Shown here: in pieces, positions 1 to 64,000 of the stretch | How the letters are laid out: every line of letters starts with the position of its first letter | Numbering within the stretch: position 1 is the first letter of the stretch | Position numbers and translations under genes: made by a program | Notes under the pieces: generated by a model | Databases searched by the model: none | What the model saw: the letters and a program-made list of their open reading frames with translations, nothing else | Told to the model about the DNA's origin: nothing | NCBI RefSeq assembly: GCF_004028275.1 | Contig: NZ_CP035033.1 | Coordinates: 992,001-1,056,000, forward strand | Direction: 5' to 3' | DNA length: 64,000 nt | Source: Hydrogenovibrio thermophilus | Lineage (GTDB): Bacteria; Pseudomonadota; Gammaproteobacteria; Thiomicrospirales; Thiomicrospiraceae

Positions 1-160
1 GCTTTTGCTTCGGGCGGGCGTTTCAGCCAATAATATAGTAGAATACTCGGATATTTCGGAAGCGGTCGCCGCGCATCATGACGAACCTTGGGAGCGCATG
101 TTGGTTTGGGGATCTTTTTTCACCGTTTCACAAGCTTTGGCCTGTTTGAACCATGACTGA
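1..160 (+). CDS. folC: Folylpolyglutamate synthase/dihydrofolate synthase, C-terminal end (partial)
   Basis: Reading from base 2 there is an open frame of 52 codons ending in TGA at 158-160. The tail contains a WGSFFTVSQAL stretch, which matches the conserved 'GSFFTV..AL' end of bacterial FolC. FolC adds glutamates to (dihydro)folate in the cytoplasm. The order folC, SPOR protein, purF matches the folC-dedD-(cvpA)-purF cluster known in gammaproteobacteria and supports the call. The gene starts outside the window, and its last 8 bases overlap the start of the next gene. Only about 50 residues are visible, so the call rests on the motif and the neighbours. Confidence 0.8.
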   Translation, partial: LLLRAGVSANNIVEYSDISEAVAAHHDEPWERMLVWGSFFTVSQALACLNHD

Positions 161-773
161 TCCAATCGACAATCAGGAACTTTCCGACTTTCAAGTGTCC
201 AAATATCGCTTGACCGGCGCGTTTGTGTGGCTGGGATTATTGGTGATTATCGTGCCGATCTGGTACAGCAATCCGGTGAATTTCGATCCGACCGCACAAA
301 CGGATGCCGATGCATCCGACTCGAAAACCATTTTAGTGGAAAAGCCGTTTTTATTGCCGGGGCATGACCGCTCGACGGCATCGGACTCGAAGTCTTCCGA
401 GCCGAAGCAAACGATTTCCGAAGCAACGACCAAAACAAAGTCAGAAGCCGCTGATGAGACGGTAGCGGTGGATAAAGCGCCGGTTGAAGCGGCGCCGGCC
501 AAAGAAGAACCTGCGACGGCTGCGGCTTCCGAAGGTGATTCGGAATGGATTATTCGCTTGGTGGCCTATCGTAAAAAAGAGATGGCGGAAACGCTTCAGG
601 GTCGGTTGAAATACGACTATGAAGCCTTTATAAAGTATTTTCCAAAGAGTAATTATTATTCGGTCAGAGTGGGGCCTTATACCTCGAAAGCACTGGCGGA
701 AAAAGATCAAAAACGTTTGGACAGACTGTTAAGAATACAGTCGCAACTGGTTAAATTTAAACGGACGCCCTAG
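153..773 (+). CDS. dedD: SPOR-domain membrane protein (DedD-like)
   Basis: The 206-residue protein has a short cytoplasmic N terminus and one membrane segment at about residues 22-42. A low-complexity Lys/Glu/Ala-rich periplasmic linker follows (about 50-128), then a C-terminal SPOR domain (about 130-205) with the repeated 'W.I.L....', 'Y.VRVGPY' pattern. SPOR domains bind denuded peptidoglycan glycan strands at the septum. This architecture is that of DedD/FtsN-type division proteins. The gene overlaps the end of folC, as dedD does in relatives. No cvpA gene lies between it and purF, unlike E. coli. The symbol rests mainly on position, and any SPOR protein would look alike. Confidence 0.8.
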   Translation: MTDPIDNQELSDFQVSKYRLTGAFVWLGLLVIIVPIWYSNPVNFDPTAQTDADASDSKTILVEKPFLLPGHDRSTASDSKSSEPKQTISEATTKTKSEAADETVAVDKAPVEAAPAKEEPATAAASEGDSEWIIRLVAYRKKEMAETLQGRLKYDYEAFIKYFPKSNYYSVRVGPYTSKALAEKDQKRLDRLLRIQSQLVKFKRTP

Positions 774-820
774 CCGTTTAAGCGTGTCGAACTGGGCTAT
801 ATAATCGGAGAAAACTCACC

Positions 821-2344
821 ATGTGCGGGATCGTCGGAATCGTATCAAACACACCTGTTAACCAAGAAATCTATGATGCCTTGACGGTGTTGCAGCATCG
901 TGGACAGGACGCGGCAGGCATTGTCACGTGTCAGGAAGGTCGTTTGTACCAACGTAAGGATAACGGTTTGGTGAAAGATGTGTTCCGCACTCGTCATATG
1001 CGTGATTTGCATGGCAATATGGGAATCGGGCATGTGCGTTATCCGACGGCGGGCAGTTCTTCCGGCGCAGAGGCGCAACCGTTTTACGTTAACTCGCCTT
1101 ACGGTATTGCGATGGGGCACAACGGTAATTTGACCAATGCCGATCAGTTAGGCAAAGAGCTTTACGAACAAGATTTACGTCACCTAAACACCAATTCCGA
1201 TTCCGAAGTGTTGCTGAATGTATTCGCCCATGAGTTGATGCAGCAGAAAAAACTGTTTGTCGATGCGGAAGATATTTTCAGTGCCATTTCTCGAGTGCAT
1301 AAACGGGCGCGTGGCGGTTATGCCGCGGTGGGTGTGATTCCGAGTGTCGGCATGTTCGGTTTTCGTGACCCGTTTGCCTTGCGCCCGATTGTTGTTGGAC
1401 AACGCCAGACTTCTGAAGGTGTCGACTATATGGTGGCGTCCGAGAGTGTGGCGCTGGATGCCGCCGGTTTTGAACTGTTGAAAGATTTGGAACCGGGTGA
1501 AGCGGTTGTTGTCAGCGAATCGGGGAACATTCAATTCAAGCAATGTGCCGACAACCCACAGTACAGCCCGTGTATTTTCGAATTTGTGTATTTTGCCCGT
1601 CCCGACTCGATGATCGATGATATTTCGGTTTATAAGTCGCGTTTGCGTATGGGGGAAAAGTTGGCCGAGCAGATTTTGCGTGATTGGCCGGAAAATGACA
1701 TTGATGTGGTGATGCCGATTCCGGACACGAGCCGGACGTCGGCCTTGCAATTAGCGGACATGTTGGGCAAACCATACCGAGAAGGGTTTATCAAAAACCG
1801 TTATATCGGGCGGACGTTTATCATGCCGGGGCAAACCTTACGCAAGAAATCCGTGCGCCAGAAGTTGAACGCAGTGCCGTTGGAGTTCGAAGGCAAAAAT
1901 ATCCTATTGGTGGACGACTCCATCGTGCGCGGCACGACGTCGGGTGAAATCGTGCAGATGGCGCGCGAAGCGGGTGCCAAGAAGGTGTATTTCGCTTCGG
2001 CGGCACCGGCGGTTCGTTATCCGTATGTGTATGGTATCGATATGCCAAGCGCCACCGAATTGGTGGCGAACGGTCGAGATATTGAACAGATTGCTGAGTA
2101 TATTGGTGCCGACCGTTTGTTCTATCAGGATTTGGACGATTTGATTGAAGCGGTTTGGCAAGGCAATAAATCCATCAAAGAATTTGATACGTCCTGCTTT
2201 AGCGGTTGCTATGTGACCGGTGATATCACACCGGAATATTTGGAATCTCTGGATAAAAACCGTAACGATTCCGCTCAGTCCGCTCAAAAACGGGTTGGTC
2301 GAGAACCGGTTGGTATTTACAACGGTGATGCTTCCGATGACTGA
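821..2344 (+). CDS. purF: Amidophosphoribosyltransferase
   Basis: PurF makes 5-phosphoribosylamine from PRPP and glutamine, the first committed step of purine synthesis. The 507-residue protein begins MCGIVGIV, so Cys2 is the N-terminal nucleophile exposed after Met removal. The glutaminase (Ntn) domain covers about residues 2-230. The phosphoribosyltransferase domain carries the PRPP-binding stretch [14 protein letters not shown] at about 364-377. Length matches E. coli PurF (505). A purine-rich stretch (GGAGAA) lies just upstream of the ATG. The 3' end overlaps metZ by 8 bases, suggesting translational coupling. Confidence 0.97.
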
Positions 2345-3518
2345 TGATTTCGATTTAGAGACGTTGGCCATCCGTTATGGCTATGATCAGACTCAGGAGC
2401 AGGAAAATTCCGAAGCGATTTTTCCGACATCGAGCTTTCGGTATCGTTCGGCGCAGCAAGCGGCCGACCGTTTTGCCGGAAATGAAGCGGGCAATGTGTA
2501 TTCGCGGTTTACCAATCCAACGGTGCGCGCGTTTGAAAAACGTTTAGCGGCGTTGGAGCAGGGGCAAAGCTGTGTCGGCACCGCGTCGGGAATGGCCGCG
2601 ATTTTGTCGACGTTTTTAGGACTGTTGGAGTCTGGCGATCACATCGTATCGTCGAGAAGTGTGTTTGGTACCACCAAGGCGTTGTTTGATCGCTATCTTA
2701 AAAAATTCGGCATCGAAATCACTTATGTACCTTTGACGGAGCTGAGTGCCTGGCAGAGCGCCATCACGCCGAAAACGAAAGCCCTGTTTTTGGAAACGCC
2801 ATCCAATCCGCTGACGGAAGTGGCTGATTTAACGGTTTTGGCGGACTTGGCGCATGACAATGATGCGTTGTTAATTGTTGATAATTGCTTTTGTACACCA
2901 GCGTTACAAACCCCTTTGACGATGGGCGCTGATTTGGTGGTGCATTCCGCGACCAAGTTTTTGGATGGGCAAGGTCGTATGATCGGTGGGGCGGTTGTCG
3001 GTTCCGAAACCTTGATTGAAGAACATATCCGTGGCGTGATTCGAACCGCGGGGCCATCAATGAGTCCGTTTAATGCTTGGGTGTTTTTGAAAGGCTTGGA
3101 AACCTTGAAATTACGGATGGATGCCCATTGCGAACGCGCGCAACGCTTGGCGGAATGGTTGCAGGCCCACCCGGCGGTGGAATCGGTGTTTTACCCAGGC
3201 CTGGCTTCGCACCCGCAGCATGATTTGGTGGCAAAACAGCAAAAAGGGCCGGGTGGTCTCTTGTCTTTTCGAGTGATTGGCGGGCGTGAAGCTGCCTGGC
3301 AAGTGGTGGACGCCACGCAAATGATTTCCATCACGGCGAACCTCGGCGATGTGAAAACCAGTATTACTCACCCGGCGACCACGACACATTGTCGAGTGGA
3401 ACCGGAAGAGCGGTTGAAAGCCGGGATTACTGAAAATCTATTGCGGGTGTCGGTCGGATTGGAGAGTTTTGAGGATATCCGGACGGATTTAAGCCGAGGC
3501 TTGGACGCGTTGCTTTAA
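2337..3518 (+). CDS. metZ: O-succinylhomoserine sulfhydrylase
   Basis: This is a pyridoxal-phosphate enzyme of the Cys/Met metabolism family that joins sulfide to O-succinylhomoserine to give homocysteine. The 393 residues include the [15 protein letters not shown]-type loop with the PLP lysine (seen as [11 protein letters not shown]) and a C-terminal [10 protein letters not shown] stretch. The start at 2337 is preferred because it is preceded by GGTGA. Upstream in-frame ATGs lie deep inside purF. MetZ is common downstream of purF in pseudomonads and relatives. MetB or MetC paralogues are the main alternative. The purF-like neighbour and the [12 protein letters not shown] loop favour MetZ. 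Confidence 0.9.
3195..3204. repeat. Palindrome CCAGGCCTGG, copy inside metZ
   Basis: This is one of 16 exact copies of the 10-bp palindrome in the window. Here it is read in frame as Pro-Gly-Leu. Other coding copies sit at 7002, 16297, 23973, 33963, 41390, 44813, 52579, 59618 and 60176. The intergenic copies are listed separately. Confidence 0.9.
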
Positions 3519-3534
3519 CGGTTTCCGTTAAAGC
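3512..3534. terminator. Hairpin overlapping the metZ stop codon
   Basis: A perfect 10-bp inverted repeat (GCTTTAACGG, loop TTT, then its complement) contains the metZ TAA. It lies between the convergent metZ and yhbY genes. There is no T-run on either side, so this is not a classic intrinsic terminator. It could stabilise mRNA 3' ends or act with Rho. Confidence 0.45.
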
Positions 3535-3550
3535 AGGCGGAGAGCGAAGA

Positions 3551-3856
3551 TTATTTCGGGAGTTGTAATTCCGAGTCTTCGTTTTGACGGAAAATCACCA
3601 CGGTTTTACCGATGGATTGCACCAGTTCGGCTCCGGTTTGTTGCAGGATGTAATCAACGATGTCTTTTCGGTCGGCTCTTTCCGCTGACGCCATTTTGAT
3701 TTTTAACAATTCGTGATGCGATAAGGTCGTTTCCAGTTCCTGCATCAAGTTGTCCGTTAAACCATTGGCTCCGATCAGGATGACCGGGTTCAGTCCGTGT
3801 GCAATCCCTCGTAAGAATCGTTTTTGATTATTTGAAAGTTTTTTGGTCTGTGGCAT
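3551..3856 (-). CDS. yhbY: Ribosome-assembly RNA-binding protein YhbY (CRM domain)
   Basis: The 101-residue protein is a single CRM domain, the fold found in YhbY and in plant intron-splicing factors. It shows the basic LSNNQKRFLRGIAHGL N terminus and the GxxG RNA-binding loop (IGANGL). E. coli YhbY associates with pre-50S ribosomes. It is divergent from rlmE, the same arrangement as in E. coli, which supports both calls. It converges on metZ with a 32-bp gap holding a hairpin. Confidence 0.93.
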   Translation of the reverse strand: MPQTKKLSNNQKRFLRGIAHGLNPVILIGANGLTDNLMQELETTLSHHELLKIKMASAERADRKDIVDYILQQTGAELVQSIGKTVVIFRQNEDSELQLPK

Positions 3857-4020
3857 TGAATTTCCAAAACATATTATTATGAAGTATCAAATCGACATTT
3901 GTCGGCACTTTGTCCGACGGGTGTCGCTTGACGGTAACAGCAACGAAGTTGTGTTTGGCCGATACGACTTCGGTCGTGTCGGCGAAAGTGATATTCTAGC
4001 GGAAAAAGTGATAAAACACG

Positions 4021-4641
4021 ATGGCAAGAAGTAAATCCAGCGCAGGCTGGCTGAAAGAACATTTTGACGACTACTATGTGAACAAAGCCAAACAAGAGGG
4101 TTGGCGTTCACGGGCGATTTATAAGCTACAGGAAATCGACGAAAAAGATCAATTGTTCCGAAAGGGGATGACGGTCATCGATCTGGGAGCCGCGCCGGGT
4201 GGTTGGTCACAATGGACGACCCATAAGGTTGGCGAAGAAGGTCGGGTGTTTGCATTGGATATTCTTCCGGTGGAACCTTTTGCTGGGGTGACGTTTATTC
4301 AGGGTGACTTTCAGGAAGATGAGGTCTACCAGGCATTACTGGATGCGCTGGACGGCCGGGAAGTCGATTTGGTGATGTCTGACATGGCGCCGAATATGAC
4401 CGGTAATAAAGGCATTGATATTCCTCGCGCCATGTATTTGGTGGAATTGTGTGTCGATTTGGCTGAGCAGGTTCTGAAACCGAATGGCGATTTGTTGATG
4501 AAAGTGTTTCAGGGAGAAGGTTACGATCAATTACTGAGTCGCCTGCGGCAGCAGTACCAAAAGGTATTGACACGAAAACCTAAGGCGTCCCGCCCCAGAA
4601 GCAAAGAGATATACGTTTTGGCCAGAGGCAAGAAACCCTGA
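4021..4641 (+). CDS. rlmE: 23S rRNA 2'-O-ribose U2552 methyltransferase
   Basis: RlmE (FtsJ/RrmJ) methylates U2552 of 23S rRNA late in 50S assembly using S-adenosylmethionine. The 206-residue protein has the SAM-binding motif VIDLGAAPGGWSQ (about residues 53-65), the catalytic Asp in SDMAPNMTG (about 120-128) and a downstream LMKVFQGEG with the catalytic Lys. Length equals the E. coli protein (209). The N-terminal basic patch RSKSSAGWLKEHF is also typical. It is followed after 153 bp by ftsH, as in many proteobacteria where the pair is heat inducible. Confidence 0.96.
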   Translation: MARSKSSAGWLKEHFDDYYVNKAKQEGWRSRAIYKLQEIDEKDQLFRKGMTVIDLGAAPGGWSQWTTHKVGEEGRVFALDILPVEPFAGVTFIQGDFQEDEVYQALLDALDGREVDLVMSDMAPNMTGNKGIDIPRAMYLVELCVDLAEQVLKPNGDLLMKVFQGEGYDQLLSRLRQQYQKVLTRKPKASRPRSKEIYVLARGKKP

Positions 4642-4704
4642 GGGATTCGGGTGATGGTTAAAAGCAATGACCATGATGTAAAAAAACAATCGCGCGCTTA
4701 AGCA

Positions 4705-4723
4705 TCTATAAAGAATATTTATA
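4705..4723. promoter_or_regulatory. Inverted repeat upstream of ftsH
   Basis: The perfect 7-bp arms CTATAAA and TTTATAG are separated by GAATA, 72 bp before the ftsH start codon. The site is AT-rich and could include a -10 element or a protein-binding operator. No clear -35 hexamer could be assigned, so its role is open. Confidence 0.35.
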
Positions 4724-4794
4724 GCGTTTTGTGGTAAAGTGACGCTTATCTAACAGTCAAAAAAAGCGAAAGCGAATGATTCCGAAGGTGGATT

Positions 4795-6756
4795 ATGAAA
4801 AATGATATGTTGAAAAATATTTTGATTTGGACAGTGGTGGCCACGGTGATGCTGTCCATCTTTAACCATTTCAGCGGTCAAAAATTGATGGGAAGCAGTT
4901 CCCAGTTGGCGTACTCGGATTTTATCGACCGTGTTCGTGATGGTTCTGTCAGTCAGGTTTCGATTGAAGGAGGCACGATTCACGGTGTCTTCACCGACGG
5001 AAAAGCTTTTACGACCTATAACCCGGGCGATGCCGGCTTGATGGGTGATTTGCTGAATAATAACGTTAAGGTAACGGCGCGTCCGCCGGAAAAGCAAAGT
5101 TTGTTGATGCAGATTTTCATTTCCTGGTTCCCGATGTTGTTGTTGATCGCCATTTGGATTTTCTTCATGCGCTCCATGAGTGGTGGCTTGGGCGGTAAAG
5201 GTGGCCCGATGTCGTTTGGGAAAAGTAAAGCGCGCATGTTGACCGACGATCAGGTGAAAGTGACCTTGGAAGACGTGGCCGGAGCGGATGAAGCGAAAGA
5301 GGAAGTTGGTGAGATTGTCGACTTTCTGCGTGACCCGGAAAAATATCAGAACCTCGGTGGGAATATTCCGCGTGGTGTCTTGATGGTTGGACCTCCGGGG
5401 ACAGGTAAAACTTTGCTGGCGAAAGCGATTGCCGGGGAAGCCAAGGTGCCGTTTTTCAGTATTTCCGGTTCCGATTTCGTGGAAATGTTTGTCGGGGTGG
5501 GTGCCTCGCGTGTACGGGATATGTTTGAGCAAGCCAAGGCGCACTCGCCTTGTATCATCTTTATCGACGAGATTGACGCCGTTGGGCGCAGTCGTGGTGC
5601 CGGCATGGGCGGCGGAAACGATGAACGTGAGCAGACGTTGAACCAGATGTTGGTGGAGATGGACGGTTTCGAAGGCAGTGAGGGTGTGATTGTAATCGCT
5701 GCGACCAACCGTGCGGATGTGTTGGATCCGGCCTTGTTGCGTCCTGGTCGTTTCGACCGCCAGGTAACGGTGGGCTTGCCGGATGTGCGAGGCCGTGAAC
5801 AGATTTTGAAAGTGCATATGCGTAAAGTTCCCTTGTCGGATGATGTTAAGCCGGCGTTGATTGCGCGAGGGACACCAGGCTTTTCCGGGGCGGATTTGGC
5901 AAACCTGGTCAATGAAGCCGCTTTGTTTGCGGCTCGTAACAATGACCGTCTGGTGACGCAAGCGCATTTTGAAAAAGCCAAAGACAAAATCCTGATGGGG
6001 GTTGAGCGTAAGAGCATGGTGATGAGTGAGGAGGAGAAGAAACTCACTGCTTATCATGAAGCTGGGCACGCCATTGTCGGTTATTCGGTGCCGGAGCATG
6101 ATCCCGTCTATAAGGTCAGTATCATGCCGCGTGGTCGTGCACTGGGTGTGACCATGTATCTGCCGGAAGAAGACTCCTACAGTTACAGCAAACGTAAGTT
6201 GGAAAGTCAGTTGTCGAGTCTGTACGGTGGGCGGATTGCCGAGGAGATGATTTTCGGTGCCGACGCGGTCACGACCGGCGCAAGTAATGACATTATGCGC
6301 GCAACGCAAATTGCTCGCAACATGGTCACCAAGTGGGGGTTGTCCGATAAGCTTGGGCCTTTGATGTATGAAGAAGAGGATAATGGTTCCTTGATGGGGT
6401 CGTCGCGTAACGCGAATGTGTCCGGTGAAATCTCCAAGGAAATCGATGTCGAGATTCGTAATTTCATTGATCGCAACTATCAGCGTGCCGAGCAGATTTT
6501 GACCGATAAAATCGATGTGTTGCATGCCATGGCGGATGCGTTGATGCAATATGAAACCATTGATTCGGATCAAATTAAAAACCTGATGGAAGGTAAAGAG
6601 CCGGGTGAACCGAAGGATTGGCAGGAGCGATCCGGTGGTGACGATTCTTCTTCTACACCGGTATTGAGTGATGAAGCTGAAACACCGACCGGTGACACCA
6701 AAACGGATTTGTCTTCGGGTGATTCCGTTGAGGGCGGCGAGCCGAAACTACATTGA
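4795..6756 (+). CDS. ftsH: ATP-dependent zinc metalloprotease FtsH
   Basis: FtsH is a membrane-anchored hexameric AAA+ protease that degrades membrane and regulatory proteins such as sigma-32 and LpxC. The 653-residue protein has two membrane segments (about 6-24 and 103-123) bracketing a small periplasmic domain. Walker A GPPGTGKT is at 199-206, Walker B FIDEID at about 257, and the zinc site HEAGH at 421-425. Length matches E. coli (647). The acidic Ser/Thr-rich tail after residue 615 is variable in the family. An intrinsic terminator directly follows the gene. Confidence 0.98.
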
Positions 6757-6775
6757 TTCCACTTGGAATGGTTAG

Positions 6776-6801
6776 AAAAACCCCTTTACGGGGTTTTTTT
6801 T
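6776..6801 (+). terminator. Intrinsic terminator after ftsH
   Basis: AAAAACCCC and CGGGGTTTTT form a stem with a short TTTA loop, followed by eight T residues. It ends only 17 bp before the folP start codon, so folP-glmM-tpiA-secG expression must come from read-through or from a promoter inside ftsH. Confidence 0.85.
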
Positions 6802-6817
6802 ATGGGGACAAAAACAC

Positions 6818-7645
6818 GTGACATTGATTGAAAAATTGCATGATTCCGGCTTGGAGAGACCGCTGGTAATGGGGATTTTGAATGTAACCCCGGATTCGTT
6901 TTCGGATGGCGGACGATTTGTATCGAAAGATGCCGTTCGTCGTCAGGTGGATGCGATGGTGGCGGCCGGTGCGGATATGATTGATATTGGTGGGGAATCG
7001 ACCAGGCCTGGTGCGCCGGAAGTATCGCTGCAAGAAGAGCTGGACCGCGTTTTACCAGTAATGGAATGGGTTAAAAGCCATTGTGATGCTTATGTTTCCG
7101 TCGATACCTATAAGCCCCAGGTCATGAAAGAGTCGATTGCACTTTCGGTGGATATGATTAATGACATCAATGCCTTGGAGTCGGATGGCGCGGTTGAGTT
7201 GGTCGCTGATTCCGGAGTGGCGGTGTGTCTGATGCATAAAAAAGGTACGCCGAAAAATATGCAGGCCAACCCCGTGTATGAAAACGGTGTTTTCAACGAG
7301 GTTTTCAAGTATTTGGCGGCTCGAGCAGATGCTTGTGTGCAGCAGGGTGTTAAACCGGAGGCGATTACCTTGGATCCCGGTTTTGGGTTCGGTAAAACAT
7401 TAACGCATAATATTGAGCTGTTTGAGCGACTTGAGATGTTTTCTGAATTACAATACCCACTGCTTGTCGGGGTGTCACGTAAACGCATGATTGGGGAGTT
7501 GTTGGGCGATGTGCCGGTAGATGAACGTGTCATCGGCAGTGTGGCCGCCGCGTCACTAGCGGCTTTGAAGGGCGCTAAAATTTTACGGGTGCACGATGTG
7601 GCCGAAACGGTTCAGGCGCTGAAAGTGACTATGGCATTGTTGTAA
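6818..7645 (+). CDS. folP: Dihydropteroate synthase
   Basis: FolP condenses p-aminobenzoate with the pterin pyrophosphate to give dihydropteroate in folate synthesis; it is the sulfonamide target. The 275-residue TIM-barrel protein shows the first signature MGILNVTPDSFSDGG (about residues 19-33) and the second signature GADMIDIGGESTRPGA (about 52-67). The GTG start at 6818 is preferred because GGGGA lies 9 bp upstream and the next in-frame ATG is inside the conserved core. It follows the ftsH terminator and leads into glmM, the usual gammaproteobacterial order. Confidence 0.96.
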   Translation: MTLIEKLHDSGLERPLVMGILNVTPDSFSDGGRFVSKDAVRRQVDAMVAAGADMIDIGGESTRPGAPEVSLQEELDRVLPVMEWVKSHCDAYVSVDTYKPQVMKESIALSVDMINDINALESDGAVELVADSGVAVCLMHKKGTPKNMQANPVYENGVFNEVFKYLAARADACVQQGVKPEAITLDPGFGFGKTLTHNIELFERLEMFSELQYPLLVGVSRKRMIGELLGDVPVDERVIGSVAAASLAALKGAKILRVHDVAETVQALKVTMALL

Positions 7646-7673
7646 AGGTTGAGTAAGGTTGGATAGTAAATAG

Positions 7674-9008
7674 ATGGCAAAGGCAAAGAAATATTTCGGT
7701 ACGGATGGTATTCGCAATCAGGTCGGGAAAGGTTTGATTCGTCCGGACCAGATTCTCAAGCTGGGATGGGCTACAGGTAAAGTGCTTAAAGAGCAGGGCG
7801 GAACCAAGGTCATGATTGGTAAGGATACGCGTATTTCCGGTTATATGTTCGAGTCGGCACTGGAAGCCGGGTTTATTTCCGCCGGGGTGGATGTGCTATT
7901 GCTCGGGCCGATGCCGACGCCGGCGATTGCATATTTGACGCAGACTTTCCATGCCGATGCCGGTATCGTTATCAGTGCGTCGCACAATCCGCATTATGAC
8001 AATGGCATCAAGTTTTTTTCCGGTAAGGGAAAGAAAATCTCTGATGAAATGGAATTGAGAGTCGAAGCGGCGTTTGAAGAGGAGTTGACGATCTGTTCGT
8101 CGTCCGAGCTGGGAAGAGCTCGCCGCGTTGATGATGCCGCCGGCCGCTATATTGAATTTTGTAAGAGTACTTATGACAGTTCTCAGAAGCTTGACGGTTA
8201 CAAGATTGTTTTGGATTGTGCCAATGGCGCGACCTATCACATTGCACCGTCGGTTTTCCGTGAGTTGGGTGCAGAGGTGGTGGCGATTGGCACGCAGCCG
8301 GATGGCATCAATATCAATGACGACTGCGGCGCGACGGACTTGGAGCAGCTTCAGGCTCGGGTCGTGCTGGAGAAAGCCGATTTTGGTATCGCTTTCGATG
8401 GTGACGGTGATCGGGTGATGATGGTCGATGGAAGTGGCGATGTCGTGGATGGGGATGAGATTCTTTACATCCTGGCCACAGGCTCCAAGTTTCCGGTCAA
8501 AGGTGTGGCGGGTACTTTAATGACCAACTTAGGACTGGAAAACGCCTTGAAGGATAAGGGAATCGAGTTGCTGCGAACCGCGGTGGGCGATCGATATGTG
8601 ATGTCCGCTCTGGTTGAAAAAGGCTGGTCTTTAGGGGCAGAGCCCTCCGGTCATGTATTGTGTTTGAATAAAACGTCGACGGGTGACGGTATCGTGGCCG
8701 CACTTCAAGTGGTGGCTATTTTGGTTGAGTCCGGTCAGAAACTGGAGGATTTGAAGCGTGGAATGAAAAAGTATCCGCAGGTATTGAAGAATGTACGAGT
8801 GGATGGTTTTGCAGATATTAGTGCTAATGAAGCGCTGAATTCGGCTGTGGAAGCATCGGAAAAAAGAATGGCCGGAAAGGGGCGGGTTTTGATACGCGCA
8901 TCCGGTACAGAACCTTTGATTCGAGTGATGGTCGAAGGTGAAGATCTGACCTTGGTGGAAAGCGAAGTTTCAGGCCTGGTAAAGGTTGTTGAAACAGAAT
9001 TTTGTTAA
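7674..9008 (+). CDS. glmM: Phosphoglucosamine mutase
   Basis: GlmM converts glucosamine-6-phosphate to glucosamine-1-phosphate for peptidoglycan and LPS precursors. The 444-residue protein has the phosphoserine loop SASHNP at 101-106 with the active Ser at 103 (Ser102 in E. coli). The metal loop DGDGDRV is at about 243-249, and the C-terminal phosphate-binding [15 protein letters not shown] completes the fold. Length equals the E. coli enzyme (445). It sits 28 bp after folP, as in E. coli, and is followed by tpiA. Confidence 0.97.
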
Positions 9009-9079
9009 GATTGTCAAGATTGTTTTTTGAAAAAGAAACCGCTAATATAGGCGGAATTTTGTGTCGGAGACTAAACGGG

Positions 9080-9841
9080 ATGAGACAGTTATTCGTTGCT
9101 GGTAATTGGAAAATGCACGGGGATAAGGCCTCAATCAAAACACTTGTGACCGGTTTGAACGCCCAGGCAGATTCAGTCGGGAATGTATCGGTCGCCGTTT
9201 GTCCACCTGCGGTGTATTTAGACTATACAAAAAATTGCTTAGTGGCAAGCAATATTGCCGTTGGCGGTCAAAATATTGCAGAGGAACCCGTTAGTGGTGC
9301 GTTTACCGGCGAAACGTCGGCCGCCATGTTGAAGGATTTGGATTGCGAATATGTCATCTTAGGACATTCTGAACGTCGTGCCATTTATGGTGAAACCGAC
9401 GCTGAGATTGCCCGAAAGGTTAAAACGGCTTTAGGCATGGGCTTGACGCCGATTCTGTGCGTGGGTGAAACGCTTGAAGAGCGTGAGTCCGGTCAGTTGG
9501 AAACCGTGATTTCAACGCAATTAAATGCCGTGATTGATGAAGTTGGCATTGCGGCTTTTGCGAATGTCGTGATCGCTTATGAGCCGGTTTGGGCGATCGG
9601 AACCGGGAAGACGGCCTCGTCTGGGCAGGCACAAGAAGTACATGCCTTTATTCGTGGACAATTGGCGGCAAAAGATTCAGCGGTCGCGGAAAAAGTGATT
9701 ATTCAGTACGGTGGCAGTGTCAAGCCTGGTAATGCCGCCGAATTATTCAGTCAGCCGGACATTGATGGTGGTTTGATCGGCGGAGCTTCTTTGAATGCCG
9801 ATGACTTCATCGCCATCTGTCGTGCGGCGGGAGAACAGTAA
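9080..9841 (+). CDS. tpiA: Triose-phosphate isomerase
   Basis: TpiA interconverts glyceraldehyde-3-phosphate and dihydroxyacetone phosphate in glycolysis and the Calvin cycle. The 253-residue protein shows the N-terminal [10 protein letters not shown], the catalytic His in ILGHSERR (about residue 95) and the catalytic Glu in [11 protein letters not shown] (about 167). The phosphate-gripping [11 protein letters not shown] follows. The start at 9080 is chosen over upstream in-frame codons because GGAG lies 10 bp before it and it gives the canonical [12 protein letters not shown]. The gene ends two bases before secG starts. Confidence 0.97.
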
Positions 9842-9842
9842 T

Positions 9843-10160
9843 ATGTTTCAAATTATTTTGGCAATCCACTTGGTGATTGCGTTTGTGTTAATCGTGCTGG
9901 TGTTGTTGCAGCAAGGGAAAGGCGCGGATGCCGGTGCCAACTTCGGTGGCGGCTCGTCTCAATCCGTATTCGGCAGCAGCGGCTCGAACAGTTTCATGCT
10001 TAAGGTGACGTCTGTGGTGGCGGTGATTTTCTTTATCACCAGTTTAACCTTGGCGTACTTGGGCTCCGAACAGGCCAAGGGCTATCAAAGTGTTGTGCAA
10101 AAGCCAGTGGTTGAAGAAAAAGCGGATACGTCTTCGGAAGAACCGGTCGTACCGAACTGA
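9843..10160 (+). CDS. secG: Preprotein translocase subunit SecG
   Basis: SecG is the small non-essential subunit of the SecYEG channel that assists SecA-driven translocation. The 105-residue protein has two membrane segments (about 3-22 and 54-75) separated by a Gly/Ser-rich cytoplasmic loop ([15 protein letters not shown]), which is diagnostic. The C-terminal acidic tail is variable. It follows tpiA by one base. The downstream tRNA-Leu(GAG) gene reproduces the secG-leuU neighbourhood known in E. coli. Confidence 0.95.
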
Positions 10161-10170
10161 TACAGAATTT

Positions 10171-10255
10171 GCCGATGTGGTGGAATTGGTAGACACGCTA
10201 TCTTGAGGGGGTAGTGGCGTAAGCCGTGCCGGTTCAAGTCCGGCCATCGGCACCA
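10171..10255 (+). tRNA. leuU: tRNA-Leu(GAG)
   Basis: This 85-nt gene starts GCCGATG and ends CATCGGC plus an encoded ACCA. The acceptor stem is fully paired. The D-arm GTGGAATTGGTAGACAC is typical of leucine tRNAs. The anticodon arm CTATC TTGAGGG GGTAG displays anticodon GAG. A long variable arm (class II) and the GGTTCAAGTCC T-arm follow. Its place directly after secG matches E. coli leuU. Confidence 0.96.
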
Positions 10256-10356
10256 TGATTAACGAGCGCAGGATGCGCTAATAACGATACAAGCTGAATT
10301 CATCAGCGGAAATCAAAATGTAGCGGTGCATTTTGAACTAGAGGGGCTTAAAACCT

Positions 10357-10713
10357 ATGCTAGAAAATTATTTACCCATTCTCGTTTTTGTCGTATTGGG
10401 CATTCTGTTTGGTGTCGGGCCTATTGTAATGGGCTATATTTTAGGCCCTAGAAAGCCCGATCCAGAAAAACTGTCGCCTTATGAGTGTGGCTTCGAAGCC
10501 TTTGAAGACTCTCGGATGAAATTCGATGTCCGCTTTTATCTGGTCGCGATTCTGTTCATTATTTTTGACTTGGAAATTGCTTTTCTGTTTCCGTGGGCGA
10601 TCGCGCTGGAAGAGGTGGGGACCTTTGGCTTAATGGCCATGGCCGCTTTCCTGTCGTTGCTGGTCGTTGGCTTTATCTATGAATGGAAAAAAGGAGCGCT
10701 GGAATGGGAATAG
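10357..10713 (+). CDS. nuoA: NADH-quinone oxidoreductase subunit A
   Basis: NuoA is a small membrane-arm subunit of proton-pumping complex I, located near the quinone site. The 118 residues contain three membrane segments (about 7-28, 63-84, 89-110). The conserved loop between the first two reads [14 protein letters not shown] and carries the SPYECG motif. It is the first gene of a 14-gene nuo operon in standard order. The last ten bases overlap the start of nuoB. Confidence 0.96.
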
Positions 10714-11180
10714 AAGGCGTTTTAAAGGAAGGGGTAGTCACCACTTCTGCAGATAAGCTCATTAACTGGGCCCGTACGGGGTCTTTATGGCCGATGACGT
10801 TTGGCTTGGCTTGCTGTGCCGTGGAGATGATGCATGCCGGTGCGGCACGTTACGACTTGGACCGTTTTGGCATTATTTTTCGCCCAAGCCCTCGCCAATC
10901 GGACGTCATGATCGTTGCGGGAACCTTGGTCAATAAAATGGCGCCAGCTTTGCGTAAAGTCTATGACCAAATGGCCGAGCCGCGTTGGGTGATTTCGATG
11001 GGATCCTGTGCTAACGGCGGAGGGTACTATCATTATTCCTATTCCGTTGTGCGTGGTTGTGACCGTATTGTTCCGGTAGATATTTATGTGCCGGGCTGCC
11101 CTCCAACGGCTGAAGCTTTGTTATACGGCATTATTCAGCTGCAAAATAAAATTAAACGCACGAACACGATTGCGCGCTAG
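10704..11180 (+). CDS. nuoB: NADH-quinone oxidoreductase subunit B
   Basis: NuoB carries iron-sulfur cluster N2, the last electron carrier before ubiquinone. The 158-residue protein has the tandem cysteines in [11 protein letters not shown] (about residues 34-44), plus [10 protein letters not shown] and [14 protein letters not shown] supplying the other two cluster ligands. The ATG at 10704 is chosen because GGAG precedes it and the earlier in-frame ATG (10683) lies inside nuoA. Its start overlaps the nuoA stop by 10 bp, indicating coupled translation. Confidence 0.97.
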
Positions 11181-11204
11181 TCTGAAACAGAACGGGAAAG
11201 TTTT

Positions 11205-11876
11205 ATGAAACAATCGGTATTGGATTTACAAACAAACGTTCAAACGGCCTTGGCGGATGCCGTGGTCGCTTCAGAAATCGCCTTGGATGAATTGACGGTT
11301 GAACTGGCCCCTTCTCAGGCGCTCAAAGCATTTGAAAAGCTGAAAACGGATTTGGGTTTTGAGTTATTGATCGACATTTGTGGTGTGGATTACTTGGCCT
11401 ATGGGGATGTAACTTGGGAAACCCGCAAAGCGACGAAAGCCGGCTTTAGTCGTGGTGTTTTTGATTTTGCAGAAGATGAGTCCGATGACAATGTTGATTT
11501 GCCAAGACGGTTTGCCGTCGTCTATCACTTATTGTCTGTTGAGCATAACCTTCGCTTAAGAGTGAAAGTGTTTCCGGAAGATTCGAAGATGCCGGTCGTG
11601 GATTCAGTGGTTTCGATCTGGAATTGTGCCGACTGGTATGAACGTGAAGCGTTTGATTTGTTCGGGATTTTGTTTAGCGGTCACCCGGACTTGAGACGTA
11701 TTTTGACCGATTACGGTTTCGTGGGGCATCCGTTGCGTAAAGATTTCCCGTTGACGGGGCATGTTGAAATGCGCTACGACGCTGAGAAAGCACGAGTTGT
11801 TTATGAGCCTGTTACGATTGAGAACCGCGTGAATGTACCGCGCGTGATTCGTAATGATGCCGAACCTAATGGATAA
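11205..11876 (+). CDS. nuoC: NADH-quinone oxidoreductase subunit C
   Basis: NuoC is the 30-kDa-type subunit of the peripheral arm connecting module. The 223 residues contain the signature in [27 protein letters not shown] (about 144-170) and [12 protein letters not shown]. It is a separate gene here, whereas E. coli has a fused nuoCD. Separate genes are the arrangement in many other proteobacteria. It lies 24 bp after nuoB and 12 bp before nuoD. Confidence 0.95.
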
Positions 11877-11888
11877 GTAGAGCTAATT

Positions 11889-13142
11889 ATGTCTGAAATT
11901 CGTAACTATACCCTTAACTTCGGTCCTCAGCATCCATCTGCACACGGCGTGTTGCGTTTGGTTTTGGAGTTGGACGGCGAAACGATTGTCCGCTCTGATC
12001 CGCATATTGGGCTGCTGCACCGTGGAACGGAAAAATTGGCGGAGTATAAACCTTATAACCACTCCATCGGTTATATGGATCGTCTGGATTACGTTTCCAT
12101 GATGTCGAACGAGCACGCCTATGTCATGGCGATTGAAAAAATGCTCGACTTGGACGTGCCGGAACGCGCGCAGTACATTCGCGTGATGTTCGATGAAATT
12201 ACCCGTATTTTGAATCACTTGATGTGGCTGGGAGCGCATGCTCTGGATATCGGCGCCATGACGGTCTTTTTGTACGCTTTCCGAGAACGCGAAGACTTAA
12301 TGGATTGTTATGAAGCCGTTTCCGGTGCGCGGATGCACGCCACTTATTATCGCCCAGGTGGCGTCTATCGTGATTTGCCGGATACCATGGCGAAATACGA
12401 GGAATCCGAATGGCATTCCGGCAAAAAATTAGACCAGCTGAACGAAACACGCGAAGGTTCGTTGCTGGACTTTATTGAAGCTTTTACAGAGCGCTTTCCA
12501 GGGTATGTTGACGAATATGAAACCCTGTTGACCGATAACCGAATCTGGAAGCAAAGAACGGTGGATATCGGTATTGTATCGCCAGAGCGCGCGATGCAGT
12601 TGGGCTTTACTGGCCCGATGTTGAGAGGCTCGGGCATTGCATGGGATTTGCGTAAGAAACAACCGTATGAAGTCTACGATAAGTTGGATTTCGATATCCC
12701 TGTCGGACAAACCGGTGATTGTTATGACCGCTACTTGGTACGTGTCGCGGAGATGCGTGAATCCAATAAAATTATCAAACAATGTGTGAAATGGCTGAAA
12801 GAAAACCCAGGCCCGGTCATTTCTGAGGATCATAAAGTGACGCCGCCTTCTCGTGAAGACGCCAAGTCAAGCATGGAGGCGCTTATCCATCACTTTAAAC
12901 TCTTTACGGAAGGGTATTCTGTTCCGGAAGGAGAGGCCTATGCCGCGGTTGAACACCCAAAAGGTGAATTTGGTATTTACATGGTTTCGGATGGCGCCAA
13001 CAAGCCTTACCGCTTGAAAGTCAGAGCGCCTGGCTTCCCGCATCTGGCCGCGCTGGATGAAATGGCAAAAGGGCATATGATTGCGGATGTCGTAGCCATT
13101 ATAGGGACACAAGATATCGTATTTGGGGAGATTGACCGATGA
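11889..13142 (+). CDS. nuoD: NADH-quinone oxidoreductase subunit D
   Basis: NuoD (49-kDa type) forms the quinone-binding pocket with NuoB and descends from the large subunit of NiFe hydrogenases. The 417-residue protein begins with [22 protein letters not shown], which includes the conserved HPSAHG loop at the quinone site. Later it shows the LLHRGTEKL and [10 protein letters not shown] signatures. Length is typical of stand-alone NuoD (about 417). It overlaps nuoE by an ATGA junction. Confidence 0.97.
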
Positions 13143-13633
13143 GTTCAGTGAATGAAAACATCATTCAAGGCGACGTGAAAGCGCGCATCGACCGTTGGGT
13201 GTCACATTATCCGGCTGATCAGAAGCAATCGGCGGTCATGCCGGCTTTGCGTATTGTGCAAGAGGTGAACGGTGGTCATTTGACAACCGAGCTGATGGAT
13301 CAGGTGGCGGATTATTTGGATATGACACCGATCGCGGTTTATGAGGTGGCCACCTTCTATTCCATGTATGAACATGAACCGGTCGGCAAGCATAAGATTT
13401 GTTTGTGTACCAATATTTCCTGTATGCTGCGCGGCAGCGATGAAATTCTAGAACATTTGGAAAACAAACTTGGCGTGGGTGTCGGTGAAGTAACGGACGA
13501 CGGCAAGTTTTCCATCAAAAAAGTGGAGTGCCTGGGCGCATGTGGTGGGGCTCCAATGATGATGATCGGTAAGGAATATTATGAAAACCTGACCGAAGCA
13601 TCCGTTGATGAAATTTTAGATGGCTTGGAGTAG
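13139..13633 (+). CDS. nuoE: NADH-quinone oxidoreductase subunit E
   Basis: NuoE (24-kDa type) is a thioredoxin-fold protein that holds the [2Fe-2S] cluster N1a in the NADH-oxidising module. The 164 residues contain the four ligands in CLCTNISC and [13 protein letters not shown]. The N-terminal helical part includes [14 protein letters not shown]. The ATG overlaps the nuoD stop (ATGA), and the TAG is followed five bases later by the nuoF ATG. Confidence 0.96.
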
Positions 13634-13638
13634 TGAAA

Positions 13639-14919
13639 ATGATTCCGTTAAATGAATGTTGCTACCGCTTGAATCATCTAGACACGCCTTGGGATATTGA
13701 AACCTATATTGCCAACGGCGGTTATGAAATCTGGAAAAAAGTGCTGGCAGGCGAAATTTCGCCGCAAGAGATTATCGATGAGGTGAAAACCTCCAATATC
13801 CGTGGGCGCGGTGGGGCCGGTTTCCCAACCGGTTTAAAGTGGAGCTTTATGAATCGTGCGGCGCCCGGACCGAAATACATTTTGTGTAATTCGGATGAAG
13901 GGGAGCCGGGCACGTTTAAAGACCGCGATATTTTGCGTTATAACCCCCACCAATTAGTGGAAGGGATGATGATTGCCGGTTATGTCATTGGTGCGTGCGC
14001 CGGTTACAACTACATCCGTGGCGAATTCTGGGAACCTTACAAGCGTTTTGATAATGCCATTAATCAAGCGAGAGAAGCCGGGTTACTGGGTAAAAACATT
14101 TTGGGTTCTGGGTTCGATTTCGACTTATACACGCATTTGGGTGCCGGGGCCTATATCTGTGGTGAAGAAACCGCCTTGATCGAGTCCATCGAAGGCAAGA
14201 AAGGCCAGCCACGCTTTAAACCCCCTTTTCCGGCCAGTTACGGGTTGTACGGTAAACCAACCACCATCAACAATACCGAAACGTTGGCATCGATTCCGGT
14301 GATCTTGGCGAAAGGCGGTGAATGGTTCTCCGACTTGGGCGTGCAGAATGCCGGCGGTACGAAATGTTTTGCGGTATCCGGTCACGTTGAAAAACCGGGT
14401 AACTTTGAAGTCCGTATGGGAACGCCGTTTAAAGATTTGTTGGACGCCGCCGGCGGTATCTGGAAAGGCCGAAAATTCAAGGCGCTGATTCCGGGTGGTT
14501 CTTCAACCGCTGTCTTACCAGCCGAAAAAGCGCTGGAAATGAATATGGATTACGATTCCATCGCTAAAGCCGGGTCTTTTCTCGGTGCGGGTTCCGTGGT
14601 GGTGATGGATGATCATACCGATATGGTTAAAGCGCTGGAGCGTTTGACCTGGTTCTATTACGAAGAGTCTTGCGGTCAATGTACACCTTGCCGTGAAGGA
14701 ACGGGTTGGATGTATCGCGTGGTGCACCGTATCCGTCAAGGAAAAGGGCGTCCGGAAGACTTGGAATTGCTCAAAGACGTTTCGGGCAAAATTATGGGGC
14801 GTGTGATTTGTGGTTTGGGGGATGCTGCGACGATTCCAGTCAGCAGTTTCCTGCAACACTTTGAACATGAATTCCGTCATTATATCGATCACGGTTGCAG
14901 CATTTTCGACAGACAATAA
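13639..14919 (+). CDS. nuoF: NADH-quinone oxidoreductase subunit F
   Basis: NuoF (51-kDa type) binds FMN and NADH and accepts the hydride. The 426-residue protein has the [21 protein letters not shown] loop (about 54-67), the [19 protein letters not shown] motif, and the N3 cluster ligands [14 protein letters not shown] near residue 345. The ATG at 13639 is preferred to a GTG at 13633 because GGAG (13627-13630) is 8 bp from the ATG but only 2 bp from the GTG. Confidence 0.96.
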
Positions 14920-14965
14920 GCGTTGAGCTGTCGATGCATACCCCAATAAATTTAGGTTTGAAATT

Positions 14966-17071
14966 ATGGTAAAGATTGAGATTAACGGACAAGTAGTTGA
15001 AGCTCATGAAGGCGACATGCTAATTGATGTCGCGGATGACGCTCAAATTTCGATTCCGCGTTTTTGTTATCACAAAAAACTATCAATCGCGGCGAACTGC
15101 CGGATGTGTTTGGTTGAAGTAGAAGGGGCGCCTAAGGCGTTACCGGCGTGTGCGACTCCGGTCACTGACGGGATGAAAGTACACACAAAATCGGCCAAAG
15201 CGCTGACGGCGCAAAAATCCGTTATGGAATTCTTGTTGATCAACCACCCGCTGGATTGTCCGATTTGTGACCAGGGTGGCGAGTGTGAACTGCAAGACGT
15301 GGCCATGGAATACGGTGATGACGTGTCCAAGTACACCGAAGCCAAGCGTATTCTTGGGGATAAGAACATCGGTTCCTTGATTCACACCGACATGACACGT
15401 TGCATTCACTGCACCCGTTGTGTGCGTTTCGGTCAGGAAGTGGCCGGAATGATGGAACTGGGCGCGACCGGGCGAAGCGAATGGATGGAAATCGGTACCT
15501 ACATTGAACGTTCCGTTACCTCCGAAATGTCCGGCAACATGATTGACTTGTGTCCGGTGGGGGCCTTGACCTCGAAACCTTTCCGTTATTCCGCCCGTCC
15601 GTGGGAGTTGAAGTCGCATAAAGCCATTGCGCCCCACGACAGCATCGGTTCCAACATTATCATTCACTCCAAAAACAACGAAGTGAAACGGGTGGTACCG
15701 GCTGAAAATGAAAGCATCAATGAAGTCTGGATTTCCGACCGAGATCGCTTTTCGTACGAAGCCTTGAATGCCGCAGATCGTTTGACAACGCCGATGATCA
15801 AGGAAAAAGGGCAATGGAAAACCGTTGACTGGGAAACCGCGTTGGCGTTCGTGGCCGATAAGCTGAAGCATTATGCGCAAGAAGACGCTTCAAAAGTGGG
15901 CGTATTCGCCTCTCCGAGTGCGACTTTGGAAGAACTGCATATTTCTCAAAAACTGTTCCGCGGTTTGGGCGTGGAAAACCTTGAGCACCGTTTGCGTCAA
16001 GTCGATTTCGACATGGATGCTTCCGGCGGCATTATGGCGCCGAAACTGAATCATGCCTTCGAAGAGGTGGAAGCTTTGGATTCCGTGCTGTTGATCGGTA
16101 GCTATTTGCGTAAAGAATTGCCGCTTTTGAACCATCGTGTTCGTAAGGCTGCTTTGAACGGCGCACACGTGCTGTCGGTCAATCCGGTCGCGTTCGATTT
16201 CAATTACGACGTTTCAGCGGAATTCGTGGCTGAAAACATGGTCAATGAACTGGCGGCTTTGGCCAAAGCGGCACTGGAACTGAATGGCGAAAGCGACCAG
16301 GCCTGGTCGAAATCCATTGACGTAACCGATGCACACCGCCAAGCGGTTCAGCGTCTGAAAGACGGTCAAAAAGCCTCCATTATGGTCGGACAAATTGCAC
16401 AGATGGATGCGCATTACGCGAAACTGGTGAAGTTGGCCAGTTTGATTGCCGATGCGACCGGAGCGACCTTGAATGTGTTGCCGATGTCCGCGAATGAAGT
16501 CGGTGCCCATATGGCCGGTTTTGTGCCGAAGGCCGGTTTGAATACCAATGAAATGCTGTCTGAAAACATGAAGTGTTTCATTAACTTGGGTGTGGAAGCT
16601 GAAAAAGATATTCAAGACGGTGGGCGCGCTTTGAAAGCGATGCAAAACGCCGAATGCGTCATTAATTTCACCCTATTCGACAGCGATGCTCAGCGCGAAT
16701 ACGCCGATGTCATGCTGCCAATCGCTTCCTTTGCGGAAACCGCCGGAACCTTCGTGAATGCCTGCGGCCTGAAGCAATCCTTCAAGATGGCGGTTGAGCC
16801 GGCCGGTGAGGCGAAAGCGGCATGGAAAATCATGCGTGTGCTGGGCAACCTGTTGGAATTGGAAGGGTTTGATTACACACACAGCAACCAAGTGTTTGCA
16901 GAAGTGTCGGACGAATTGCGTCCGGTTGATGTCTCCGGTATGGCATTTGAAATGCCGGAGAACATTGACCTGATCGGTACGCAATGGATTTCAATGTATC
17001 AAGTCGATTCGCTGGTGAGACGTTCGCCGTCCTTGCAAGCGACGCCGGATGCTCAGGCTGTGGCAAATTAA
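14966..17071 (+). CDS. nuoG: NADH-quinone oxidoreductase subunit G
   Basis: NuoG (75-kDa type) carries several Fe-S clusters in the electron wire. The 701-residue protein opens with a [2Fe-2S] ferredoxin domain (ligands around [15 protein letters not shown]). A His/Cys-ligated cluster region follows ([19 protein letters not shown]), then [13 protein letters not shown] for further [4Fe-4S] clusters. The rest is a molybdopterin-oxidoreductase-like domain without an evident cofactor role. It is much shorter than E. coli NuoG (about 910) and resembles the mitochondrial/alphaproteobacterial size class. One CCAGGCCTGG copy (16297) lies inside, read as Gln-Ala-Trp. Confidence 0.95.
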
Positions 17072-17091
17072 AGGTAGAGGGTATAAATAAT

Positions 17092-18156
17092 ATGTTTGAT
17101 GCGTTACAAGCTTGGCTTTCTTCCTTTTTATTTGACTGGTTGGCCATTTTAATTACCTTGTTGTTGCAAGCGGTGGCGGTCATCTTGCCGGTGATGCTGG
17201 CGGTGGCTTGGTTAACGTTCGCGGAGCGTAAAGTGATCGGTTACATGCAGGTGCGTATGGGGCCGAACCGCGTCGGGCCGAAAGGTTGGTTGCAACCGAT
17301 TGCCGATGCCTTAAAGCTGATGTTCAAAGAAATCGTGATGCCGTCCCAGTCGAACTTGTATTTGTTCGTGGTGGCACCTATTTTGACCATTGCGCCAGCC
17401 GTGGCCGCTTGGGCGGTGATTCCATTCGACGATAACGGCGTGGTGGTGTCTGATATCAACGCCGGTGTCCTGTATGTACTGGCCGTAGCATCCATTGGGG
17501 TGTACGGGGTGATCATTTCCGGTTGGGCTTCCAACTCCAAGTACGCTTTCCTGGGGGCGATGCGTGCTTCCGCACAGAAAATTTCGTATGAAATCGCGAT
17601 GGGCTTCGCACTGGTCACGGTTTTGATGGTCGCCGACAGCATGAACTTGACGGCTATTGTCAACGGTCAGCAAGGCGGTTTCTGGCACTGGTACTGGATT
17701 CCACTGTTGCCGATGTTCTTCGTTTATTTCATTTCCGGTGTGGCGGAAACCAACCGTGCGCCATTCGATGTGGCGGAAGGGGAGTCTGAAATCGTCGCCG
17801 GTTTCCACGTTGAATATTCCGGTATGGCCTTTGCGGTCTTTTTCCTGGCGGAATACGCCATGATGATCCTGATTTCATTCATGACCGCCATCATGTTCAT
17901 GGGTGGCTGGTTGTCACCGTTTGAAGGCATTCCTGGGTTGGAAGCGGCCTTTGCATGGGTGCCGGGCTTTATCTGGCTGTTTGCGAAAGTCGCTTTCTTA
18001 TTGTTCTTATTCCTCTGGTTCCGTGCGACTTTCCCGCGTTACCGTTATGACCAAATCATGCGTTTGGGCTGGAAGGTGTTGATTCCGGTTACCATTGTCT
18101 GGGTCTTTGTGGTCGGCGTGATGGAATATTTTAAATTTGGCCCGTGGTTCAATTAA
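17092..18156 (+). CDS. nuoH: NADH-quinone oxidoreductase subunit H
   Basis: NuoH (ND1 type) is the membrane subunit at the junction with the peripheral arm and lines the quinone channel. The 354 residues have about eight membrane helices and the signatures [21 protein letters not shown] and [29 protein letters not shown]. The ATG at 17092 is chosen because it gives the usual N terminus. In-frame codons further upstream lie within nuoG. It follows nuoG by 20 bp and precedes nuoI by 11 bp. Confidence 0.97.
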
Positions 18157-18167
18157 AGAGGTTCGTC

Positions 18168-18659
18168 ATGATTGCATTTATCAAACATCAAGTAAAAACC
18201 TTTGGATTGACCGAATTGTTCAAAGGGTTGGCGGTCACCGGTAAATATCTGTTCAAAAAGAAAATTACCGTCCGTTATCCGGAAGAGAAAACACCGCTGT
18301 CACCGCGTTTCCGTGGTCATCACGCGTTGCGTCGTTATGAAAATGGTGAAGAACGTTGTATCGCCTGTAAATTGTGCGAAGCCGTTTGTCCGGCCAACGC
18401 CATCACCATTGAGTCGGAAGAGCGTGAAGATGGCAGCCGTCGTACCACTCAGTACGACATCGACATGTTCAAATGCATCTACTGCGGTTTCTGTGAAGAA
18501 GCCTGTCCAGTGGATGCGATTGTGGAAACGCGCGTGTTCGAGTACGAATTCCATGAAAGAGGACCACACATCATGACCAAGGAAAAACTCCTGGCCTTTG
18601 GTGATAAACATGAAGAGCAAATTGCTGCCGACCGAGCAGCGGATGCGAAGTACCGTTAA
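18168..18659 (+). CDS. nuoI: NADH-quinone oxidoreductase subunit I
   Basis: NuoI (TYKY type) is a two-[4Fe-4S] ferredoxin that passes electrons to NuoB. The 163-residue protein contains [16 protein letters not shown] (about residues 65-80) and [16 protein letters not shown] (about 104-119), giving clusters N6a and N6b. The start at 18168 gives the normal N-terminal amphipathic helix [14 protein letters not shown] and avoids overlap with nuoH. Confidence 0.97.
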
Positions 18660-18676
18660 TAAAGAGACTGTATTCA

Positions 18677-19312
18677 ATGACTTTTGAGCAATTTATTTTT
18701 TATCTATTAGCGGCAATTTCTGTTTTTTCCGGTCTGATGGTCATCAGTGTGAAAAACCCGGTTAAAGCCGCACTTTGGTTGGTATTGGCGTTTATTGCAA
18801 CCGCCGGTGTCTGGTTGACGGCTCAAGCGGAGTTCTTGGGGCTGGTATTGATTCTGGTTTACGTCGGGGCGGTGATGGTGCTGTTCTTGTTCGTGGTGAT
18901 GATGTTGGACATCAATATCGCACGTTTAAAAGAAGGGTTTACCCGTTATTTGCCATTAGGTGTTCTGGCAGGCCTGGCGATTTTTGCCCTGATGTATTTG
19001 GTGTTAGGGCCGGAGCGTTTCGGCTTGGAACACTATGCGGCACCGGCGAAAGTCGGTGCGGAAGACAGCAATACCTTGTCGATTGCGGTGCCATTGTACA
19101 CGGAGCACGCTTATGCGTTTATTTTGGCAGCGGTTTTGTTGTTGGTCGGTATAGTCGCGGCCATCACGCTGACATTGCGTCGTCGAGCGCCGAAAGAGGT
19201 GTTGTATCAAGACATCGACAAACAGGTTAAGGTTCAGGCTTCTGAGCGTTTCAAAATGGTCAAAATGGACGCGGTGGTCGAGAAAGACATCCCTGCGAAG
19301 GAGGAAGACTGA
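18677..19312 (+). CDS. nuoJ: NADH-quinone oxidoreductase subunit J
   Basis: NuoJ (ND6 type) is an integral membrane subunit near the quinone-linked end of the proton-pumping arm. The 211 residues have five membrane helices, with the conserved third-helix stretch [22 protein letters not shown] (about 55-76) containing the YVGAVMVLF motif. A hydrophilic C-terminal tail of about 45 residues follows the last helix. The TGA overlaps the nuoK ATG by one base. Confidence 0.96.
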
Positions 19313-19617
19313 TGATAGCTTTATCGGATTACTTAATTTTCGGTGCGATTCTTTTCATGATCAGCATGGCGGGGATTTTCCTGAACCGTAAAAACGTCAT
19401 CGTATTATTGATGTCGATTGAATTATTATTGCTCGCCGTCAACACCAACTTGGTGGCGTTCTCGCACTTCTTGAATGATGTTACCGGACAAATTTTTGTC
19501 TTTTTCATCCTAACGGTTGCGGCCGCTGAAGCGGCGATTGGTTTGGCCATCATCGTATTGGTCTTCCGTAATCGAAAAAGTATCAATGTTGATGATTTAG
19601 GTTCAATGAAAGGGTAA
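19312..19617 (+). CDS. nuoK: NADH-quinone oxidoreductase subunit K
   Basis: NuoK (ND4L type) is a three-helix membrane subunit with conserved buried glutamates involved in proton transfer. The 101 residues include [18 protein letters not shown] (Glu in helix 2) and [17 protein letters not shown] (Glu in helix 3), which are diagnostic. The start overlaps the nuoJ stop, and nuoL follows after 8 bp. Confidence 0.97.
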
Positions 19618-19625
19618 TAACAACA

Positions 19626-21602
19626 ATGCTATTAAAATTTCTATTAACGATTATCCTTTTGTCGCCATTGTTTGGCGCCGTGGCGGCCGGTTTGTTCGGG
19701 CGCCAGATTGGGCGACGTGGTGCCCACACGGTGACGATTTTCGGTGTGGCGGTATCCACCATCCTGTCGGCTTACGTTTTCTGGCTGTTCATCTTTGAAG
19801 GCCATGCGACTTACAATGTCTCGCTCTACACCTGGTTGGTGTCGGACGGCATTAAATTCGAAATCGGTTACATGATCGATCGTTTGTCCGCCACGATGAT
19901 GCTGGTGGTCACGTTCGTTTCCTTGATGGTTCACATCTATACCATCGGTTATATGAATCATGACGAAGACTACGATCATAACAATCCGTATTATCAGCGT
20001 TTCTTCAGCTATATTTCTTTGTTCACCTTCTCGATGCTGTCCTTGGTGATGGCGAACAACTTCCTGCAGTTGTTCTTCGGTTGGGAAGCCGTGGGCTTGG
20101 TGTCTTACCTGTTGATCGGTTTCTACATGAAACGCGAATCGGCGATTCAGGCCAATTTGAAAGCCTTCCTGGTGAATCGTGTCGGTGACTTCGGCTTCAT
20201 TCTGGGGATTGCCGTTGTGGTCATGTATTTCAATACCTTGGACTACGAAGAGTTCTTTGCTGGGCTGGAAGCAAATCAACATATTCAAATGAGCTTTTTC
20301 CCAGGCGTGGAATGGTCGATGATCACCGTTCTGTGTTTGTTGTTGTTTATCGGTGCCATGGGTAAATCGGCGCAAATGCCATTGCACGTTTGGCTGCCGG
20401 AATCGATGGAAGGCCCAACGCCGATTTCCGCTTTGATTCACGCTGCCACTATGGTAACGGCGGGTATCTTTATGGTAGCCCGTTTGTCGCCGGCCTATGA
20501 GTTATCCGAAGTGGCTTTGAGTGTGATTTTGATTATCGGTGCAACCACCGCCTTTATGATGGGGGTTCTGGGGATTGTTCAGAACGACATCAAACGTGTG
20601 GTGGCGTATTCGACCTTGTCCCAGTTGGGTTACATGGTCGCCGCTTTGGGTGCGTCCGCTTACGCGGCGGGCATGTTCCATGTTTTGACGCATGCCTTCT
20701 TTAAAGCCTTGTTGTTCTTGGCAGCTGGTTCGGTCATCATCGCCATGCACCATATTCAGGATATTCGTCAAATGGGCGGCTTGCGTAAGCACATGCCGAT
20801 CACTTATTGGGCGTTGTTGATCGGTTCCTTGGCTTTGATTGGTTTCCCAGGTTTCTCCGGGTTCTTTTCGAAAGACAGTATTTTGATGGCAACCGACCAG
20901 ACCGAAATCTTTGGTGCGGGCTATGCCCAGCTCTTGTTGCTAATCAGTGTTTTTGTCACGGCCTTCTACAGCTTCCGTATGTTCTTTGTCGTGTTCCATG
21001 GCGAAGAGTCGGATTACGTGAAGAGCCACAAAATCACCGAATCGCCTAAGGTGGTAACGATTCCGTTGATTATGTTGGCGATTCCGGCCGCCATAATGGG
21101 CATTCCAATGGTCGGAGGTATTTTCTCCGGTGCTTACTTCGGCGATTCTATTACCGTTTTGCCGCAACATGACGTGCTGGGCAAAATTTATGCTGAGCAA
21201 TACCACGGCGTCATTGATATGATTCTGCACTCCCTGACGACGGCGCCGGTGATTCTGGCCTTGTCCGGTGTGTTCCTGGCTTGGTTGTTCTATCTGAAGA
21301 AGCCGGAGTGGCCAGCTAAAATTCGCCAGGCCTGCCCGCGCGGTGCCTATGTGTTGGATAACGCCTATGGCTTCGACCGTTTCAATGACATTGTGTTTGT
21401 GAACGGTGCGCGGAAGTTGGGTGACTTCTTCTGGAAGGGCATCGACGTCAAGATAATCGATACCGGTATCGTGACCAATACCTTCACGTCCATCGCGAAT
21501 GCGGCGGGAGCGTTGCGACTGAGCCAAACCGGTTATCTATACCATTATGCGTTCGTGATGATTTTCGGCCTGCTGGCGATGCTGGTTTGGGTACTTTGGT
21601 AA
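19626..21602 (+). CDS. nuoL: NADH-quinone oxidoreductase subunit L
   Basis: NuoL (ND5 type) is the distal antiporter-like proton-pumping subunit, with a long lateral helix at its C terminus. The 658-residue protein has 14-16 membrane helices. The antiporter signature is GWEAVGLVSYLLIGFYMKR (about residues 150-168), and MGKSAQMPLHVWLPESMEGPTPISALIHAATMVTAG carries the pump Lys and His residues. Length matches the family (about 615-660). Confidence 0.97.
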   Translation: MLLKFLLTIILLSPLFGAVAAGLFGRQIGRRGAHTVTIFGVAVSTILSAYVFWLFIFEGHATYNVSLYTWLVSDGIKFEIGYMIDRLSATMMLVVTFVSLMVHIYTIGYMNHDEDYDHNNPYYQRFFSYISLFTFSMLSLVMANNFLQLFFGWEAVGLVSYLLIGFYMKRESAIQANLKAFLVNRVGDFGFILGIAVVVMYFNTLDYEEFFAGLEANQHIQMSFFPGVEWSMITVLCLLLFIGAMGKSAQMPLHVWLPESMEGPTPISALIHAATMVTAGIFMVARLSPAYELSEVALSVILIIGATTAFMMGVLGIVQNDIKRVVAYSTLSQLGYMVAALGASAYAAGMFHVLTHAFFKALLFLAAGSVIIAMHHIQDIRQMGGLRKHMPITYWALLIGSLALIGFPGFSGFFSKDSILMATDQTEIFGAGYAQLLLLISVFVTAFYSFRMFFVVFHGEESDYVKSHKITESPKVVTIPLIMLAIPAAIMGIPMVGGIFSGAYFGDSITVLPQHDVLGKIYAEQYHGVIDMILHSLTTAPVILALSGVFLAWLFYLKKPEWPAKIRQACPRGAYVLDNAYGFDRFNDIVFVNGARKLGDFFWKGIDVKIIDTGIVTNTFTSIANAAGALRLSQTGYLYHYAFVMIFGLLAMLVWVLW

Positions 21603-21639
21603 TGATGATAAGAAATAAAAGAGAAGGGAATTACATAAC

Positions 21640-23154
21640 ATGATTTTCGATTTGCCTATTTTAAGTACCCTGATTTGGTTACCCATTCTGGGCGGTTTAC
21701 TGATTTTATTCGTGGGATCGAATCGAGATGCGTTTGCGAAATGGTTTGCGCTTTTTATTTCCGTCGTTACCTTTTTGTGCTCGATTCCGCTGTGGACGAA
21801 TTTTGATACCACTACCTCGGCGATGCAGTTCGTTGAGCGAGTCGAGTGGATTCCGCAATTCAATATCTATTACAGCCTGGGTGTGGACGGCTTGTCCATG
21901 CCATTGGTCTTGTTGACGACCTTTACCCAGATTCTGGTGATTGCGTCGGCTTGGGACGTGATTAAAGAACGCGTCGAACAATACATGGGTGCCTTCATGA
22001 TTATGCAAGGCCTGATGATTGGGGTCTTCGTTGCGTTGGACGGGATTCTGTTCTATGTGTTCTGGGAAGCGCTGTTGATTCCGATGTTCATTGTCATCGG
22101 TAAGTGGGGTGGCCCGGACCGTGTCTACGCGACCATCAAGTTCTTCCTGTATACCTTCTTCGGGTCGGTCTTCATGCTGGTGGCGTTCCTGTATATGTAC
22201 TTCCAGTCCGGCAGCTTCTCGATTTTGGATTTCCATACCATGTCCTTGTCTTACATGGCGCAGATTCTGATTTTCCTGGCGTTCTTGATTGCCTTCGCCG
22301 TCAAGGTGCCGATGTTCCCGGTGCATACTTGGTTGCCGGATGCGCACGTTCAGGCGCCAACGGCGGGTTCCGTGGTGTTGGCGGCCATTATGCTGAAAAT
22401 GGGGGGCTACGGCTTCGTACGCTTCAGTTTGCCGATTACGCCGGATGCAGCCATGGAATTGGATTGGTTGGTCATCGTTTTGTCGTTGATTGCGATTTTC
22501 TACATCGGTCTGGTGGCCATGGTGCAGTCGGACATGAAAAAACTGGTGGCTTATTCCTCGATTTCCCACATGGGCTTCGTGACCATCGGTATGTTCTTGG
22601 TGTATGACATTGTTCAAAACACCGGTTCCATCCAAGGGTCGATGATCGGGATGGAAGGGGCCATGATTCAAATGATTTCCCACGGGTTCATTTCCGGCGC
22701 GATGTTCTTGATGATCGGTGTCTTGTATGACCGTATGCATACCCGTGAAATTTCCGCTTACGGCGGGGTGGTGAACACCATGCCGTGGTTCGGCTTCTTT
22801 GCCGTGTTGTTTGCGATGGCGAACGCCGGTTTGCCGGGCACGTCCGGGTTCGTGGGTGAATTCATGGTTATCCTGGCCTCATTCAAAGCGAATGTCTGGT
22901 ACGGCGTGATTGCGGCTTCCACCTTAATTATCGGCGCGGCTTATACCCTGTGGATGGTAAAGCGTGTCTTCTTCGGTGCGGTGGCGAACGACAACGTCGG
23001 AACCTTGCAAGATTTGAATAAACGCGAATTCGCAATTATGGCGACACTTGCCGTGGCGGTTGTGCTGTTGGGTGTGTACCCGGCTCCATTGATTGATGTG
23101 ATGCATTCTTCGGTGGCCAACTTGCTGATTCAAGCGACCACGTCAAAACTATAA
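21640..23154 (+). CDS. nuoM: NADH-quinone oxidoreductase subunit M
   Basis: NuoM (ND4 type) is the second antiporter-like proton-pumping subunit. The 504 residues give about 14 membrane helices. The FYVFWEALLIPMFIVIGKWGG motif holds the key Glu. FAVKVPMFPVHTWLPDAHVQAPTAGSVVLAAIMLKMGGYG holds the proton-path Lys, and SHMGFVTIG is also typical. The order nuoL-M-N is preserved, with 37-bp and 23-bp gaps. Confidence 0.97.
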   Translation: MIFDLPILSTLIWLPILGGLLILFVGSNRDAFAKWFALFISVVTFLCSIPLWTNFDTTTSAMQFVERVEWIPQFNIYYSLGVDGLSMPLVLLTTFTQILVIASAWDVIKERVEQYMGAFMIMQGLMIGVFVALDGILFYVFWEALLIPMFIVIGKWGGPDRVYATIKFFLYTFFGSVFMLVAFLYMYFQSGSFSILDFHTMSLSYMAQILIFLAFLIAFAVKVPMFPVHTWLPDAHVQAPTAGSVVLAAIMLKMGGYGFVRFSLPITPDAAMELDWLVIVLSLIAIFYIGLVAMVQSDMKKLVAYSSISHMGFVTIGMFLVYDIVQNTGSIQGSMIGMEGAMIQMISHGFISGAMFLMIGVLYDRMHTREISAYGGVVNTMPWFGFFAVLFAMANAGLPGTSGFVGEFMVILASFKANVWYGVIAASTLIIGAAYTLWMVKRVFFGAVANDNVGTLQDLNKREFAIMATLAVAVVLLGVYPAPLIDVMHSSVANLLIQATTSKL

Positions 23155-23177
23155 GAAACAATAGGTGAGTTAATCGT

Positions 23178-24614
23178 ATGAACTTTGTTATTCCCAGTTT
23201 TACCCCTGCAATTCCAGAGATTGTCTTATTGACCCTGACATCTTTGTTGTTGGTTGCAGACACTATCTGGTCTAAGCGTAGCGAATTCGCAACCTATTAT
23301 GCCACTCAGTTAATCTTGGTTGTCGTGGGTTATTTGGTTTTAACCAGTTTCTCTGTGGAGCAAGTACTGACGTTCGACGGAAGTTTTGTGCGTGATGCTT
23401 TCGGCGATGTGCTGAAGCTCTTCATCGTCATTATTTCAATAGGGGTTTTCCTGTTCTCGAAAGAATATCTTCTGCAGCAAAAATTCTATCGGGGTGAATA
23501 TTTCACCTTAGGATTGTTCGGTGTGCTGGGCATGTTTGTCATGGTGTCCGCTTATAACCTGATTACCTTGTACCTGGGGCTGGAAATCATGTCCTTGGCA
23601 ATCTATGCGATGGTGGCCATGCGTAAGGACAACCAATTCGCCTTGGAATCGGCCATGAAATACTTTGTGTTGGGCGCATTGGCCACCGGTATGTTGTTGT
23701 ATGGCTTCTCGATGCTTTACGGGGCGACCGGTACCATCCAATTCAATGAAATGGCCGATGTGATTGCTTCCGGCAATGTGGATCACGTGGTCTTGTCATT
23801 CGGCGTGGTCTTTGTGGTCATCGGTTTGGCATTCAAACTGGGGGCAGTACCATTCCATATGTGGGTGCCGGACGTTTACCATGGTGCACCAACCGCCGTG
23901 ACACTATACCTTGGTACGGCACCAAAGCTTGCGGCCTTTGCCATCATGTACCGTCTATTGGTGGAAGGTCTGCCAGGCCTGGTGGAAGATTGGCAATCAT
24001 TGATTATCATGATTTCCATTCTGTCGTTGATTGTCGGTGCCGTTATCACCTTGGTGCAGGATAACCTGAAACGTCTATTGGCCTATTCCGGTATCGGGCA
24101 CGTCGGTTTCCTATTGTTGGGCATTATCGCCGCGAATCCGGACGGTTATTCCGCCGCGATGTTCTATGTCATCGTCTACGCCATCACGGCCGTCGCTGGG
24201 TTCGGCATGATTACCGCTTTGGCGAGAACCGGCAATGAATTCGACTTGATTGCTGACTTCAAAGGCATGAACAAGCGCAACCCTTGGTTGGCGTTAATGA
24301 TGTTATTCGTCATGTTCTCTATGGCCGGTATTCCGCCATTTGTCGGCTTCTATGCGAAAGTGGTCGTGATTGAAGAAGTGGTGGCGGCTGGCTTCACTTG
24401 GTTGGCGATTCTAGCCGTGGTGACGGCGGTTATCAGTGCTTTCTACTATTTGAAAGTGGTCAAGGTTATGTACTTTGATGAGCCGGACGATAACGCTAAA
24501 ATCGAGCCGATCAGTAATCAGCTGAACTGGGCCGTGAGCTTTGTTTCCATTGCCTTGTTGCTGCTTGGGTTGATGCCGTCGCCATTGATTACGCTGTGTT
24601 ACAATAGTTTGTAA
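23178..24614 (+). CDS. nuoN: NADH-quinone oxidoreductase subunit N
   Basis: NuoN (ND2 type) is the third antiporter-like subunit. The 478-residue protein has about 14 membrane helices, with YLGLEIMSLAIYAMVA, FKLGAVPFHMWVPDVYHGAPTAVTLYLGTAPKLAA and YSGIGHVGFLLLGI motifs. It ends the complex I operon and is followed by an intrinsic terminator. One CCAGGCCTGG copy (23973) encodes Pro-Gly-Leu. Confidence 0.97.
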   Translation: MNFVIPSFTPAIPEIVLLTLTSLLLVADTIWSKRSEFATYYATQLILVVVGYLVLTSFSVEQVLTFDGSFVRDAFGDVLKLFIVIISIGVFLFSKEYLLQQKFYRGEYFTLGLFGVLGMFVMVSAYNLITLYLGLEIMSLAIYAMVAMRKDNQFALESAMKYFVLGALATGMLLYGFSMLYGATGTIQFNEMADVIASGNVDHVVLSFGVVFVVIGLAFKLGAVPFHMWVPDVYHGAPTAVTLYLGTAPKLAAFAIMYRLLVEGLPGLVEDWQSLIIMISILSLIVGAVITLVQDNLKRLLAYSGIGHVGFLLLGIIAANPDGYSAAMFYVIVYAITAVAGFGMITALARTGNEFDLIADFKGMNKRNPWLALMMLFVMFSMAGIPPFVGFYAKVVVIEEVVAAGFTWLAILAVVTAVISAFYYLKVVKVMYFDEPDDNAKIEPISNQLNWAVSFVSIALLLLGLMPSPLITLCYNSL

Positions 24615-24624
24615 TATTAATCCT

Positions 24625-24648
24625 AGCCCGTTCCAAACGGGCTTTTTT
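24625..24648 (+). terminator. Intrinsic terminator ending the nuo operon
   Basis: AGCCCGTT and AACGGGCT pair around a CCA loop, followed by six T residues, 11 bp after the nuoN stop. Some read-through into the next gene is likely, because that gene starts only 19 bp beyond the T-run. Confidence 0.88.
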
Positions 24649-24666
24649 GCTTGAAGGAGTGTTGTT

Positions 24667-25005
24667 ATGACAGTCGACACCGCTGTTTGGGTTTTATTGG
24701 TCACGGCCATCGTTTTAGCGAATATTCCTTGGATTCTGTCCAATCGAGTATTTATCTTTATCCCGGTTCAAAAAGCCAAATCCATTTGGTTTAACTTTGC
24801 CGAATGGTTTTTGTACTTCCTGGTGACCGGCATCTTTGCTTACCTGTTAGAAAACAAAGCGATGGGGCATGTCAAACCACAAGAATGGGAGTTTTATGTG
24901 GTGACGTTCTTTATGTTTGCCATCTTCTCTTTCCCTGGGTTTATCTACCGCTACAACCTGAAAATGTTTTTGGACAAGGCACGCGGTAAGAAACAAGCGG
25001 CCTAA
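24667..25005 (+). CDS. DUF2818 family membrane protein
   Basis: The 112-residue protein has an N-terminal membrane helix (about 5-25) and two further helices (about 40-62 and 77-97), with the conserved-looking NIPWILSNRVFIF and WFLYFLVTG stretches. Small DUF2818 proteins are known directly after nuoN in many beta- and gammaproteobacteria, and this one occupies that place. A link to complex I assembly or stability has been suggested only by position; the sequence shows no cofactor motif. A GAAGGAG ribosome-binding site lies upstream of the ATG. Confidence 0.75.
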   Translation: MTVDTAVWVLLVTAIVLANIPWILSNRVFIFIPVQKAKSIWFNFAEWFLYFLVTGIFAYLLENKAMGHVKPQEWEFYVVTFFMFAIFSFPGFIYRYNLKMFLDKARGKKQAA

Positions 25006-25042
25006 TTGCCCTTTACATCAACATCTGTTTTATTGATTCTTG

Positions 25043-25065
25043 AATCAGGCCTTTCTGGCCTGATT
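25043..25065. terminator. Hairpin after the DUF2818 gene
   Basis: A 9-bp perfect stem (AATCAGGCC with its complement) around loop TTTCT lies 38 bp after the stop codon. The tract behind it is pyrimidine-rich but not a pure T-run, so termination may be partial. Confidence 0.5.
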
Positions 25066-25135
25066 ACTATCTTCCTTGCTTTTACCGTCTAATCGCTTAA
25101 TATTGAACCTCATTAATTTAGATTTTGAGTGCCTT

Positions 25136-25909
25136 ATGAAACCATCCATTCCGATTGAAACCGCTGGCAAAGGTTGTTCGCAATGCCATAAAGACTTGGG
25201 TTTCGAGTTTTCGTTCGCTTTTCAACCCATTGTGAATGTGCGTGAAGCCACGATTTTTGGTTATGAGGCTTTGGTGCGGGGCACAGAAGGGCAAGGGGCT
25301 TTTTTTATCTTGAATCAGGTGGGGGCCGATAACCGTTACGCTTTTGACCAGGCCTGCCGCGTAAAGGCGATTGGCTTGGCAGCCAAATTGAACCTTCAGC
25401 AAGTGATCAGTATTAATTTCCTGCCCAATGCCGTTTATGAACCGGAACACTGCATTCAAAGCACTCTGAAAGCCGCAAAAGCCAACGATTTCCCGATTGA
25501 ACGGATCATGTTTGAAATCACCGAATCCGAACAGGTCTATGATTTGGATCACATGACCAAGATTTTTGATTACTATCAAAGAAGCGGGTTTATCACGGCG
25601 CTTGATGATTTTGGCGCTGGGCACGCAGGCCTAAATACCTTGTCGCGGTTCGTTCCCAATATCCTGAAAATTGATATCAATCTCGTCTCTAATATCCATC
25701 GTGATGCCGTCAAACAATCCATCTTTAAAGGTTTGAGTTCGATTGCCTCCGATTTGAATTTTACGTTATTGGCCGAGGGAATCGAGCAGGAAGAAGAGGC
25801 TCTGTATTTCAAGGAAGCGGGCGTCGAGTTAATGCAAGGCTATTATTTTGCCAAGCCCGGCTTTGAAACCCTGCCGACAGTTGATTTTGCCAGCAAAGTG
25901 TTTGGTTGA
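25136..25909 (+). CDS. EAL-domain cyclic-di-GMP phosphodiesterase
   Basis: This is a stand-alone EAL protein of 257 residues. EAL enzymes cleave c-di-GMP to pGpG. All key motifs are present: YEALVRG (the EAL Glu), SINFLPN (Asn ligand), FEITESE, ALDDFGAG, LKIDIN (Lys-x-Asp), LLAEGIEQEEE and LMQGYYFAKP. It is therefore probably active. No sensory or membrane domain precedes it, except a short N-terminal segment with a CSQC pair at about residues 12-15 that could bind a metal or respond to redox state (inference). The start at 25136 is the last ATG before the conserved region. An upstream in-frame ATG at 25076 would add 20 hydrophobic residues. Confidence 0.9.
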   Translation: MKPSIPIETAGKGCSQCHKDLGFEFSFAFQPIVNVREATIFGYEALVRGTEGQGAFFILNQVGADNRYAFDQACRVKAIGLAAKLNLQQVISINFLPNAVYEPEHCIQSTLKAAKANDFPIERIMFEITESEQVYDLDHMTKIFDYYQRSGFITALDDFGAGHAGLNTLSRFVPNILKIDINLVSNIHRDAVKQSIFKGLSSIASDLNFTLLAEGIEQEEEALYFKEAGVELMQGYYFAKPGFETLPTVDFASKVFG

Positions 25910-26236
25910 TTTGTAATGTATTGTTTCTAAAGACAAATTTTGGACAATAGAAAAGCCAGACTTCATAAAGTAATGAACATCTGGCTTTCCAGAGTGCTAG
26001 ATTAAACCAATGATTTTGAGGATAGTCAAAAGCATAATTGTTTGATTTTGAATACTATATTTGTTTTTGAAGATCGTTTAGAAGAAAGAGTCGCTAAATG
26101 TTATTCACGAATTTATTAAAAATACAGCAAAATTTAAATAATTTATAACTTAAATATATCAAAAATCTTGTTAAAAAAATTCAAAGAAGTAATACTAGTT
26201 TTTAGGCAATAAAAGGGACTTAATGAGAATTAATTT
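25910..26236. other. AT-rich gap with one hairpin repeat, no gene seen
   Basis: This 327-bp gap is strongly AT-rich and marks the left edge of the islet. It holds hairpin copy R1 at 25951-25990 and no open frame that I can support. The base composition changes abruptly after the EAL gene. Confidence 0.6.
25951..25990 (-). repeat. Hairpin repeat R1 (tRNA-terminator-like)
   Basis: AAAGCCAGA at 25952 and TCTGGCTTT at 25980 form a 9-bp stem. Read on the minus strand it ends in a short T-run. It is nearly identical to R2 (27693-27741), differing by a 10-bp gap and one base. It also resembles the terminator after the initiator tRNA (28632-28660). R1 and R2 flank the orphan 409-aa gene as direct repeats. 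Confidence 0.75.
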
Positions 26237-27466
26237 ATGTATGATGATTACGACTATAAGCTGACTGAAAAAAGAATTAAGTTTGAATTCATTCAAGAAG
26301 ATGATATTTCTATTTACCCTTGGGAAGTTGGTAGATTTATAAACGATCTAAATACAAATTACTATAAATTTGAATTACTCAATTCCATTTCGACAGCTTT
26401 AATAAATGATATTGACCCGCAAAATATTATTATTCTAAATAAATCATTACCGCTTCATAAAAACTACACTCATTTAGATGTTATTGATGCCAAAAATAAT
26501 GGTCTTTCATTTATTTATGAAATTGGCGCAATGCACTCACTTAGTCCGTCCCTGGAAATTGCAGAGCTTTCTGCTGCACTCGATTTATTTCGATCCTTTA
26601 ATAGTAGATTACACGGCGCAAATCACCAGCCTTTATCTCTAAAAAAACTAACAGCTTTATATGAAAGTATTAAGCAAAATGGAATCCATAGCGCTCCAAA
26701 AGCAATGCTTGAATTAGTAGCTAAAAAAAAGACAAAGAAAAAAGAATTACCAAGTTTTGAAAAATCTATTTTGGATTTTAATTCAAAAATAGAGGGGGTA
26801 GTTAATCAGTTTAAGTTATCAAAATTAATTGATATAAATGATACTGAAAAAAATTATCCCAAAGATTTTCCTAAAGGATTACCTAAAAAGTTTTTTAATT
26901 ATTTTGAATTCTTGTTTATTAAATTACATAGACCAGTAGTACTTCTTAAAGAAGAGGATCAATTTAGAGTACTTGGTCGGTCTTTAGTCAATAAATCAAG
27001 CAAAAGAATTAAAGGGCTTGAACTGATTGAAATGCCTAGAAATAGCCCTCTTCGAGGTATATTTGAAGGTGGTGCAGCTGTCTATAGGACAATACAAGAA
27101 GAAAAAAGAGCTAATGAGCTTCATGAATATGAAAAAAAAGATCGACAACTTGCTCTTAAAGAAAGGGCATTGGCTCTTGAAGAGCAAAAGGCAAGGTTTC
27201 TTGAAAATAGATCGATCGCTGCAGAAAAAATGAAACAAGAAAAATTAAAAACTGATGCATTACAAAAGTTGAATTTAGAGTTAACTGAAATTTCAGAGAA
27301 ATCTGATGTCACTTCTCATGAAAAATTGGGAAATCAATATCATGAAATGCAAGTTAAGAGTTTACTTAAAATGGTTGATAATCAAACATATTCAACTATA
27401 AATAGTAAAGGCTTTAAGCTTTTGCCGGAGAAAACGGAGATAAAAACAATTGATATAACAGTATGA
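26237..27466 (+). CDS. Orphan AT-rich gene, coiled-coil protein of unknown function
   Basis: I do not recognise this 409-residue protein. It has no signal peptide and no clear membrane segment. The first 140 residues are mixed and acidic, followed by a Lys-rich linker (about 165-175). A hydrophobic-aromatic block (about 225-240) is followed by a segment with many charged residues. A predicted coiled coil spans about 285-355, very rich in Glu, Lys and Ala. Codon use is strongly AT-biased, unlike the neighbouring genes. It lies alone in the islet between hairpin repeats R1 and R2 next to a tRNA gene, which suggests horizontal acquisition. Such islets often carry defence genes, but nothing in the sequence proves that. 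The ribosome-binding site is weak. Confidence 0.75.
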   Translation: MYDDYDYKLTEKRIKFEFIQEDDISIYPWEVGRFINDLNTNYYKFELLNSISTALINDIDPQNIIILNKSLPLHKNYTHLDVIDAKNNGLSFIYEIGAMHSLSPSLEIAELSAALDLFRSFNSRLHGANHQPLSLKKLTALYESIKQNGIHSAPKAMLELVAKKKTKKKELPSFEKSILDFNSKIEGVVNQFKLSKLIDINDTEKNYPKDFPKGLPKKFFNYFEFLFIKLHRPVVLLKEEDQFRVLGRSLVNKSSKRIKGLELIEMPRNSPLRGIFEGGAAVYRTIQEEKRANELHEYEKKDRQLALKERALALEEQKARFLENRSIAAEKMKQEKLKTDALQKLNLELTEISEKSDVTSHEKLGNQYHEMQVKSLLKMVDNQTYSTINSKGFKLLPEKTEIKTIDITV

Positions 27467-27610
27467 ATTATTATCATTTAATTTTACGCTTTCGTATTAA
27501 TAACTTAATGGCGTATAAGATTAATTAAATGTCAAAATCCTATTAAAGTACTTCAAATTAGATTTATCTAATATAGATAAAGTTAAAAGAGGTGGCAGGG
27601 GGAGTTGTTA

Positions 27611-27679
27611 GTGAAAAAATCTCTTGTTGTATCTATATACATGCCAAGTTTTGGCACTATATTATTGGCCACTCATTAG
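27611..27679 (+). CDS. Possible 22-residue hydrophobic peptide
   Basis: A GTG-initiated frame encodes 22 residues, with a hydrophobic centre after a Lys-Lys pair (VKKSLVVSIYMPSF at its start). A purine-rich GGGGGAG lies 8-9 bp upstream, a good Shine-Dalgarno match in an otherwise AT-rich region. Small hydrophobic peptides occur in type I toxin modules, but there is no independent support, so this may be chance. Confidence 0.2.
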   Translation: MKKSLVVSIYMPSFGTILLATH

Positions 27680-27692
27680 ATTTTTAAGTAAT

Positions 27693-27741
27693 AAAAAAGC
27701 CAGACTTCAGAACTTTTGTTAAAGTAATGAATATCTGGCTT
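27693..27741 (-). repeat. Hairpin repeat R2 (tRNA-terminator-like)
   Basis: AAGCCAGA and TCTGGCTT form an 8-bp stem. On the minus strand it is followed by a run of T (AAAAAA on the plus strand at 27693-27698). It immediately follows, in minus-strand sense, the tRNA-fMet tail duplicate, just as the real terminator follows the intact tRNA. It shares two long identical blocks with R1. Confidence 0.78.
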
Positions 27742-27747
27742 CCAGAA

Positions 27748-27790
27748 ATTTGGTAGCGGGGGCTGGATTTGAACCAACGACCTTCGGGTT
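27748..27790 (-). repeat. Duplicate of the tRNA-fMet 3' end (attachment-site-like)
   Basis: These 43 bp are identical to 28663-28705, the 3' part of the initiator tRNA gene from the anticodon loop to the CCA and three bases beyond. Identity stops inside the anticodon loop on one side. Partial tRNA-end duplicates in direct orientation are the classic footprint of integration at a tRNA gene. They bracket an 872-bp segment that contains only vapBC. No integrase gene remains in the window. Confidence 0.88.
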
Positions 27791-27879
27791 GTTAGTCAAA
27801 AATTAACAATATCAACAACTTGTAAACACTCTTCTTATCTTTTCTACAAATCTAATCTACTCTATACGGATTAAATAAA

Positions 27880-27917
27880 TTGACCTTGTTTTAAAAGTAT
27901 ATACAATAAAGTATATA
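27880..27917 (+). promoter_or_regulatory. vapBC promoter with overlapping operator
   Basis: TTGACC (27880) and TACAAT (27902) are separated by 16 bp, a good sigma-70 promoter. A perfect inverted repeat, TATATAC-N6-GTATATA at 27898-27917, overlaps the -10. VapBC complexes normally repress their own promoter by binding such palindromes, so autoregulation is likely. Confidence 0.72.
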
Positions 27918-27942
27918 TTTAATTAAAGGAAGGGGATTTATT

Positions 27943-28170
27943 ATGGAAGCTAGAATTTTCCAATCCGGAAACAGTCAAGCCGTTAGAATTCCGAAAGAAT
28001 TTCGTTTTGATGTCACGGAAGTTGAAATCTTTAAGCGTGGCGATGAAATCGTTTTAAAGCCGAAACCCAAAAATTTAGGAGCCGCTTTTAAATTGCTTGG
28101 TGAGATGCCAGACGATTTTATGGTTGATGGACGTGAAGACACCTTACCTCAAGAAAGAGAGTCTTTTTAA
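27943..28170 (+). CDS. vapB: Antitoxin VapB (AbrB/MazE-like DNA-binding)
   Basis: The 75-residue protein has an N-terminal SpoVT/AbrB swapped-hairpin domain (about 1-45), with ARIFQSGNSQAVRIPKEFRF being typical of VapB/VagC antitoxins. The C-terminal tail is acidic and flexible, as needed to wrap the toxin. It neutralises VapC and represses the operon. GGAAGGGG lies upstream of the ATG. vapC follows two bases after its stop. It lies inside the segment bounded by tRNA-end repeats. Confidence 0.92.
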   Translation: MEARIFQSGNSQAVRIPKEFRFDVTEVEIFKRGDEIVLKPKPKNLGAAFKLLGEMPDDFMVDGREDTLPQERESF

Positions 28171-28172
28171 TT

Positions 28173-28568
28173 ATGTATGTCCTTGATACCAATATCTGCA
28201 TTTACATTATTAAAAAACAACCGCCTAGCGTTTTTGAAAAGTTCGAGAATTTGCCTTTAGGTTCAGTCTCTATGTCATTAGTGACGTTTGGAGAGTTGGA
28301 ATATGGAGCGATGAGAAGTAACAACTCAGAAAAAGCACTGAATATTCTGGATGAATTGATTAACTATATTCCCGTTTTACCAATGGGAACCAATGTGGCC
28401 AAACACTATGCCGATATACGAGCAGATTTAGCAAAAAAAGGAACGCTTATTGGCAATAATGATCTATGGATCGCCGCGCATACAAGGTCGCTTGATCATA
28501 CTTTAGTGAGTAATAACATTAAAGAATTTGAAAGAGTTGAAAGCCTTGAGTTTGAAAATTGGGTGTGA
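28173..28568 (+). CDS. vapC: Toxin VapC (PIN-domain ribonuclease)
   Basis: VapC toxins are Mg-dependent RNases, several of which cut initiator tRNA-fMet in the anticodon loop. The 131-residue PIN domain keeps the acidic residues: Asp5 in LDTN, Glu41 in FGELEYG and Asp97 in NNDLWIAAHT. The SNNIKEFERV end is also typical. It sits directly behind vapB. The module lies next to the tRNA-fMet gene it may target, but the target is inferred from family knowledge only. A CCAGGCCTGG palindrome lies 14 bp after the stop. Confidence 0.93.
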   Translation: MYVLDTNICIYIIKKQPPSVFEKFENLPLGSVSMSLVTFGELEYGAMRSNNSEKALNILDELINYIPVLPMGTNVAKHYADIRADLAKKGTLIGNNDLWIAAHTRSLDHTLVSNNIKEFERVESLEFENWV

Positions 28569-28581
28569 TAGAACGAATTTG

Positions 28582-28591
28582 CCAGGCCTGG
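28582..28591. repeat. Palindrome CCAGGCCTGG after vapC
   Basis: An exact copy of the iterated palindrome 13 bp after the vapC stop codon. It lies inside the tRNA-bounded segment, so either the segment picked it up after arrival or it came from a related host. Confidence 0.85.
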
Positions 28592-28631
28592 TGGTTTTGA
28601 AAGAGTGTGTTGCTGGGTAAATTCTGGACAT

Positions 28632-28660
28632 AAAAAAACCAGACAAGTGTCTGGCTTTTG
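28632..28660 (-). terminator. Intrinsic terminator of tRNA-fMet
   Basis: On the minus strand CCAGAC and GTCTGG form a compact stem, followed by a run of seven T residues, directly after the tRNA 3' end. The sequence is related to repeats R1 and R2. Confidence 0.85.
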
Positions 28661-28665
28661 GTATT

Positions 28666-28742
<77 letters not shown>

Positions 28743-28758
28743 TCAATTGATGTGGCGT

Positions 28759-28786
28759 ATTATAGAGTGTTACGAGAATATTTCAA
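28759..28786 (-). promoter_or_regulatory. Promoter of tRNA-fMet
   Basis: On the minus strand TTGAAA and TATAAT are separated by 16 bp, with the -10 ending 17 bp before the tRNA 5' end. Both hexamers are close to the sigma-70 consensus. Confidence 0.8.
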
Positions 28787-28819
28787 GGACTTTCCCGGAT
28801 TAATTTCGTAATCCCTTCA

Positions 28820-28843
28820 AAAACGGCCAGGCCTGGCCGTTTT
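28820..28843. terminator. 24-bp palindrome with CCAGGCCTGG core, likely terminator of the DUF2726 gene
   Basis: CCAGGCCTGG is extended on both sides by ACGG/CCGT-type arms and by A and T runs into a perfect 24-bp palindrome. It lies 49 bp past the 3' end of the minus-strand DUF2726 gene. The T-run on either strand makes it a plausible bidirectional terminator. Confidence 0.7.
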
Positions 28844-28891
28844 AACTATTTAAATCCGGTTTTTATGGAAAGATGTTTGATGGTTTGAGCC

Positions 28892-29428
28892 CTAGCTAGG
28901 GGAAACAATTTTCTTGGCGATCGTCTCGGCAATGTGTTCTTCCAAATATTTATGCTGTGTATTGATCATGACTAAAGGTACGTTGGCACTTTGGAAGGCC
29001 TCTAAAATGAACTGGTCTCTAGTCTTCCGGTCCTTTCTTTGATGTGACGGGTCGTTCAGCTCAACAGCACAGAGCAAGTTTAAGTTTTGGTCTGTAATTA
29101 CAAAGTCGATGTGCTTTTGACTAATTTGAGAAAAAAGCCAATGCCAGCCGCTTCCTTTTTCAAACTTATTGACGGCCGGTGTCAGAATATCGGAAACCCT
29201 GACTTTGCCAAAAACCTTTAATTCATCGCCCGCGATGGATTCTAAAACCGATAGAAACTTCTTTTCGGTTGCAGTGAAAAGTTGAGCCTGAGGCTTATAT
29301 TTAATGGGATGTTTTCTTTGTCCTTGGCTCGCAGTCGTAGTGGACTTTCGTTTATGAGCAAGGCTAAAAAAATACAAAATAGAAAGTAAAATTAGAGCGC
29401 CGAACAGAAATAAAACAAATTCAACCAT
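28892..29428 (-). CDS. DUF2726 domain protein with one membrane anchor
   Basis: The 178-residue protein begins with a membrane helix (about 2-22), then a basic linker and a DUF2726 domain (about 50-175). It shows LFTATEKKFLSVLESI, VFGKVRVSDIL, HIDFVITD and AVELNDPSHQRKDRKTRDQFILEAF. The D..E.ND.SH..... pattern resembles the core of restriction-endonuclease-like folds known in this family. Its role is not established. Nuclease-fold similarity and the neighbouring islet make a nucleic-acid role possible, but this is only inference. Confidence 0.75.
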   Translation of the reverse strand: MVEFVLFLFGALILLSILYFFSLAHKRKSTTTASQGQRKHPIKYKPQAQLFTATEKKFLSVLESIAGDELKVFGKVRVSDILTPAVNKFEKGSGWHWLFSQISQKHIDFVITDQNLNLLCAVELNDPSHQRKDRKTRDQFILEAFQSANVPLVMINTQHKYLEEHIAETIAKKIVSPS

Positions 29429-29549
29429 TGTTATAATTACTTATTTTTTGAATATATGAATCTTAGTGTAATCATAAATTGGAATCAAATTATTTTGAGA
29501 AGGGGAGTATTGCATTACCTATTCTTATTTAATTAAACCAAAATCACTT

Positions 29550-29569
29550 AACGGCCAGGCCTGGCCGTT
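29550..29569. repeat. 20-bp palindrome with CCAGGCCTGG core
   Basis: AACGG, the core and CCGTT form a perfect 20-bp palindrome followed by TTT. It sits between the divergent DUF2726 and nasT genes, so here it is not at a gene end. This argues that the element is not only a terminator. Confidence 0.85.
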
Positions 29570-29663
29570 TTCCACTTTCTTTTTTATTTCTTGTAAAACG
29601 AATGCGCGAATTCTAGCGCTATTCGATATACTTTAGGCAACGTGAATTTAAGGTAAGTTTTAG

Positions 29664-30251
29664 ATGCCAGTTTCGGGAGAACCGACCAGAGTGATGTTGG
29701 TGGATAACGAGTCGGCGCGTGCGGCGTTGTTGTCCAAAGCACTGGAAGACCATGGTTACCAAGTGGTGGCCAGGGTGGCCCCTGGCCCGAGTTTGCTTTC
29801 CAAGGTGGCCAAAATCATGCCGGATATGATTGTGATCGATACGGATTCGCCGGACCGGGATATTTTGGACAGTATGTCGTTGTTGAATGAGCATAACCCG
29901 ATGCCGGTGGTGATGTTTGCGGATGAGGATAATGAAACCATTATTCAGGAAGCGATTCGTTCCGGTGTGAGCGGCTATATCGCGAAAGGGGTGGACAAGG
30001 AACGCGTCAATTCCATTATGAGTGTGGCGGTGGCGCGTTTTCGTGAGTATCAAGCCTTGAAGAACGAGTTACGTGAAACCAAGGATGAACTGGAAAGCAA
30101 GAAGGTGATTGATAAAGCCAAGCGCTTATTGATGCTACAGAAGAAGGTTTCCGAAGATGAGGCTTATGAGGCGATGCGCAAGATGTCAATGGATCGGAAT
30201 ATTCGGATGGTTGACGTTGCGGAGAATATTATCAGTGTGCTGGAGTTGTGA
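29664..30251 (+). CDS. nasT: ANTAR-domain antitermination regulator NasT
   Basis: NasT is an RNA-binding response-regulator-like protein that prevents termination in the leader of nitrate assimilation operons. The 195-residue protein has a receiver-like domain (about 9-122, with IVIDTDSPDRD at the phospho-site position) and a C-terminal ANTAR domain. The ANTAR part shows KKVIDKAKRLLMLQKKVSEDEAYEAMRKMSMD, a strong family match. It precedes the NasS gene with an 8-bp gap. In characterised systems NasS holds NasT until nitrate or nitrite binds. A probable RNA target lies at 31558-31611. Confidence 0.92.
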   Translation: MPVSGEPTRVMLVDNESARAALLSKALEDHGYQVVARVAPGPSLLSKVAKIMPDMIVIDTDSPDRDILDSMSLLNEHNPMPVVMFADEDNETIIQEAIRSGVSGYIAKGVDKERVNSIMSVAVARFREYQALKNELRETKDELESKKVIDKAKRLLMLQKKVSEDEAYEAMRKMSMDRNIRMVDVAENIISVLEL

Positions 30252-30259
30252 GGGGCAGT

Positions 30260-31408
30260 ATGACGCAAATTAATATCGGATTCATTCCATTGACAGACAG
30301 TGCACCTCTGGTCGTGGCACAGGAACAAGGTTTTTTCGAAAAGGAAGGCTTGGACGTTCGTTTGCAGCGTGAGGTGTCCTGGTCAAACATCCGTGACAAA
30401 TTGACGTTTGGCGAAATCGAGGCCGCTCAAATGTTGGCCCCGATGTTGATGGCGTCCACTTTGGGCGTAGGCGGCTTGAAAAAACCGTTGGTGACGGCTT
30501 ATTCATTTGGCTTGAATGGCAATGCAATCAGTGTGTCGAATGCGTTGTATCGCGAAATGCTGCCTTATGAAGATAAGGTGCTGGCGAAGCCGGAATTGAG
30601 CGCTCAGGTTTTGAAAAAAGTGATTGATGCCCGACAAGAAGCCGGAAAAGAACGCCTGCGATTTGCGGTGGTGTTTCCATTCTCGATGCATCACTATCTG
30701 TTGCGCCACTGGTTGAGCAGCGCCGGGATTTCCCCTGAGCAAGATGTGCAAATCGTCGTGGTGCCGCCGCCCAGTGTGGTCAAAGCGATGGAAGAGGATT
30801 TGATTGACGGTTATTGCGTGGGGGAACCTTGGGGCACTCATGCCGCGATGCGTAAAGCCGGGGTGACCCTGATTACGGGGTATGAAATTTGGAATAACGC
30901 GCCCGAGAAAGTGTTGGGCGTGACGAAAACCTGGGCGGAAGCCAACCCGGAAACGCATCGCAAGTTGATTTGGGCGTTGTATCAAGCCAGTGAATGGATC
31001 GATCAGCCTGACAACAAGGAAACTTTGGTGCATTGGCTTGCACAGCCGCAATACGTGGGGGCGCCGGAGTCGTCGCTTTGGAATTGTATCAATCAGGAGA
31101 TATATCACCCGGATGATCAGCTGCGTCGCCAGGTGCCGAACTTTACGACGCCGTTTAAATATTTGGCTAACTTTCCATGGCAGTCGCATGCCGATTGGAT
31201 ATTGCAACAAATGCAGGCGTGTGGGCAATTGGCCGAACCGTTGGATGTGGCTGCCGTATCGGAATCCATTTACTGGACAGACTTATACCGGGATGTGGTG
31301 GGCGGCCATGGTGTGACCTTGCCCAGCGTGAATCGTAAGCCGGAAGGGGAGCATTGCGCTCCTTGGTTATTGGAAGGCATTCAAATGGGAGAAGATTGCT
31401 TTATTTAA
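30260..31408 (+). CDS. nasS: Nitrate/nitrite sensor NasS (cytoplasmic NrtA-like)
   Basis: The 382-residue protein belongs to the CmpA/NrtA substrate-binding family and is clearly related to NrtA encoded downstream. It lacks any signal peptide, starting MTQINIGFIPLTDSAPLVVA, so it should stay in the cytoplasm. That combination next to an ANTAR protein defines NasS. It keeps VVPPPSVVKAME and [14 protein letters not shown], matching the ligand-pocket regions of NrtA. The ATG at 30260 follows AGGGGC. It is transcribed with nasT, apart from the nrt/nas operon downstream. Confidence 0.9.
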   Translation: MTQINIGFIPLTDSAPLVVAQEQGFFEKEGLDVRLQREVSWSNIRDKLTFGEIEAAQMLAPMLMASTLGVGGLKKPLVTAYSFGLNGNAISVSNALYREMLPYEDKVLAKPELSAQVLKKVIDARQEAGKERLRFAVVFPFSMHHYLLRHWLSSAGISPEQDVQIVVVPPPSVVKAMEEDLIDGYCVGEPWGTHAAMRKAGVTLITGYEIWNNAPEKVLGVTKTWAEANPETHRKLIWALYQASEWIDQPDNKETLVHWLAQPQYVGAPESSLWNCINQEIYHPDDQLRRQVPNFTTPFKYLANFPWQSHADWILQQMQACGQLAEPLDVAAVSESIYWTDLYRDVVGGHGVTLPSVNRKPEGEHCAPWLLEGIQMGEDCFI

Positions 31409-31510
31409 GTGCAATTGAACTGTTTTGGAACATGATGGTGTGGTCTTAAACGGCGCCTTATTCCAATGTTTTTTATTTAACTGTATGTTTATAAAATAAA
31501 ATTAGTTTTT

Positions 31511-31526
31511 TGGCACGGATATCGTT
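31511..31526 (+). promoter_or_regulatory. Candidate sigma-54 promoter for nrtA
   Basis: TGGCACG followed by four bases and TCGTT matches the sigma-54 pattern TGGCACG-N4-TTGCT at all but two positions. One mismatch falls on the conserved C of the -12 GC. Nitrate assimilation operons are commonly NtrC/sigma-54 dependent, which raises plausibility. The transcript would start near 31537, just upstream of the leader terminator. Confidence 0.5.
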
Positions 31527-31557
31527 TAAAGAAAGCTAAATTGACGAAAAGAGTGTA

Positions 31558-31611
31558 GACGCTCACGGACTGTTTCCCGAATGGGAGGCAAGTCCGTGGG
31601 CGTTTTTTTTT
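31558..31611 (+). terminator. Leader terminator (attenuator) before nrtA, likely NasT target
   Basis: An unusually long hairpin: about 21 base pairs with a single bulged A, closed by a GAAT tetraloop (31579-31582), then nine T residues. It lies in the leader 79 bp before the nrtA start and not after a gene. Known NasT systems have exactly such a terminator in the leader, opened when NasT binds an upstream two-hairpin element. A short competing stem (GAGT at 31551 with GCTC at 31561, hexaloop GTAGAC) would disrupt the 5' arm. Its loop only partly fits the ANTAR consensus. Confidence 0.8.
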
Positions 31612-31689
31612 GCTTTTAAAAAGTTCAACGCCGAAACTTAAATAAAAGTAATGTGAATCCATAATGCCGTGAACAGCAAAGGAAGAAAC

Positions 31690-33069
31690 ATGATGACACA
31701 GACAGGACGACGTACATTTATCAAGAAGACCGTTTTGGCGATGGCTGCAACGTTTGCGTTTGCATCCAACTCGGTTTACGCATTGGGCGACCCGGAAAAG
31801 GAAGACTTGAAATTCGGTTTCATTAAATTAACCGATATGGCGCCTTTGGCCATTGCCTATGAAAAGGGGTATTTTGAAGACGAGGGCCTGTATGTGCAGT
31901 TGGAAGCGCAAGCCAACTGGAAAGTGTTGTTGGACCGTGTGATTGACGGGCAATTGGACGGCGCGCATATGTTGGCCGGCCAACCGATTGCCGCCACCAT
32001 TGGGTATGGCACCAAAGCCAATGTCATTACGCCGATTTCGATGGACCTGAACGGTAATGCGATCACGGTTTCCAATAAGACTTGGGAAGAAATGAAACCC
32101 CATGTCGCCATGAAAGACGGTAAGCCTGAGCATCCTATCAGTGCCGCGGCCTTGAAGCCGGTGGTGGAAGCGTATAAGGATGCCGGTAAGCCGTTCAAAA
32201 TGGGCATGGTTTTCCCGGTGTCGACCCATAACTACGAGCTGCGTTATTGGCTGGCCGCTGGTGGTTTGAAGCCAGGTTATTATGCGCCTCATAAAGGAGA
32301 CACCGCCGGCACTTTGGATGCCGACGTGCTATTGTCGGTTACGCCTCCGCCGCAAATGCCGTCAACGATGGAAGCCGGCACGATTGAAGGGTACTGCGTA
32401 GGTGAGCCTTGGAACCAGCAAGCGGTTTTCAAAGGCATTGGTGTGCCGGTGATTTCCGATAATTCCATTCAAAAGAATAACCCTGAAAAAGTGTTCGGGC
32501 TGCGCGAGGACTTTTACAAGGAATATCCGAATACGACCATCCGAATCGTGAAAGCGATGATTCGGGCTGCGAAATGGTTGGATGAAGAGAACAATAAAAA
32601 CCGTCCTGAAGCGGTGAAAATTCTTTCCCAATCGAACTATGTCGGTGCGGATTATAAAGTCATCGCGAATTCCATGACCGGCACCTTCGAATATGAAAAA
32701 GGTGACAAACGCTCGGAACCGGATTTCAACGTTTTCTTCCGTTATAACGCGACCTATCCATATTATTCCGATGCCGTTTGGTACATGACGCAAATGCGTC
32801 GTTGGGGACAAATTTCCGACTATAAGCCTGATTCCTGGTATCAGGATATGGCGAAAAAGGTCTATCGTCCGGACATCTACAAAAAAGCGGTTGAGGCTTT
32901 GATTGAAGACGGCGTGATGGAAAAGTCCGAGTTCAAAGAGGTGTTTGCAACCGATGGTTATCGCGGTGCGCAGGATGATTTTATGGACGGCATTCCATAT
33001 GACGGACGTAAACCCAATGCTTATATTGATAGTCTGAAAATCGGCTTGAAAGGTAAAGATACGCTTTAA
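31690..33069 (+). CDS. nrtA: Nitrate ABC transporter substrate-binding protein
   Basis: NrtA captures nitrate in the periplasm for the NrtBD importer. The 459-residue precursor has a twin-arginine signal (TGRRTFIKK, about residues 5-13, then a hydrophobic stretch to the VYA region near 30), so export by Tat is likely. The mature part is a CmpA/NrtA-type binding protein with [22 protein letters not shown] and [11 protein letters not shown]. The ATG at 31690 is chosen because GGAAGAAA precedes it. A terminator follows before nrtB, so this gene is probably expressed above the permease genes. Regulation is by the upstream leader. Confidence 0.93.
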
Positions 33070-33085
33070 GTTAAAAGTGACGTTT

Positions 33086-33114
33086 GGCCCCGTTTTGTTC
33101 CAGGGGCCTTTTTT
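33086..33114 (+). terminator. Intercistronic terminator between nrtA and nrtB
   Basis: GGCCCC and GGGGCC form a 6-bp GC stem around an 11-nt loop, followed by six T residues. It lies inside the operon, 21 bp before nrtB, and should reduce expression of nrtB and the genes beyond it relative to nrtA. Confidence 0.82.
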
Positions 33115-33134
33115 AAGATTCAAAGGTGAGTGAT

Positions 33135-34133
33135 ATGAATCCTTTAAAGTGGGCGATGGTAGCGCCTTTTTATAAATTGATGGTCGGTGAAGACCGCAAA
33201 AGCCAAGTGAACCTGATTTTGAAAACCATTGGGTTGCCATTGTCAGGCCTGGTCATTTTCCTTTTGTTATGGCAGGGCGCCGCCTCGCATATCAATACTT
33301 CGCTGGGGCAATTCCCTGGGCCGGTTCAAACGTACGAGCAGTTTGAAGCCCTGCAGGCGGAAGCCAAAGCCGAGGGTGTCAAAGAACAGGCGTTCTATGA
33401 ACGGCAAGAAGCCCGTAATGCCAGAAAACTGGAGAAAAACCCGGATGCCGAGGTCAAGATTCGGGACTATATCGGCCCGCCGACATTCTTTGACCAGATT
33501 GGTCGCAGTTTGGTGACGGTGATGAGCGGGTTCATTCTCGCGTCGATTATTGCCATTCCGATTGGCATCATCATCGGCTTGAGCGCCAATGCTTACGCCG
33601 CTGTTAACCCGTTGATTCAAATTTTCAAACCGGTTTCGCCGTTGGCCTGGTTGCCGTTGGTGACGATGGTGGTGTCGGCCCTGTATGTCACGGATGATCC
33701 GGCGTTCGATAAAGCGTTTTTGAACTCCATGTTCACCGTGTTGTTGTGCTGCTTATGGCCGACCATCATTAATACCGCCGCGGGTGTGGCGACGGTGACA
33801 CAGGATTTGAAGAATGTCAGTCAGGTATTGCGCCTGAGTTGGTGGACGCATGTTCGCAAAATCGTTTTGCCATGTTCCATTCCGATGATGTTTACCGGTT
33901 TGCGTATCTCGTTGGGGATTGCCTGGATGGTTTTGATCGCGGCAGAGATGCTGGCACAGAACCCAGGCCTGGGCAAATTTGTCTGGGATGAGTTCCAGAA
34001 TGGGAGCTCCGATTCCTTGGGCCGCATTATGGTGGCTGTCATCACAATCGGTATTGTCGGGTTCTTTTTGGACCGGGGCATGCTGATGTTGCAAAAAGCC
34101 GTGTCCTGGGACAAGTCGGTCACATTACGTTAA
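33135..34133 (+). CDS. nrtB: Nitrate ABC transporter permease
   Basis: NrtB forms the membrane channel of the nitrate importer. The 332-residue protein has a first membrane helix at about 35-55, a charged insertion (about 70-115) and then five helices of the BPD-transport fold. The ATPase-coupling region reads ISLGIAWMVLIAAEMLAQNPGLGKFVWDEF. That matches NrtB/CmpB/SsuC proteins. The Lys/Glu-rich insertion ahead of the core is longer than I expect for SsuC-type permeases. The ATG at 33135 is preceded by AAAGGTGAG. One CCAGGCCTGG copy (33963) is within the gene. Confidence 0.93.
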   Translation: MNPLKWAMVAPFYKLMVGEDRKSQVNLILKTIGLPLSGLVIFLLLWQGAASHINTSLGQFPGPVQTYEQFEALQAEAKAEGVKEQAFYERQEARNARKLEKNPDAEVKIRDYIGPPTFFDQIGRSLVTVMSGFILASIIAIPIGIIIGLSANAYAAVNPLIQIFKPVSPLAWLPLVTMVVSALYVTDDPAFDKAFLNSMFTVLLCCLWPTIINTAAGVATVTQDLKNVSQVLRLSWWTHVRKIVLPCSIPMMFTGLRISLGIAWMVLIAAEMLAQNPGLGKFVWDEFQNGSSDSLGRIMVAVITIGIVGFFLDRGMLMLQKAVSWDKSVTLR

Positions 34134-34149
34134 GCGCGAGGAGAAAAAA

Positions 34150-34944
34150 ATGTCAGAAGTCCACTTAGAACTCACTCATGTGGGGATTGAGTTTCCGACG
34201 CCGAAGGGGCCTTTTCGCGCTTTGGAGAACGTTGATTTGAAGATCGATAAAGGCGAGTTTATTTCATTGATCGGCCATTCGGGTTGCGGGAAATCCACGG
34301 TATTGAACATTGTCGCCGGACTGTATGGCGCCACCGAAGGCGGCGTTCTGTTGGACGGGCGCGAAGTCAATGAACCGGGTCCGGAAAGAGCGGTGGTGTT
34401 TCAAAACCATTCCTTATTGCCTTGGTTGACCGCTTATGAAAATGTTGAGTTGGCTGTTGACCAGGTGTTTAAAAGAACCAAAAGCGCGGCTGAAAAAAAG
34501 GAATGGATTGAGCACAACTTGAAATTGGTGCATATGGATCATGCCATGCATAAGCGGCCGGATGAAATTTCCGGGGGCATGAAGCAGCGCGTCGGTATTG
34601 CCCGTGCATTGGCCATGCAACCCAAAATCATGTTGATGGATGAGCCGTTCGGGGCTTTGGATGCCTTGACTCGAGCGCATTTGCAAGACTCCTTGATGGA
34701 GATTCAAAAAGATCTGAATAACACCGTGATCATGATTACGCATGACGTCGATGAAGCCGTATTGCTATCCGACCGTATTGTGATGATGACCAATGGCCCG
34801 GCGGCCACCATCGGTGAAATTTTGAAGGTGGATTTACCGCATCCGAGAGATCGTCTGGCCTTGGCGGATGATCCGACTTACAACCACTACCGTTCCGAAG
34901 TGCTGCGTTTCTTGTACGAGAAGCAACGCAAGGTGGAACACTGA
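34150..34944 (+). CDS. nrtD: Nitrate ABC transporter ATP-binding protein
   Basis: This ATPase powers nitrate import. The 264-residue protein has Walker A GHSGCGKST (about 42-50), the Q-loop, the ABC signature ISGGMKQRVGIARAL, Walker B IMLMDEPFGALDALTR and the switch His in ITHDVDEAV. It lacks the NrtA-like C-terminal domain of cyanobacterial NrtC, so it corresponds to NrtD. It follows nrtB by 16 bp. The symbol could equally be nrtC in some naming schemes. Confidence 0.92.
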   Translation: MSEVHLELTHVGIEFPTPKGPFRALENVDLKIDKGEFISLIGHSGCGKSTVLNIVAGLYGATEGGVLLDGREVNEPGPERAVVFQNHSLLPWLTAYENVELAVDQVFKRTKSAAEKKEWIEHNLKLVHMDHAMHKRPDEISGGMKQRVGIARALAMQPKIMLMDEPFGALDALTRAHLQDSLMEIQKDLNNTVIMITHDVDEAVLLSDRIVMMTNGPAATIGEILKVDLPHPRDRLALADDPTYNHYRSEVLRFLYEKQRKVEH

Positions 34945-34955
34945 GGGCGGACGCT

Positions 34956-36170
34956 GTGAAATCGAAGTTGGTTTTAATCGGTTCCGGTATGGCCGGGACG
35001 CGTTTTCTGGAGAACCTTCTGGAGACGGCTCCGGATCAATACGAGATTGAAGTGTTTAATAAAGAACCGGTGGGCGGCTATAACCGCATCCTGTTGTCCC
35101 CGGTTTTATCGGGCGAGAAGCAGTGGCCGGAGATTGTGACCCATTCGCCGGAGTGGTTCCAGGAGCGAGGCATTCGATTGCATTTGGGGAAAACCATTTC
35201 GTCGATTGATTCGGTCGGGAAAGTGCTCACGACTTTTTGCGGCGAAACGGTTTTTTACGACAAGCTCGTCATCGCGACGGGTTCCAAGCCCTTTACCTTG
35301 GATATTCCCGGCAAGGACCTTCCGGGCGTGGTGACGTTTCGCGATATTCGGGATGTCGAAAGCATGGTGGCGGTCTCTGAAAACCGGGGCAAGGCTATTG
35401 TCATCGGTGGAGGGCTGCTGGGGCTTGAGGCCGCTTATGGTTTGTTGAAAAGAGGCATGACCGTCACCGTCGTACACCGCAATCCGGTGCTAATGAATGT
35501 GCAGATGGACCAGGAAGCGGGGCAGCTTTTGAAAAATCATTTGATGTCCGGATTGGACGGCTTACCGGGAATAGCGTTTCGGTTAGGCGCGAATGTCGTC
35601 GAAATCGAGGGCGATTCGTGTGTGACATCGGTGCGCCTGGATAGTGGCGAAGTGCTGTCGACGGATTTAGTGGTCATGGCCATCGGGATACGCTCGAATG
35701 TCGCTTTGGCGAAAGGGTCCGGCATTCGGGTCGACAACGGAATCTGGGTGAATGACCGGTTGGAAACCGACACCCGTGACATTTATGCGCTGGGTGAATG
35801 TACGGAGCACCGCGGTCGAACCTATGGCTTGGTGGCGCCACTGTATGAACAGGCACAAGTGTTGGCGGATGTTTTGGCAGGTAAGGTGGCTGAATACACC
35901 GGGTCCTTGACGTCCACTATGTTGAAAGTCACGGGCGTGAATTTATTTTCCGCGGGCCGCTTTCACTCCGAGGACGATACCCAAAGCATTATTTTTCGGG
36001 ATCTGGCCAGAAACATTTACCGAAAGGTGGTGCTGAAAAACGGGCAGGTTGTGGGGGCGCTGTTATTTGGAGACACCACCGGCGCGAACTGGCTGTTTGA
36101 TTTATTACGAAAACGTGAAGACATCACCGCCATGCGCGAGACATTGGTATTCGGTCCAGGGTATGTCTGA
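34956..36170 (+). CDS. NirB-like FAD/NAD(P)-dependent reductase (probable nitrate reductase electron-transfer subunit)
   Basis: The 404-residue flavoprotein has two nucleotide-binding folds: FAD at the N terminus (LVLIGSGMAGTRFLENL) and NAD(P) near 145-175 (AIVIGGGLLGLEAAYGLLKRG). A second FAD motif lies near DIYALGECTEHRG. It resembles the N-terminal third of NirB but has no Fe-S or sirohaem region. In Klebsiella-type systems a related protein, NasC, feeds electrons from NADH to nitrate reductase NasA, and the position here suggests the same role. The GTG start at 34956 follows GAGGG. An ortholog of another FAD-dependent reductase cannot be ruled out. Confidence 0.85.
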   Translation: MKSKLVLIGSGMAGTRFLENLLETAPDQYEIEVFNKEPVGGYNRILLSPVLSGEKQWPEIVTHSPEWFQERGIRLHLGKTISSIDSVGKVLTTFCGETVFYDKLVIATGSKPFTLDIPGKDLPGVVTFRDIRDVESMVAVSENRGKAIVIGGGLLGLEAAYGLLKRGMTVTVVHRNPVLMNVQMDQEAGQLLKNHLMSGLDGLPGIAFRLGANVVEIEGDSCVTSVRLDSGEVLSTDLVVMAIGIRSNVALAKGSGIRVDNGIWVNDRLETDTRDIYALGECTEHRGRTYGLVAPLYEQAQVLADVLAGKVAEYTGSLTSTMLKVTGVNLFSAGRFHSEDDTQSIIFRDLARNIYRKVVLKNGQVVGALLFGDTTGANWLFDLLRKREDITAMRETLVFGPGYV

Positions 36171-36198
36171 TGGAACCGACCGTCACAGGAGAACGGAT

Positions 36199-38739
36199 AT
36201 GAAACAGAAAATCATCATTATCGGAAATGGCATGGTCGGGCACAACTTCGTGGAGAAGTTGGTCGACAGCGAGCCGTTCCAACAGTTTGAAGTCACCGTA
36301 TTCGGTGAAGAGCCGAGAGCGGCTTATGACCGGGTGTATCTGTCATCGTATTTTTCCGGAAAAACCGCCGAAGACCTGTCTTTGGTCGCGCCGGGGTTTT
36401 ATGAGGAAAACGGGGTGGACTTGCGCTTGAAGGATAAGGTGGTCGCCATCGACCGTGGCGCGAAAACCGTGACGTCCGAATCCGGTGAAACCTTGCCGTA
36501 CGATAAATTGGTTTTGGCAACGGGGTCCTATCCTTTTGTTCCGCCGATTAAAGGAAATGACCGGGAAGGTTGTTTGGTCTATCGCACGATTGAAGATTTG
36601 GACGCGATTCAAGCGGCGGCTGAATCCGGTCGTGTCGGAGTGGTGGTCGGTGGCGGCCTGCTTGGGTTGGAAGCCGCCAAAGCGTTGAAAGACTTAGGTT
36701 TGGAAACGCATGTCGTGGAGTTCGCCCCGCGTCTGATGCCGGTCCAGTTGGATGATGGAGGCGCGGCGCTACTGAAACGAAAAATCGAGCATCTGGGCGT
36801 CAGCGTGCATGTTTCCAAAGCCACGACGGAGATTGTCGCTGGAGAACAGCACCTCAATAAGATGGTGTTTTCGGATGGTGAATCTTTAGAGACCGATATC
36901 GTATTGTTTTCGGCGGGTATCCGGCCTCGTGACGAGCTGGGACGTTTGGCCGACTTGGAGGTGGGGCCGCGTGGCGGGATTCAAATCAATGATTACTGTA
37001 TGACGTCCGACCCGGACATTTATGCCATCGGTGAATGCGCTTTACACGAAGGCATGGTTTACGGGTTGGTGGCGCCCGGATACGCCATGGCACAAGCCGT
37101 CGTCAATCAATTGAATGCGCAGCCCGGTGAATTTTCCGGTGCGGACATGAGCACGAAATTGAAATTGATGGGGGTGGATGTCGGTTCCATCGGCGACCCG
37201 CACGGCAATGACGAGAATGCGTTGTCTTATGTTTATGAAAACGGGCCTGAAGAGATTTATAAAAAAATCGTGGTGTCTTCCGACGGCCAAAAGCTGTTGG
37301 GCGCGGTGCTGGTGGGGGATGCCGAAGATTATGGCAACCTGTTGCAATTGATGCTTAATGATATCGATTTGCCCGAGCACCCCGACAGTTTGATTCTGCC
37401 CAATCGTGATGGGGCCGCCGAGAACCTGTTCGGGCCGGATGCCTTACCGGAAACCGCACAATTATGTTCCTGTTACGACGTTTCAAAAGGCGATGTGATT
37501 CAGGCGGTGGATGGCGGCTGTTGCACCATGGCCGATTTGAAGGCGACGACCCAGGCGGGGACCGGTTGTGGTGGCTGTGTGCAGCTGGTGACCAATGTTT
37601 TGAACAGCGAGCTGTCGAAACGCGGTGTGGAAGTGAATACCGATATCTGTGAACACTTCAGCCATACCCGCCAGGAGTTGTTTCATTTGTGTCAGGTCGG
37701 TGAAATCAAAACCTTTCAGGATTTGATTCACAAACACGGTCGAGGCCACGGCTGCGAAATTTGTAAACAGGCCGCCGGCAGTATTTTCGCGTCTTTGTGG
37801 AACAGTTATGCGCTCGAACCGGACAAAATTCCGTTGCAGGACACCAATGACAACTATTTGGGCAATATGCAGAAAGACGGCACTTATTCGGTGATTCCCC
37901 GTGTGCCGGGCGGCGAAATCACGCCGCAAAAACTGATGGTTTTAGGGCAGGTGGCGACGCAATACAAGCTGTATACCAAAATCAACGGTGGCCAGCGCAT
38001 CGTGTTGTTCGGCGCTCAGATGAATGATTTGCCCGCCATTTGGAAAACGCTGATTGAAGCCGGATTCGAATCCGGTCAGGCCTACGCCAAAGCGTTACGG
38101 ACCGTGAAATCCTGCGTCGGGTCGACTTGGTGCCGTTATGGCTTGGACGATTCCGTCACCATGGCGATTGACATGGAAAACCGTTACAAAGGTTTGCGCT
38201 CGCCGCACAAGATCAAGATGGGGGTGTCCGGTTGTACGCGTGAATGTGCCGAAGCTCAGGCCAAGGACATCGGGTTAATTTCCACTGAAGAAGGCTGGAA
38301 CCTTTATGTTTGCGGCAACGGCGGGATGAAGCCGCGTCATGCGGATTTGTTCGCCACGCGCCTGACCCAGGAAGAAGTGTTTCGTTATGTCGATCGCCTG
38401 CTGATGTTTTATATCCGAACCGCCGACCGTTTACAGCGAACCGCGACGTGGATGGAAAACCTGGAGGGGGGGCTGACTTACCTGCAAAAGGTGGTCATCG
38501 ACGATTCACTGGGCATCGGAGTCGAGTTGGAATCGCAAATGGCCGCCCTGAGAGATTCTTACCAGTGCGACTGGCAGCGAGCGATTGAAGACCCGGCTTT
38601 CACGAAACGTTTCCGGTCTTTTGTCAATGTCGAAGACAAGGCACCGCAATATTTTGTGCAAGAAAGGGGGCAAATCCGTCCGGCGACCGAACAGGAAACG
38701 CTGGACGGGATTGCCGTGGAAATTCGCGATATGGCCTGA
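36199..38739 (+). CDS. nirB: Assimilatory nitrite reductase [NAD(P)H] large subunit
   Basis: NirB reduces nitrite to ammonium with six electrons from NAD(P)H. The 846-residue protein has an FAD/NAD reductase region (about 1-390). A [2Fe-2S] BFD-like domain starts at Cys423/Cys425, and a second Cys-rich BFD-like segment ends in HGCEICKQ near 523. The ferredoxin-like half and sirohaem domain follow. The [4Fe-4S]-sirohaem ligands are Cys639, Cys645, Cys679 and Cys683 (C-x5-C ... C-x3-C). Length matches E. coli NirB (847). The ATG at 36199 follows AGGAGAA. A CCAGGCCTGG palindrome follows the stop. Confidence 0.96.
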   Translation: MKQKIIIIGNGMVGHNFVEKLVDSEPFQQFEVTVFGEEPRAAYDRVYLSSYFSGKTAEDLSLVAPGFYEENGVDLRLKDKVVAIDRGAKTVTSESGETLPYDKLVLATGSYPFVPPIKGNDREGCLVYRTIEDLDAIQAAAESGRVGVVVGGGLLGLEAAKALKDLGLETHVVEFAPRLMPVQLDDGGAALLKRKIEHLGVSVHVSKATTEIVAGEQHLNKMVFSDGESLETDIVLFSAGIRPRDELGRLADLEVGPRGGIQINDYCMTSDPDIYAIGECALHEGMVYGLVAPGYAMAQAVVNQLNAQPGEFSGADMSTKLKLMGVDVGSIGDPHGNDENALSYVYENGPEEIYKKIVVSSDGQKLLGAVLVGDAEDYGNLLQLMLNDIDLPEHPDSLILPNRDGAAENLFGPDALPETAQLCSCYDVSKGDVIQAVDGGCCTMADLKATTQAGTGCGGCVQLVTNVLNSELSKRGVEVNTDICEHFSHTRQELFHLCQVGEIKTFQDLIHKHGRGHGCEICKQAAGSIFASLWNSYALEPDKIPLQDTNDNYLGNMQKDGTYSVIPRVPGGEITPQKLMVLGQVATQYKLYTKINGGQRIVLFGAQMNDLPAIWKTLIEAGFESGQAYAKALRTVKSCVGSTWCRYGLDDSVTMAIDMENRYKGLRSPHKIKMGVSGCTRECAEAQAKDIGLISTEEGWNLYVCGNGGMKPRHADLFATRLTQEEVFRYVDRLLMFYIRTADRLQRTATWMENLEGGLTYLQKVVIDDSLGIGVELESQMAALRDSYQCDWQRAIEDPAFTKRFRSFVNVEDKAPQYFVQERGQIRPATEQETLDGIAVEIRDMA

Positions 38740-38753
38740 TTGGGAAAATATGG

Positions 38754-38763
38754 CCAGGCCTGG
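38754..38763. repeat. Palindrome CCAGGCCTGG after nirB
   Basis: This exact copy lies 14 bp after the nirB stop and 30 bp before nirD. It is flanked by AATATGG and TCAATTT, giving an imperfect extended hairpin. It could moderate read-through to nirD. Confidence 0.85.
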
Positions 38764-38793
38764 TCAATTTAAGGATTGGAAAGGAACGAGAGA

Positions 38794-39117
38794 ATGAACG
38801 AGTTTCAACCGGTGTGTAAGGTGGATGAGTTGGTGCCGGATGCGGGCGTCGCGGCTTTGATGCAGGATACGCAAATCGCTTTGTTTTACGTCGGGGGCGA
38901 GGTGTTCGCGATGGATAACTTCGACCCTGTCGGGCGGGCAAATGTGATGTCGCGGGGCATGACCGGCGATTTAAACGGTGAGTTGATGGTGGCGTCGCCA
39001 TTGCAAAAGCAGCATTACAGCCTTCGAAGCGGCGAGTGCCTCGATAATCCGGAAATCGTCATTCCGGTTTATGAGGCTTGCATCGATGGCGACTGGGTCA
39101 AAGTGCGTGTGCCATGA
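38794..39117 (+). CDS. nirD: Nitrite reductase small subunit
   Basis: NirD is the Rieske-fold partner of NirB. The 107-residue protein has the Rieske-like beta fold but no Cys-x-His cluster ligands, as is normal for NirD (FYVGGEVFAMDNFDPVG, then SPLQKQHYSLRSGECLDNP). The ATG at 38794 is preferred over a TTG at 38776 because AAGGAACGAG lies just upstream. Its stop overlaps the nasA start as ATGA, so translation of the two is probably coupled. Confidence 0.93.
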   Translation: MNEFQPVCKVDELVPDAGVAALMQDTQIALFYVGGEVFAMDNFDPVGRANVMSRGMTGDLNGELMVASPLQKQHYSLRSGECLDNPEIVIPVYEACIDGDWVKVRVP

Positions 39118-41837
39118 AGAAGCCGATATCTTCCTTTAGTGCCGCTGTCGAGACGACTTGCCCTTACTGCGGTGTGGGTTGCGGGATGACGGTTCAAACC
39201 CGAGAGGCGGGTCTTGAGGGTATGTCGGAAATCAAAGTGTCCGGCAGCCGTCGTCACCCGGCCAATTACGGAAAATTGTGCGTTAAAGGTGCCGCGGCCG
39301 GTGAAACCATCGGATTTGACGGGCGAATGTTACACCCGCAGATTGACGGTCGTATCGTGGGTTGGGAAACCGCTTTGTCGGATGTCGCGAACAACTTTAA
39401 ACGCATCATTGAAGAACATGGCCCCGATGCGGTGGCTTTTTATGTTTCAGGCCAGTTTTTAACCGAAGATTATTATGTCGCCAATAAGTTGATTAAAGGC
39501 TTTATCGGCACCGCCAATATTGATACCAATTCGCGCTTGTGTATGGCTTCGGCGGTCGCGGGCTATAAACGTGCGTTCGGGGCGGATACGGTTCCGTGCA
39601 GCTATGAAGATTTGGAACAGGCCGACTTGATTACCCTGGTGGGCTCGAATGCCGCTTGGGCGCATCCGATTGTGTATCAACGTATTGCCGCCGCTAAAAA
39701 AGCACGGCCGACCATGAAAATCGTCGTGATCGATCCGCGCCGGACAGCCACCTGTGATTTGGCCGATTTGCATCTGCCTATCCGTCCCGGCTGCGATGCG
39801 GCGTTGTTTAATGGTCTGCTGGCGTATTTATCGAACAACGAAGCCATCGACCAGGACTATATCGCCCGTCACACCGAAGGCTTTGAGGCCGCGTTGGAAA
39901 CGGCACAACTTGGGCAAGGCGATTTGCAACAGTTGGCCCGGGATTGCGACGTGGAGGTTGACGCTTTACAGACCTGGCTGGATTGGGCGACGCAGACCCC
40001 AAAAATGGTCACACTTTATTCGCAAGGCGTCAATCAATCGACTTCCGGTGTTGATAAATCCAATGCCATTATCAACTGTCATTTGGCGACCGGGCGGATT
40101 GGGAAAGTCGGTGCCGGTCCGTTTTCCATCACGGGGCAACCGAATGCGATGGGCGGCCGGGAGGTGGGCGGACTGGCCAACCAGCTGGCGGCGCATATGG
40201 ATTTTAACCGTCCCGAAGATATCGAGCGGGTCGAACGGTTTTGGCAAGCGCCGAACATGGCCCGACAAAACGGGTTGAAAGCGGTGGACATGTTTCAAGC
40301 CGTCGCGGACGGCCGAATCAAAGCCATTTGGATTATGAATACCAATCCGGTGGCCTCGATGCCGGATGCGGATGCGGTGAAGCGTGCCCTGCAAGCCTGT
40401 GATTATGTCGTGGTGCAGGATTGCATGCAGCACACCGATACGACGGCGGTGGCCAAGGTGTTATTGCCGGCGGCGACCTGGGGTGAGACGGACGGTGCCG
40501 TTACCAATTCGGATCGCACGATTTCGATTCAGCGTCGTTTTATGGCGGGGCCGGAAAATACCCGTCCGGATTGGTGGATTTTGTCCCAAGTTGCGGAACG
40601 AATGGGCTGGGGCGCCGCGTTCAATTACCGTTCCGCAGTGGATATTTTTCGTGAACATGCTCGTTTGTCCGGTTTTGAAAACGACGGCGCTCGGGATTTT
40701 GATATTTCGGCTTTTTCAAATATCACCGAAGCGGAATACCAACAGTTTGAACCGGTGCAGTGGCCGGTGAATGCGAAGGCGCCGCAGGGGACGCCGCGCA
40801 TGTTTACCGACGGCCGGTTTTACACGCCGTCGGGCAAAGCGCAGTTGATCGCGATTGAACCGAGAGGGCCTCAAAACCGGGAAAGCTTGGAAACGCCTTA
40901 TGTCTTCAATACCGGGCGGGTGCGAGATCAATGGCACACCATGACGCGCACGGCCAAGACACCGAAATTGATGGCGCACAAGGACGAACCTTATTTGGTG
41001 ATGCATCCGGACGATGCTCAAGCGGTTGGCGTGGCATCGGGGGAACTGGTGCTGGCACAAAACGATTTGGGGCGTTATGTCGGACGGGTGGAAATTTCGG
41101 ACGGGCAGCGTAAAGGCGACGTTTTTGCGCCGATTCACTGGACGAGCCAACACGCCAGTGAGGCGCGAGTGGACGCCTTGATTCCGGCCAACGTCGATCC
41201 GATTTCGGGGCAACCGGAGCTGAAACATGCGCGCGTTTCGCTGAAGCCGTTCGGCGCGAAGTGGTATGGCTTTATTTTAACTCGAGAGCCTTTGAAGATG
41301 GCGGCTTTGCAAGGATGTCACTGGGTGAAAGTGACCGGACAGCAGTTCGTTCGTTATGAAATTTCCGGGTGTCAGTCCATTGAAAACGCCCAGGCCTGGG
41401 CAAAACAAGTATTGGCGCCGAAAGAGCAGGGTTCCGATTGGTTGGAGTATGGCGATGATGGCCAGCAACGTTATCGCGCGGCCGTTTTGGAAAATAATCG
41501 GATGCAATCGGTGGTGTTCATTGAACCGGGGCACGACATGCCGAGCCGGAACTGGTTGGGCAGTTTGTTTGCCGATTTGGCGTTGGACGATGCGCAACGC
41601 CGTAGTGTGCTGGCCGGACGAGCCAGCGGTGTGAAAGATCCCGGGAAAATGATTTGCAGTTGTTTCGGAGTTGGTTTGAACACCATTGTGGAAGCGATTC
41701 GGTCTCAGGAATTGCATTCGGTGGAAGCGATCGGGAAAGCATTGAAGGCGGGCACGAATTGTGGCAGTTGTGTGCCGGAATTGACTGAAATTTTAGCGGT
41801 GGAGCTGGCGTCTGAATTGTCCGGCACGGAGGGGTGA
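39114..41837 (+). CDS. nasA: Assimilatory nitrate reductase catalytic subunit
   Basis: NasA reduces nitrate to nitrite in the cytoplasm using Mo-bis-MGD. The 907-residue protein begins with a [4Fe-4S] site (Cys16, Cys19, Cys23, Cys56). The long molybdopterin-binding domains follow (for example NTNPVASMPDAD and the ATWGETDGAVTNSDR stretch). It ends with a BFD-like [2Fe-2S] domain (Cys848, Cys850, Cys883, Cys886). That C-terminal domain is the acceptor for electrons from a flavoprotein partner, probably the NirB-like reductase upstream. There is no Tat signal, which separates it from periplasmic Nap enzymes. Confidence 0.95.
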   Translation: MKKPISSFSAAVETTCPYCGVGCGMTVQTREAGLEGMSEIKVSGSRRHPANYGKLCVKGAAAGETIGFDGRMLHPQIDGRIVGWETALSDVANNFKRIIEEHGPDAVAFYVSGQFLTEDYYVANKLIKGFIGTANIDTNSRLCMASAVAGYKRAFGADTVPCSYEDLEQADLITLVGSNAAWAHPIVYQRIAAAKKARPTMKIVVIDPRRTATCDLADLHLPIRPGCDAALFNGLLAYLSNNEAIDQDYIARHTEGFEAALETAQLGQGDLQQLARDCDVEVDALQTWLDWATQTPKMVTLYSQGVNQSTSGVDKSNAIINCHLATGRIGKVGAGPFSITGQPNAMGGREVGGLANQLAAHMDFNRPEDIERVERFWQAPNMARQNGLKAVDMFQAVADGRIKAIWIMNTNPVASMPDADAVKRALQACDYVVVQDCMQHTDTTAVAKVLLPAATWGETDGAVTNSDRTISIQRRFMAGPENTRPDWWILSQVAERMGWGAAFNYRSAVDIFREHARLSGFENDGARDFDISAFSNITEAEYQQFEPVQWPVNAKAPQGTPRMFTDGRFYTPSGKAQLIAIEPRGPQNRESLETPYVFNTGRVRDQWHTMTRTAKTPKLMAHKDEPYLVMHPDDAQAVGVASGELVLAQNDLGRYVGRVEISDGQRKGDVFAPIHWTSQHASEARVDALIPANVDPISGQPELKHARVSLKPFGAKWYGFILTREPLKMAALQGCHWVKVTGQQFVRYEISGCQSIENAQAWAKQVLAPKEQGSDWLEYGDDGQQRYRAAVLENNRMQSVVFIEPGHDMPSRNWLGSLFADLALDDAQRRSVLAGRASGVKDPGKMICSCFGVGLNTIVEAIRSQELHSVEAIGKALKAGTNCGSCVPELTEILAVELASELSGTEG

Positions 41838-41840
41838 ACC

Positions 41841-43259
41841 ATGGATTATTTACCGATTTTTACAAACATCCGAAACCAGCATTGTCTCATTGTGGGTGGC
41901 GGACCGGTGGCGGCGCGCAAGGCGGATTTATTTATCCAGGCGGGTGCGATTGTCACGGTGATTGCGCCGAAGCTGGCGGGTGAAATGCAATTTCATTTGG
42001 CTCAAGGGAAAATCATTTGGCAAATGGGACGGTTTTCCGAGGCGGTGATGCGGGATGTGCCGGTTCCGAAATTGGTGATTTCCGCAACGGATCGACAGGA
42101 GGTCAATCTGGCGGTATATCGATATTTCAAGGCACATTCCATTCCGGTTAATGTGGCCGATCAAACCGAATATTGCGATTTTATCCTGCCGGCGATTGTC
42201 GACCGGTCTCCGATGACCATTGCCATTTCCACCGGGGGCCGTTCGCCGGTGTTGGCCCGAGTCATGAAAGCACGTTTGGAAACCATGATTCCGCAAGGTT
42301 TCAGTCGTTTGACGGCATTGGTGGGCGCGTATCGTGAGAAAGTCAAAGCGGCAATCCGGGAGCTGGAAGGGCGTAAGGTCTTTTGGGAAACGTTATTGGA
42401 TGGGCTTTTTATCGATAAGGCGGTACACGGCAAAGACGGCGAGGCGGAAGCCTTAATCGATGAAAAACTGGAGCAGGTGATGGGCTCCGGCCAGACAGTG
42501 CCGAGGGGAGAGGTTTACATTATCGGTGCCGGCCCGGGGGATCCAGACTTGATGACCTTCAAAGGATTGCGCTTACTGCAACAAGCGGATGTCATTTTGT
42601 ACGACCGGTTGGTGGCGCCGGAAATTTTGGAAATGGGCCGCCGCGAAGCCGAGCGCATTTATGTGGGCAAGAAAGAAAAATTCCATAAGGTGGCGCAACA
42701 GGACATCAACCAAATGTTGGTGAACTTGGCTCTGGAAGGCAAGCGGGTGGCGCGCTTGAAAGGTGGGGACCCTTACATTTTCGGACGTGGTGCCGAAGAG
42801 GTTGCGTTATTGGTCGAACATCAAATCCCATATCAGGTGGTGCCGGGCATTACCGCAGCGGCTGGGTGTGCCGCCTATGCAGGCTTTCCGTTAACACATC
42901 GAGATTATGCCCAGTCGGTCGCACTGGTTACCGGTCATCAGCAGGATGGTGCTTGTGACATTGATTATGCCCGTTTGGCGCATTCCGGCGATACGATGGT
43001 GTTTTACATGGGGATTAAAAACGCACCGAAAATTCAGGCGGGTTTGATTGCTCACGGTATGTCGCCGACCACGCCGGCCGCTATTATCGAAAAAGGCACG
43101 CGCATCGACCAGAAAGTCACGGTGACGACCTTGGGGCAATTGTCGGAAACGGTGTCTTCGAACGCCATTAAGCCGCCAGCCTTATTGGTGGTGGGGGAAG
43201 TGATTCGGGTTCGTGAACAGTTGCACGCAAAAAAGCATGACGAGCGAGTGCCGGCATGA
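41841..43259 (+). CDS. cysG: Sirohaem synthase (trifunctional)
   Basis: CysG makes sirohaem, the nitrite reductase cofactor, from uroporphyrinogen III. The 472-residue protein has an N-terminal dehydrogenase/ferrochelatase part (CLIVGGGPVAARKADLF at about 14-30; STGGRSPVLAR near 131-141). The C-terminal methyltransferase part has VYIIGAGPGDPDLMTFKGLRLL (about 223-244) and RLKGGDPYIFGRG. Length compares with 457 in E. coli. It lies 3 bp after nasA and overlaps the next gene as ATGA. Placing the cofactor gene in the nitrite reductase operon ties supply to demand. Confidence 0.96.
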   Translation: MDYLPIFTNIRNQHCLIVGGGPVAARKADLFIQAGAIVTVIAPKLAGEMQFHLAQGKIIWQMGRFSEAVMRDVPVPKLVISATDRQEVNLAVYRYFKAHSIPVNVADQTEYCDFILPAIVDRSPMTIAISTGGRSPVLARVMKARLETMIPQGFSRLTALVGAYREKVKAAIRELEGRKVFWETLLDGLFIDKAVHGKDGEAEALIDEKLEQVMGSGQTVPRGEVYIIGAGPGDPDLMTFKGLRLLQQADVILYDRLVAPEILEMGRREAERIYVGKKEKFHKVAQQDINQMLVNLALEGKRVARLKGGDPYIFGRGAEEVALLVEHQIPYQVVPGITAAAGCAAYAGFPLTHRDYAQSVALVTGHQQDGACDIDYARLAHSGDTMVFYMGIKNAPKIQAGLIAHGMSPTTPAAIIEKGTRIDQKVTVTTLGQLSETVSSNAIKPPALLVVGEVIRVREQLHAKKHDERVPA

Positions 43260-44236
43260 GCGATCACCCGTTTTCCGAATACCTGCGGATTTTGGGGAAG
43301 GGGCCCAAAAGTCGACGTTCGTTGACTCAGGCGGAAGCGGCATCTGCGTTGAAAATGATTTTGTCGGGGCAAGTGACGGAAAAGCAGTTGGGTGCCTTTC
43401 TTCTGCTGATGCGGGCCAATGGCGAGTCGCCGCAGGAATTGATCGGGTTCGTGAAAGGGTTGCGGAGCGCGCTGGGATTGAACGCACAATCTTGCCGGGT
43501 AGATTTGGATTGGGCGGCTTATGCCGGTAAATGGCGTTACCCGCCTTATTTTCTGTTGAGTGTGAAGCTGCTGAATCAAATGGGCTATCGGGTATTGTTG
43601 CATGGGGACAGCGGGCAATTCGATAATCGTCAATATGCGTCGGCTTTTCTGGCGGAATTGAATTTTCATCCGGCCGAATCGCTTGCCGAGGCGGCGGAAG
43701 CCATTGAACAAGGCACATTAACCTATTTACCGTTAGAGGCCTATGCTCCTGCATTACGGGAGATTCTGCATTTGAAATCGGAGCTGGGCGTTCGCACGGT
43801 GTTTAACACCGCGGTGAAATTACTGAATCCTTTGAATGCACCGGCGTCTTTGCAGGGCATTTTTCATAAAGGGGTCGAACAGTTGCATCACGACACCGCG
43901 AAAGCGGTCGGTGTGGCGGATAACCTGGTGTTTAAAGGAGAAGGCGGCGAGGCCGAGATTCGACCGGACGCCATGACGCATTTGTTTGTCAGTCGACGTT
44001 CGCATGATTCCTTGGAAAAGGTGGGCATGCCGGGAGTGATCGAACGTCAAACGCGTCCAAAGGAATGGTGCGCTCAGGATTTGTCGGCGCTTTGGCAGGG
44101 GACGCGGGTTGACGCTTACGGGGAGCAGGCCGTGATGACCACCGCGGCGGCGGCTTTGATGTTGGTTGAAAAAATCGATATGGACCAGGCTATGTCAAAG
44201 GCACATGACGCTTGGGTCGGGAGGATGGCATGTTAA
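43256..44236 (+). CDS. YbiB/TrpD2-like glycosyltransferase-fold protein
   Basis: The 326-residue protein resembles anthranilate phosphoribosyltransferase (TrpD): FSEYLRILGKGPKSRRSLTQAEAASALKMILSG and NPLNAPASLQGIFHKG. It lacks the usual GTGGD PRPP-binding loop, showing LLHGDSGQFDN at that place. That places it with the YbiB/TrpD2 group, for which DNA binding has been shown for the E. coli member. Such genes occur repeatedly in proteobacterial nitrate assimilation clusters, but their role there is not known. It is tightly coupled to cysG (ATGA overlap) and moeA (7-bp overlap), so it must be expressed with them. Confidence 0.82.
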   Translation: MSDHPFSEYLRILGKGPKSRRSLTQAEAASALKMILSGQVTEKQLGAFLLLMRANGESPQELIGFVKGLRSALGLNAQSCRVDLDWAAYAGKWRYPPYFLLSVKLLNQMGYRVLLHGDSGQFDNRQYASAFLAELNFHPAESLAEAAEAIEQGTLTYLPLEAYAPALREILHLKSELGVRTVFNTAVKLLNPLNAPASLQGIFHKGVEQLHHDTAKAVGVADNLVFKGEGGEAEIRPDAMTHLFVSRRSHDSLEKVGMPGVIERQTRPKEWCAQDLSALWQGTRVDAYGEQAVMTTAAAALMLVEKIDMDQAMSKAHDAWVGRMAC

Positions 44237-45438
44237 AAGCAAATGTGGATTTACAACAGGATTACGATTCCGTATTGGCCGAAATCCTTGAAAAAACGCA
44301 TCCAGTTACCGAGAAAGAATTGCTGTCACTGAATCGTTTAGTTGGGCGGATTCTGGCGGAGGATGTTCTGTCACCACTGGATTTGCCGTCGTACAGACAA
44401 AGTGCGATGGATGGTTATGGCATTGCTGCGGGTGAAACCGTCGGTAGGCAAAAAGTCGTGACGACGATTTCAGCAGGCGATAAACCGGGGAAGGTGACGA
44501 TAGAACCCGGCCAAGCGGTTCGTATTATGACCGGTGCCGCGGTTCCGGCCGGCATTGACTATGTGATTCCTCAAGAACAAGCTCGAATTCAGGAAGACTC
44601 TGGAGTGACTTGGTTGTTGCTGAAAGGCGATGTTCCTAAACGAAACCATATTAAAGCGATTGGTTCCGATGTGAGCGAGGGGCAATGTGTCTTGAAAGCC
44701 GGGCATCGTTTGCGCCCTCAGGATATCGGGTTGCTGGCTTCGATTGGCTTGACCTCGGTGAATGTGTTTAAAAGGGTCAGGGTCGTGGTCCTGACTTCCG
44801 GTAATGAATTGGCCAGGCCTGGTGAAAGTTTGCAAACCGGGCAAGTGTATGACGCCAATGCGTTTTTAATCACGTCTTTGTGTGAAGCGCTGGATGTCGA
44901 TGTATTGGCACAGATTACCTTGCCGGATGAGGCCGAGACCGTGAAAAAGACGTTTGATGACTGGCAGGACCAGGCCGATGTGATTTTGACCGTCGGCGGG
45001 GCTTCCGTGGGTGAAAAAGATTTCGTGGCATCGGTCATCCGCTCTTTACCGAACCATCGGCGCTGGAAGTTGAAAATGAAACCGGCCAAGCCGTTTTCGA
45101 TGGGGATGATGAACGATTGTATGATTCTGGCGTTACCGGGTAATCCCGTGGCGGCATTCATGAGTTTTCAGGTGTTGGCAAAGCCCGTGCTCAAAAAACG
45201 TTCGGGGCGGCGGGATTGGTCAGGAAAGGCGATGCGTTATCCATTAAAAACAGGTCTGGATAATCGGCAACAACCCATGCGTTGGCTGCCTGTGCGGGTG
45301 GTCGGTGAAGAGCTGGTACCATTAAAACCTTTGTCGGGTGGAGACTTGGCTGGGTTAAGTGTCTCTGACGGGTTTGTTCGATTCGAGTCCGGTCGTGAAT
45401 ATGCGGCTGGTGATGAAGTCCGGTTTTGGAGGATTTGA
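44230..45438 (+). CDS. moeA: Molybdopterin molybdenumtransferase
   Basis: MoeA inserts molybdate into adenylylated molybdopterin. The 402-residue protein has the typical order: the SYRQSAMDGYGIAA motif near 55-68, RIMTGAAVPAGIDYVIPQE, VVLTSGNELARPGE, TVGGASVGEKDFV and LALPGNPVAAFMSFQV. It serves NasA, encoded in the same operon. A GAGGATGG ribosome-binding region lies inside the end of the previous gene. The CCAGGCCTGG copy at 44813 encodes part of ARPGE. Confidence 0.95.
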   Translation: MLKANVDLQQDYDSVLAEILEKTHPVTEKELLSLNRLVGRILAEDVLSPLDLPSYRQSAMDGYGIAAGETVGRQKVVTTISAGDKPGKVTIEPGQAVRIMTGAAVPAGIDYVIPQEQARIQEDSGVTWLLLKGDVPKRNHIKAIGSDVSEGQCVLKAGHRLRPQDIGLLASIGLTSVNVFKRVRVVVLTSGNELARPGESLQTGQVYDANAFLITSLCEALDVDVLAQITLPDEAETVKKTFDDWQDQADVILTVGGASVGEKDFVASVIRSLPNHRRWKLKMKPAKPFSMGMMNDCMILALPGNPVAAFMSFQVLAKPVLKKRSGRRDWSGKAMRYPLKTGLDNRQQPMRWLPVRVVGEELVPLKPLSGGDLAGLSVSDGFVRFESGREYAAGDEVRFWRI

Positions 45439-45439
45439 C

Positions 45440-46051
45440 GTGTTGGGCGTCATCATTTTGGCGGGCGGGGAAGGCCGGCGGATGCATGGAATGGATAAAG
45501 GGTGGTGCCGTTTTTCAAACGGCGAATCCTTTGTTGAAACCGTCATGTCGCAGTTGGAGCAATTGGGACAATATAACGAAGGGAAGCGGGTCAAATTGGT
45601 GATCAGCGCAAATCGAAACCTGCAAGCCTATCAATCACTCGGCAAAGCGGTTGTGCCGGATATTCGTTCAGGGTTTCATGGCCCTTTGGCGGGCATTGAG
45701 TCCGTGATGAGTGCGTTTCAGCATGCGTCGATTTCCCGCTGGTGCACCTGGCCGGTGGATTCCGTTACGGTTCCCTATGAAGCACTTCAGCGCTTAGTGG
45801 CGATGGACGAGGGCAAAATCGGTTATCTCGCGGATGCGCATCGACAACATTTCGCCCATTTATCCGTTCCATCCTCTTTTCGGGCATCGATTTCCGGTTA
45901 TTTGAATGGCGGTGAAGGTTCAATTAAGGGATGGCTGACTCAACAGCGGGATTATGTGGTTCCTTTGAACCTGAATCCGGCAGAACGGATTGAGAATTGC
46001 AACCGTTGGCCGCAAGCTGTCGACGGAACCAACGATGTTATTCGTCTTTAA
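45440..46051 (+). CDS. mobA: Molybdenum cofactor guanylyltransferase
   Basis: MobA attaches GMP to molybdopterin to form the bis-MGD cofactor required by NasA. The 203-residue protein starts with the nucleotidyltransferase signature GVIILAGGEGRRMHGMDKGW (about residues 3-22) and later has PDIRSGFHGPLAGIESVM. The GTG start at 45440 has a perfect GGAGG 7 bp upstream, and it begins one base after the moeA stop. Upstream in-frame ATGs lie inside moeA. Its 3' end overlaps by 14 bp the 3' end of the opposite-strand response regulator gene, with no terminator between. Confidence 0.93.
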   Translation: MLGVIILAGGEGRRMHGMDKGWCRFSNGESFVETVMSQLEQLGQYNEGKRVKLVISANRNLQAYQSLGKAVVPDIRSGFHGPLAGIESVMSAFQHASISRWCTWPVDSVTVPYEALQRLVAMDEGKIGYLADAHRQHFAHLSVPSSFRASISGYLNGGEGSIKGWLTQQRDYVVPLNLNPAERIENCNRWPQAVDGTNDVIRL

Positions 46052-47117
46052 AGCGTCGGTTGATATCGAGGAAGTCGTCGAAGTTTTGCAGGAAAAGCTC
46101 GGCTAAGTCGGGGTCGAAGGCTTTGCCCTTTTGTTCGCGAAAATAGTCGCGTACTTGTTCGGGTTCCCAAGCGGGTTTGTAAACGCGTTCGTGGCTGAGG
46201 GCGTCGAATACGTCGGCCAGGGCGCATACTCTGCCGGCGATGTGGATGTCTTTGCCTTTTAAGCCATTCGGGTAGCCGAAGCCGTCAAAGCGTTCGTGAT
46301 GTTGCTGTGCAATGATGGCGGCCATTTGCAGGACGGAGCGTTTGGAGTATTTGAGAATGTCGTAACCGATTTGGCTGTGGGTTTTCATCATGGCCATTTC
46401 GTCGTCCGTCAATTTGCCCGGTTTGTTGAGGATGGCGTCCGGAATGGCCACTTTGCCGATGTCGTGCATAGGCGCGGCGCGGTAAATCAAATCGATGGTA
46501 TCGGCTTCCACGCCGTGCAACGTGGCGAGCCGTTTGGCGGCCTCGGCCACGCGAACCACGTGTAATCCGGTTTCGTGTGAGCGTTCGTCAATGGCGGCAC
46601 CCATCATATAGATGACTTCTTTTTGGGTTGCTTCCAACTCGTCGTTGAGGTTTTGAATTTCAGAGACGGCTTGACTGACTTTTTCTTCCAGATGGTTTTT
46701 GTAGTCGTTCAGTTCCAGGTGAGTGTGAACGCGCGCCAAGACTTCTTCGTTGGCGAAGGGTTTGGTGATGTAGTCGACGCCACCGGCACGGAAGGCATCG
46801 ACTTTGCCTTCGGTTTCATTGAGGGCGCTGATGAAGATAATGGGAATGCTGGCGGTTTCCGGCTCGGCTTTGAGGCGTTTACAGACTTCGAACCCGTCCA
46901 TATCGGGCATTTTGATGTCCAACAAGACCAAATCCGGTTTTTGAGCATGAATCGAGGCGAGCGCCATCTGACCATTGATGGCGACACGAACATTGTAGTG
47001 TTCGTCGGCCAGAATGTTGCTCAATAACTTGAGGTTGGCGGCGATGTCGTCAACAACAAGAATTTCATGCTGTCTGGGTGATGTGTGACTCACAAGCACT
47101 CCTTCCGGTAATGGCAC
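46038..47117 (-). CDS. Response regulator with HD-GYP phosphodiesterase output
   Basis: The 359-residue protein has a receiver domain (about 17-135; phospho-acceptor Asp in LVLLDIKMPDMDGFEV), a coiled linker (about 140-170) and an HD-GYP domain (about 175-350). Key HD-GYP residues are present: MHDIGKVAIPDAIL, KTHSQIGYDIL and HHERFDGFGYPNGLKG. HD-GYP enzymes hydrolyse c-di-GMP. The upstream hybrid kinase gene on the same strand is its likely phosphodonor. A phosphate/phosphonate-type sensor lipoprotein precedes that. Confidence 0.92.
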   Translation of the reverse strand: MPLPEGVLVSHTSPRQHEILVVDDIAANLKLLSNILADEHYNVRVAINGQMALASIHAQKPDLVLLDIKMPDMDGFEVCKRLKAEPETASIPIIFISALNETEGKVDAFRAGGVDYITKPFANEEVLARVHTHLELNDYKNHLEEKVSQAVSEIQNLNDELEATQKEVIYMMGAAIDERSHETGLHVVRVAEAAKRLATLHGVEADTIDLIYRAAPMHDIGKVAIPDAILNKPGKLTDDEMAMMKTHSQIGYDILKYSKRSVLQMAAIIAQQHHERFDGFGYPNGLKGKDIHIAGRVCALADVFDALSHERVYKPAWEPEQVRDYFREQKGKAFDPDLAELFLQNFDDFLDINRRFKDE

Positions 47118-47201
47118 GATGCAATCGGCGTTGGAAGTCGCAGATTGCCAGGTGGCGTGTTTTCATTGTAATTTCTATTCATGAAAATTTGAATTGTTAA
47201 A

Positions 47202-49520
47202 TTACGTATCCGTTTTGGTCTCGGTTTTCGTCAATTCCATAATCAAGTCGAAGCGGTAGGCATCGACCAGTTTGCGTAAGCCGCTTGCTAGAGCGATTTG
47301 GGCTTCCGGTAAGGTCTGGATAATCTCGGTAATGCTTTGAGCGTCGCCGATAACGGCCGCGCCATAGAGACTGTCCCGTAGCGTTTCCGACAGTTGGGCC
47401 ATATCTTGTGTCGACAGATTCAACAGCTTGGAACCTTCGTCTTCCAATTCACCGTCTTCGGCGTAGCGGTAATGCAAGGGGAGGTGACGTGCCATGCAAT
47501 CATAGAGTTCTTCCGGGCGGTAAGGTTTACGCACAAAGTCATCCGAACCGGCTTCCATGACTTCGTCACGCTGGTCCTTGAAAACCGATGCGGTCAAGGC
47601 AACGATTTTGACTTGGTCCCCGCCGGGCAGGTGGCGGATTTTACGAGTGGCGGTGAGGCCGTCCATGACCGGCATGCGGCGATCCATCCAGATAAAGTGG
47701 GGCTGCCAGGTTTGAAAAAGTTCAATCCCTTTGGCGCCGTTTTCGGCAATTTTGACCTGGAAGCCGATTTGTTTGAGGATTTTTTGAATCAGCAATTGGT
47801 TTTCCAGTTGGTCTTCCACCACCAGAATACGCCACTCGGGTTCGCCGTCGGCCAGGCTGATCACGGCCTTTCCGTCCGAGCCGCCATTCGTGATGAGGTC
47901 CAGGTCGGTGGTGGCGTGTTTGACCTGAATGCTGAACGAGAAGATGGAACCTTCATCGGGTTTGGACTGTACGTGGATGTCGCCGCCCATCATATTGACG
48001 AACTGGCGCGTAATCGCCAAACCAAGCCCGGTACCTTTTTGCGAGGTGGCGTTGGCGAGCTGTTCAAACGGCATGAAGATGCGTTCGATGTCTTTTTGTT
48101 CAATGCCGGTGCCACTGTCTTCGACTTCAAACTTGAGCACGAGATTGCAGTCGTCGTCTTCCAGCGTGTCGAGTCGGAGGGTGATGCCGCCCTGGTTGGT
48201 GAATTTGATGGCGTTGCTCAGCAAATTGATGAGGATTTGGCGCAGTTTCGGGGCATCGCCGTGGATGATGCGAGGGAATTTCGAGGTTTGATCGACCAGC
48301 AGTTGCAAACCTTTTTCGGAGGCACGGATGCGCATCATGTCGGTGATGTTTCGAATCAACTCGCCCAAGTCGAAATCTTCGGCGTCCAGGCGGACATGGC
48401 CGGCTTCGATTTTCGACATGTCCAGGACATCATTGACCAGTTGCAACAGGTGCTCACCGGAATGGTTGATGATTTTCAGGTTATCCTTTTCGGTTTCCGG
48501 AATGTCGGAGCTTTGGGTCATCAAGGTCGAGAAACCGAGTATGGCGTTCAAGGGGGTGCGCAGTTCGTGACTCATATTGGCGAGGAATGCGCTTTTGGCA
48601 CGGTTGGAGGCCTCGGCTTTCTCTTTTTCTTCTTCCAACGCTTTGGTACGGTCTTGAACGATGGTTTCCAGATTGTCATTCAGGTCTCGGATTTCTTTTT
48701 CGACCTTGACGCGTTGTCGGATATCTTGGCGTAGGTTTTTCTGCGTGCGTTGCAGTTCTTCTTCGTTTTGTTTCAAGGTGCCCAGCATGAGGTTGAATTC
48801 GTGTGACAGTTGACCGACTTCTGCGACACCGTTTTCGTCGGCCATAGCGTCTTTATCGCCTTTTCGGATGCGTTTCATGGTGTCGATCAGGCGGTAAAGC
48901 GGGTCGGTCAGGCTTTTGGCGGTCAAGAAGGAGACCAATAGGCCAATCAGTAGGGCGCCAAACGTGAAGAGCAAGCTGTTACGAATGGTGGCTGAAATAC
49001 TTTCCTGGCGCTGGGTTTGGTCGGTGCGCAGTTCCACCCAGCCGATGTAGTGGTTGTTGTGACGAATCGGCCGGGCCAGGTCGATATGATGTTCATTTTG
49101 GCTGATGATGGTGGCGCGGTCTGACAGCTGGTGTTTTTGGGCCAGCAGGTGCTTGAGATAATTGACACGGGCTTTGTCGGAGACGTATTGTCCGATACGT
49201 TCTTTATCGGTGTGGGCAATGACTTTTCCATCCATATTGATAACGGCGGCGTAGATAAGGTCTTTGTAGATTTCGAAATTGGAAATGACTTCTTCCAGGC
49301 CGACGTAGTCGTTGGCCATGACCCAGACCTGGCTATTAACCGCGAGCATGAGGCTACGGTCCTGGGTTTCGGCCATGGCTTCTTTGTGCAGGAAATCGCT
49401 GTGGTTATGGATGGTGAAATAGGAAAAGACGCTGATCAGCAAGGTAAGTATGCCGGCGGTGCCTAAGATTAGTTGGTTACGGATGCTTTGATTCCAAAGC
49501 TTCTGGATAAGGGTATTCAT
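47202..49520 (-). CDS. Hybrid sensor histidine kinase
   Basis: The 772-residue membrane kinase has a first membrane helix at about 17-37, a periplasmic sensor region of about 145 residues, a second helix at about 183-205 and a HAMP domain (about 207-260). A coiled coil (260-315) leads to the dimerisation/phospho-acceptor domain (His in FLANMSHELRTPLNAIL, about 325). The ATPase domain follows (N-box LINLLSNAIKFTNQGG, G-box GTGLGL). A receiver domain (about 575-690) with acceptor Asp in HFIWMDRRMPVMDG comes last. The tail (about 695-772) looks Hpt-sized but I see no clear phospho-His. It overlaps the sensor lipoprotein gene by 4 bp. Confidence 0.93.
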   Translation of the reverse strand: MNTLIQKLWNQSIRNQLILGTAGILTLLISVFSYFTIHNHSDFLHKEAMAETQDRSLMLAVNSQVWVMANDYVGLEEVISNFEIYKDLIYAAVINMDGKVIAHTDKERIGQYVSDKARVNYLKHLLAQKHQLSDRATIISQNEHHIDLARPIRHNNHYIGWVELRTDQTQRQESISATIRNSLLFTFGALLIGLLVSFLTAKSLTDPLYRLIDTMKRIRKGDKDAMADENGVAEVGQLSHEFNLMLGTLKQNEEELQRTQKNLRQDIRQRVKVEKEIRDLNDNLETIVQDRTKALEEEKEKAEASNRAKSAFLANMSHELRTPLNAILGFSTLMTQSSDIPETEKDNLKIINHSGEHLLQLVNDVLDMSKIEAGHVRLDAEDFDLGELIRNITDMMRIRASEKGLQLLVDQTSKFPRIIHGDAPKLRQILINLLSNAIKFTNQGGITLRLDTLEDDDCNLVLKFEVEDSGTGIEQKDIERIFMPFEQLANATSQKGTGLGLAITRQFVNMMGGDIHVQSKPDEGSIFSFSIQVKHATTDLDLITNGGSDGKAVISLADGEPEWRILVVEDQLENQLLIQKILKQIGFQVKIAENGAKGIELFQTWQPHFIWMDRRMPVMDGLTATRKIRHLPGGDQVKIVALTASVFKDQRDEVMEAGSDDFVRKPYRPEELYDCMARHLPLHYRYAEDGELEDEGSKLLNLSTQDMAQLSETLRDSLYGAAVIGDAQSITEIIQTLPEAQIALASGLRKLVDAYRFDLIMELTKTETKTDT

Positions 49521-50437
49521 GGTTGCAACCTGATAGGGCGGACGTCTTTTTCAAATTCGGCCAAAAAGGTTTCGACCGGTTGGTAAGTCGTATTGGTGGC
49601 CGGTTCGTAATGACTCAGCTCCATGGACGACAGGATGGTTTGGCCTTCCGGCGTGTCTTGCAAATGAAAGATGATGTCGCCGACCTGTTGAAGGATTTTC
49701 TCGGGGACGTTTTCTTTCACCACCAAACCGTTGTTGACCAAGTGCGGCGTTTCCCATTTGACCATGACCTTTTCAGCCACTTCCGGCCGTTCCTTGATAA
49801 AGGCTTGCCATGGCGGTGGCCAGGTGGAGGCGGCGTCGGTTTTGCCGAGATAGACGTTCATGATGGACGACTCCTGCGAACCGACATAATGATTGGTGAT
49901 GTCCTGATTGATGTTCAAGCCGTGTTCATGCAAATACCACTGAGGCATGATGGTCGCGGCCAGAGCGGTAGGGGCTGGATAACTTACCGATTTGCCTTTC
50001 AGATCGCTGACCTTTCGAATCGAACTGTCTTTTCGGACCAGAATGATGCCGCGGAAATTCGCATCGTCCGCCATCTTTCCGAACACGCTGTAGCCATGCT
50101 TTAAGGATGCGACGGTTTGGTAAGGGTTTGGGAGTGCGAAATCGAAATGGCCGTGAAACAGTTTCTCGTTATAGGCGCGGTAATTTCGGGAGGCCTCCAA
50201 ACGTAATTGGCCGCCTTCGAGACGCGCATTGATGTAATCGACCATCGGTTGATAGATTTCGAACAGGCGTTTGGGGTTGTGGAGCGGATGAACGCCGAAA
50301 ATATAGACATTTTCCAGAATCGGGGGCGTGTCGGCATATTGCAACTTCGGCGTTGCGTTCGATGAATCGCTGCATCCGTTTAAAGAGATAAATATGAAGG
50401 ACAAGAAGACCAAAAAAATCTTTTTACAGCAATGCAT
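49517..50437 (-). CDS. PhnD-like periplasmic binding lipoprotein (probable sensor for the adjacent kinase)
   Basis: The 306-residue protein has a lipoprotein signal with lipobox LNGC (Cys22). A PhnD-family phosphate/phosphonate/phosphite-type binding domain follows (FGVHPLHNPKRLFEIYQPMVDYIN; LPNPYQTVASLKHGYSVFGKM; DLKGKSVSYPAPTALAAT). No ABC transporter genes accompany it. Instead it overlaps a hybrid kinase gene by an ATGA junction, so it most likely presents a ligand to that kinase. The ligand cannot be told from sequence. Confidence 0.88.
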   Translation of the reverse strand: MHCCKKIFLVFLSFIFISLNGCSDSSNATPKLQYADTPPILENVYIFGVHPLHNPKRLFEIYQPMVDYINARLEGGQLRLEASRNYRAYNEKLFHGHFDFALPNPYQTVASLKHGYSVFGKMADDANFRGIILVRKDSSIRKVSDLKGKSVSYPAPTALAATIMPQWYLHEHGLNINQDITNHYVGSQESSIMNVYLGKTDAASTWPPPWQAFIKERPEVAEKVMVKWETPHLVNNGLVVKENVPEKILQQVGDIIFHLQDTPEGQTILSSMELSHYEPATNTTYQPVETFLAEFEKDVRPIRLQP

Positions 50438-50531
50438 GGCGACTCAATAATCCCTCAAGATTTGTATTGATGATTGCAATATAGCATTGAGCCGAGCACG
50501 ACTCAAGCGAATGCATGCAATATCTGTCATA

Positions 50532-50555
50532 AAAACGACCAGGCCTGGCCGTTTT
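50532..50555. terminator. Palindrome with CCAGGCCTGG core downstream of umuD
   Basis: The CCAGGCCTGG core is extended to 24 bp with A-run and T-run ends and one mismatch pair. It lies 8 bp past the 3' end of umuD on the minus strand and upstream of the PhnD-like gene. It probably terminates umuD. Confidence 0.7.
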
Positions 50556-50563
50556 GGAGATTC

Positions 50564-51190
50564 TTAGAATTGTTTGATGGTGGCGGTGACGACGCCCCAA
50601 ATGAATATATCCGATTCTTCGCGGACTGGAATAGGCGGGTAATGGTCGTTTTCCGGCACCAGCCAGGTGCCGGTGGATTTGATGGAAAGCCGTTTGACGG
50701 TCAGCTCGCCGTCCAGTGCGGCGATGACGACTTTACCGTCTTTGGGTTCCAGGCTGCGATCCACCACCAGAATGTCGCCGTCCTGTATGCCGATTTTTTT
50801 CATGGAGTCGCCCTGAACCGTGAGCAGAAAGGTACTGCTTTTGTTTTGAATCAGCTTGCTATTGAGGTCGAGTCGGTTTTCGATATAGTCGTCGGCCGGG
50901 CTGGGAAAGCCGGCCACGACTTTATGGCTATGCAAGGGGAGCGGAACCTCGTCGCCGATTTCCGGCACATGAATCGTCAGTTTGTCGCCCGCCATGGCTT
51001 GTGCGGTTTGTAGCTGGCGCTGTTGCAACTCTTGTTCAGCTTGGTTGGATAGCCAGCTTTTGACGACGGAAACCTTTGATTCCGGCACGCGAATGACTTT
51101 GGTGTCTTCACCGAACTTACCGGACCCTTTTTTGCGGCCGGCCCCTTTGCGGGCGCCGCCGCTTTGTTTTTTGGACTCAGAGTGTTTCAT
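50564..51190 (-). CDS. umuD: UmuD-type autoproteolytic subunit of DNA polymerase V
   Basis: The 208-residue protein has a basic N-terminal region (GGARKGAGRKKGSGKFG, about 10-26) and an extended linker. A LexA/UmuD S24 peptidase domain follows. The cleavage site is Ala-Gly in VVAGFPSPADDY, the catalytic Ser is in GDSMKKIGI and the Lys in ELTVKRL. RecA-stimulated self-cleavage activates it for error-prone repair with UmuC. It is longer than E. coli UmuD (139). N-terminally extended forms are known elsewhere. It is divergent from umuC, not in the usual umuDC operon. The start at 51190 gives the basic N terminus directly. Confidence 0.93.
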   Translation of the reverse strand: MKHSESKKQSGGARKGAGRKKGSGKFGEDTKVIRVPESKVSVVKSWLSNQAEQELQQRQLQTAQAMAGDKLTIHVPEIGDEVPLPLHSHKVVAGFPSPADDYIENRLDLNSKLIQNKSSTFLLTVQGDSMKKIGIQDGDILVVDRSLEPKDGKVVIAALDGELTVKRLSIKSTGTWLVPENDHYPPIPVREESDIFIWGVVTATIKQF

Positions 51191-51304
51191 ATCATTTTGG
51201 CTTTTATTGTTTTGATTTTTGTTACAGAAATTATAAGATAGAAAAAGCGATTGGAAAAGTGATTTTTGCAATCTTTGGGGTTTATGTCAGGAGAAAAGCG
51301 CGGT

Positions 51305-52657
51305 ATGGCCGTATTTGCATTGGTGGATGGCAACAGTTTTTATGCATCTTGTCAGGTGGCGTTCGAACCGGCTTTGCGGCATCGTCCGGTGGTGGTGTTG
51401 TCGAACAATGATGGGTGTATCGTGGCGGCGAATGCACGTGCCAAGGCAGTGGACGAACTGTTGAAACAACAGCGGGGAGATTTCGGGCCGGGCGGTTATC
51501 GGGCGGCGCGCCCGGACAGCTTGATGTATCAGCCGTATTTTAAGGTCAAACCCTATCTGGACCGGATTCAGGCGGTGGTGTTCAGTTCGAACTATGAATT
51601 GTATGCCGATATGAGCAGCCGGATGCATGCACTTCTCGGTGAGTTTTCCCGTCGCCAGGAAATTTATTCCATTGACGAAAGCTTTTTGGATTTATCGGAT
51701 GTGGCGCATTGGAACCTGACCGATTACGGGCAGGAAATCAAACGGAAGGTGTTGCAGTGTCTGGGACTGCCGGTGGCGGTTGGCCTCGGTCATTCCCGAA
51801 CTCAAGCCAAGCTGGCGAATCACTTGGCGAAAAAACATGAGGCTTACCAAGGGGTGTTGGATTTGACCGCCTTGACGCCCCTGAGCGTGGATTTGTTGTT
51901 GAAACAAGTGACGGTGGATAAGGTCTGGGGCGTGGGAAAACGCTTGTCGGCGAAGTTGGTCGATCAGGGCATCTTAACGGCGTACGATTTGAAAAGCTGT
52001 GATTTGAAATGGATTCGTCGTTGTTACTCGGTGACGGTGGAGCGCATTGTCCGTGAGTTACGCGGGGAGTCGTGTTTGGGCGTGAACAGTCATGAAAGCT
52101 CGGAGCGGCAGATTATTTCGTCGCGGTCTTTTGGTCGTTCGGTGACGGAGTGGGAACCGATGGCACAAGCGGTGTCGGCGTACGTTTCCCGAGCCGGGGA
52201 AAAGTTGCGCCAGCAAGGTAAGGTTTGCCAATTTGTCACGGTCAGCATTCGTTCGAGCCCTTATACCAAACGAGGAGAACCTTACCAAGCCTCGCAAACG
52301 GTGCCGTTGATTTACCCGTCTGATAATACGGTGTTACTGGTAAAACAGGCCAAACGGGCTTTGCAGAGTATTTGGCGTTCGGGAGTGTTTTATCAGAAAG
52401 CCAGTGTGGTGTTATCGGGTGTCACAGGCAAAGGCGCTGTGCAAATGGACTGTTTTGCACCGGATCCGAAATATTCCGCCAATGCGCGTTCGGATCGTTT
52501 GATGTCGGTGGTGGACGGTTTGAACCAGACAATGGGAAAAGGCACGATTCAATTGGCTTCCGAAGGGATGAAAAATCACCAGGCCTGGCGAATGCGCCGT
52601 AACTTGATGTCGGGACGTTATACGACGCGTTGGGACGAGTTGCGGGTGGTTTCTTAG
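51305..52657 (+). CDS. umuC: DNA polymerase V catalytic subunit UmuC
   Basis: UmuC is a Y-family translesion polymerase. The 450-residue protein has the palm motifs FALVDGNSFYASC and IYSIDESFLDL (catalytic Asp/Glu), the helix-hairpin-helix DKVWGVGKRLSAKLVDQGI, and little-finger motifs such as SRSFGRSVTEWEPM. The ATG at 51305 follows AGGAG by 10 bp and gives the canonical N terminus. Other in-frame codons lie upstream at 51284 and 51266. It is about 25 residues longer than E. coli UmuC. The shared 114-bp region with umuD should hold the SOS control. The CCAGGCCTGG copy at 52579 reads Gln-Ala-Trp. Confidence 0.95.
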   Translation: MAVFALVDGNSFYASCQVAFEPALRHRPVVVLSNNDGCIVAANARAKAVDELLKQQRGDFGPGGYRAARPDSLMYQPYFKVKPYLDRIQAVVFSSNYELYADMSSRMHALLGEFSRRQEIYSIDESFLDLSDVAHWNLTDYGQEIKRKVLQCLGLPVAVGLGHSRTQAKLANHLAKKHEAYQGVLDLTALTPLSVDLLLKQVTVDKVWGVGKRLSAKLVDQGILTAYDLKSCDLKWIRRCYSVTVERIVRELRGESCLGVNSHESSERQIISSRSFGRSVTEWEPMAQAVSAYVSRAGEKLRQQGKVCQFVTVSIRSSPYTKRGEPYQASQTVPLIYPSDNTVLLVKQAKRALQSIWRSGVFYQKASVVLSGVTGKGAVQMDCFAPDPKYSANARSDRLMSVVDGLNQTMGKGTIQLASEGMKNHQAWRMRRNLMSGRYTTRWDELRVVS

Positions 52658-52845
52658 CGTGTTTCGGTTCGGTGGACGGAAAAACATCAGAAAATATCAT
52701 CGTGCGGTTAAAAAAATTAATGGCTTTTTCAGGCAAGAGACTGGGCAAAGTCGTGGCGTTTTCATTATGATAGTGAGTTAAATGATTGATATTCTGTTGG
52801 GGTCGTCACAGAGCATAAGAATAAACGGCCAAGTTGGACAAACAA

Positions 52846-54033
52846 ATGGAAGAACTTTTTATTGGCCGACAACCGATTTTTGATCGGCGTAAACAAGTCT
52901 ATGGGTACGAGTTGTTGTTCCGTGACGGTTATCACCCGAACGAAGCGCATTTTGAATCCGATGACGATGCCACTGCGACGGTGGTGCATAATTCGATGAT
53001 GGGGTTTACCCTGGACGAACTGGTCGGTGGCGCCAAGGCCTTCATCAATTTCCCGGAAGCGTTTTTCGACCCTCGAATTGATCCGTGTTTTTCATCGCAT
53101 CGCATTGTCTGTGAAGTTCTGGAGACGGTTCCCGTCAATGAAACCACTTTGGCCGGTATCAAAAAATTACGGCAGAAAGGCTTTCAAATCGCACTGGACG
53201 ACTTTGTGTTCAAAAAGGAGTTCATTCCATTCATTCGTTTGGCCGATATCATTAAAATCGACATCGAAGGCGTCAAGCCGGAAAAGATTCCTCTGTTGAT
53301 AGAACGCATTCGCAAGGTCGCCAATACCAAAATCCTGGCCGAGCGGGTCGAAACCCAAGCGATTTATGAAGTGTGCCGCGATGCGGGTTGTGATTATTTT
53401 CAGGGGTATTATTTTGCCAAGCCGGAAATTGTCACCAGCGCGAAACTGTCGGTGTCGAAACTGCATTTGTTGATGCTGTTGCGCAAGTTGGCGCAGGAAA
53501 ATATCAGCTTAGAGGACTTGGAAGAGGTGGTGTCGCAAGATGTCGGTTTGATGCACAAGTTGATTAAACTGGCGGCGCAGAATCGTACGGTGGGTATGCC
53601 GGAGTTTGAAACGCTTCGGCAGGTGATGACGCTTTTCGGATTGCGCCGTGTACAATCCTGGGCAAGCATGATTTCGATGAATTTGCTGGACGATGTGGTG
53701 CCTGAAGTCTTCAATATCGCCCGTACCCGAGCGATTTTCATGCGCTTGTGTGCCGAGCACGAAAAACTGGAAAATCCGGATTCCTATTACCTGGCCGGGA
53801 TGTTCTCATTATTGGATGTGATTTTGAAAAAACCGTTGCTGGAATTGTTGGAGGCTTTATCTTTGAACCGGAAAATCGTCAATGGCATTCTCCGGGAGGA
53901 GGGTGAGCACGGACGTATGTTGCAGATGGTGAAGTCGTTTGAGCAGTCGCGTTCCGAATCCCTCGATCAAGTGTATCGCCACCTCTATGTTCGTGCCTTA
54001 AAAGAAAGCCATAACGCCGAAGCCTTGCTATGA
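52846..54033 (+). CDS. EAL-HDOD signalling protein (YuxH family)
   Basis: The 395-residue protein has an N-terminal EAL-type domain (about 4-200) and a C-terminal HDOD domain (about 205-385). The EAL part is degenerate: YELLFR replaces EALxR, and LDDFVFKKEF replaces DDFGxG. AERVET and FQGYYFAKP are kept. Catalysis is therefore doubtful, and it may act as a c-di-GMP receptor or protein scaffold. The ATG at 52846 is chosen over a TTG 12 bp upstream. It overlaps a GGDEF protein gene by ATGA, so the two are co-translated. Confidence 0.92.
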   Translation: MEELFIGRQPIFDRRKQVYGYELLFRDGYHPNEAHFESDDDATATVVHNSMMGFTLDELVGGAKAFINFPEAFFDPRIDPCFSSHRIVCEVLETVPVNETTLAGIKKLRQKGFQIALDDFVFKKEFIPFIRLADIIKIDIEGVKPEKIPLLIERIRKVANTKILAERVETQAIYEVCRDAGCDYFQGYYFAKPEIVTSAKLSVSKLHLLMLLRKLAQENISLEDLEEVVSQDVGLMHKLIKLAAQNRTVGMPEFETLRQVMTLFGLRRVQSWASMISMNLLDDVVPEVFNIARTRAIFMRLCAEHEKLENPDSYYLAGMFSLLDVILKKPLLELLEALSLNRKIVNGILREEGEHGRMLQMVKSFEQSRSESLDQVYRHLYVRALKESHNAEALL

Positions 54034-55034
54034 AAGCACGATTGAAGCCCTTGTTACAGAAAGCCGATTCTCGGATCACCTTCATTATTCCGACCTATTT
54101 TATTCTCGTCGTGGTTTTTGCAGTGATGGCTGCCGTCGGTCAAGAATGGGTACTGGCTCTGTGGTTGTCGTCTTTTGCGGCTATGATTTTATTGTTCGGA
54201 TTTCATATCTTCCAAAACGGATTGACCTGGATCGGAAAGGGTATGATGCTGGTCACCAATGCCTTGTTTATCGGGTTTCTCGTGGTGCATGGCGGGCATG
54301 GGCATTCGGGGTATTTCTGGGTTTTTCCATTGCTGGTGGCGACCATCCAGGTGATGGGGGCAACACTCGGCGTTTTATTTGCGGTCTTGCTTCTGGGGAT
54401 GGTTTGGCAGCTGGATGCGTTCGGCTGGACGGATACCGCTTTGTCGAGCCGTTTCTATTTTGCCGCGCTGGGCCTGGTGTTGATTACCGGAGTGCATGAG
54501 TTTACGTTGGAACGCCATCGAAAAGAGTTGTCACGTCAGGTGAAGGATAAACAGCGCGAAAGCTGTCTCGACCCTTTAACCCGGGTGGGTAACCGGCGTT
54601 TGATTGATGAAGAATTGGCCATGATTTATACACGAGAGTCTGTGGGCACATCCATCGGCCTTTTGATGGTGGATTTGGATAATTTCAAACAAATCAACGA
54701 TGCTTTCGGCCATCATGCAGGCGATGAAGTGTTGAAGACAATCGCCAGTCATTTATCGGAAAGTGTGCGGCCGTCCGATGCGGTCGCGCGCTGGGGCGGC
54801 GACGAATTCGTAGTCCTGTTGCATCCTATTCGTCAAGATGAGCTGGAGGCGGTCGCCAAGCGTATTCAACAATCGATCGTTCAGGATGAACGTTTGACCA
54901 GTTTTGATTTGAGCGTCAGCATGGGCGGCGCCTTGACATCGTCGGATTACCGCGCTTTATTGAAAGTGGCCGATGAAAACCTGATTGAAATGAAAAATCA
55001 CACCAAAAACGATTACAAAATCACACGCGTCTAA
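54030..55034 (+). CDS. Membrane diguanylate cyclase (GGDEF)
   Basis: The 334-residue protein has five or six membrane helices in residues about 18-155, then a GGDEF domain (about 170-330) that makes c-di-GMP from two GTP. The active-site GGDEF is at 256-260 (RWGGDEFVVLLHP), preceded by an RPSD inhibitory site at the normal spacing. It is therefore probably active and feedback-inhibited. Other motifs include DPLTRVGNRRLIDEEL and DLDNFKQINDAFGHHAGDEVL. Its translation is linked to the degenerate EAL-HDOD protein upstream. Confidence 0.93.
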   Translation: MKARLKPLLQKADSRITFIIPTYFILVVVFAVMAAVGQEWVLALWLSSFAAMILLFGFHIFQNGLTWIGKGMMLVTNALFIGFLVVHGGHGHSGYFWVFPLLVATIQVMGATLGVLFAVLLLGMVWQLDAFGWTDTALSSRFYFAALGLVLITGVHEFTLERHRKELSRQVKDKQRESCLDPLTRVGNRRLIDEELAMIYTRESVGTSIGLLMVDLDNFKQINDAFGHHAGDEVLKTIASHLSESVRPSDAVARWGGDEFVVLLHPIRQDELEAVAKRIQQSIVQDERLTSFDLSVSMGGALTSSDYRALLKVADENLIEMKNHTKNDYKITRV

Positions 55035-55069
55035 GCATTTCCTTATATCTGTATTATTTATAGGGTTAT

Positions 55070-55136
55070 CTGTCATATTTATTTCCGAAAGATGTCATTT
55101 TCCAGAAATGGCCTAGTCATATTTGCTCTCTAAAAT
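55070..55136 (+). promoter_or_regulatory. Pho-box-like repeat array and -10 element upstream of the PhoX-like gene
   Basis: CTGTCAT (55070), ATGTCAT (55092) and TAGTCAT (55114) recur at exactly 22-bp intervals, each followed by a T-rich tetranucleotide. PhoB boxes consist of CTGTCAT repeats every 11 bp; the intervening repeats here are degenerate. TAAAAT at 55131 lies 10 bp after the last repeat, where the -10 of PhoB-dependent promoters falls. This suggests phosphate-starvation control. Confidence 0.65.
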
Positions 55137-55189
55137 TTGAGCCACCTACTTGGTGGTTCAATAACAATTTATGCTTAGGAGCAATAAAC

Positions 55190-57067
55190 ATGAAATTTAA
55201 GACTTTGACCCTGGCGATTGCAACGGTAATCGCTTCCTCGGCTGTCCTGACCGGATGTGGTGGTGACGGTTCCGATGGTACTGACGGAACAGCCGGCACG
55301 GATGCCAATGCTTCCGCTGTTAAGTTTGCTTCCATCGCCCCGGCGGTGACCGAAGACGAACAAAATTCTATCCGTGCAACCGGCAGTGTCAATGTGGCTG
55401 GCGAAGAGCAAACGGTCAGCTATCAAACTTTGATTAAAACGGGCGACGTCAACAATGGTGAGACTTACGGGGTGGTCAAAGATTACCAGGATAACGTGAT
55501 TCAAGAATTGGACGGTTCCGCTTATTTGTGTAACGGTACGGATACTGGGAAAGGTTCCGGGCTGGATCATTTCTCGTTCTTGCAGAAAAACGGTAAAGTT
55601 TACATGGTTTCCCAGTTCGAATGTGGACCGGGTGCGATGTATATGAATGAATTGGAGCAGGCATCCGACGGGAAATTGACGGTTAAAGCCGATAGCTTGC
55701 AATTCATCAGTCAGAAAGACGACTTCGGTGGCTGGGTACACTGTGCCGGTATGACCACGCCATGGAATTCACATCTAGGGTCGGAAGAGTATCCGGCGGA
55801 TGCAAACCCTGCCGCTTCTTACCCTTATACGGCAAACAGCTACTATTCAGAAGTGACGGATAAGTTCTGGGGCGGGAATGCCGCCATGAATAACCCTTAT
55901 TATTATGGTTGGACGCCGGAAGTGACGATTGGTACTGATGGTACGCCTAACTATACCAAACATTACAGCATGGGGCGCTTTGCGCACGAGCTGGCTTACG
56001 TGATGCCGGATAAGAAAACGGTTTATTTGTCGGATGACGGTACCAATGTCGGGCTGTTCATGTTTGTGGCCGATACGGCGGAAGATTTAAGTGCCGGTAC
56101 TTTGTATGCCGCTAAATGGGTACAAACCTCGAGCGACGGTTCGAGCATGGGGCAGGCTGTTATCAAGTGGATTGATATGGGCCACGCGACGGATGCGGAT
56201 ATCAAAACAATCGTTGCAGCCAAGCCGGCTTTCTCAGATATTTTCGCCACCGAAGCGCCACAAGCAGATGGTTCCTGCGCAACTTCTGGATTTGTCAACG
56301 TCAATACCGAAGCTGGCAACGAATGTTTGCAATTGCAGGACGTCAATGGCGATACGGCTGTGGATGCCGCGGATGAAGCCATTGCCGCACGTTTGGAAAC
56401 ACGCCGTATGGCGGCTTATAAAGGTGCGACCACCGAGTTCCGTAAAGAAGAGGGTATTACCTTCAATCAGCGTGACAACAAGTTGTATATCGCCATGTCC
56501 GAAGTCGCTTACGGTATGGAAAGCAACGAGAAGAAAGGCGTCACTAATACCACGTATGACTTGGGTGGAAACAACGACATTCGCGTTGAATATAACCCTT
56601 GTGGTGCGGTTTATGCACTGGATGTCGCCACTAACTCAACCATTGGTTCCGATTATGTGGCCTACAGCATGAAAGGCTTGGTGAGTGGTACACCAGTGGA
56701 TTACTCCGGAACGGCTTTGGAAGGAAACACCTGTGATGTGGACGGAATCGCTAGCCCGGATAACGTTACCTTCTTGCAAGGTTCCGATATTCTGGTGATT
56801 GGGGAAGACACCAGCGCGCACCCGAACGATATGGTTTGGGCGTATAACATCAAAGACGGTTCCATGGAGCGTATCTTCACCGGTCCTTACGGTTCTGAAA
56901 CCACATCGCCTTTCTGGCATAAAGACATCAACGGTTTCGGTTACCTGACGGTGACGACGCAGCACCCATTCGGTGAAGTCAGCGGTTCTTATACGCGACC
57001 AGCCGGTGTTGAAACCAAGTCGGAAGCCGGTTACATCGGGCCGTTCGATTTCTCGGACGTCAAATAA
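55190..57067 (+). CDS. PhoX-like (DUF839) lipoprotein, probable alkaline phosphatase
   Basis: The 625-residue protein has a lipoprotein signal (LTGC, Cys23) and a Gly/Asp-rich spacer. A DUF839/PhoX-type beta-propeller follows. The stretch GGWVHCAGMTTPWNSHLGSEEY (Cys185 onward) corresponds to the NCAGG..TPW....EE core of PhoX, where Cys and Glu bind iron/calcium. A Ca-binding EF-hand-like loop with Asp at alternate positions lies at about 384-397 (DVNGDTAVDAAD). PhoX enzymes release phosphate from organic esters. Canonical PhoX is Tat-exported, whereas this one is lipidated, which is unusual. The Pho-box-like array upstream supports the role. Confidence 0.8.
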   Translation: MKFKTLTLAIATVIASSAVLTGCGGDGSDGTDGTAGTDANASAVKFASIAPAVTEDEQNSIRATGSVNVAGEEQTVSYQTLIKTGDVNNGETYGVVKDYQDNVIQELDGSAYLCNGTDTGKGSGLDHFSFLQKNGKVYMVSQFECGPGAMYMNELEQASDGKLTVKADSLQFISQKDDFGGWVHCAGMTTPWNSHLGSEEYPADANPAASYPYTANSYYSEVTDKFWGGNAAMNNPYYYGWTPEVTIGTDGTPNYTKHYSMGRFAHELAYVMPDKKTVYLSDDGTNVGLFMFVADTAEDLSAGTLYAAKWVQTSSDGSSMGQAVIKWIDMGHATDADIKTIVAAKPAFSDIFATEAPQADGSCATSGFVNVNTEAGNECLQLQDVNGDTAVDAADEAIAARLETRRMAAYKGATTEFRKEEGITFNQRDNKLYIAMSEVAYGMESNEKKGVTNTTYDLGGNNDIRVEYNPCGAVYALDVATNSTIGSDYVAYSMKGLVSGTPVDYSGTALEGNTCDVDGIASPDNVTFLQGSDILVIGEDTSAHPNDMVWAYNIKDGSMERIFTGPYGSETTSPFWHKDINGFGYLTVTTQHPFGEVSGSYTRPAGVETKSEAGYIGPFDFSDVK

Positions 57068-57106
57068 TCCGATTATCTCACTTGGCCGATCCTCGGCCAA
57101 TCTCAA

Positions 57107-57134
57107 CAAGCCTCGCCCTTCCGGCGGGGCTTTT
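57107..57134 (+). terminator. Terminator after the PhoX-like gene
   Basis: AGCCTCGC and a GCGGGGCT arm (one G-T pair) form a stem around CCTTCC, followed by four T residues. A second perfect hairpin (TTGGCCGA, loop TCC, at 57082-57100) lies just before it. The next gene starts 27 bp later, so partial read-through is possible. Confidence 0.75.
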
Positions 57135-57160
57135 GTGTTTCAGTGTAAAGAGTCAAAATT

Positions 57161-58918
57161 ATGATTGTTTCTTATTTTTTTAAAGTGGGGCTTTGGGCCT
57201 CTTTGGGTGTATCGGTCGCTGGTCTGACGGCCTGCTCTGGAACCAGTGGTTCCAAAACTCAAGACGTTGAAATCATCACGCTGGACGGCCCACAAACCGT
57301 CCAGCAGGTGACCGCCATGTTTGATGACGATTGGCTGTTGAACACGAAAGTGCATCACCGAGCCAGTAGCTACATCCCGTCCCAGTGTTACACCCGTACG
57401 GAAGGGCAAAACGGCAAGGTGCATAACCCATGCTTTACGTGTCATTCCACGCCAAAAGCACCGACCTATATCGACGACACCAGCTTTCAGATGGCCTATG
57501 AATTTCGTGATACGTCTCGAAAAAACCCTTGGATTAACTTGTTCAAGGATCGAACCGAAGCGGTGGCAAATATTTCCGATGACACCATTATGGAATACGT
57601 TCGTCAATCGAATTACTTTGATGAAGACGGGCGAATCATTCTGGCCGAAACCCTGAAAGACGTTCCTAAAAATTGGGATTTTAACGGTGACGGTGAATGG
57701 AACGGCTATCGTCCGGATTGTTATTTCAACTTCGACTCCGAGGGATTTGATCGAACGCCGAGCGGAGAGGATTCGGGCTGGCGTTCATTCGGTTACACCC
57801 CGTTTCTCGGGACTTTCTGGCCCACCAACGGCAGTACCGATGATGTGATTATGCGTCTGGCACCGGCTTTCCGAAAAGACGAAAACGGCGCTTGGGACCG
57901 AGATGTGTATCGTTTGAATTTGGCGATTGTCGAGGCCTTGATTAAACGCCGCAATGTTTCGATTCCACCGACCGACGAAACCCTATATCAGGTGGATTTG
58001 AACAAGGACGGTGAACTGGGGCAGGCCACTGAAGTGGTTTACGACTGGGCGCCTTTGGAAGGGCGGTACATGTCTTATGTCGGTCAAGCCAAACAACAAT
58101 TGGCGCAGAAGAAGGTGCACTTGGCTGGTGGTTTGTATCCGGAAGGCACTGAGTTCATTCACAGCGTTCGCTACATCGATTTCGATGAAAACGGTGATAT
58201 TCGAATGTCGCCGCGTTTCAAGGAATTGCGTTACGGTATTAAAACCAACTGGAACACCTATACGCAATTGCGGAACGTCGCGATGGAAGAGCTGAAAGAG
58301 GCGCATGATTTTCCGGACCGGTTGCGATATGTTCAAGGCTCGCCGGAAGGCGGCATGCTTAGCGGTGTCGGCTGGACATATCAAGGGTTCATCGAGGACC
58401 AGAACGGCGACTTGCGACCACAGAGTTATGAAGAGTCGTTGAACTGTATCGGCTGTCATGCCGGGATCAGTCAGACCACCGACACCAGTTTTGCCTTTCC
58501 GCGTAAACTGGACGCCGATGCCTTTCAAGGCGGTTGGTACCATTGGACGCAAAAAGGTCTGTCGGGCATTCCGGAACCGAAATGGTCGGACGGCACCTAT
58601 GAATATACCCAGTATTTGCTGGAAAACGGTTCCGGAAACGAGTTCCGCAATAACCCGGAAGTCATCGCCAAATTCTTCGATGAAAAGGGCGAGGTGAAGC
58701 CCGAGGCGTTGGAGCGACTGCATGGCGACATCGGTTATCTGTTGTTACCGTCTCCGGAACGGGCAAAGGCTTTGAACAAGGCCTATAAGGTGATTGTGGA
58801 TGAGCAAAGCTATATTTATGGTCGCACGCCACACATCAAATCCTTGAAAGACACTGTCTGGCTGGAACCGCCTGCGGATGAACCGACCGGTGTGAAGGAA
58901 GCGGTATTGATTCCGTAA
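57161..58918 (+). CDS. Dihaem c-type lipoprotein of unknown function
   Basis: The 585-residue protein has a lipoprotein signal (LTAC, Cys25) and two haem-attachment motifs, CFTCH at 91-95 and CIGCH at 429-433. They are separated by 338 residues of largely hydrophilic sequence. Two Asp-rich, EF-hand-like loops are visible (DFNGDGEWNG near 174 and DLNKDGELGQ near 280). The haem spacing does not match the dihaem peroxidase family. It lies 93 bp after the PhoX-like gene on the same strand. I do not recognise a named family; periplasmic electron transfer or a haem-dependent oxidase is an inference. A shared terminator with recN follows. Confidence 0.8.
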   Translation: MIVSYFFKVGLWASLGVSVAGLTACSGTSGSKTQDVEIITLDGPQTVQQVTAMFDDDWLLNTKVHHRASSYIPSQCYTRTEGQNGKVHNPCFTCHSTPKAPTYIDDTSFQMAYEFRDTSRKNPWINLFKDRTEAVANISDDTIMEYVRQSNYFDEDGRIILAETLKDVPKNWDFNGDGEWNGYRPDCYFNFDSEGFDRTPSGEDSGWRSFGYTPFLGTFWPTNGSTDDVIMRLAPAFRKDENGAWDRDVYRLNLAIVEALIKRRNVSIPPTDETLYQVDLNKDGELGQATEVVYDWAPLEGRYMSYVGQAKQQLAQKKVHLAGGLYPEGTEFIHSVRYIDFDENGDIRMSPRFKELRYGIKTNWNTYTQLRNVAMEELKEAHDFPDRLRYVQGSPEGGMLSGVGWTYQGFIEDQNGDLRPQSYEESLNCIGCHAGISQTTDTSFAFPRKLDADAFQGGWYHWTQKGLSGIPEPKWSDGTYEYTQYLLENGSGNEFRNNPEVIAKFFDEKGEVKPEALERLHGDIGYLLLPSPERAKALNKAYKVIVDEQSYIYGRTPHIKSLKDTVWLEPPADEPTGVKEAVLIP

Positions 58919-58944
58919 AACCAAACTGATTCAATCAACACCAT

Positions 58945-58973
58945 AAAAAAACCGGGCCATGCCCGGTTTTTTT
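58945..58973. terminator. Bidirectional terminator between the dihaem lipoprotein gene and recN
   Basis: ACCGGGC and GCCCGGT form a GC-rich stem around CAT, flanked by a run of A on the left and seven T on the right. This works for both convergent genes. Confidence 0.9.
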
Positions 58974-58990
58974 ATGGAAAGCCCAATTGT

Positions 58991-60673
58991 TCAGGCGCGG
59001 GTTTGCTGCGCCGTTTGTTGAGCTAAACTGAGCATTTCTTCCGCGTGTTTCAGCGTTTGCTCGGTGATTTTCATGCCGCCGAGCATCCGCGCCAATTCCT
59101 CAATCCGCGCGTCGTCATCCAGTTGGGTGACTTGGGTTTTAGTTTGGTCGTTTTCGGTATGTTTGCGGATAATGAGTTGCTGGTCGCCGTATGCCGCCAC
59201 TTGTGCCAAGTGAGTGATGGAAAAAACCTGACGATGACGCCCCAGTTGTTGCATTTTTTGACCGACCACCTCGGCGATGCCGCCGCCGATGCCGACATCG
59301 ACCTCATCGAAAATCATCGACGGCAAACTGGCGACTTCGGCGCTGGCCACTTGAATCGCCAAGCTAATGCGGGAAAGCTCTCCGCCGGAAGCGACTTTTG
59401 CCAAGGGTTGCAGTGGCTGACCTTTATTGGCGGTGACCTGGAAGTGCACCTGATCCAATCCGAGTTTGCTGGCTTTGTCGGTGGTGTTGACATCGATTTG
59501 GAACAAGCCGTTTTCCATGCCCAATGTGTGCATGGACGCGGTGACATTCTCGCTCAGGCGTTTGGCGGCCTGGGTGCGTGATGTATGCAGCTTTGAGGCC
59601 TGTTGGGTGAATGCCGACCAGGCCTGGTCGATTTCCTGTTTCAAGGTGTCGAGCGAGGCGCCGGAGTCGCTCAGTTCGGCCAGCGCATCACGAATTTCCT
59701 GATGTTTGGTGATCAGTTGCTCCGGGTCGAGTTGGTATTTTTTCGCCAGCCCAAACAGTTCGGACAGGCGTTCATCGACTGCTTGCAAGCGTTCCGGGTC
59801 CAGTTCGACGTGATGGTTTTGCGCTTGAATGTCGTCGGCCACGGCCTGACAGTCGATTTGAATGGAGTTGAGTTGCGCCAGCGCTTCGGCCAGTTGCGGT
59901 GAAAACTCGCTGACGTTTTCCAACTCGGAAATGGCTTGCGACAGTTTATGGGTCAAACCGTCGTCGCCTTCAATCGCTTCATAGGCGTTGTACACCGATT
60001 GTTTGATTTCGCTGGCATGCGACAAGGTGTTTTGTTCATCCGATAAGGTTTCGAATTCATCGGCTTGCGGCTGCACCTTATCGAATTCCGACAATTGAAA
60101 TTCCAATAATTCCAGTTTGCTCTGGCGGTCCGCTTGCGAGGCGTGCAGTTCTTCGTAGCGTCGGTTCAATATTTGCCAGGCCTGGTAGGATTCGGCCGTT
60201 TCCGCCAGCTGGTCGTCGTGCTTGGCGTAAGCGTCCAGAAGCGCCAGTTGCTTGCTGGTGTGCATCAGGGTCTGGTGTTCGTGTTGACCGTGAATGTCAA
60301 TCAGCAGGGCACTCAGGCTTTTCAGTTGGCTAACGGAAGCGGGCAGTCCGTTGATGTAAGCTTTGGAGCGCCCTTCGGATGAGAGCGTACGGCGTAGCAG
60401 ACAGCTGTTGTCTTCATCCAGTTCGTTTTCGGTTAACCAGTTTTGGACGTCCGGTAAATGGGTAATGTCAAAATCGGCGGTGATGTCCGCTTTGGGTGTG
60501 CCATGGCGAACCAGCGCGCTGTCGGCGCGTTCGCCCAACGCCAGCCCGAGGGCATCCAGCAAAATCGATTTACCGGCGCCGGTTTCACCCGTCAAGGTGG
60601 TGAAACCGGATTCGAAATTCAGGTGCAGTTTTTCAATCAAGGCCAGGTTTTGAATGGTCAGTTCTTGTAGCAT
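58991..60673 (-). CDS. recN: DNA repair protein RecN
   Basis: RecN is an SMC-like ATPase that acts at double-strand breaks. The 560-residue protein has Walker A GETGAGKSILLDAL (about 30-43), a central coiled-coil region (about 150-370) and a C-terminal ATPase half with SGGELSRISLAIQV and FDEVDVGIGGG. Length matches E. coli (553). Two CCAGGCCTGG copies (59618, 60176) lie within it. It follows nadK on the minus strand with a 37-bp gap, a known arrangement. Confidence 0.96.
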   Translation of the reverse strand: MLQELTIQNLALIEKLHLNFESGFTTLTGETGAGKSILLDALGLALGERADSALVRHGTPKADITADFDITHLPDVQNWLTENELDEDNSCLLRRTLSSEGRSKAYINGLPASVSQLKSLSALLIDIHGQHEHQTLMHTSKQLALLDAYAKHDDQLAETAESYQAWQILNRRYEELHASQADRQSKLELLEFQLSEFDKVQPQADEFETLSDEQNTLSHASEIKQSVYNAYEAIEGDDGLTHKLSQAISELENVSEFSPQLAEALAQLNSIQIDCQAVADDIQAQNHHVELDPERLQAVDERLSELFGLAKKYQLDPEQLITKHQEIRDALAELSDSGASLDTLKQEIDQAWSAFTQQASKLHTSRTQAAKRLSENVTASMHTLGMENGLFQIDVNTTDKASKLGLDQVHFQVTANKGQPLQPLAKVASGGELSRISLAIQVASAEVASLPSMIFDEVDVGIGGGIAEVVGQKMQQLGRHRQVFSITHLAQVAAYGDQQLIIRKHTENDQTKTQVTQLDDDARIEELARMLGGMKITEQTLKHAEEMLSLAQQTAQQTRA

Positions 60674-60710
60674 GTCGCTCCTAAGTTGCTCGGTGCCTGT
60701 GACGGCGCAT

Positions 60711-61586
60711 TTACAGCTTTTGTCCCCAGTTGAGTTTGGCTCTTAGCAGTTCGTAATGATCATGGTTTTTCGGGTGGACCATTTTAATGAAATTGGGGTG
60801 ACGCGTCACGATGGTTTCGTAGTGTGCCATAAATTGAAAGGAACGCTGGCCGTCGCAAATGATGGACGCCACGCTGCAGCAGTTGGCGTGCGGTCGAATC
60901 AGAACTTCGCTGTCGCCGGACACCACCACCGGGCGGTTACTCATGGTGTGCGGGTTGATGGAGACCAGTGAAATCACATTCAAGCCGGCGTCGACAATCG
61001 GGCCGCCGGCGGATAGTGAATAGGCGGTGGAGCCGGTTGGCGTGGAGACGATCAGGCCATCCGAGCGTTGGCTGTTCAGAAAACGGTTGTCGACGAAGGT
61101 TTCGAATTCGATCATGCGCGGCGAATCGTTTTTGTGCAGCACCACATCGTTAAAGGCCACTTCTTCAAACAGGGTTTCGCCGTCTTTTTTGATGACAACT
61201 TTTAACAGTGTGCGTTCTTCGCATTGGTAATCATCGGCCAGCACTTCGTCCAGGGTGTCAAGCATGGTGTCGGGTGACACGTCGGTTAAAAAGCCCAAAC
61301 GCCCGAGGTTGATGCCGAGAATCGGAATGTTGTAATTGACGATGGAACGCGCCACGTCGAGAAAGGTGCCATCGCCGCCGACGACAATCGCGAAATCGAT
61401 GGTTTCCAGCAGTTCGGAACGTTCCTGGCGTTCAATGCCGTAACGGTCAATGGGAAAATCCGAGCAGGAGCGTTGATCCAGCAACACGCGCTTGTCTTTT
61501 TCCTGAAAGTACAGAATCAGCTTATCAATCACTTCCCAGGACTGAATGCCGTTGTATTTGGCGAAAATTCCGATTTTACTGAACAT
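60711..61586 (-). CDS. nadK: NAD kinase
   Basis: NadK phosphorylates NAD to NADP. The 291-residue protein has the GGDGT motif with the catalytic Asp (VVGGDGTFLDVAR, about 69-81), the NDVVLH...P motif, and the glycine-rich loop STPTGSTAYSLSAGGP (about 178-193). Length equals the E. coli enzyme (292). It is divergent from hrcA and followed by recN, as in many gammaproteobacteria (grpE/nadK/recN neighbourhood). Confidence 0.96.
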   Translation of the reverse strand: MFSKIGIFAKYNGIQSWEVIDKLILYFQEKDKRVLLDQRSCSDFPIDRYGIERQERSELLETIDFAIVVGGDGTFLDVARSIVNYNIPILGINLGRLGFLTDVSPDTMLDTLDEVLADDYQCEERTLLKVVIKKDGETLFEEVAFNDVVLHKNDSPRMIEFETFVDNRFLNSQRSDGLIVSTPTGSTAYSLSAGGPIVDAGLNVISLVSINPHTMSNRPVVVSGDSEVLIRPHANCCSVASIICDGQRSFQFMAHYETIVTRHPNFIKMVHPKNHDHYELLRAKLNWGQKL

Positions 61587-61637
61587 GCGTTATATCCTTC
61601 GTCGAGCGGGTTGACAGTCGTTGGTCGTCATCCGCCT

Positions 61638-61666
61638 CTTGAAAATTTCCGTTTTATACCCATAAT
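61638..61666 (+). promoter_or_regulatory. Sigma-32-like promoter of hrcA
   Basis: CTTGAAA (61638-61644) and CCCATAAT (61659-61666) are separated by 14 bp and match the heat-shock sigma-32 pattern CTTGAAA-N13-15-CCCCATnT well. Confidence 0.75.
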
Positions 61667-61712
61667 GCTTTTGAGTCCAATTTATGAGCTAGAATATTAA
61701 GCATCATTTTAC

Positions 61713-61739
61713 GTTAAGCAAGTACTATTTTTGCCTAAC
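61713..61739. promoter_or_regulatory. CIRCE-like inverted repeat in the hrcA leader
   Basis: GTTAAGCAA and TTGCCTAAC are 9-bp arms with one mismatch and a 9-bp spacer. That is exactly the geometry of the HrcA operator CIRCE (TTAGCACTC-N9-GAGTGCTAA), but the sequence differs. It lies 34 bp before the hrcA ATG and downstream of the promoter, where HrcA binding would repress. Confidence 0.45.
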
Positions 61740-61773
61740 ATCCGTTAAAGAATGACGAGTGTCGCTGCGCTGT

Positions 61774-62802
61774 ATGAACTTGAATGAACGATCACAACTG
61801 CTTTTCAAACACTTAATGGTATTATACCTGAATGAGGGACGGCCCGTCGGGTCATCCGTGCTGGCGAAAATGCCGGACGTTTCGGTCAGTTCCGCCACCA
61901 TTCGTAATGTCATGGCAGACCTGGAAAGGATGGGGCTGATTCATTCGCCGCACACCTCCGCGGGACGCGTACCCACCGAGCACGGCTTTAGGGTGTTTGT
62001 GGATTCGATCCTGACGGTGCAGCCGTTGAATGCCTCGTCGATGAAGCAAATCGAACAAGGCTTCGATAAAGCGCAAACTCAGGAGGAGTTGCTGGGTTCC
62101 GCCTCGCAGATTTTGTCCGGCTTGACGGGCATGGCGAGTTTGGTGATGCTGCCGAACCAAGAACAGGAAGTCTTGCGCCATATCGACTTTGTGCGTTTGA
62201 ACGACAAGCGCGCTTTGGTGGTGCTGGTGCTGAACGACTTGGATGTTCAAAACCGGGTCATCGAATTTGACGAGCCGGTGTCGGCCTCGCATTTGGAACA
62301 GGCGGGCAACTACCTGAACGCGCATTTCGCCGGCCGTCACCTGTATGAAGTCAAACAACTGCTGGTGCAGCGCATGGACGAGTTGCGCAAAACCATGGAC
62401 CAGCTGATGGTGTCGATTGTCGAAGCCACTGATGAAGTCATTGACGACAAAATGAAGCAGGGCATGCCGTATTTTATTTCCGGTCAGACCAATTTGTTGA
62501 ATTACGACGAACTGGCCGATGCCGAAAAGCTGCGCGCCTTGTTTCAATCCTTCGAAGAGCATTCCGATATGCTCAATCTGCTCAATAAAAGCATGCAGGC
62601 CAAGGGCGTTCAAGTTTTTATCGGCCAGGAATGCGGCAATGAAAGTTATCAGAACTGCAGCGTCATCACTACGCCTTACGAGCGTGACGGCGAAGTGATG
62701 GGCGTGCTGGGTGTGGTCGGGCCGAGTCGAATGCCGTACGATAAAATCGTGCCGCGTGTCGATATGACCGCACGGATTCTCAGCTCCCTACTCAATAAGT
62801 GA
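61774..62802 (+). CDS. hrcA: Heat-inducible transcription repressor HrcA
   Basis: HrcA represses class I heat-shock genes by binding CIRCE operators. The 342-residue protein has an N-terminal winged helix-turn-helix (about 5-75; SSATIRNVMADLERMGLIHSPHTSAGRVPTEHGFRVFVD) and a C-terminal dimerisation domain with GVLGVVGPSRMPYDKIVP. The ATG at 61774 gives the usual N terminus; a GTG 15 bp upstream is less likely. It stands just before grpE-dnaK. A CCAGGCCTGG terminator-like palindrome follows its stop. Confidence 0.95.
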   Translation: MNLNERSQLLFKHLMVLYLNEGRPVGSSVLAKMPDVSVSSATIRNVMADLERMGLIHSPHTSAGRVPTEHGFRVFVDSILTVQPLNASSMKQIEQGFDKAQTQEELLGSASQILSGLTGMASLVMLPNQEQEVLRHIDFVRLNDKRALVVLVLNDLDVQNRVIEFDEPVSASHLEQAGNYLNAHFAGRHLYEVKQLLVQRMDELRKTMDQLMVSIVEATDEVIDDKMKQGMPYFISGQTNLLNYDELADAEKLRALFQSFEEHSDMLNLLNKSMQAKGVQVFIGQECGNESYQNCSVITTPYERDGEVMGVLGVVGPSRMPYDKIVPRVDMTARILSSLLNK

Positions 62803-62819
62803 TCAACACGGAATCATCC

Positions 62820-62843
62820 AAAACGACCAGGCCTGGTCGTTTT
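62820..62843. terminator. 24-bp perfect palindrome with CCAGGCCTGG core after hrcA
   Basis: The core is flanked by ACGA/TCGT and by A and T runs in a perfect palindrome 17 bp after the hrcA stop. It resembles the elements at 28820 and 50532 and probably ends hrcA transcription, leaving grpE to its own promoter. Confidence 0.75.
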
Positions 62844-62914
62844 CGGGATTGCGCGGAACGACACCGTCCTGAATCGTCTTCGCAAAATTTAATGCAAAAA
62901 ATTCATTTTGGGCG

Positions 62915-62942
62915 CTTGAAACCCTGAAAAGCGTCCTTATAA
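62915..62942 (+). promoter_or_regulatory. Sigma-32-like promoter of grpE
   Basis: CTTGAAA (62915) and CCTTATAA (62935) are separated by 13 bp, ending 39 bp before the grpE ATG. The -35 is a perfect sigma-32 match, the -10 an approximate one. Confidence 0.65.
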
Positions 62943-62981
62943 ACCCCCTGATTTTACAGTTATCAACTTCTGGAGATTTTT

Positions 62982-63539
62982 ATGTCTGAAAACAAGGCAG
63001 AACTGAACGAAGAACACATTCCAACGGCGGAAGACGGTGTTTCCGAAGAAACCCACCAAGCCGAAGACGCCGTCGAACATGACCTGGAAGCGATGTTGGA
63101 CGAGGCCAAAAAAGAAGCCGATGCGCAAAAAGAGTTGGCGCTGCGCACCCTGGCCGATATGGAAAACTTAAAACGTCGTACCCGTTTGGACGTGGAAAAC
63201 GCGCATAAATTTGCGTTGGAAAAATTCGTTGGCGAATTGCTGCCGGTATTGGATTCCATGGAAATGGGCTTGGACGCGGCATCGAAAGATGATGCCTCCG
63301 CGGACAGCATCCGTGAAGGCTTGGATATGACATTCAAGCAATTCCTGGACGTGATGCAGAAGTTCAATGTGGAGCGTGTGGACCCGGCGGGCGAGAAGTT
63401 TGACCCGCAATTGCACGAAGCCATGACCATGGTGCCGTCGCCGGATCACGAATCGCAATCGGTGATTGAAGTCTTCCAGAAAGGCTATGTTCTGAACGAG
63501 CGTCTGGTCCGTCCGGCGCGTGTTGTGGTGGCGCAATAA
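62982..63539 (+). CDS. grpE: Nucleotide exchange factor GrpE
   Basis: GrpE releases ADP from DnaK. The 185-residue protein has an acidic N terminus (1-45), a long coiled-coil helix (about 45-100; LRTLADMENLKRRTRLDVENAHKF) and a C-terminal beta-wing domain (VERVDPAGEKFDPQLHEAMTMV; VIEVFQKGYVLNERLVRPARVVVA). It precedes dnaK with a 156-bp gap that holds its own promoter. Length fits the family (about 197 in E. coli). TGGAG lies upstream of the ATG. Confidence 0.97.
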   Translation: MSENKAELNEEHIPTAEDGVSEETHQAEDAVEHDLEAMLDEAKKEADAQKELALRTLADMENLKRRTRLDVENAHKFALEKFVGELLPVLDSMEMGLDAASKDDASADSIREGLDMTFKQFLDVMQKFNVERVDPAGEKFDPQLHEAMTMVPSPDHESQSVIEVFQKGYVLNERLVRPARVVVAQ

Positions 63540-63589
63540 GCGGTAAACGGCCAAGGGCGAAAAAATACGAAAAAACTTTCGATGCCGCC

Positions 63590-63616
63590 CTTGAATAATC
63601 TCAGGCGCCCCCTATA
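63590..63616 (+). promoter_or_regulatory. Sigma-32-like promoter of dnaK
   Basis: CTTGAAT (63590) and CCCCTATA (63609) are separated by 12 bp. The pattern agrees with heat-shock promoters, and dnaK starts 79 bp downstream. No canonical CIRCE was found in this gap. Confidence 0.7.
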
Positions 63617-63653
63617 TAAAAGCTAACACAAAAAACTTTACGTATTAATTTGA

Positions 63654-64000
<347 letters not shown>

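Follow-up and report, generated by a model that had tools for sequence, protein, structure and literature searches.

The gene described here lies within a 64,000-nucleotide stretch of Hydrogenovibrio thermophilus DNA, referred to below as the window, and encodes a protein whose family is undescribed in Pfam, in PADLOC and in the literature searched. That this cargo gene was horizontally acquired and is sited at tRNA-fMet is almost certain. The reading of its function that we tentatively favour, and to which we give slightly under an even chance, is that of a stand-alone, single-gene anti-phage defence protein. The broader proposal of an undescribed single-gene anti-phage family with an unseen fold, spread thinly across the Gamma- and Betaproteobacteria and borne on islands at tRNA-fMet, tRNA-Pro and dusA, is possible and more doubtful.

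The open reading frame runs unbroken from ATG to TGA, and the choice of this ATG is supported by the M-[FY]-D-D-Y opening common to 6/6 family members in alignment A2. Its GC content is 0.302 and its GC3 0.203; when window ORFs of 200 aa or more are picked greedily without overlap, the 37 besides this one (38 in all) average 0.507 (sd 0.021). The cargo gene thus has the deviant base composition of a tRNA-integrated islet, and both the low GC of an AT-rich islet and the foreign origin proposed in an earlier note on this DNA are borne out, the latter by composition together with the tRNA-half repeats described below. The long charged helix of the protein is predicted in both structure models. 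Of the long coiled coil that had been proposed near the C terminus, the helix therefore stands, whereas the coiled coil itself is only plausible, heptad periodicity being modest (the best a/d register has a mean hydropathy of -0.36, against -0.44 to -2.07 for the other six). No membrane segment was found by hydropathy, the highest 19-residue mean being 1.08.

Features of the tRNA-fMet site and of the cargo gene in the window (positions count from the first nucleotide of the window).
Feature	Position	Strand	Basis
EAL-domain gene, RimA-like (under the cut-off of that model), flank common with congener G010	25136..25909	+	Pfam/NCBIfam
Hairpin copy 1, terminator on the outer edge of the cargo unit	25946..25993	-	z -7.1
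Degenerate tRNA-fMet 3' half (probable), next to hairpin copy 1	25995..26018	-	weak alone
Cargo gene, protein of an undescribed family, 409 aa	26237..27466	+	ORF, alignment
Cargo protein layout: conserved N-terminal block, residues 1-54; helical middle; conserved block, 232-279; long charged helix, ~271-355; short conserved tail			
Hairpin copy 2, terminator joined to the displaced tRNA half	27690..27745	-	z -5.3
Displaced tRNA-fMet 3' half, anticodon loop to CCA, att-site duplication	27748..27795	-	96% over 48 nt
vapB antitoxin gene, neighbouring insertion unit	27943..28170	+	Pfam/NCBIfam
vapC toxin gene, PIN domain	28173..28568	+	passes NCBIfam tRNA(fMet)-specific endonuclease VapC model
Intrinsic terminator of the intact tRNA-fMet	28631..28660	-	z -4.4; 1/200 shuffles folds equally well
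Intact initiator tRNA-fMet, putative integration target	28666..28742	-	only full-length match in genome

The anticodon arm GGG-CUCAUAA-CCC and a mismatch at 1:72 presumably mark the intact tRNA as an initiator. The gene had been placed beside a tRNA gene, and tRNA-fMet is indeed near; the immediate neighbour, however, is the 48-nt copy of its 3' half, with vapBC lying between this copy and the intact tRNA. The tRNA-half repeat is not expected by chance (mean of 0.00 over 100 shuffles); it flanks both ends of the vapBC unit but a single end of the cargo unit, on whose far side lies a weak, probably decayed copy. The score of that decayed copy was reached by 47/5000 simple shuffles; in the sister genome G010 the same EAL gene is directly followed by a tRNA half that is still recognisable (94% over 47 nt), and its matching place supports the window segment as a decayed half. 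A second match to the tRNA 3'-end pattern (at most two mismatches) occurs only in G000 and G010 of 11 genomes. A direct repeat of the tRNA 3' end, as expected of a tRNA-integrated islet, is thus present, and the gene is absent from close relatives at the same site: among 62 genomes of the order only its own is positive (0/61 others at E 0.01), and the slot in G010 is filled otherwise.

The repeated hairpins that had been noticed on either side of the gene are real. All three hairpins, including that of the intact tRNA, end in a T run on the tRNA strand and lie 3' of a tRNA copy, and for this reason the repeated hairpins are read as terminators belonging to tRNA-fMet copies; a role as regulators of the cargo gene is not favoured. 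Hairpin copy 2 and the copy that follows the EAL gene in G010 share an identical stretch of at least 60 nt. Within 24900-29500 Rfam models matched tRNA only, and a promoter scan returned 13 candidates against 12.0 expected, no better than chance.

Tyrosine integrases cross over in tRNA anticodon loops, and repeats that start at the anticodon loop fit such a crossover. We infer that the copies of the tRNA half and terminator are the footprint of stacked insertions: tyrosine-recombinase elements would have entered serially at the anticodon loop, with every arrival leaving behind a displaced 3' half of the tRNA and a terminator, and the recombinase would since have been lost from the islet. Since new insertions at the tRNA would push older cargo and halves outwards, the vapBC unit is probably the later arrival of the two, after the cargo unit. 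Because hairpin copy 2, next to the vapBC unit of the window, matches the one next to the EAL gene in G010 as described above, insertion units may also have been exchanged between copies. In its tRNA 3'-half direct repeat, its foreign composition and the presence of an integrase by the same tRNA in four congeners, the islet resembles tRNA-integrated satellites and islets; it differs in that no integrase stands among its own genes, and none like that of G010 was matched in its genome at E 1e-20.

Several further observations concern this locus. The vapC gene adjoins the genome's only full-length initiator tRNA gene, whose product is the likely target of the toxin. On the side of the tRNA away from the islet stands a DUF2726 gene (28892-29428), a homologue of which (62% over 144 residues) is found near the tRNA of G013. 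In 7/10 congeners (G005, G007, G008 and G011-G014) nuoN, a small gene and then tRNA-fMet come in this order on one strand; within 23178-28742 of the window the tRNA is oppositely oriented and the EAL gene intervenes, indicating a local rearrangement.

The description of the gene as an orphan did not hold, as five full-length relatives with 31-35% identity to the window protein exist. Four of these, from Paludibacterium purpuratum (locus L080), Herbaspirillum sp. GW103 (L081), Pseudomonas sp. R28(2017) (L082) and Pseudomonas sp. RIT623 (L083), are 402-415 aa long and 33-34% identical to the window protein (alignment A1); they were found by a 100-residue query (residues 28-127), whole-protein pattern scans having missed them. 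A profile of five sequences then identified the fifth, L095 (E 5e-133), in genome G1576 of the Paludibacterium family. The family is rare and scattered among the genomes searched, since both profile and single-sequence searches gave few positives beyond the genomes of the queries themselves: 2/61 genomes of the Paludibacterium family (G1576 and the query's own), 1/398 Pseudomonas genomes and 1/343 genomes of the Herbaspirillum family (in each case the query's own) were positive with the profile, and the window protein recovered only its own genome among 369 of the class (E 0.01). The scans of genome contigs depend on short exact peptides and are not exhaustive. Residues 1-285 gave eight genomes passing E 0.1 among 398 of the phylum, namely its own and seven others; the eight weak rows from those seven genomes (E 0.006-0.09) were rejected as relatives, as were a second place in the own genome (E 0.13) and H1, a hit on a Rhizobium plasmid (E 0.7, 30% across 96 residues), all being without a match to the family profile at E 1. 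Searches of phage, plasmid and viral-contig collections, and a DNA-level search of E. coli, yielded no family member; a plasmid search returned four Ketogulonicigenium rows at E 9.

Conservation in the six-member alignment A2 is concentrated in two blocks. Invariant residues number 26/60 at positions 1-60, 14/70 at 61-130 and 4/85 at 131-215, rise again to 21/70 at 216-285, and fall to 2/70 at 286-355 and 3/54 in the tail; the family signatures are YPWE, NT.YYK.ELLNSI, SLPL, RP.V, R..GR.LVNK, GLE..E and NSPL. The two Pseudomonas genes (L082 and L083) encode proteins 79% identical; among the 402 codons compared, substitutions fall on 225 third, 85 first and 46 second positions, an order that indicates purifying selection on the family.

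That no domain would be recognised in the protein had been foreseen correctly. The window protein matched no family in PADLOC-DB 2.0.0 up to E 5 or in PHROGs and no PDB sequence up to E 10, and the only Pfam and NCBIfam matches were sub-threshold: noise from DUF5384 (13.6 bits against a gathering cut-off of 25) and a best NCBIfam score of 8 bits against a cut-off of 289, both confined to the long helix. Membership of DUF5384 was rejected, the match being below cut-off, in the long helix only and in 1/6 members. PADLOC likewise gave no family for L080-L083 up to E 0.01, so that with the window protein five of the six members were covered (L095 was left out), and among all six no Pfam family scored above its cut-off or, even at E 10, matched more than one member. 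No segregation, replication or recombinase domain was matched in Pfam. The database copies comprised Pfam models to 2025, PADLOC of 2023 and NCBIfam of 2026, NCBIfam and PHROGs being scanned with the window protein alone. A match to a housekeeping family, which the earlier note had named as evidence against its proposal, did not appear. Searches of the literature by motif and topic returned no account of the family, motif strings seldom appearing in text.

Structure prediction, which had been suggested as a check, provided the long helix but no usable fold. The single-sequence model reached a pLDDT of 42, and that made from five sequences a pLDDT of 57.7 with a pTM of 0.45. For the latter Foldseek retrieved nothing at E <=0.001 (best 0.3 in the PDB and 0.02 among viral models). 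The best VIA rows were long helices and helical bundles, with mainly residues 103-213 compared, and the top row of this low-confidence model (Z 6.3) was a long-helix chain with an rmsd of 40.2 over 172 residues. No fold or active site was therefore recognised by Pfam, by the low-confidence model or by Foldseek and VIA, and as both models are too poor, the Foldseek and VIA negatives rule out no family.

Comparison of the gene neighbourhoods shows that the relatives do not occupy conserved core positions, a second outcome that would have spoken against the earlier proposal: when the 45 neighbouring ORFs up to 5 kb away and 80 aa or longer were compared across the six loci, none matched an ORF of another locus at E 1e-3. 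A gene of defence type adjoins the family gene in 3/6 loci, with strong matches in L081 and L083 and weaker ones in L082, although this is a count without matched controls, over a number of loci too small for statistics. In L081 the order is a type ISP/IIG restriction enzyme (E 3e-296), a NucS_C nuclease, the family gene, PDC-S46 (E 5e-274), an integrase and a dihydrouridine synthase (Dus), the restriction gene, nuclease, family gene and PDC-S46 all being on the same strand. In L083, whose contig offers 115 bases upstream of the family gene and 3.4 kb on the other side, the neighbours are a gene that Pfam does not recognise and a DNA cytosine methyltransferase (E 2e-82). The family gene of L082 directly follows tRNA-Pro and is itself followed by a partial type IV restriction match (PADLOC E 4e-19; Pfam HNH 20.5 against a cut-off of 21.4), a Schlafen-group-3 helicase (Pfam E 4e-103; PADLOC AbiO E 6e-12, PDC-S41 E 7e-16) and MazG; the infC, rplT and pheT region, recognised by eye, lies on the other flank. 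The neighbours of the homologues had been proposed as a check; in the other three loci no defence gene was recognised adjoining the family gene: in the window vapBC lies one unit away; L080 has insertion sequences, a DUF6765 gene and an FRG-domain gene as neighbours; and in L095 the family gene (GC 0.35 in a stretch of 0.60) stands beside a valS-like gene recognised by eye, the neighbours of L080 and L095 lying outside the PADLOC scan.

The PADLOC rows were scored without the model cut-offs, and ten random window ORFs served as a control, of which two gave generic matches (IetA/TRIP13; Cas3/SduA) with a best E of 2e-36. Above this level stand the best rows of L081 (restriction enzyme and PDC-S46) and L083, as well as those of the congeners G007, G008 and G010 described below, while it is not exceeded by the G009 row (E 6e-10), by the nuclease of L081 (E 1e-16) or by any L082 row (E 4e-19 to 6e-12).

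The same tRNA site could be followed over 7-14 kb in nine of the ten other genomes of the genus, G011 having only ~314 bases on the 3' side. An integrase like that of G010 stands next to tRNA-fMet in 4/9 congeners (G009, G010, G012 and G014), that of G014 being a remnant with an internal stop, and defence-type genes lie within 4 kb on the 3' side of the tRNA in 4/9 (G007-G010, with a weak match in G009). G007 carries type I restriction R and S subunits and Septu PtuA/PtuB (E 9e-200, 9e-89) from 0.4 kb. In G008 type I R and S subunits (E 9e-55, 6e-286) begin at 1.1 kb, behind a 287-aa gene common to G013 (90% identity), and are thus near the tRNA rather than at its end. G009 has, 1.0 kb away and beyond the integrase, an 829-aa protein with a weakly matched ThsA-like region (E 6e-10), which we take to be SIR2 in nature. 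In G010 a DRT3 system (Drt3a E 4e-101, Drt3b E 1e-194) lies 3.5 kb from the tRNA, also beyond the integrase; the vapBC pair is present, and the slot that corresponds to the cargo gene holds DUF4345, NmrA and AraC genes, from which it follows that not all cargo at this site is defence. Inspection of the ORF lists by eye recognised no island at tRNA-fMet in G005, G006 or G013, and only the integrase remnant in G014.

Other stretches within these genomes deserve mention in their own right. In G012 two genes without a PADLOC match (315 and 666 aa; L097, 9999-12959) stand beside the integrase as more cargo of the tRNA-fMet site. In G010 the stretch L037 5190-12127, with the DRT3 pair, 211-aa and 420-aa genes without a Pfam match and the integrase at tRNA-fMet, is perhaps a compact DRT3-carrying mobile element. 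It shares with the window the same tRNA, a vapBC neighbour and the flanking EAL gene, and differs in having two reverse transcriptases and an integrase where the window has a single gene. A second tRNA-Met of G009 (L096, 4660-6970) is followed by a gene pair resembling, by eye, an AAA-type ATPase and an RloB-like protein, and may also be a landing site.

Three lines together favour a stand-alone anti-phage protein: the absence of a common partner, the defence-type genes that accompany some relatives, and the landing sites. It is somewhat unlikely that the gene is instead island cargo with some other function, such as stress response, regulation or DNA/RNA metabolism, that merely shares landing sites with defence genes. 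The non-defence genes in the matching slot of G010, the three family loci without an adjacent recognised defence gene and the L082 matches, no stronger than control, all speak for such a function; against it, the family genes of L081 and L083 adjoin strong restriction, methylation or candidate defence matches, and L082 apparently lies in the counterpart of a published core defence hotspot, as far as the available part of that account describes it (PMC10250203). Improbable is a role in maintenance or addiction, in which the protein would stabilise or regulate the inserted element as vapBC does: the cargo gene is one unit from vapBC in the same stack of insertions, but no neighbour of at least 80 aa is common to the six loci, no segregation, replication or recombinase domain was matched and the relatives reside in unrelated types of island. 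That the protein is a detached accessory component of a restriction or nuclease system of several genes, as suggested by the position of the L081 gene on one strand between the restriction gene with its NucS_C nuclease and PDC-S46, is very improbable given that no neighbour is shared by the six loci and no recognisable partner is present in the window or in L095.

Were the protein indeed a stand-alone defence protein, the absence of a membrane segment suggests that it would be cytosolic, and the variable charged helix beside conserved blocks that it might oligomerise through this helix. The presence of two conserved blocks suggests separate sites for sensing and acting, so that one (1-54 or 232-279) would sense a phage product and the other would act on the host or the phage. 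Infection would probably be stopped by halting the cell; abortive infection is common among such genes, which is our sole reason for naming it the likeliest mode.

Some features of the family's landing sites recall known systems. The core defence hotspot cDHS1 of P. aeruginosa is flanked by pheS, pheT, rplT, ihfA and a proline tRNA in the part of the account available (PMC10250203), and L082, directly after tRNA-Pro and adjoining a flank of translation genes matched by eye, appears to lie at its Pseudomonas counterpart. At the window site, too, a tRNA has defence-type genes of various kinds close by, but this is tRNA-fMet in an unrelated genus, and the cargo family is unnamed in that part of the cDHS1 account (PMC10250203). 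The L081 region, at whose end an integrase stands next to a dihydrouridine synthase gene, resembles the dusA genomic islands as far as these are described in the portion of the source at hand (PMC4482086); the likeness is one of gene order alone, and the target there is a protein gene, not a tRNA.

This analysis places what had looked like an orphan in a protein family now defined by six sequences and two conserved blocks. If the protein proves protective against phage, it would add a defence family unrecognised by the 2023 copy of PADLOC. The tRNA-fMet site of the genus is a likely defence hotspot and a place in which further unknown cargo, for example that of G012, may be sought.
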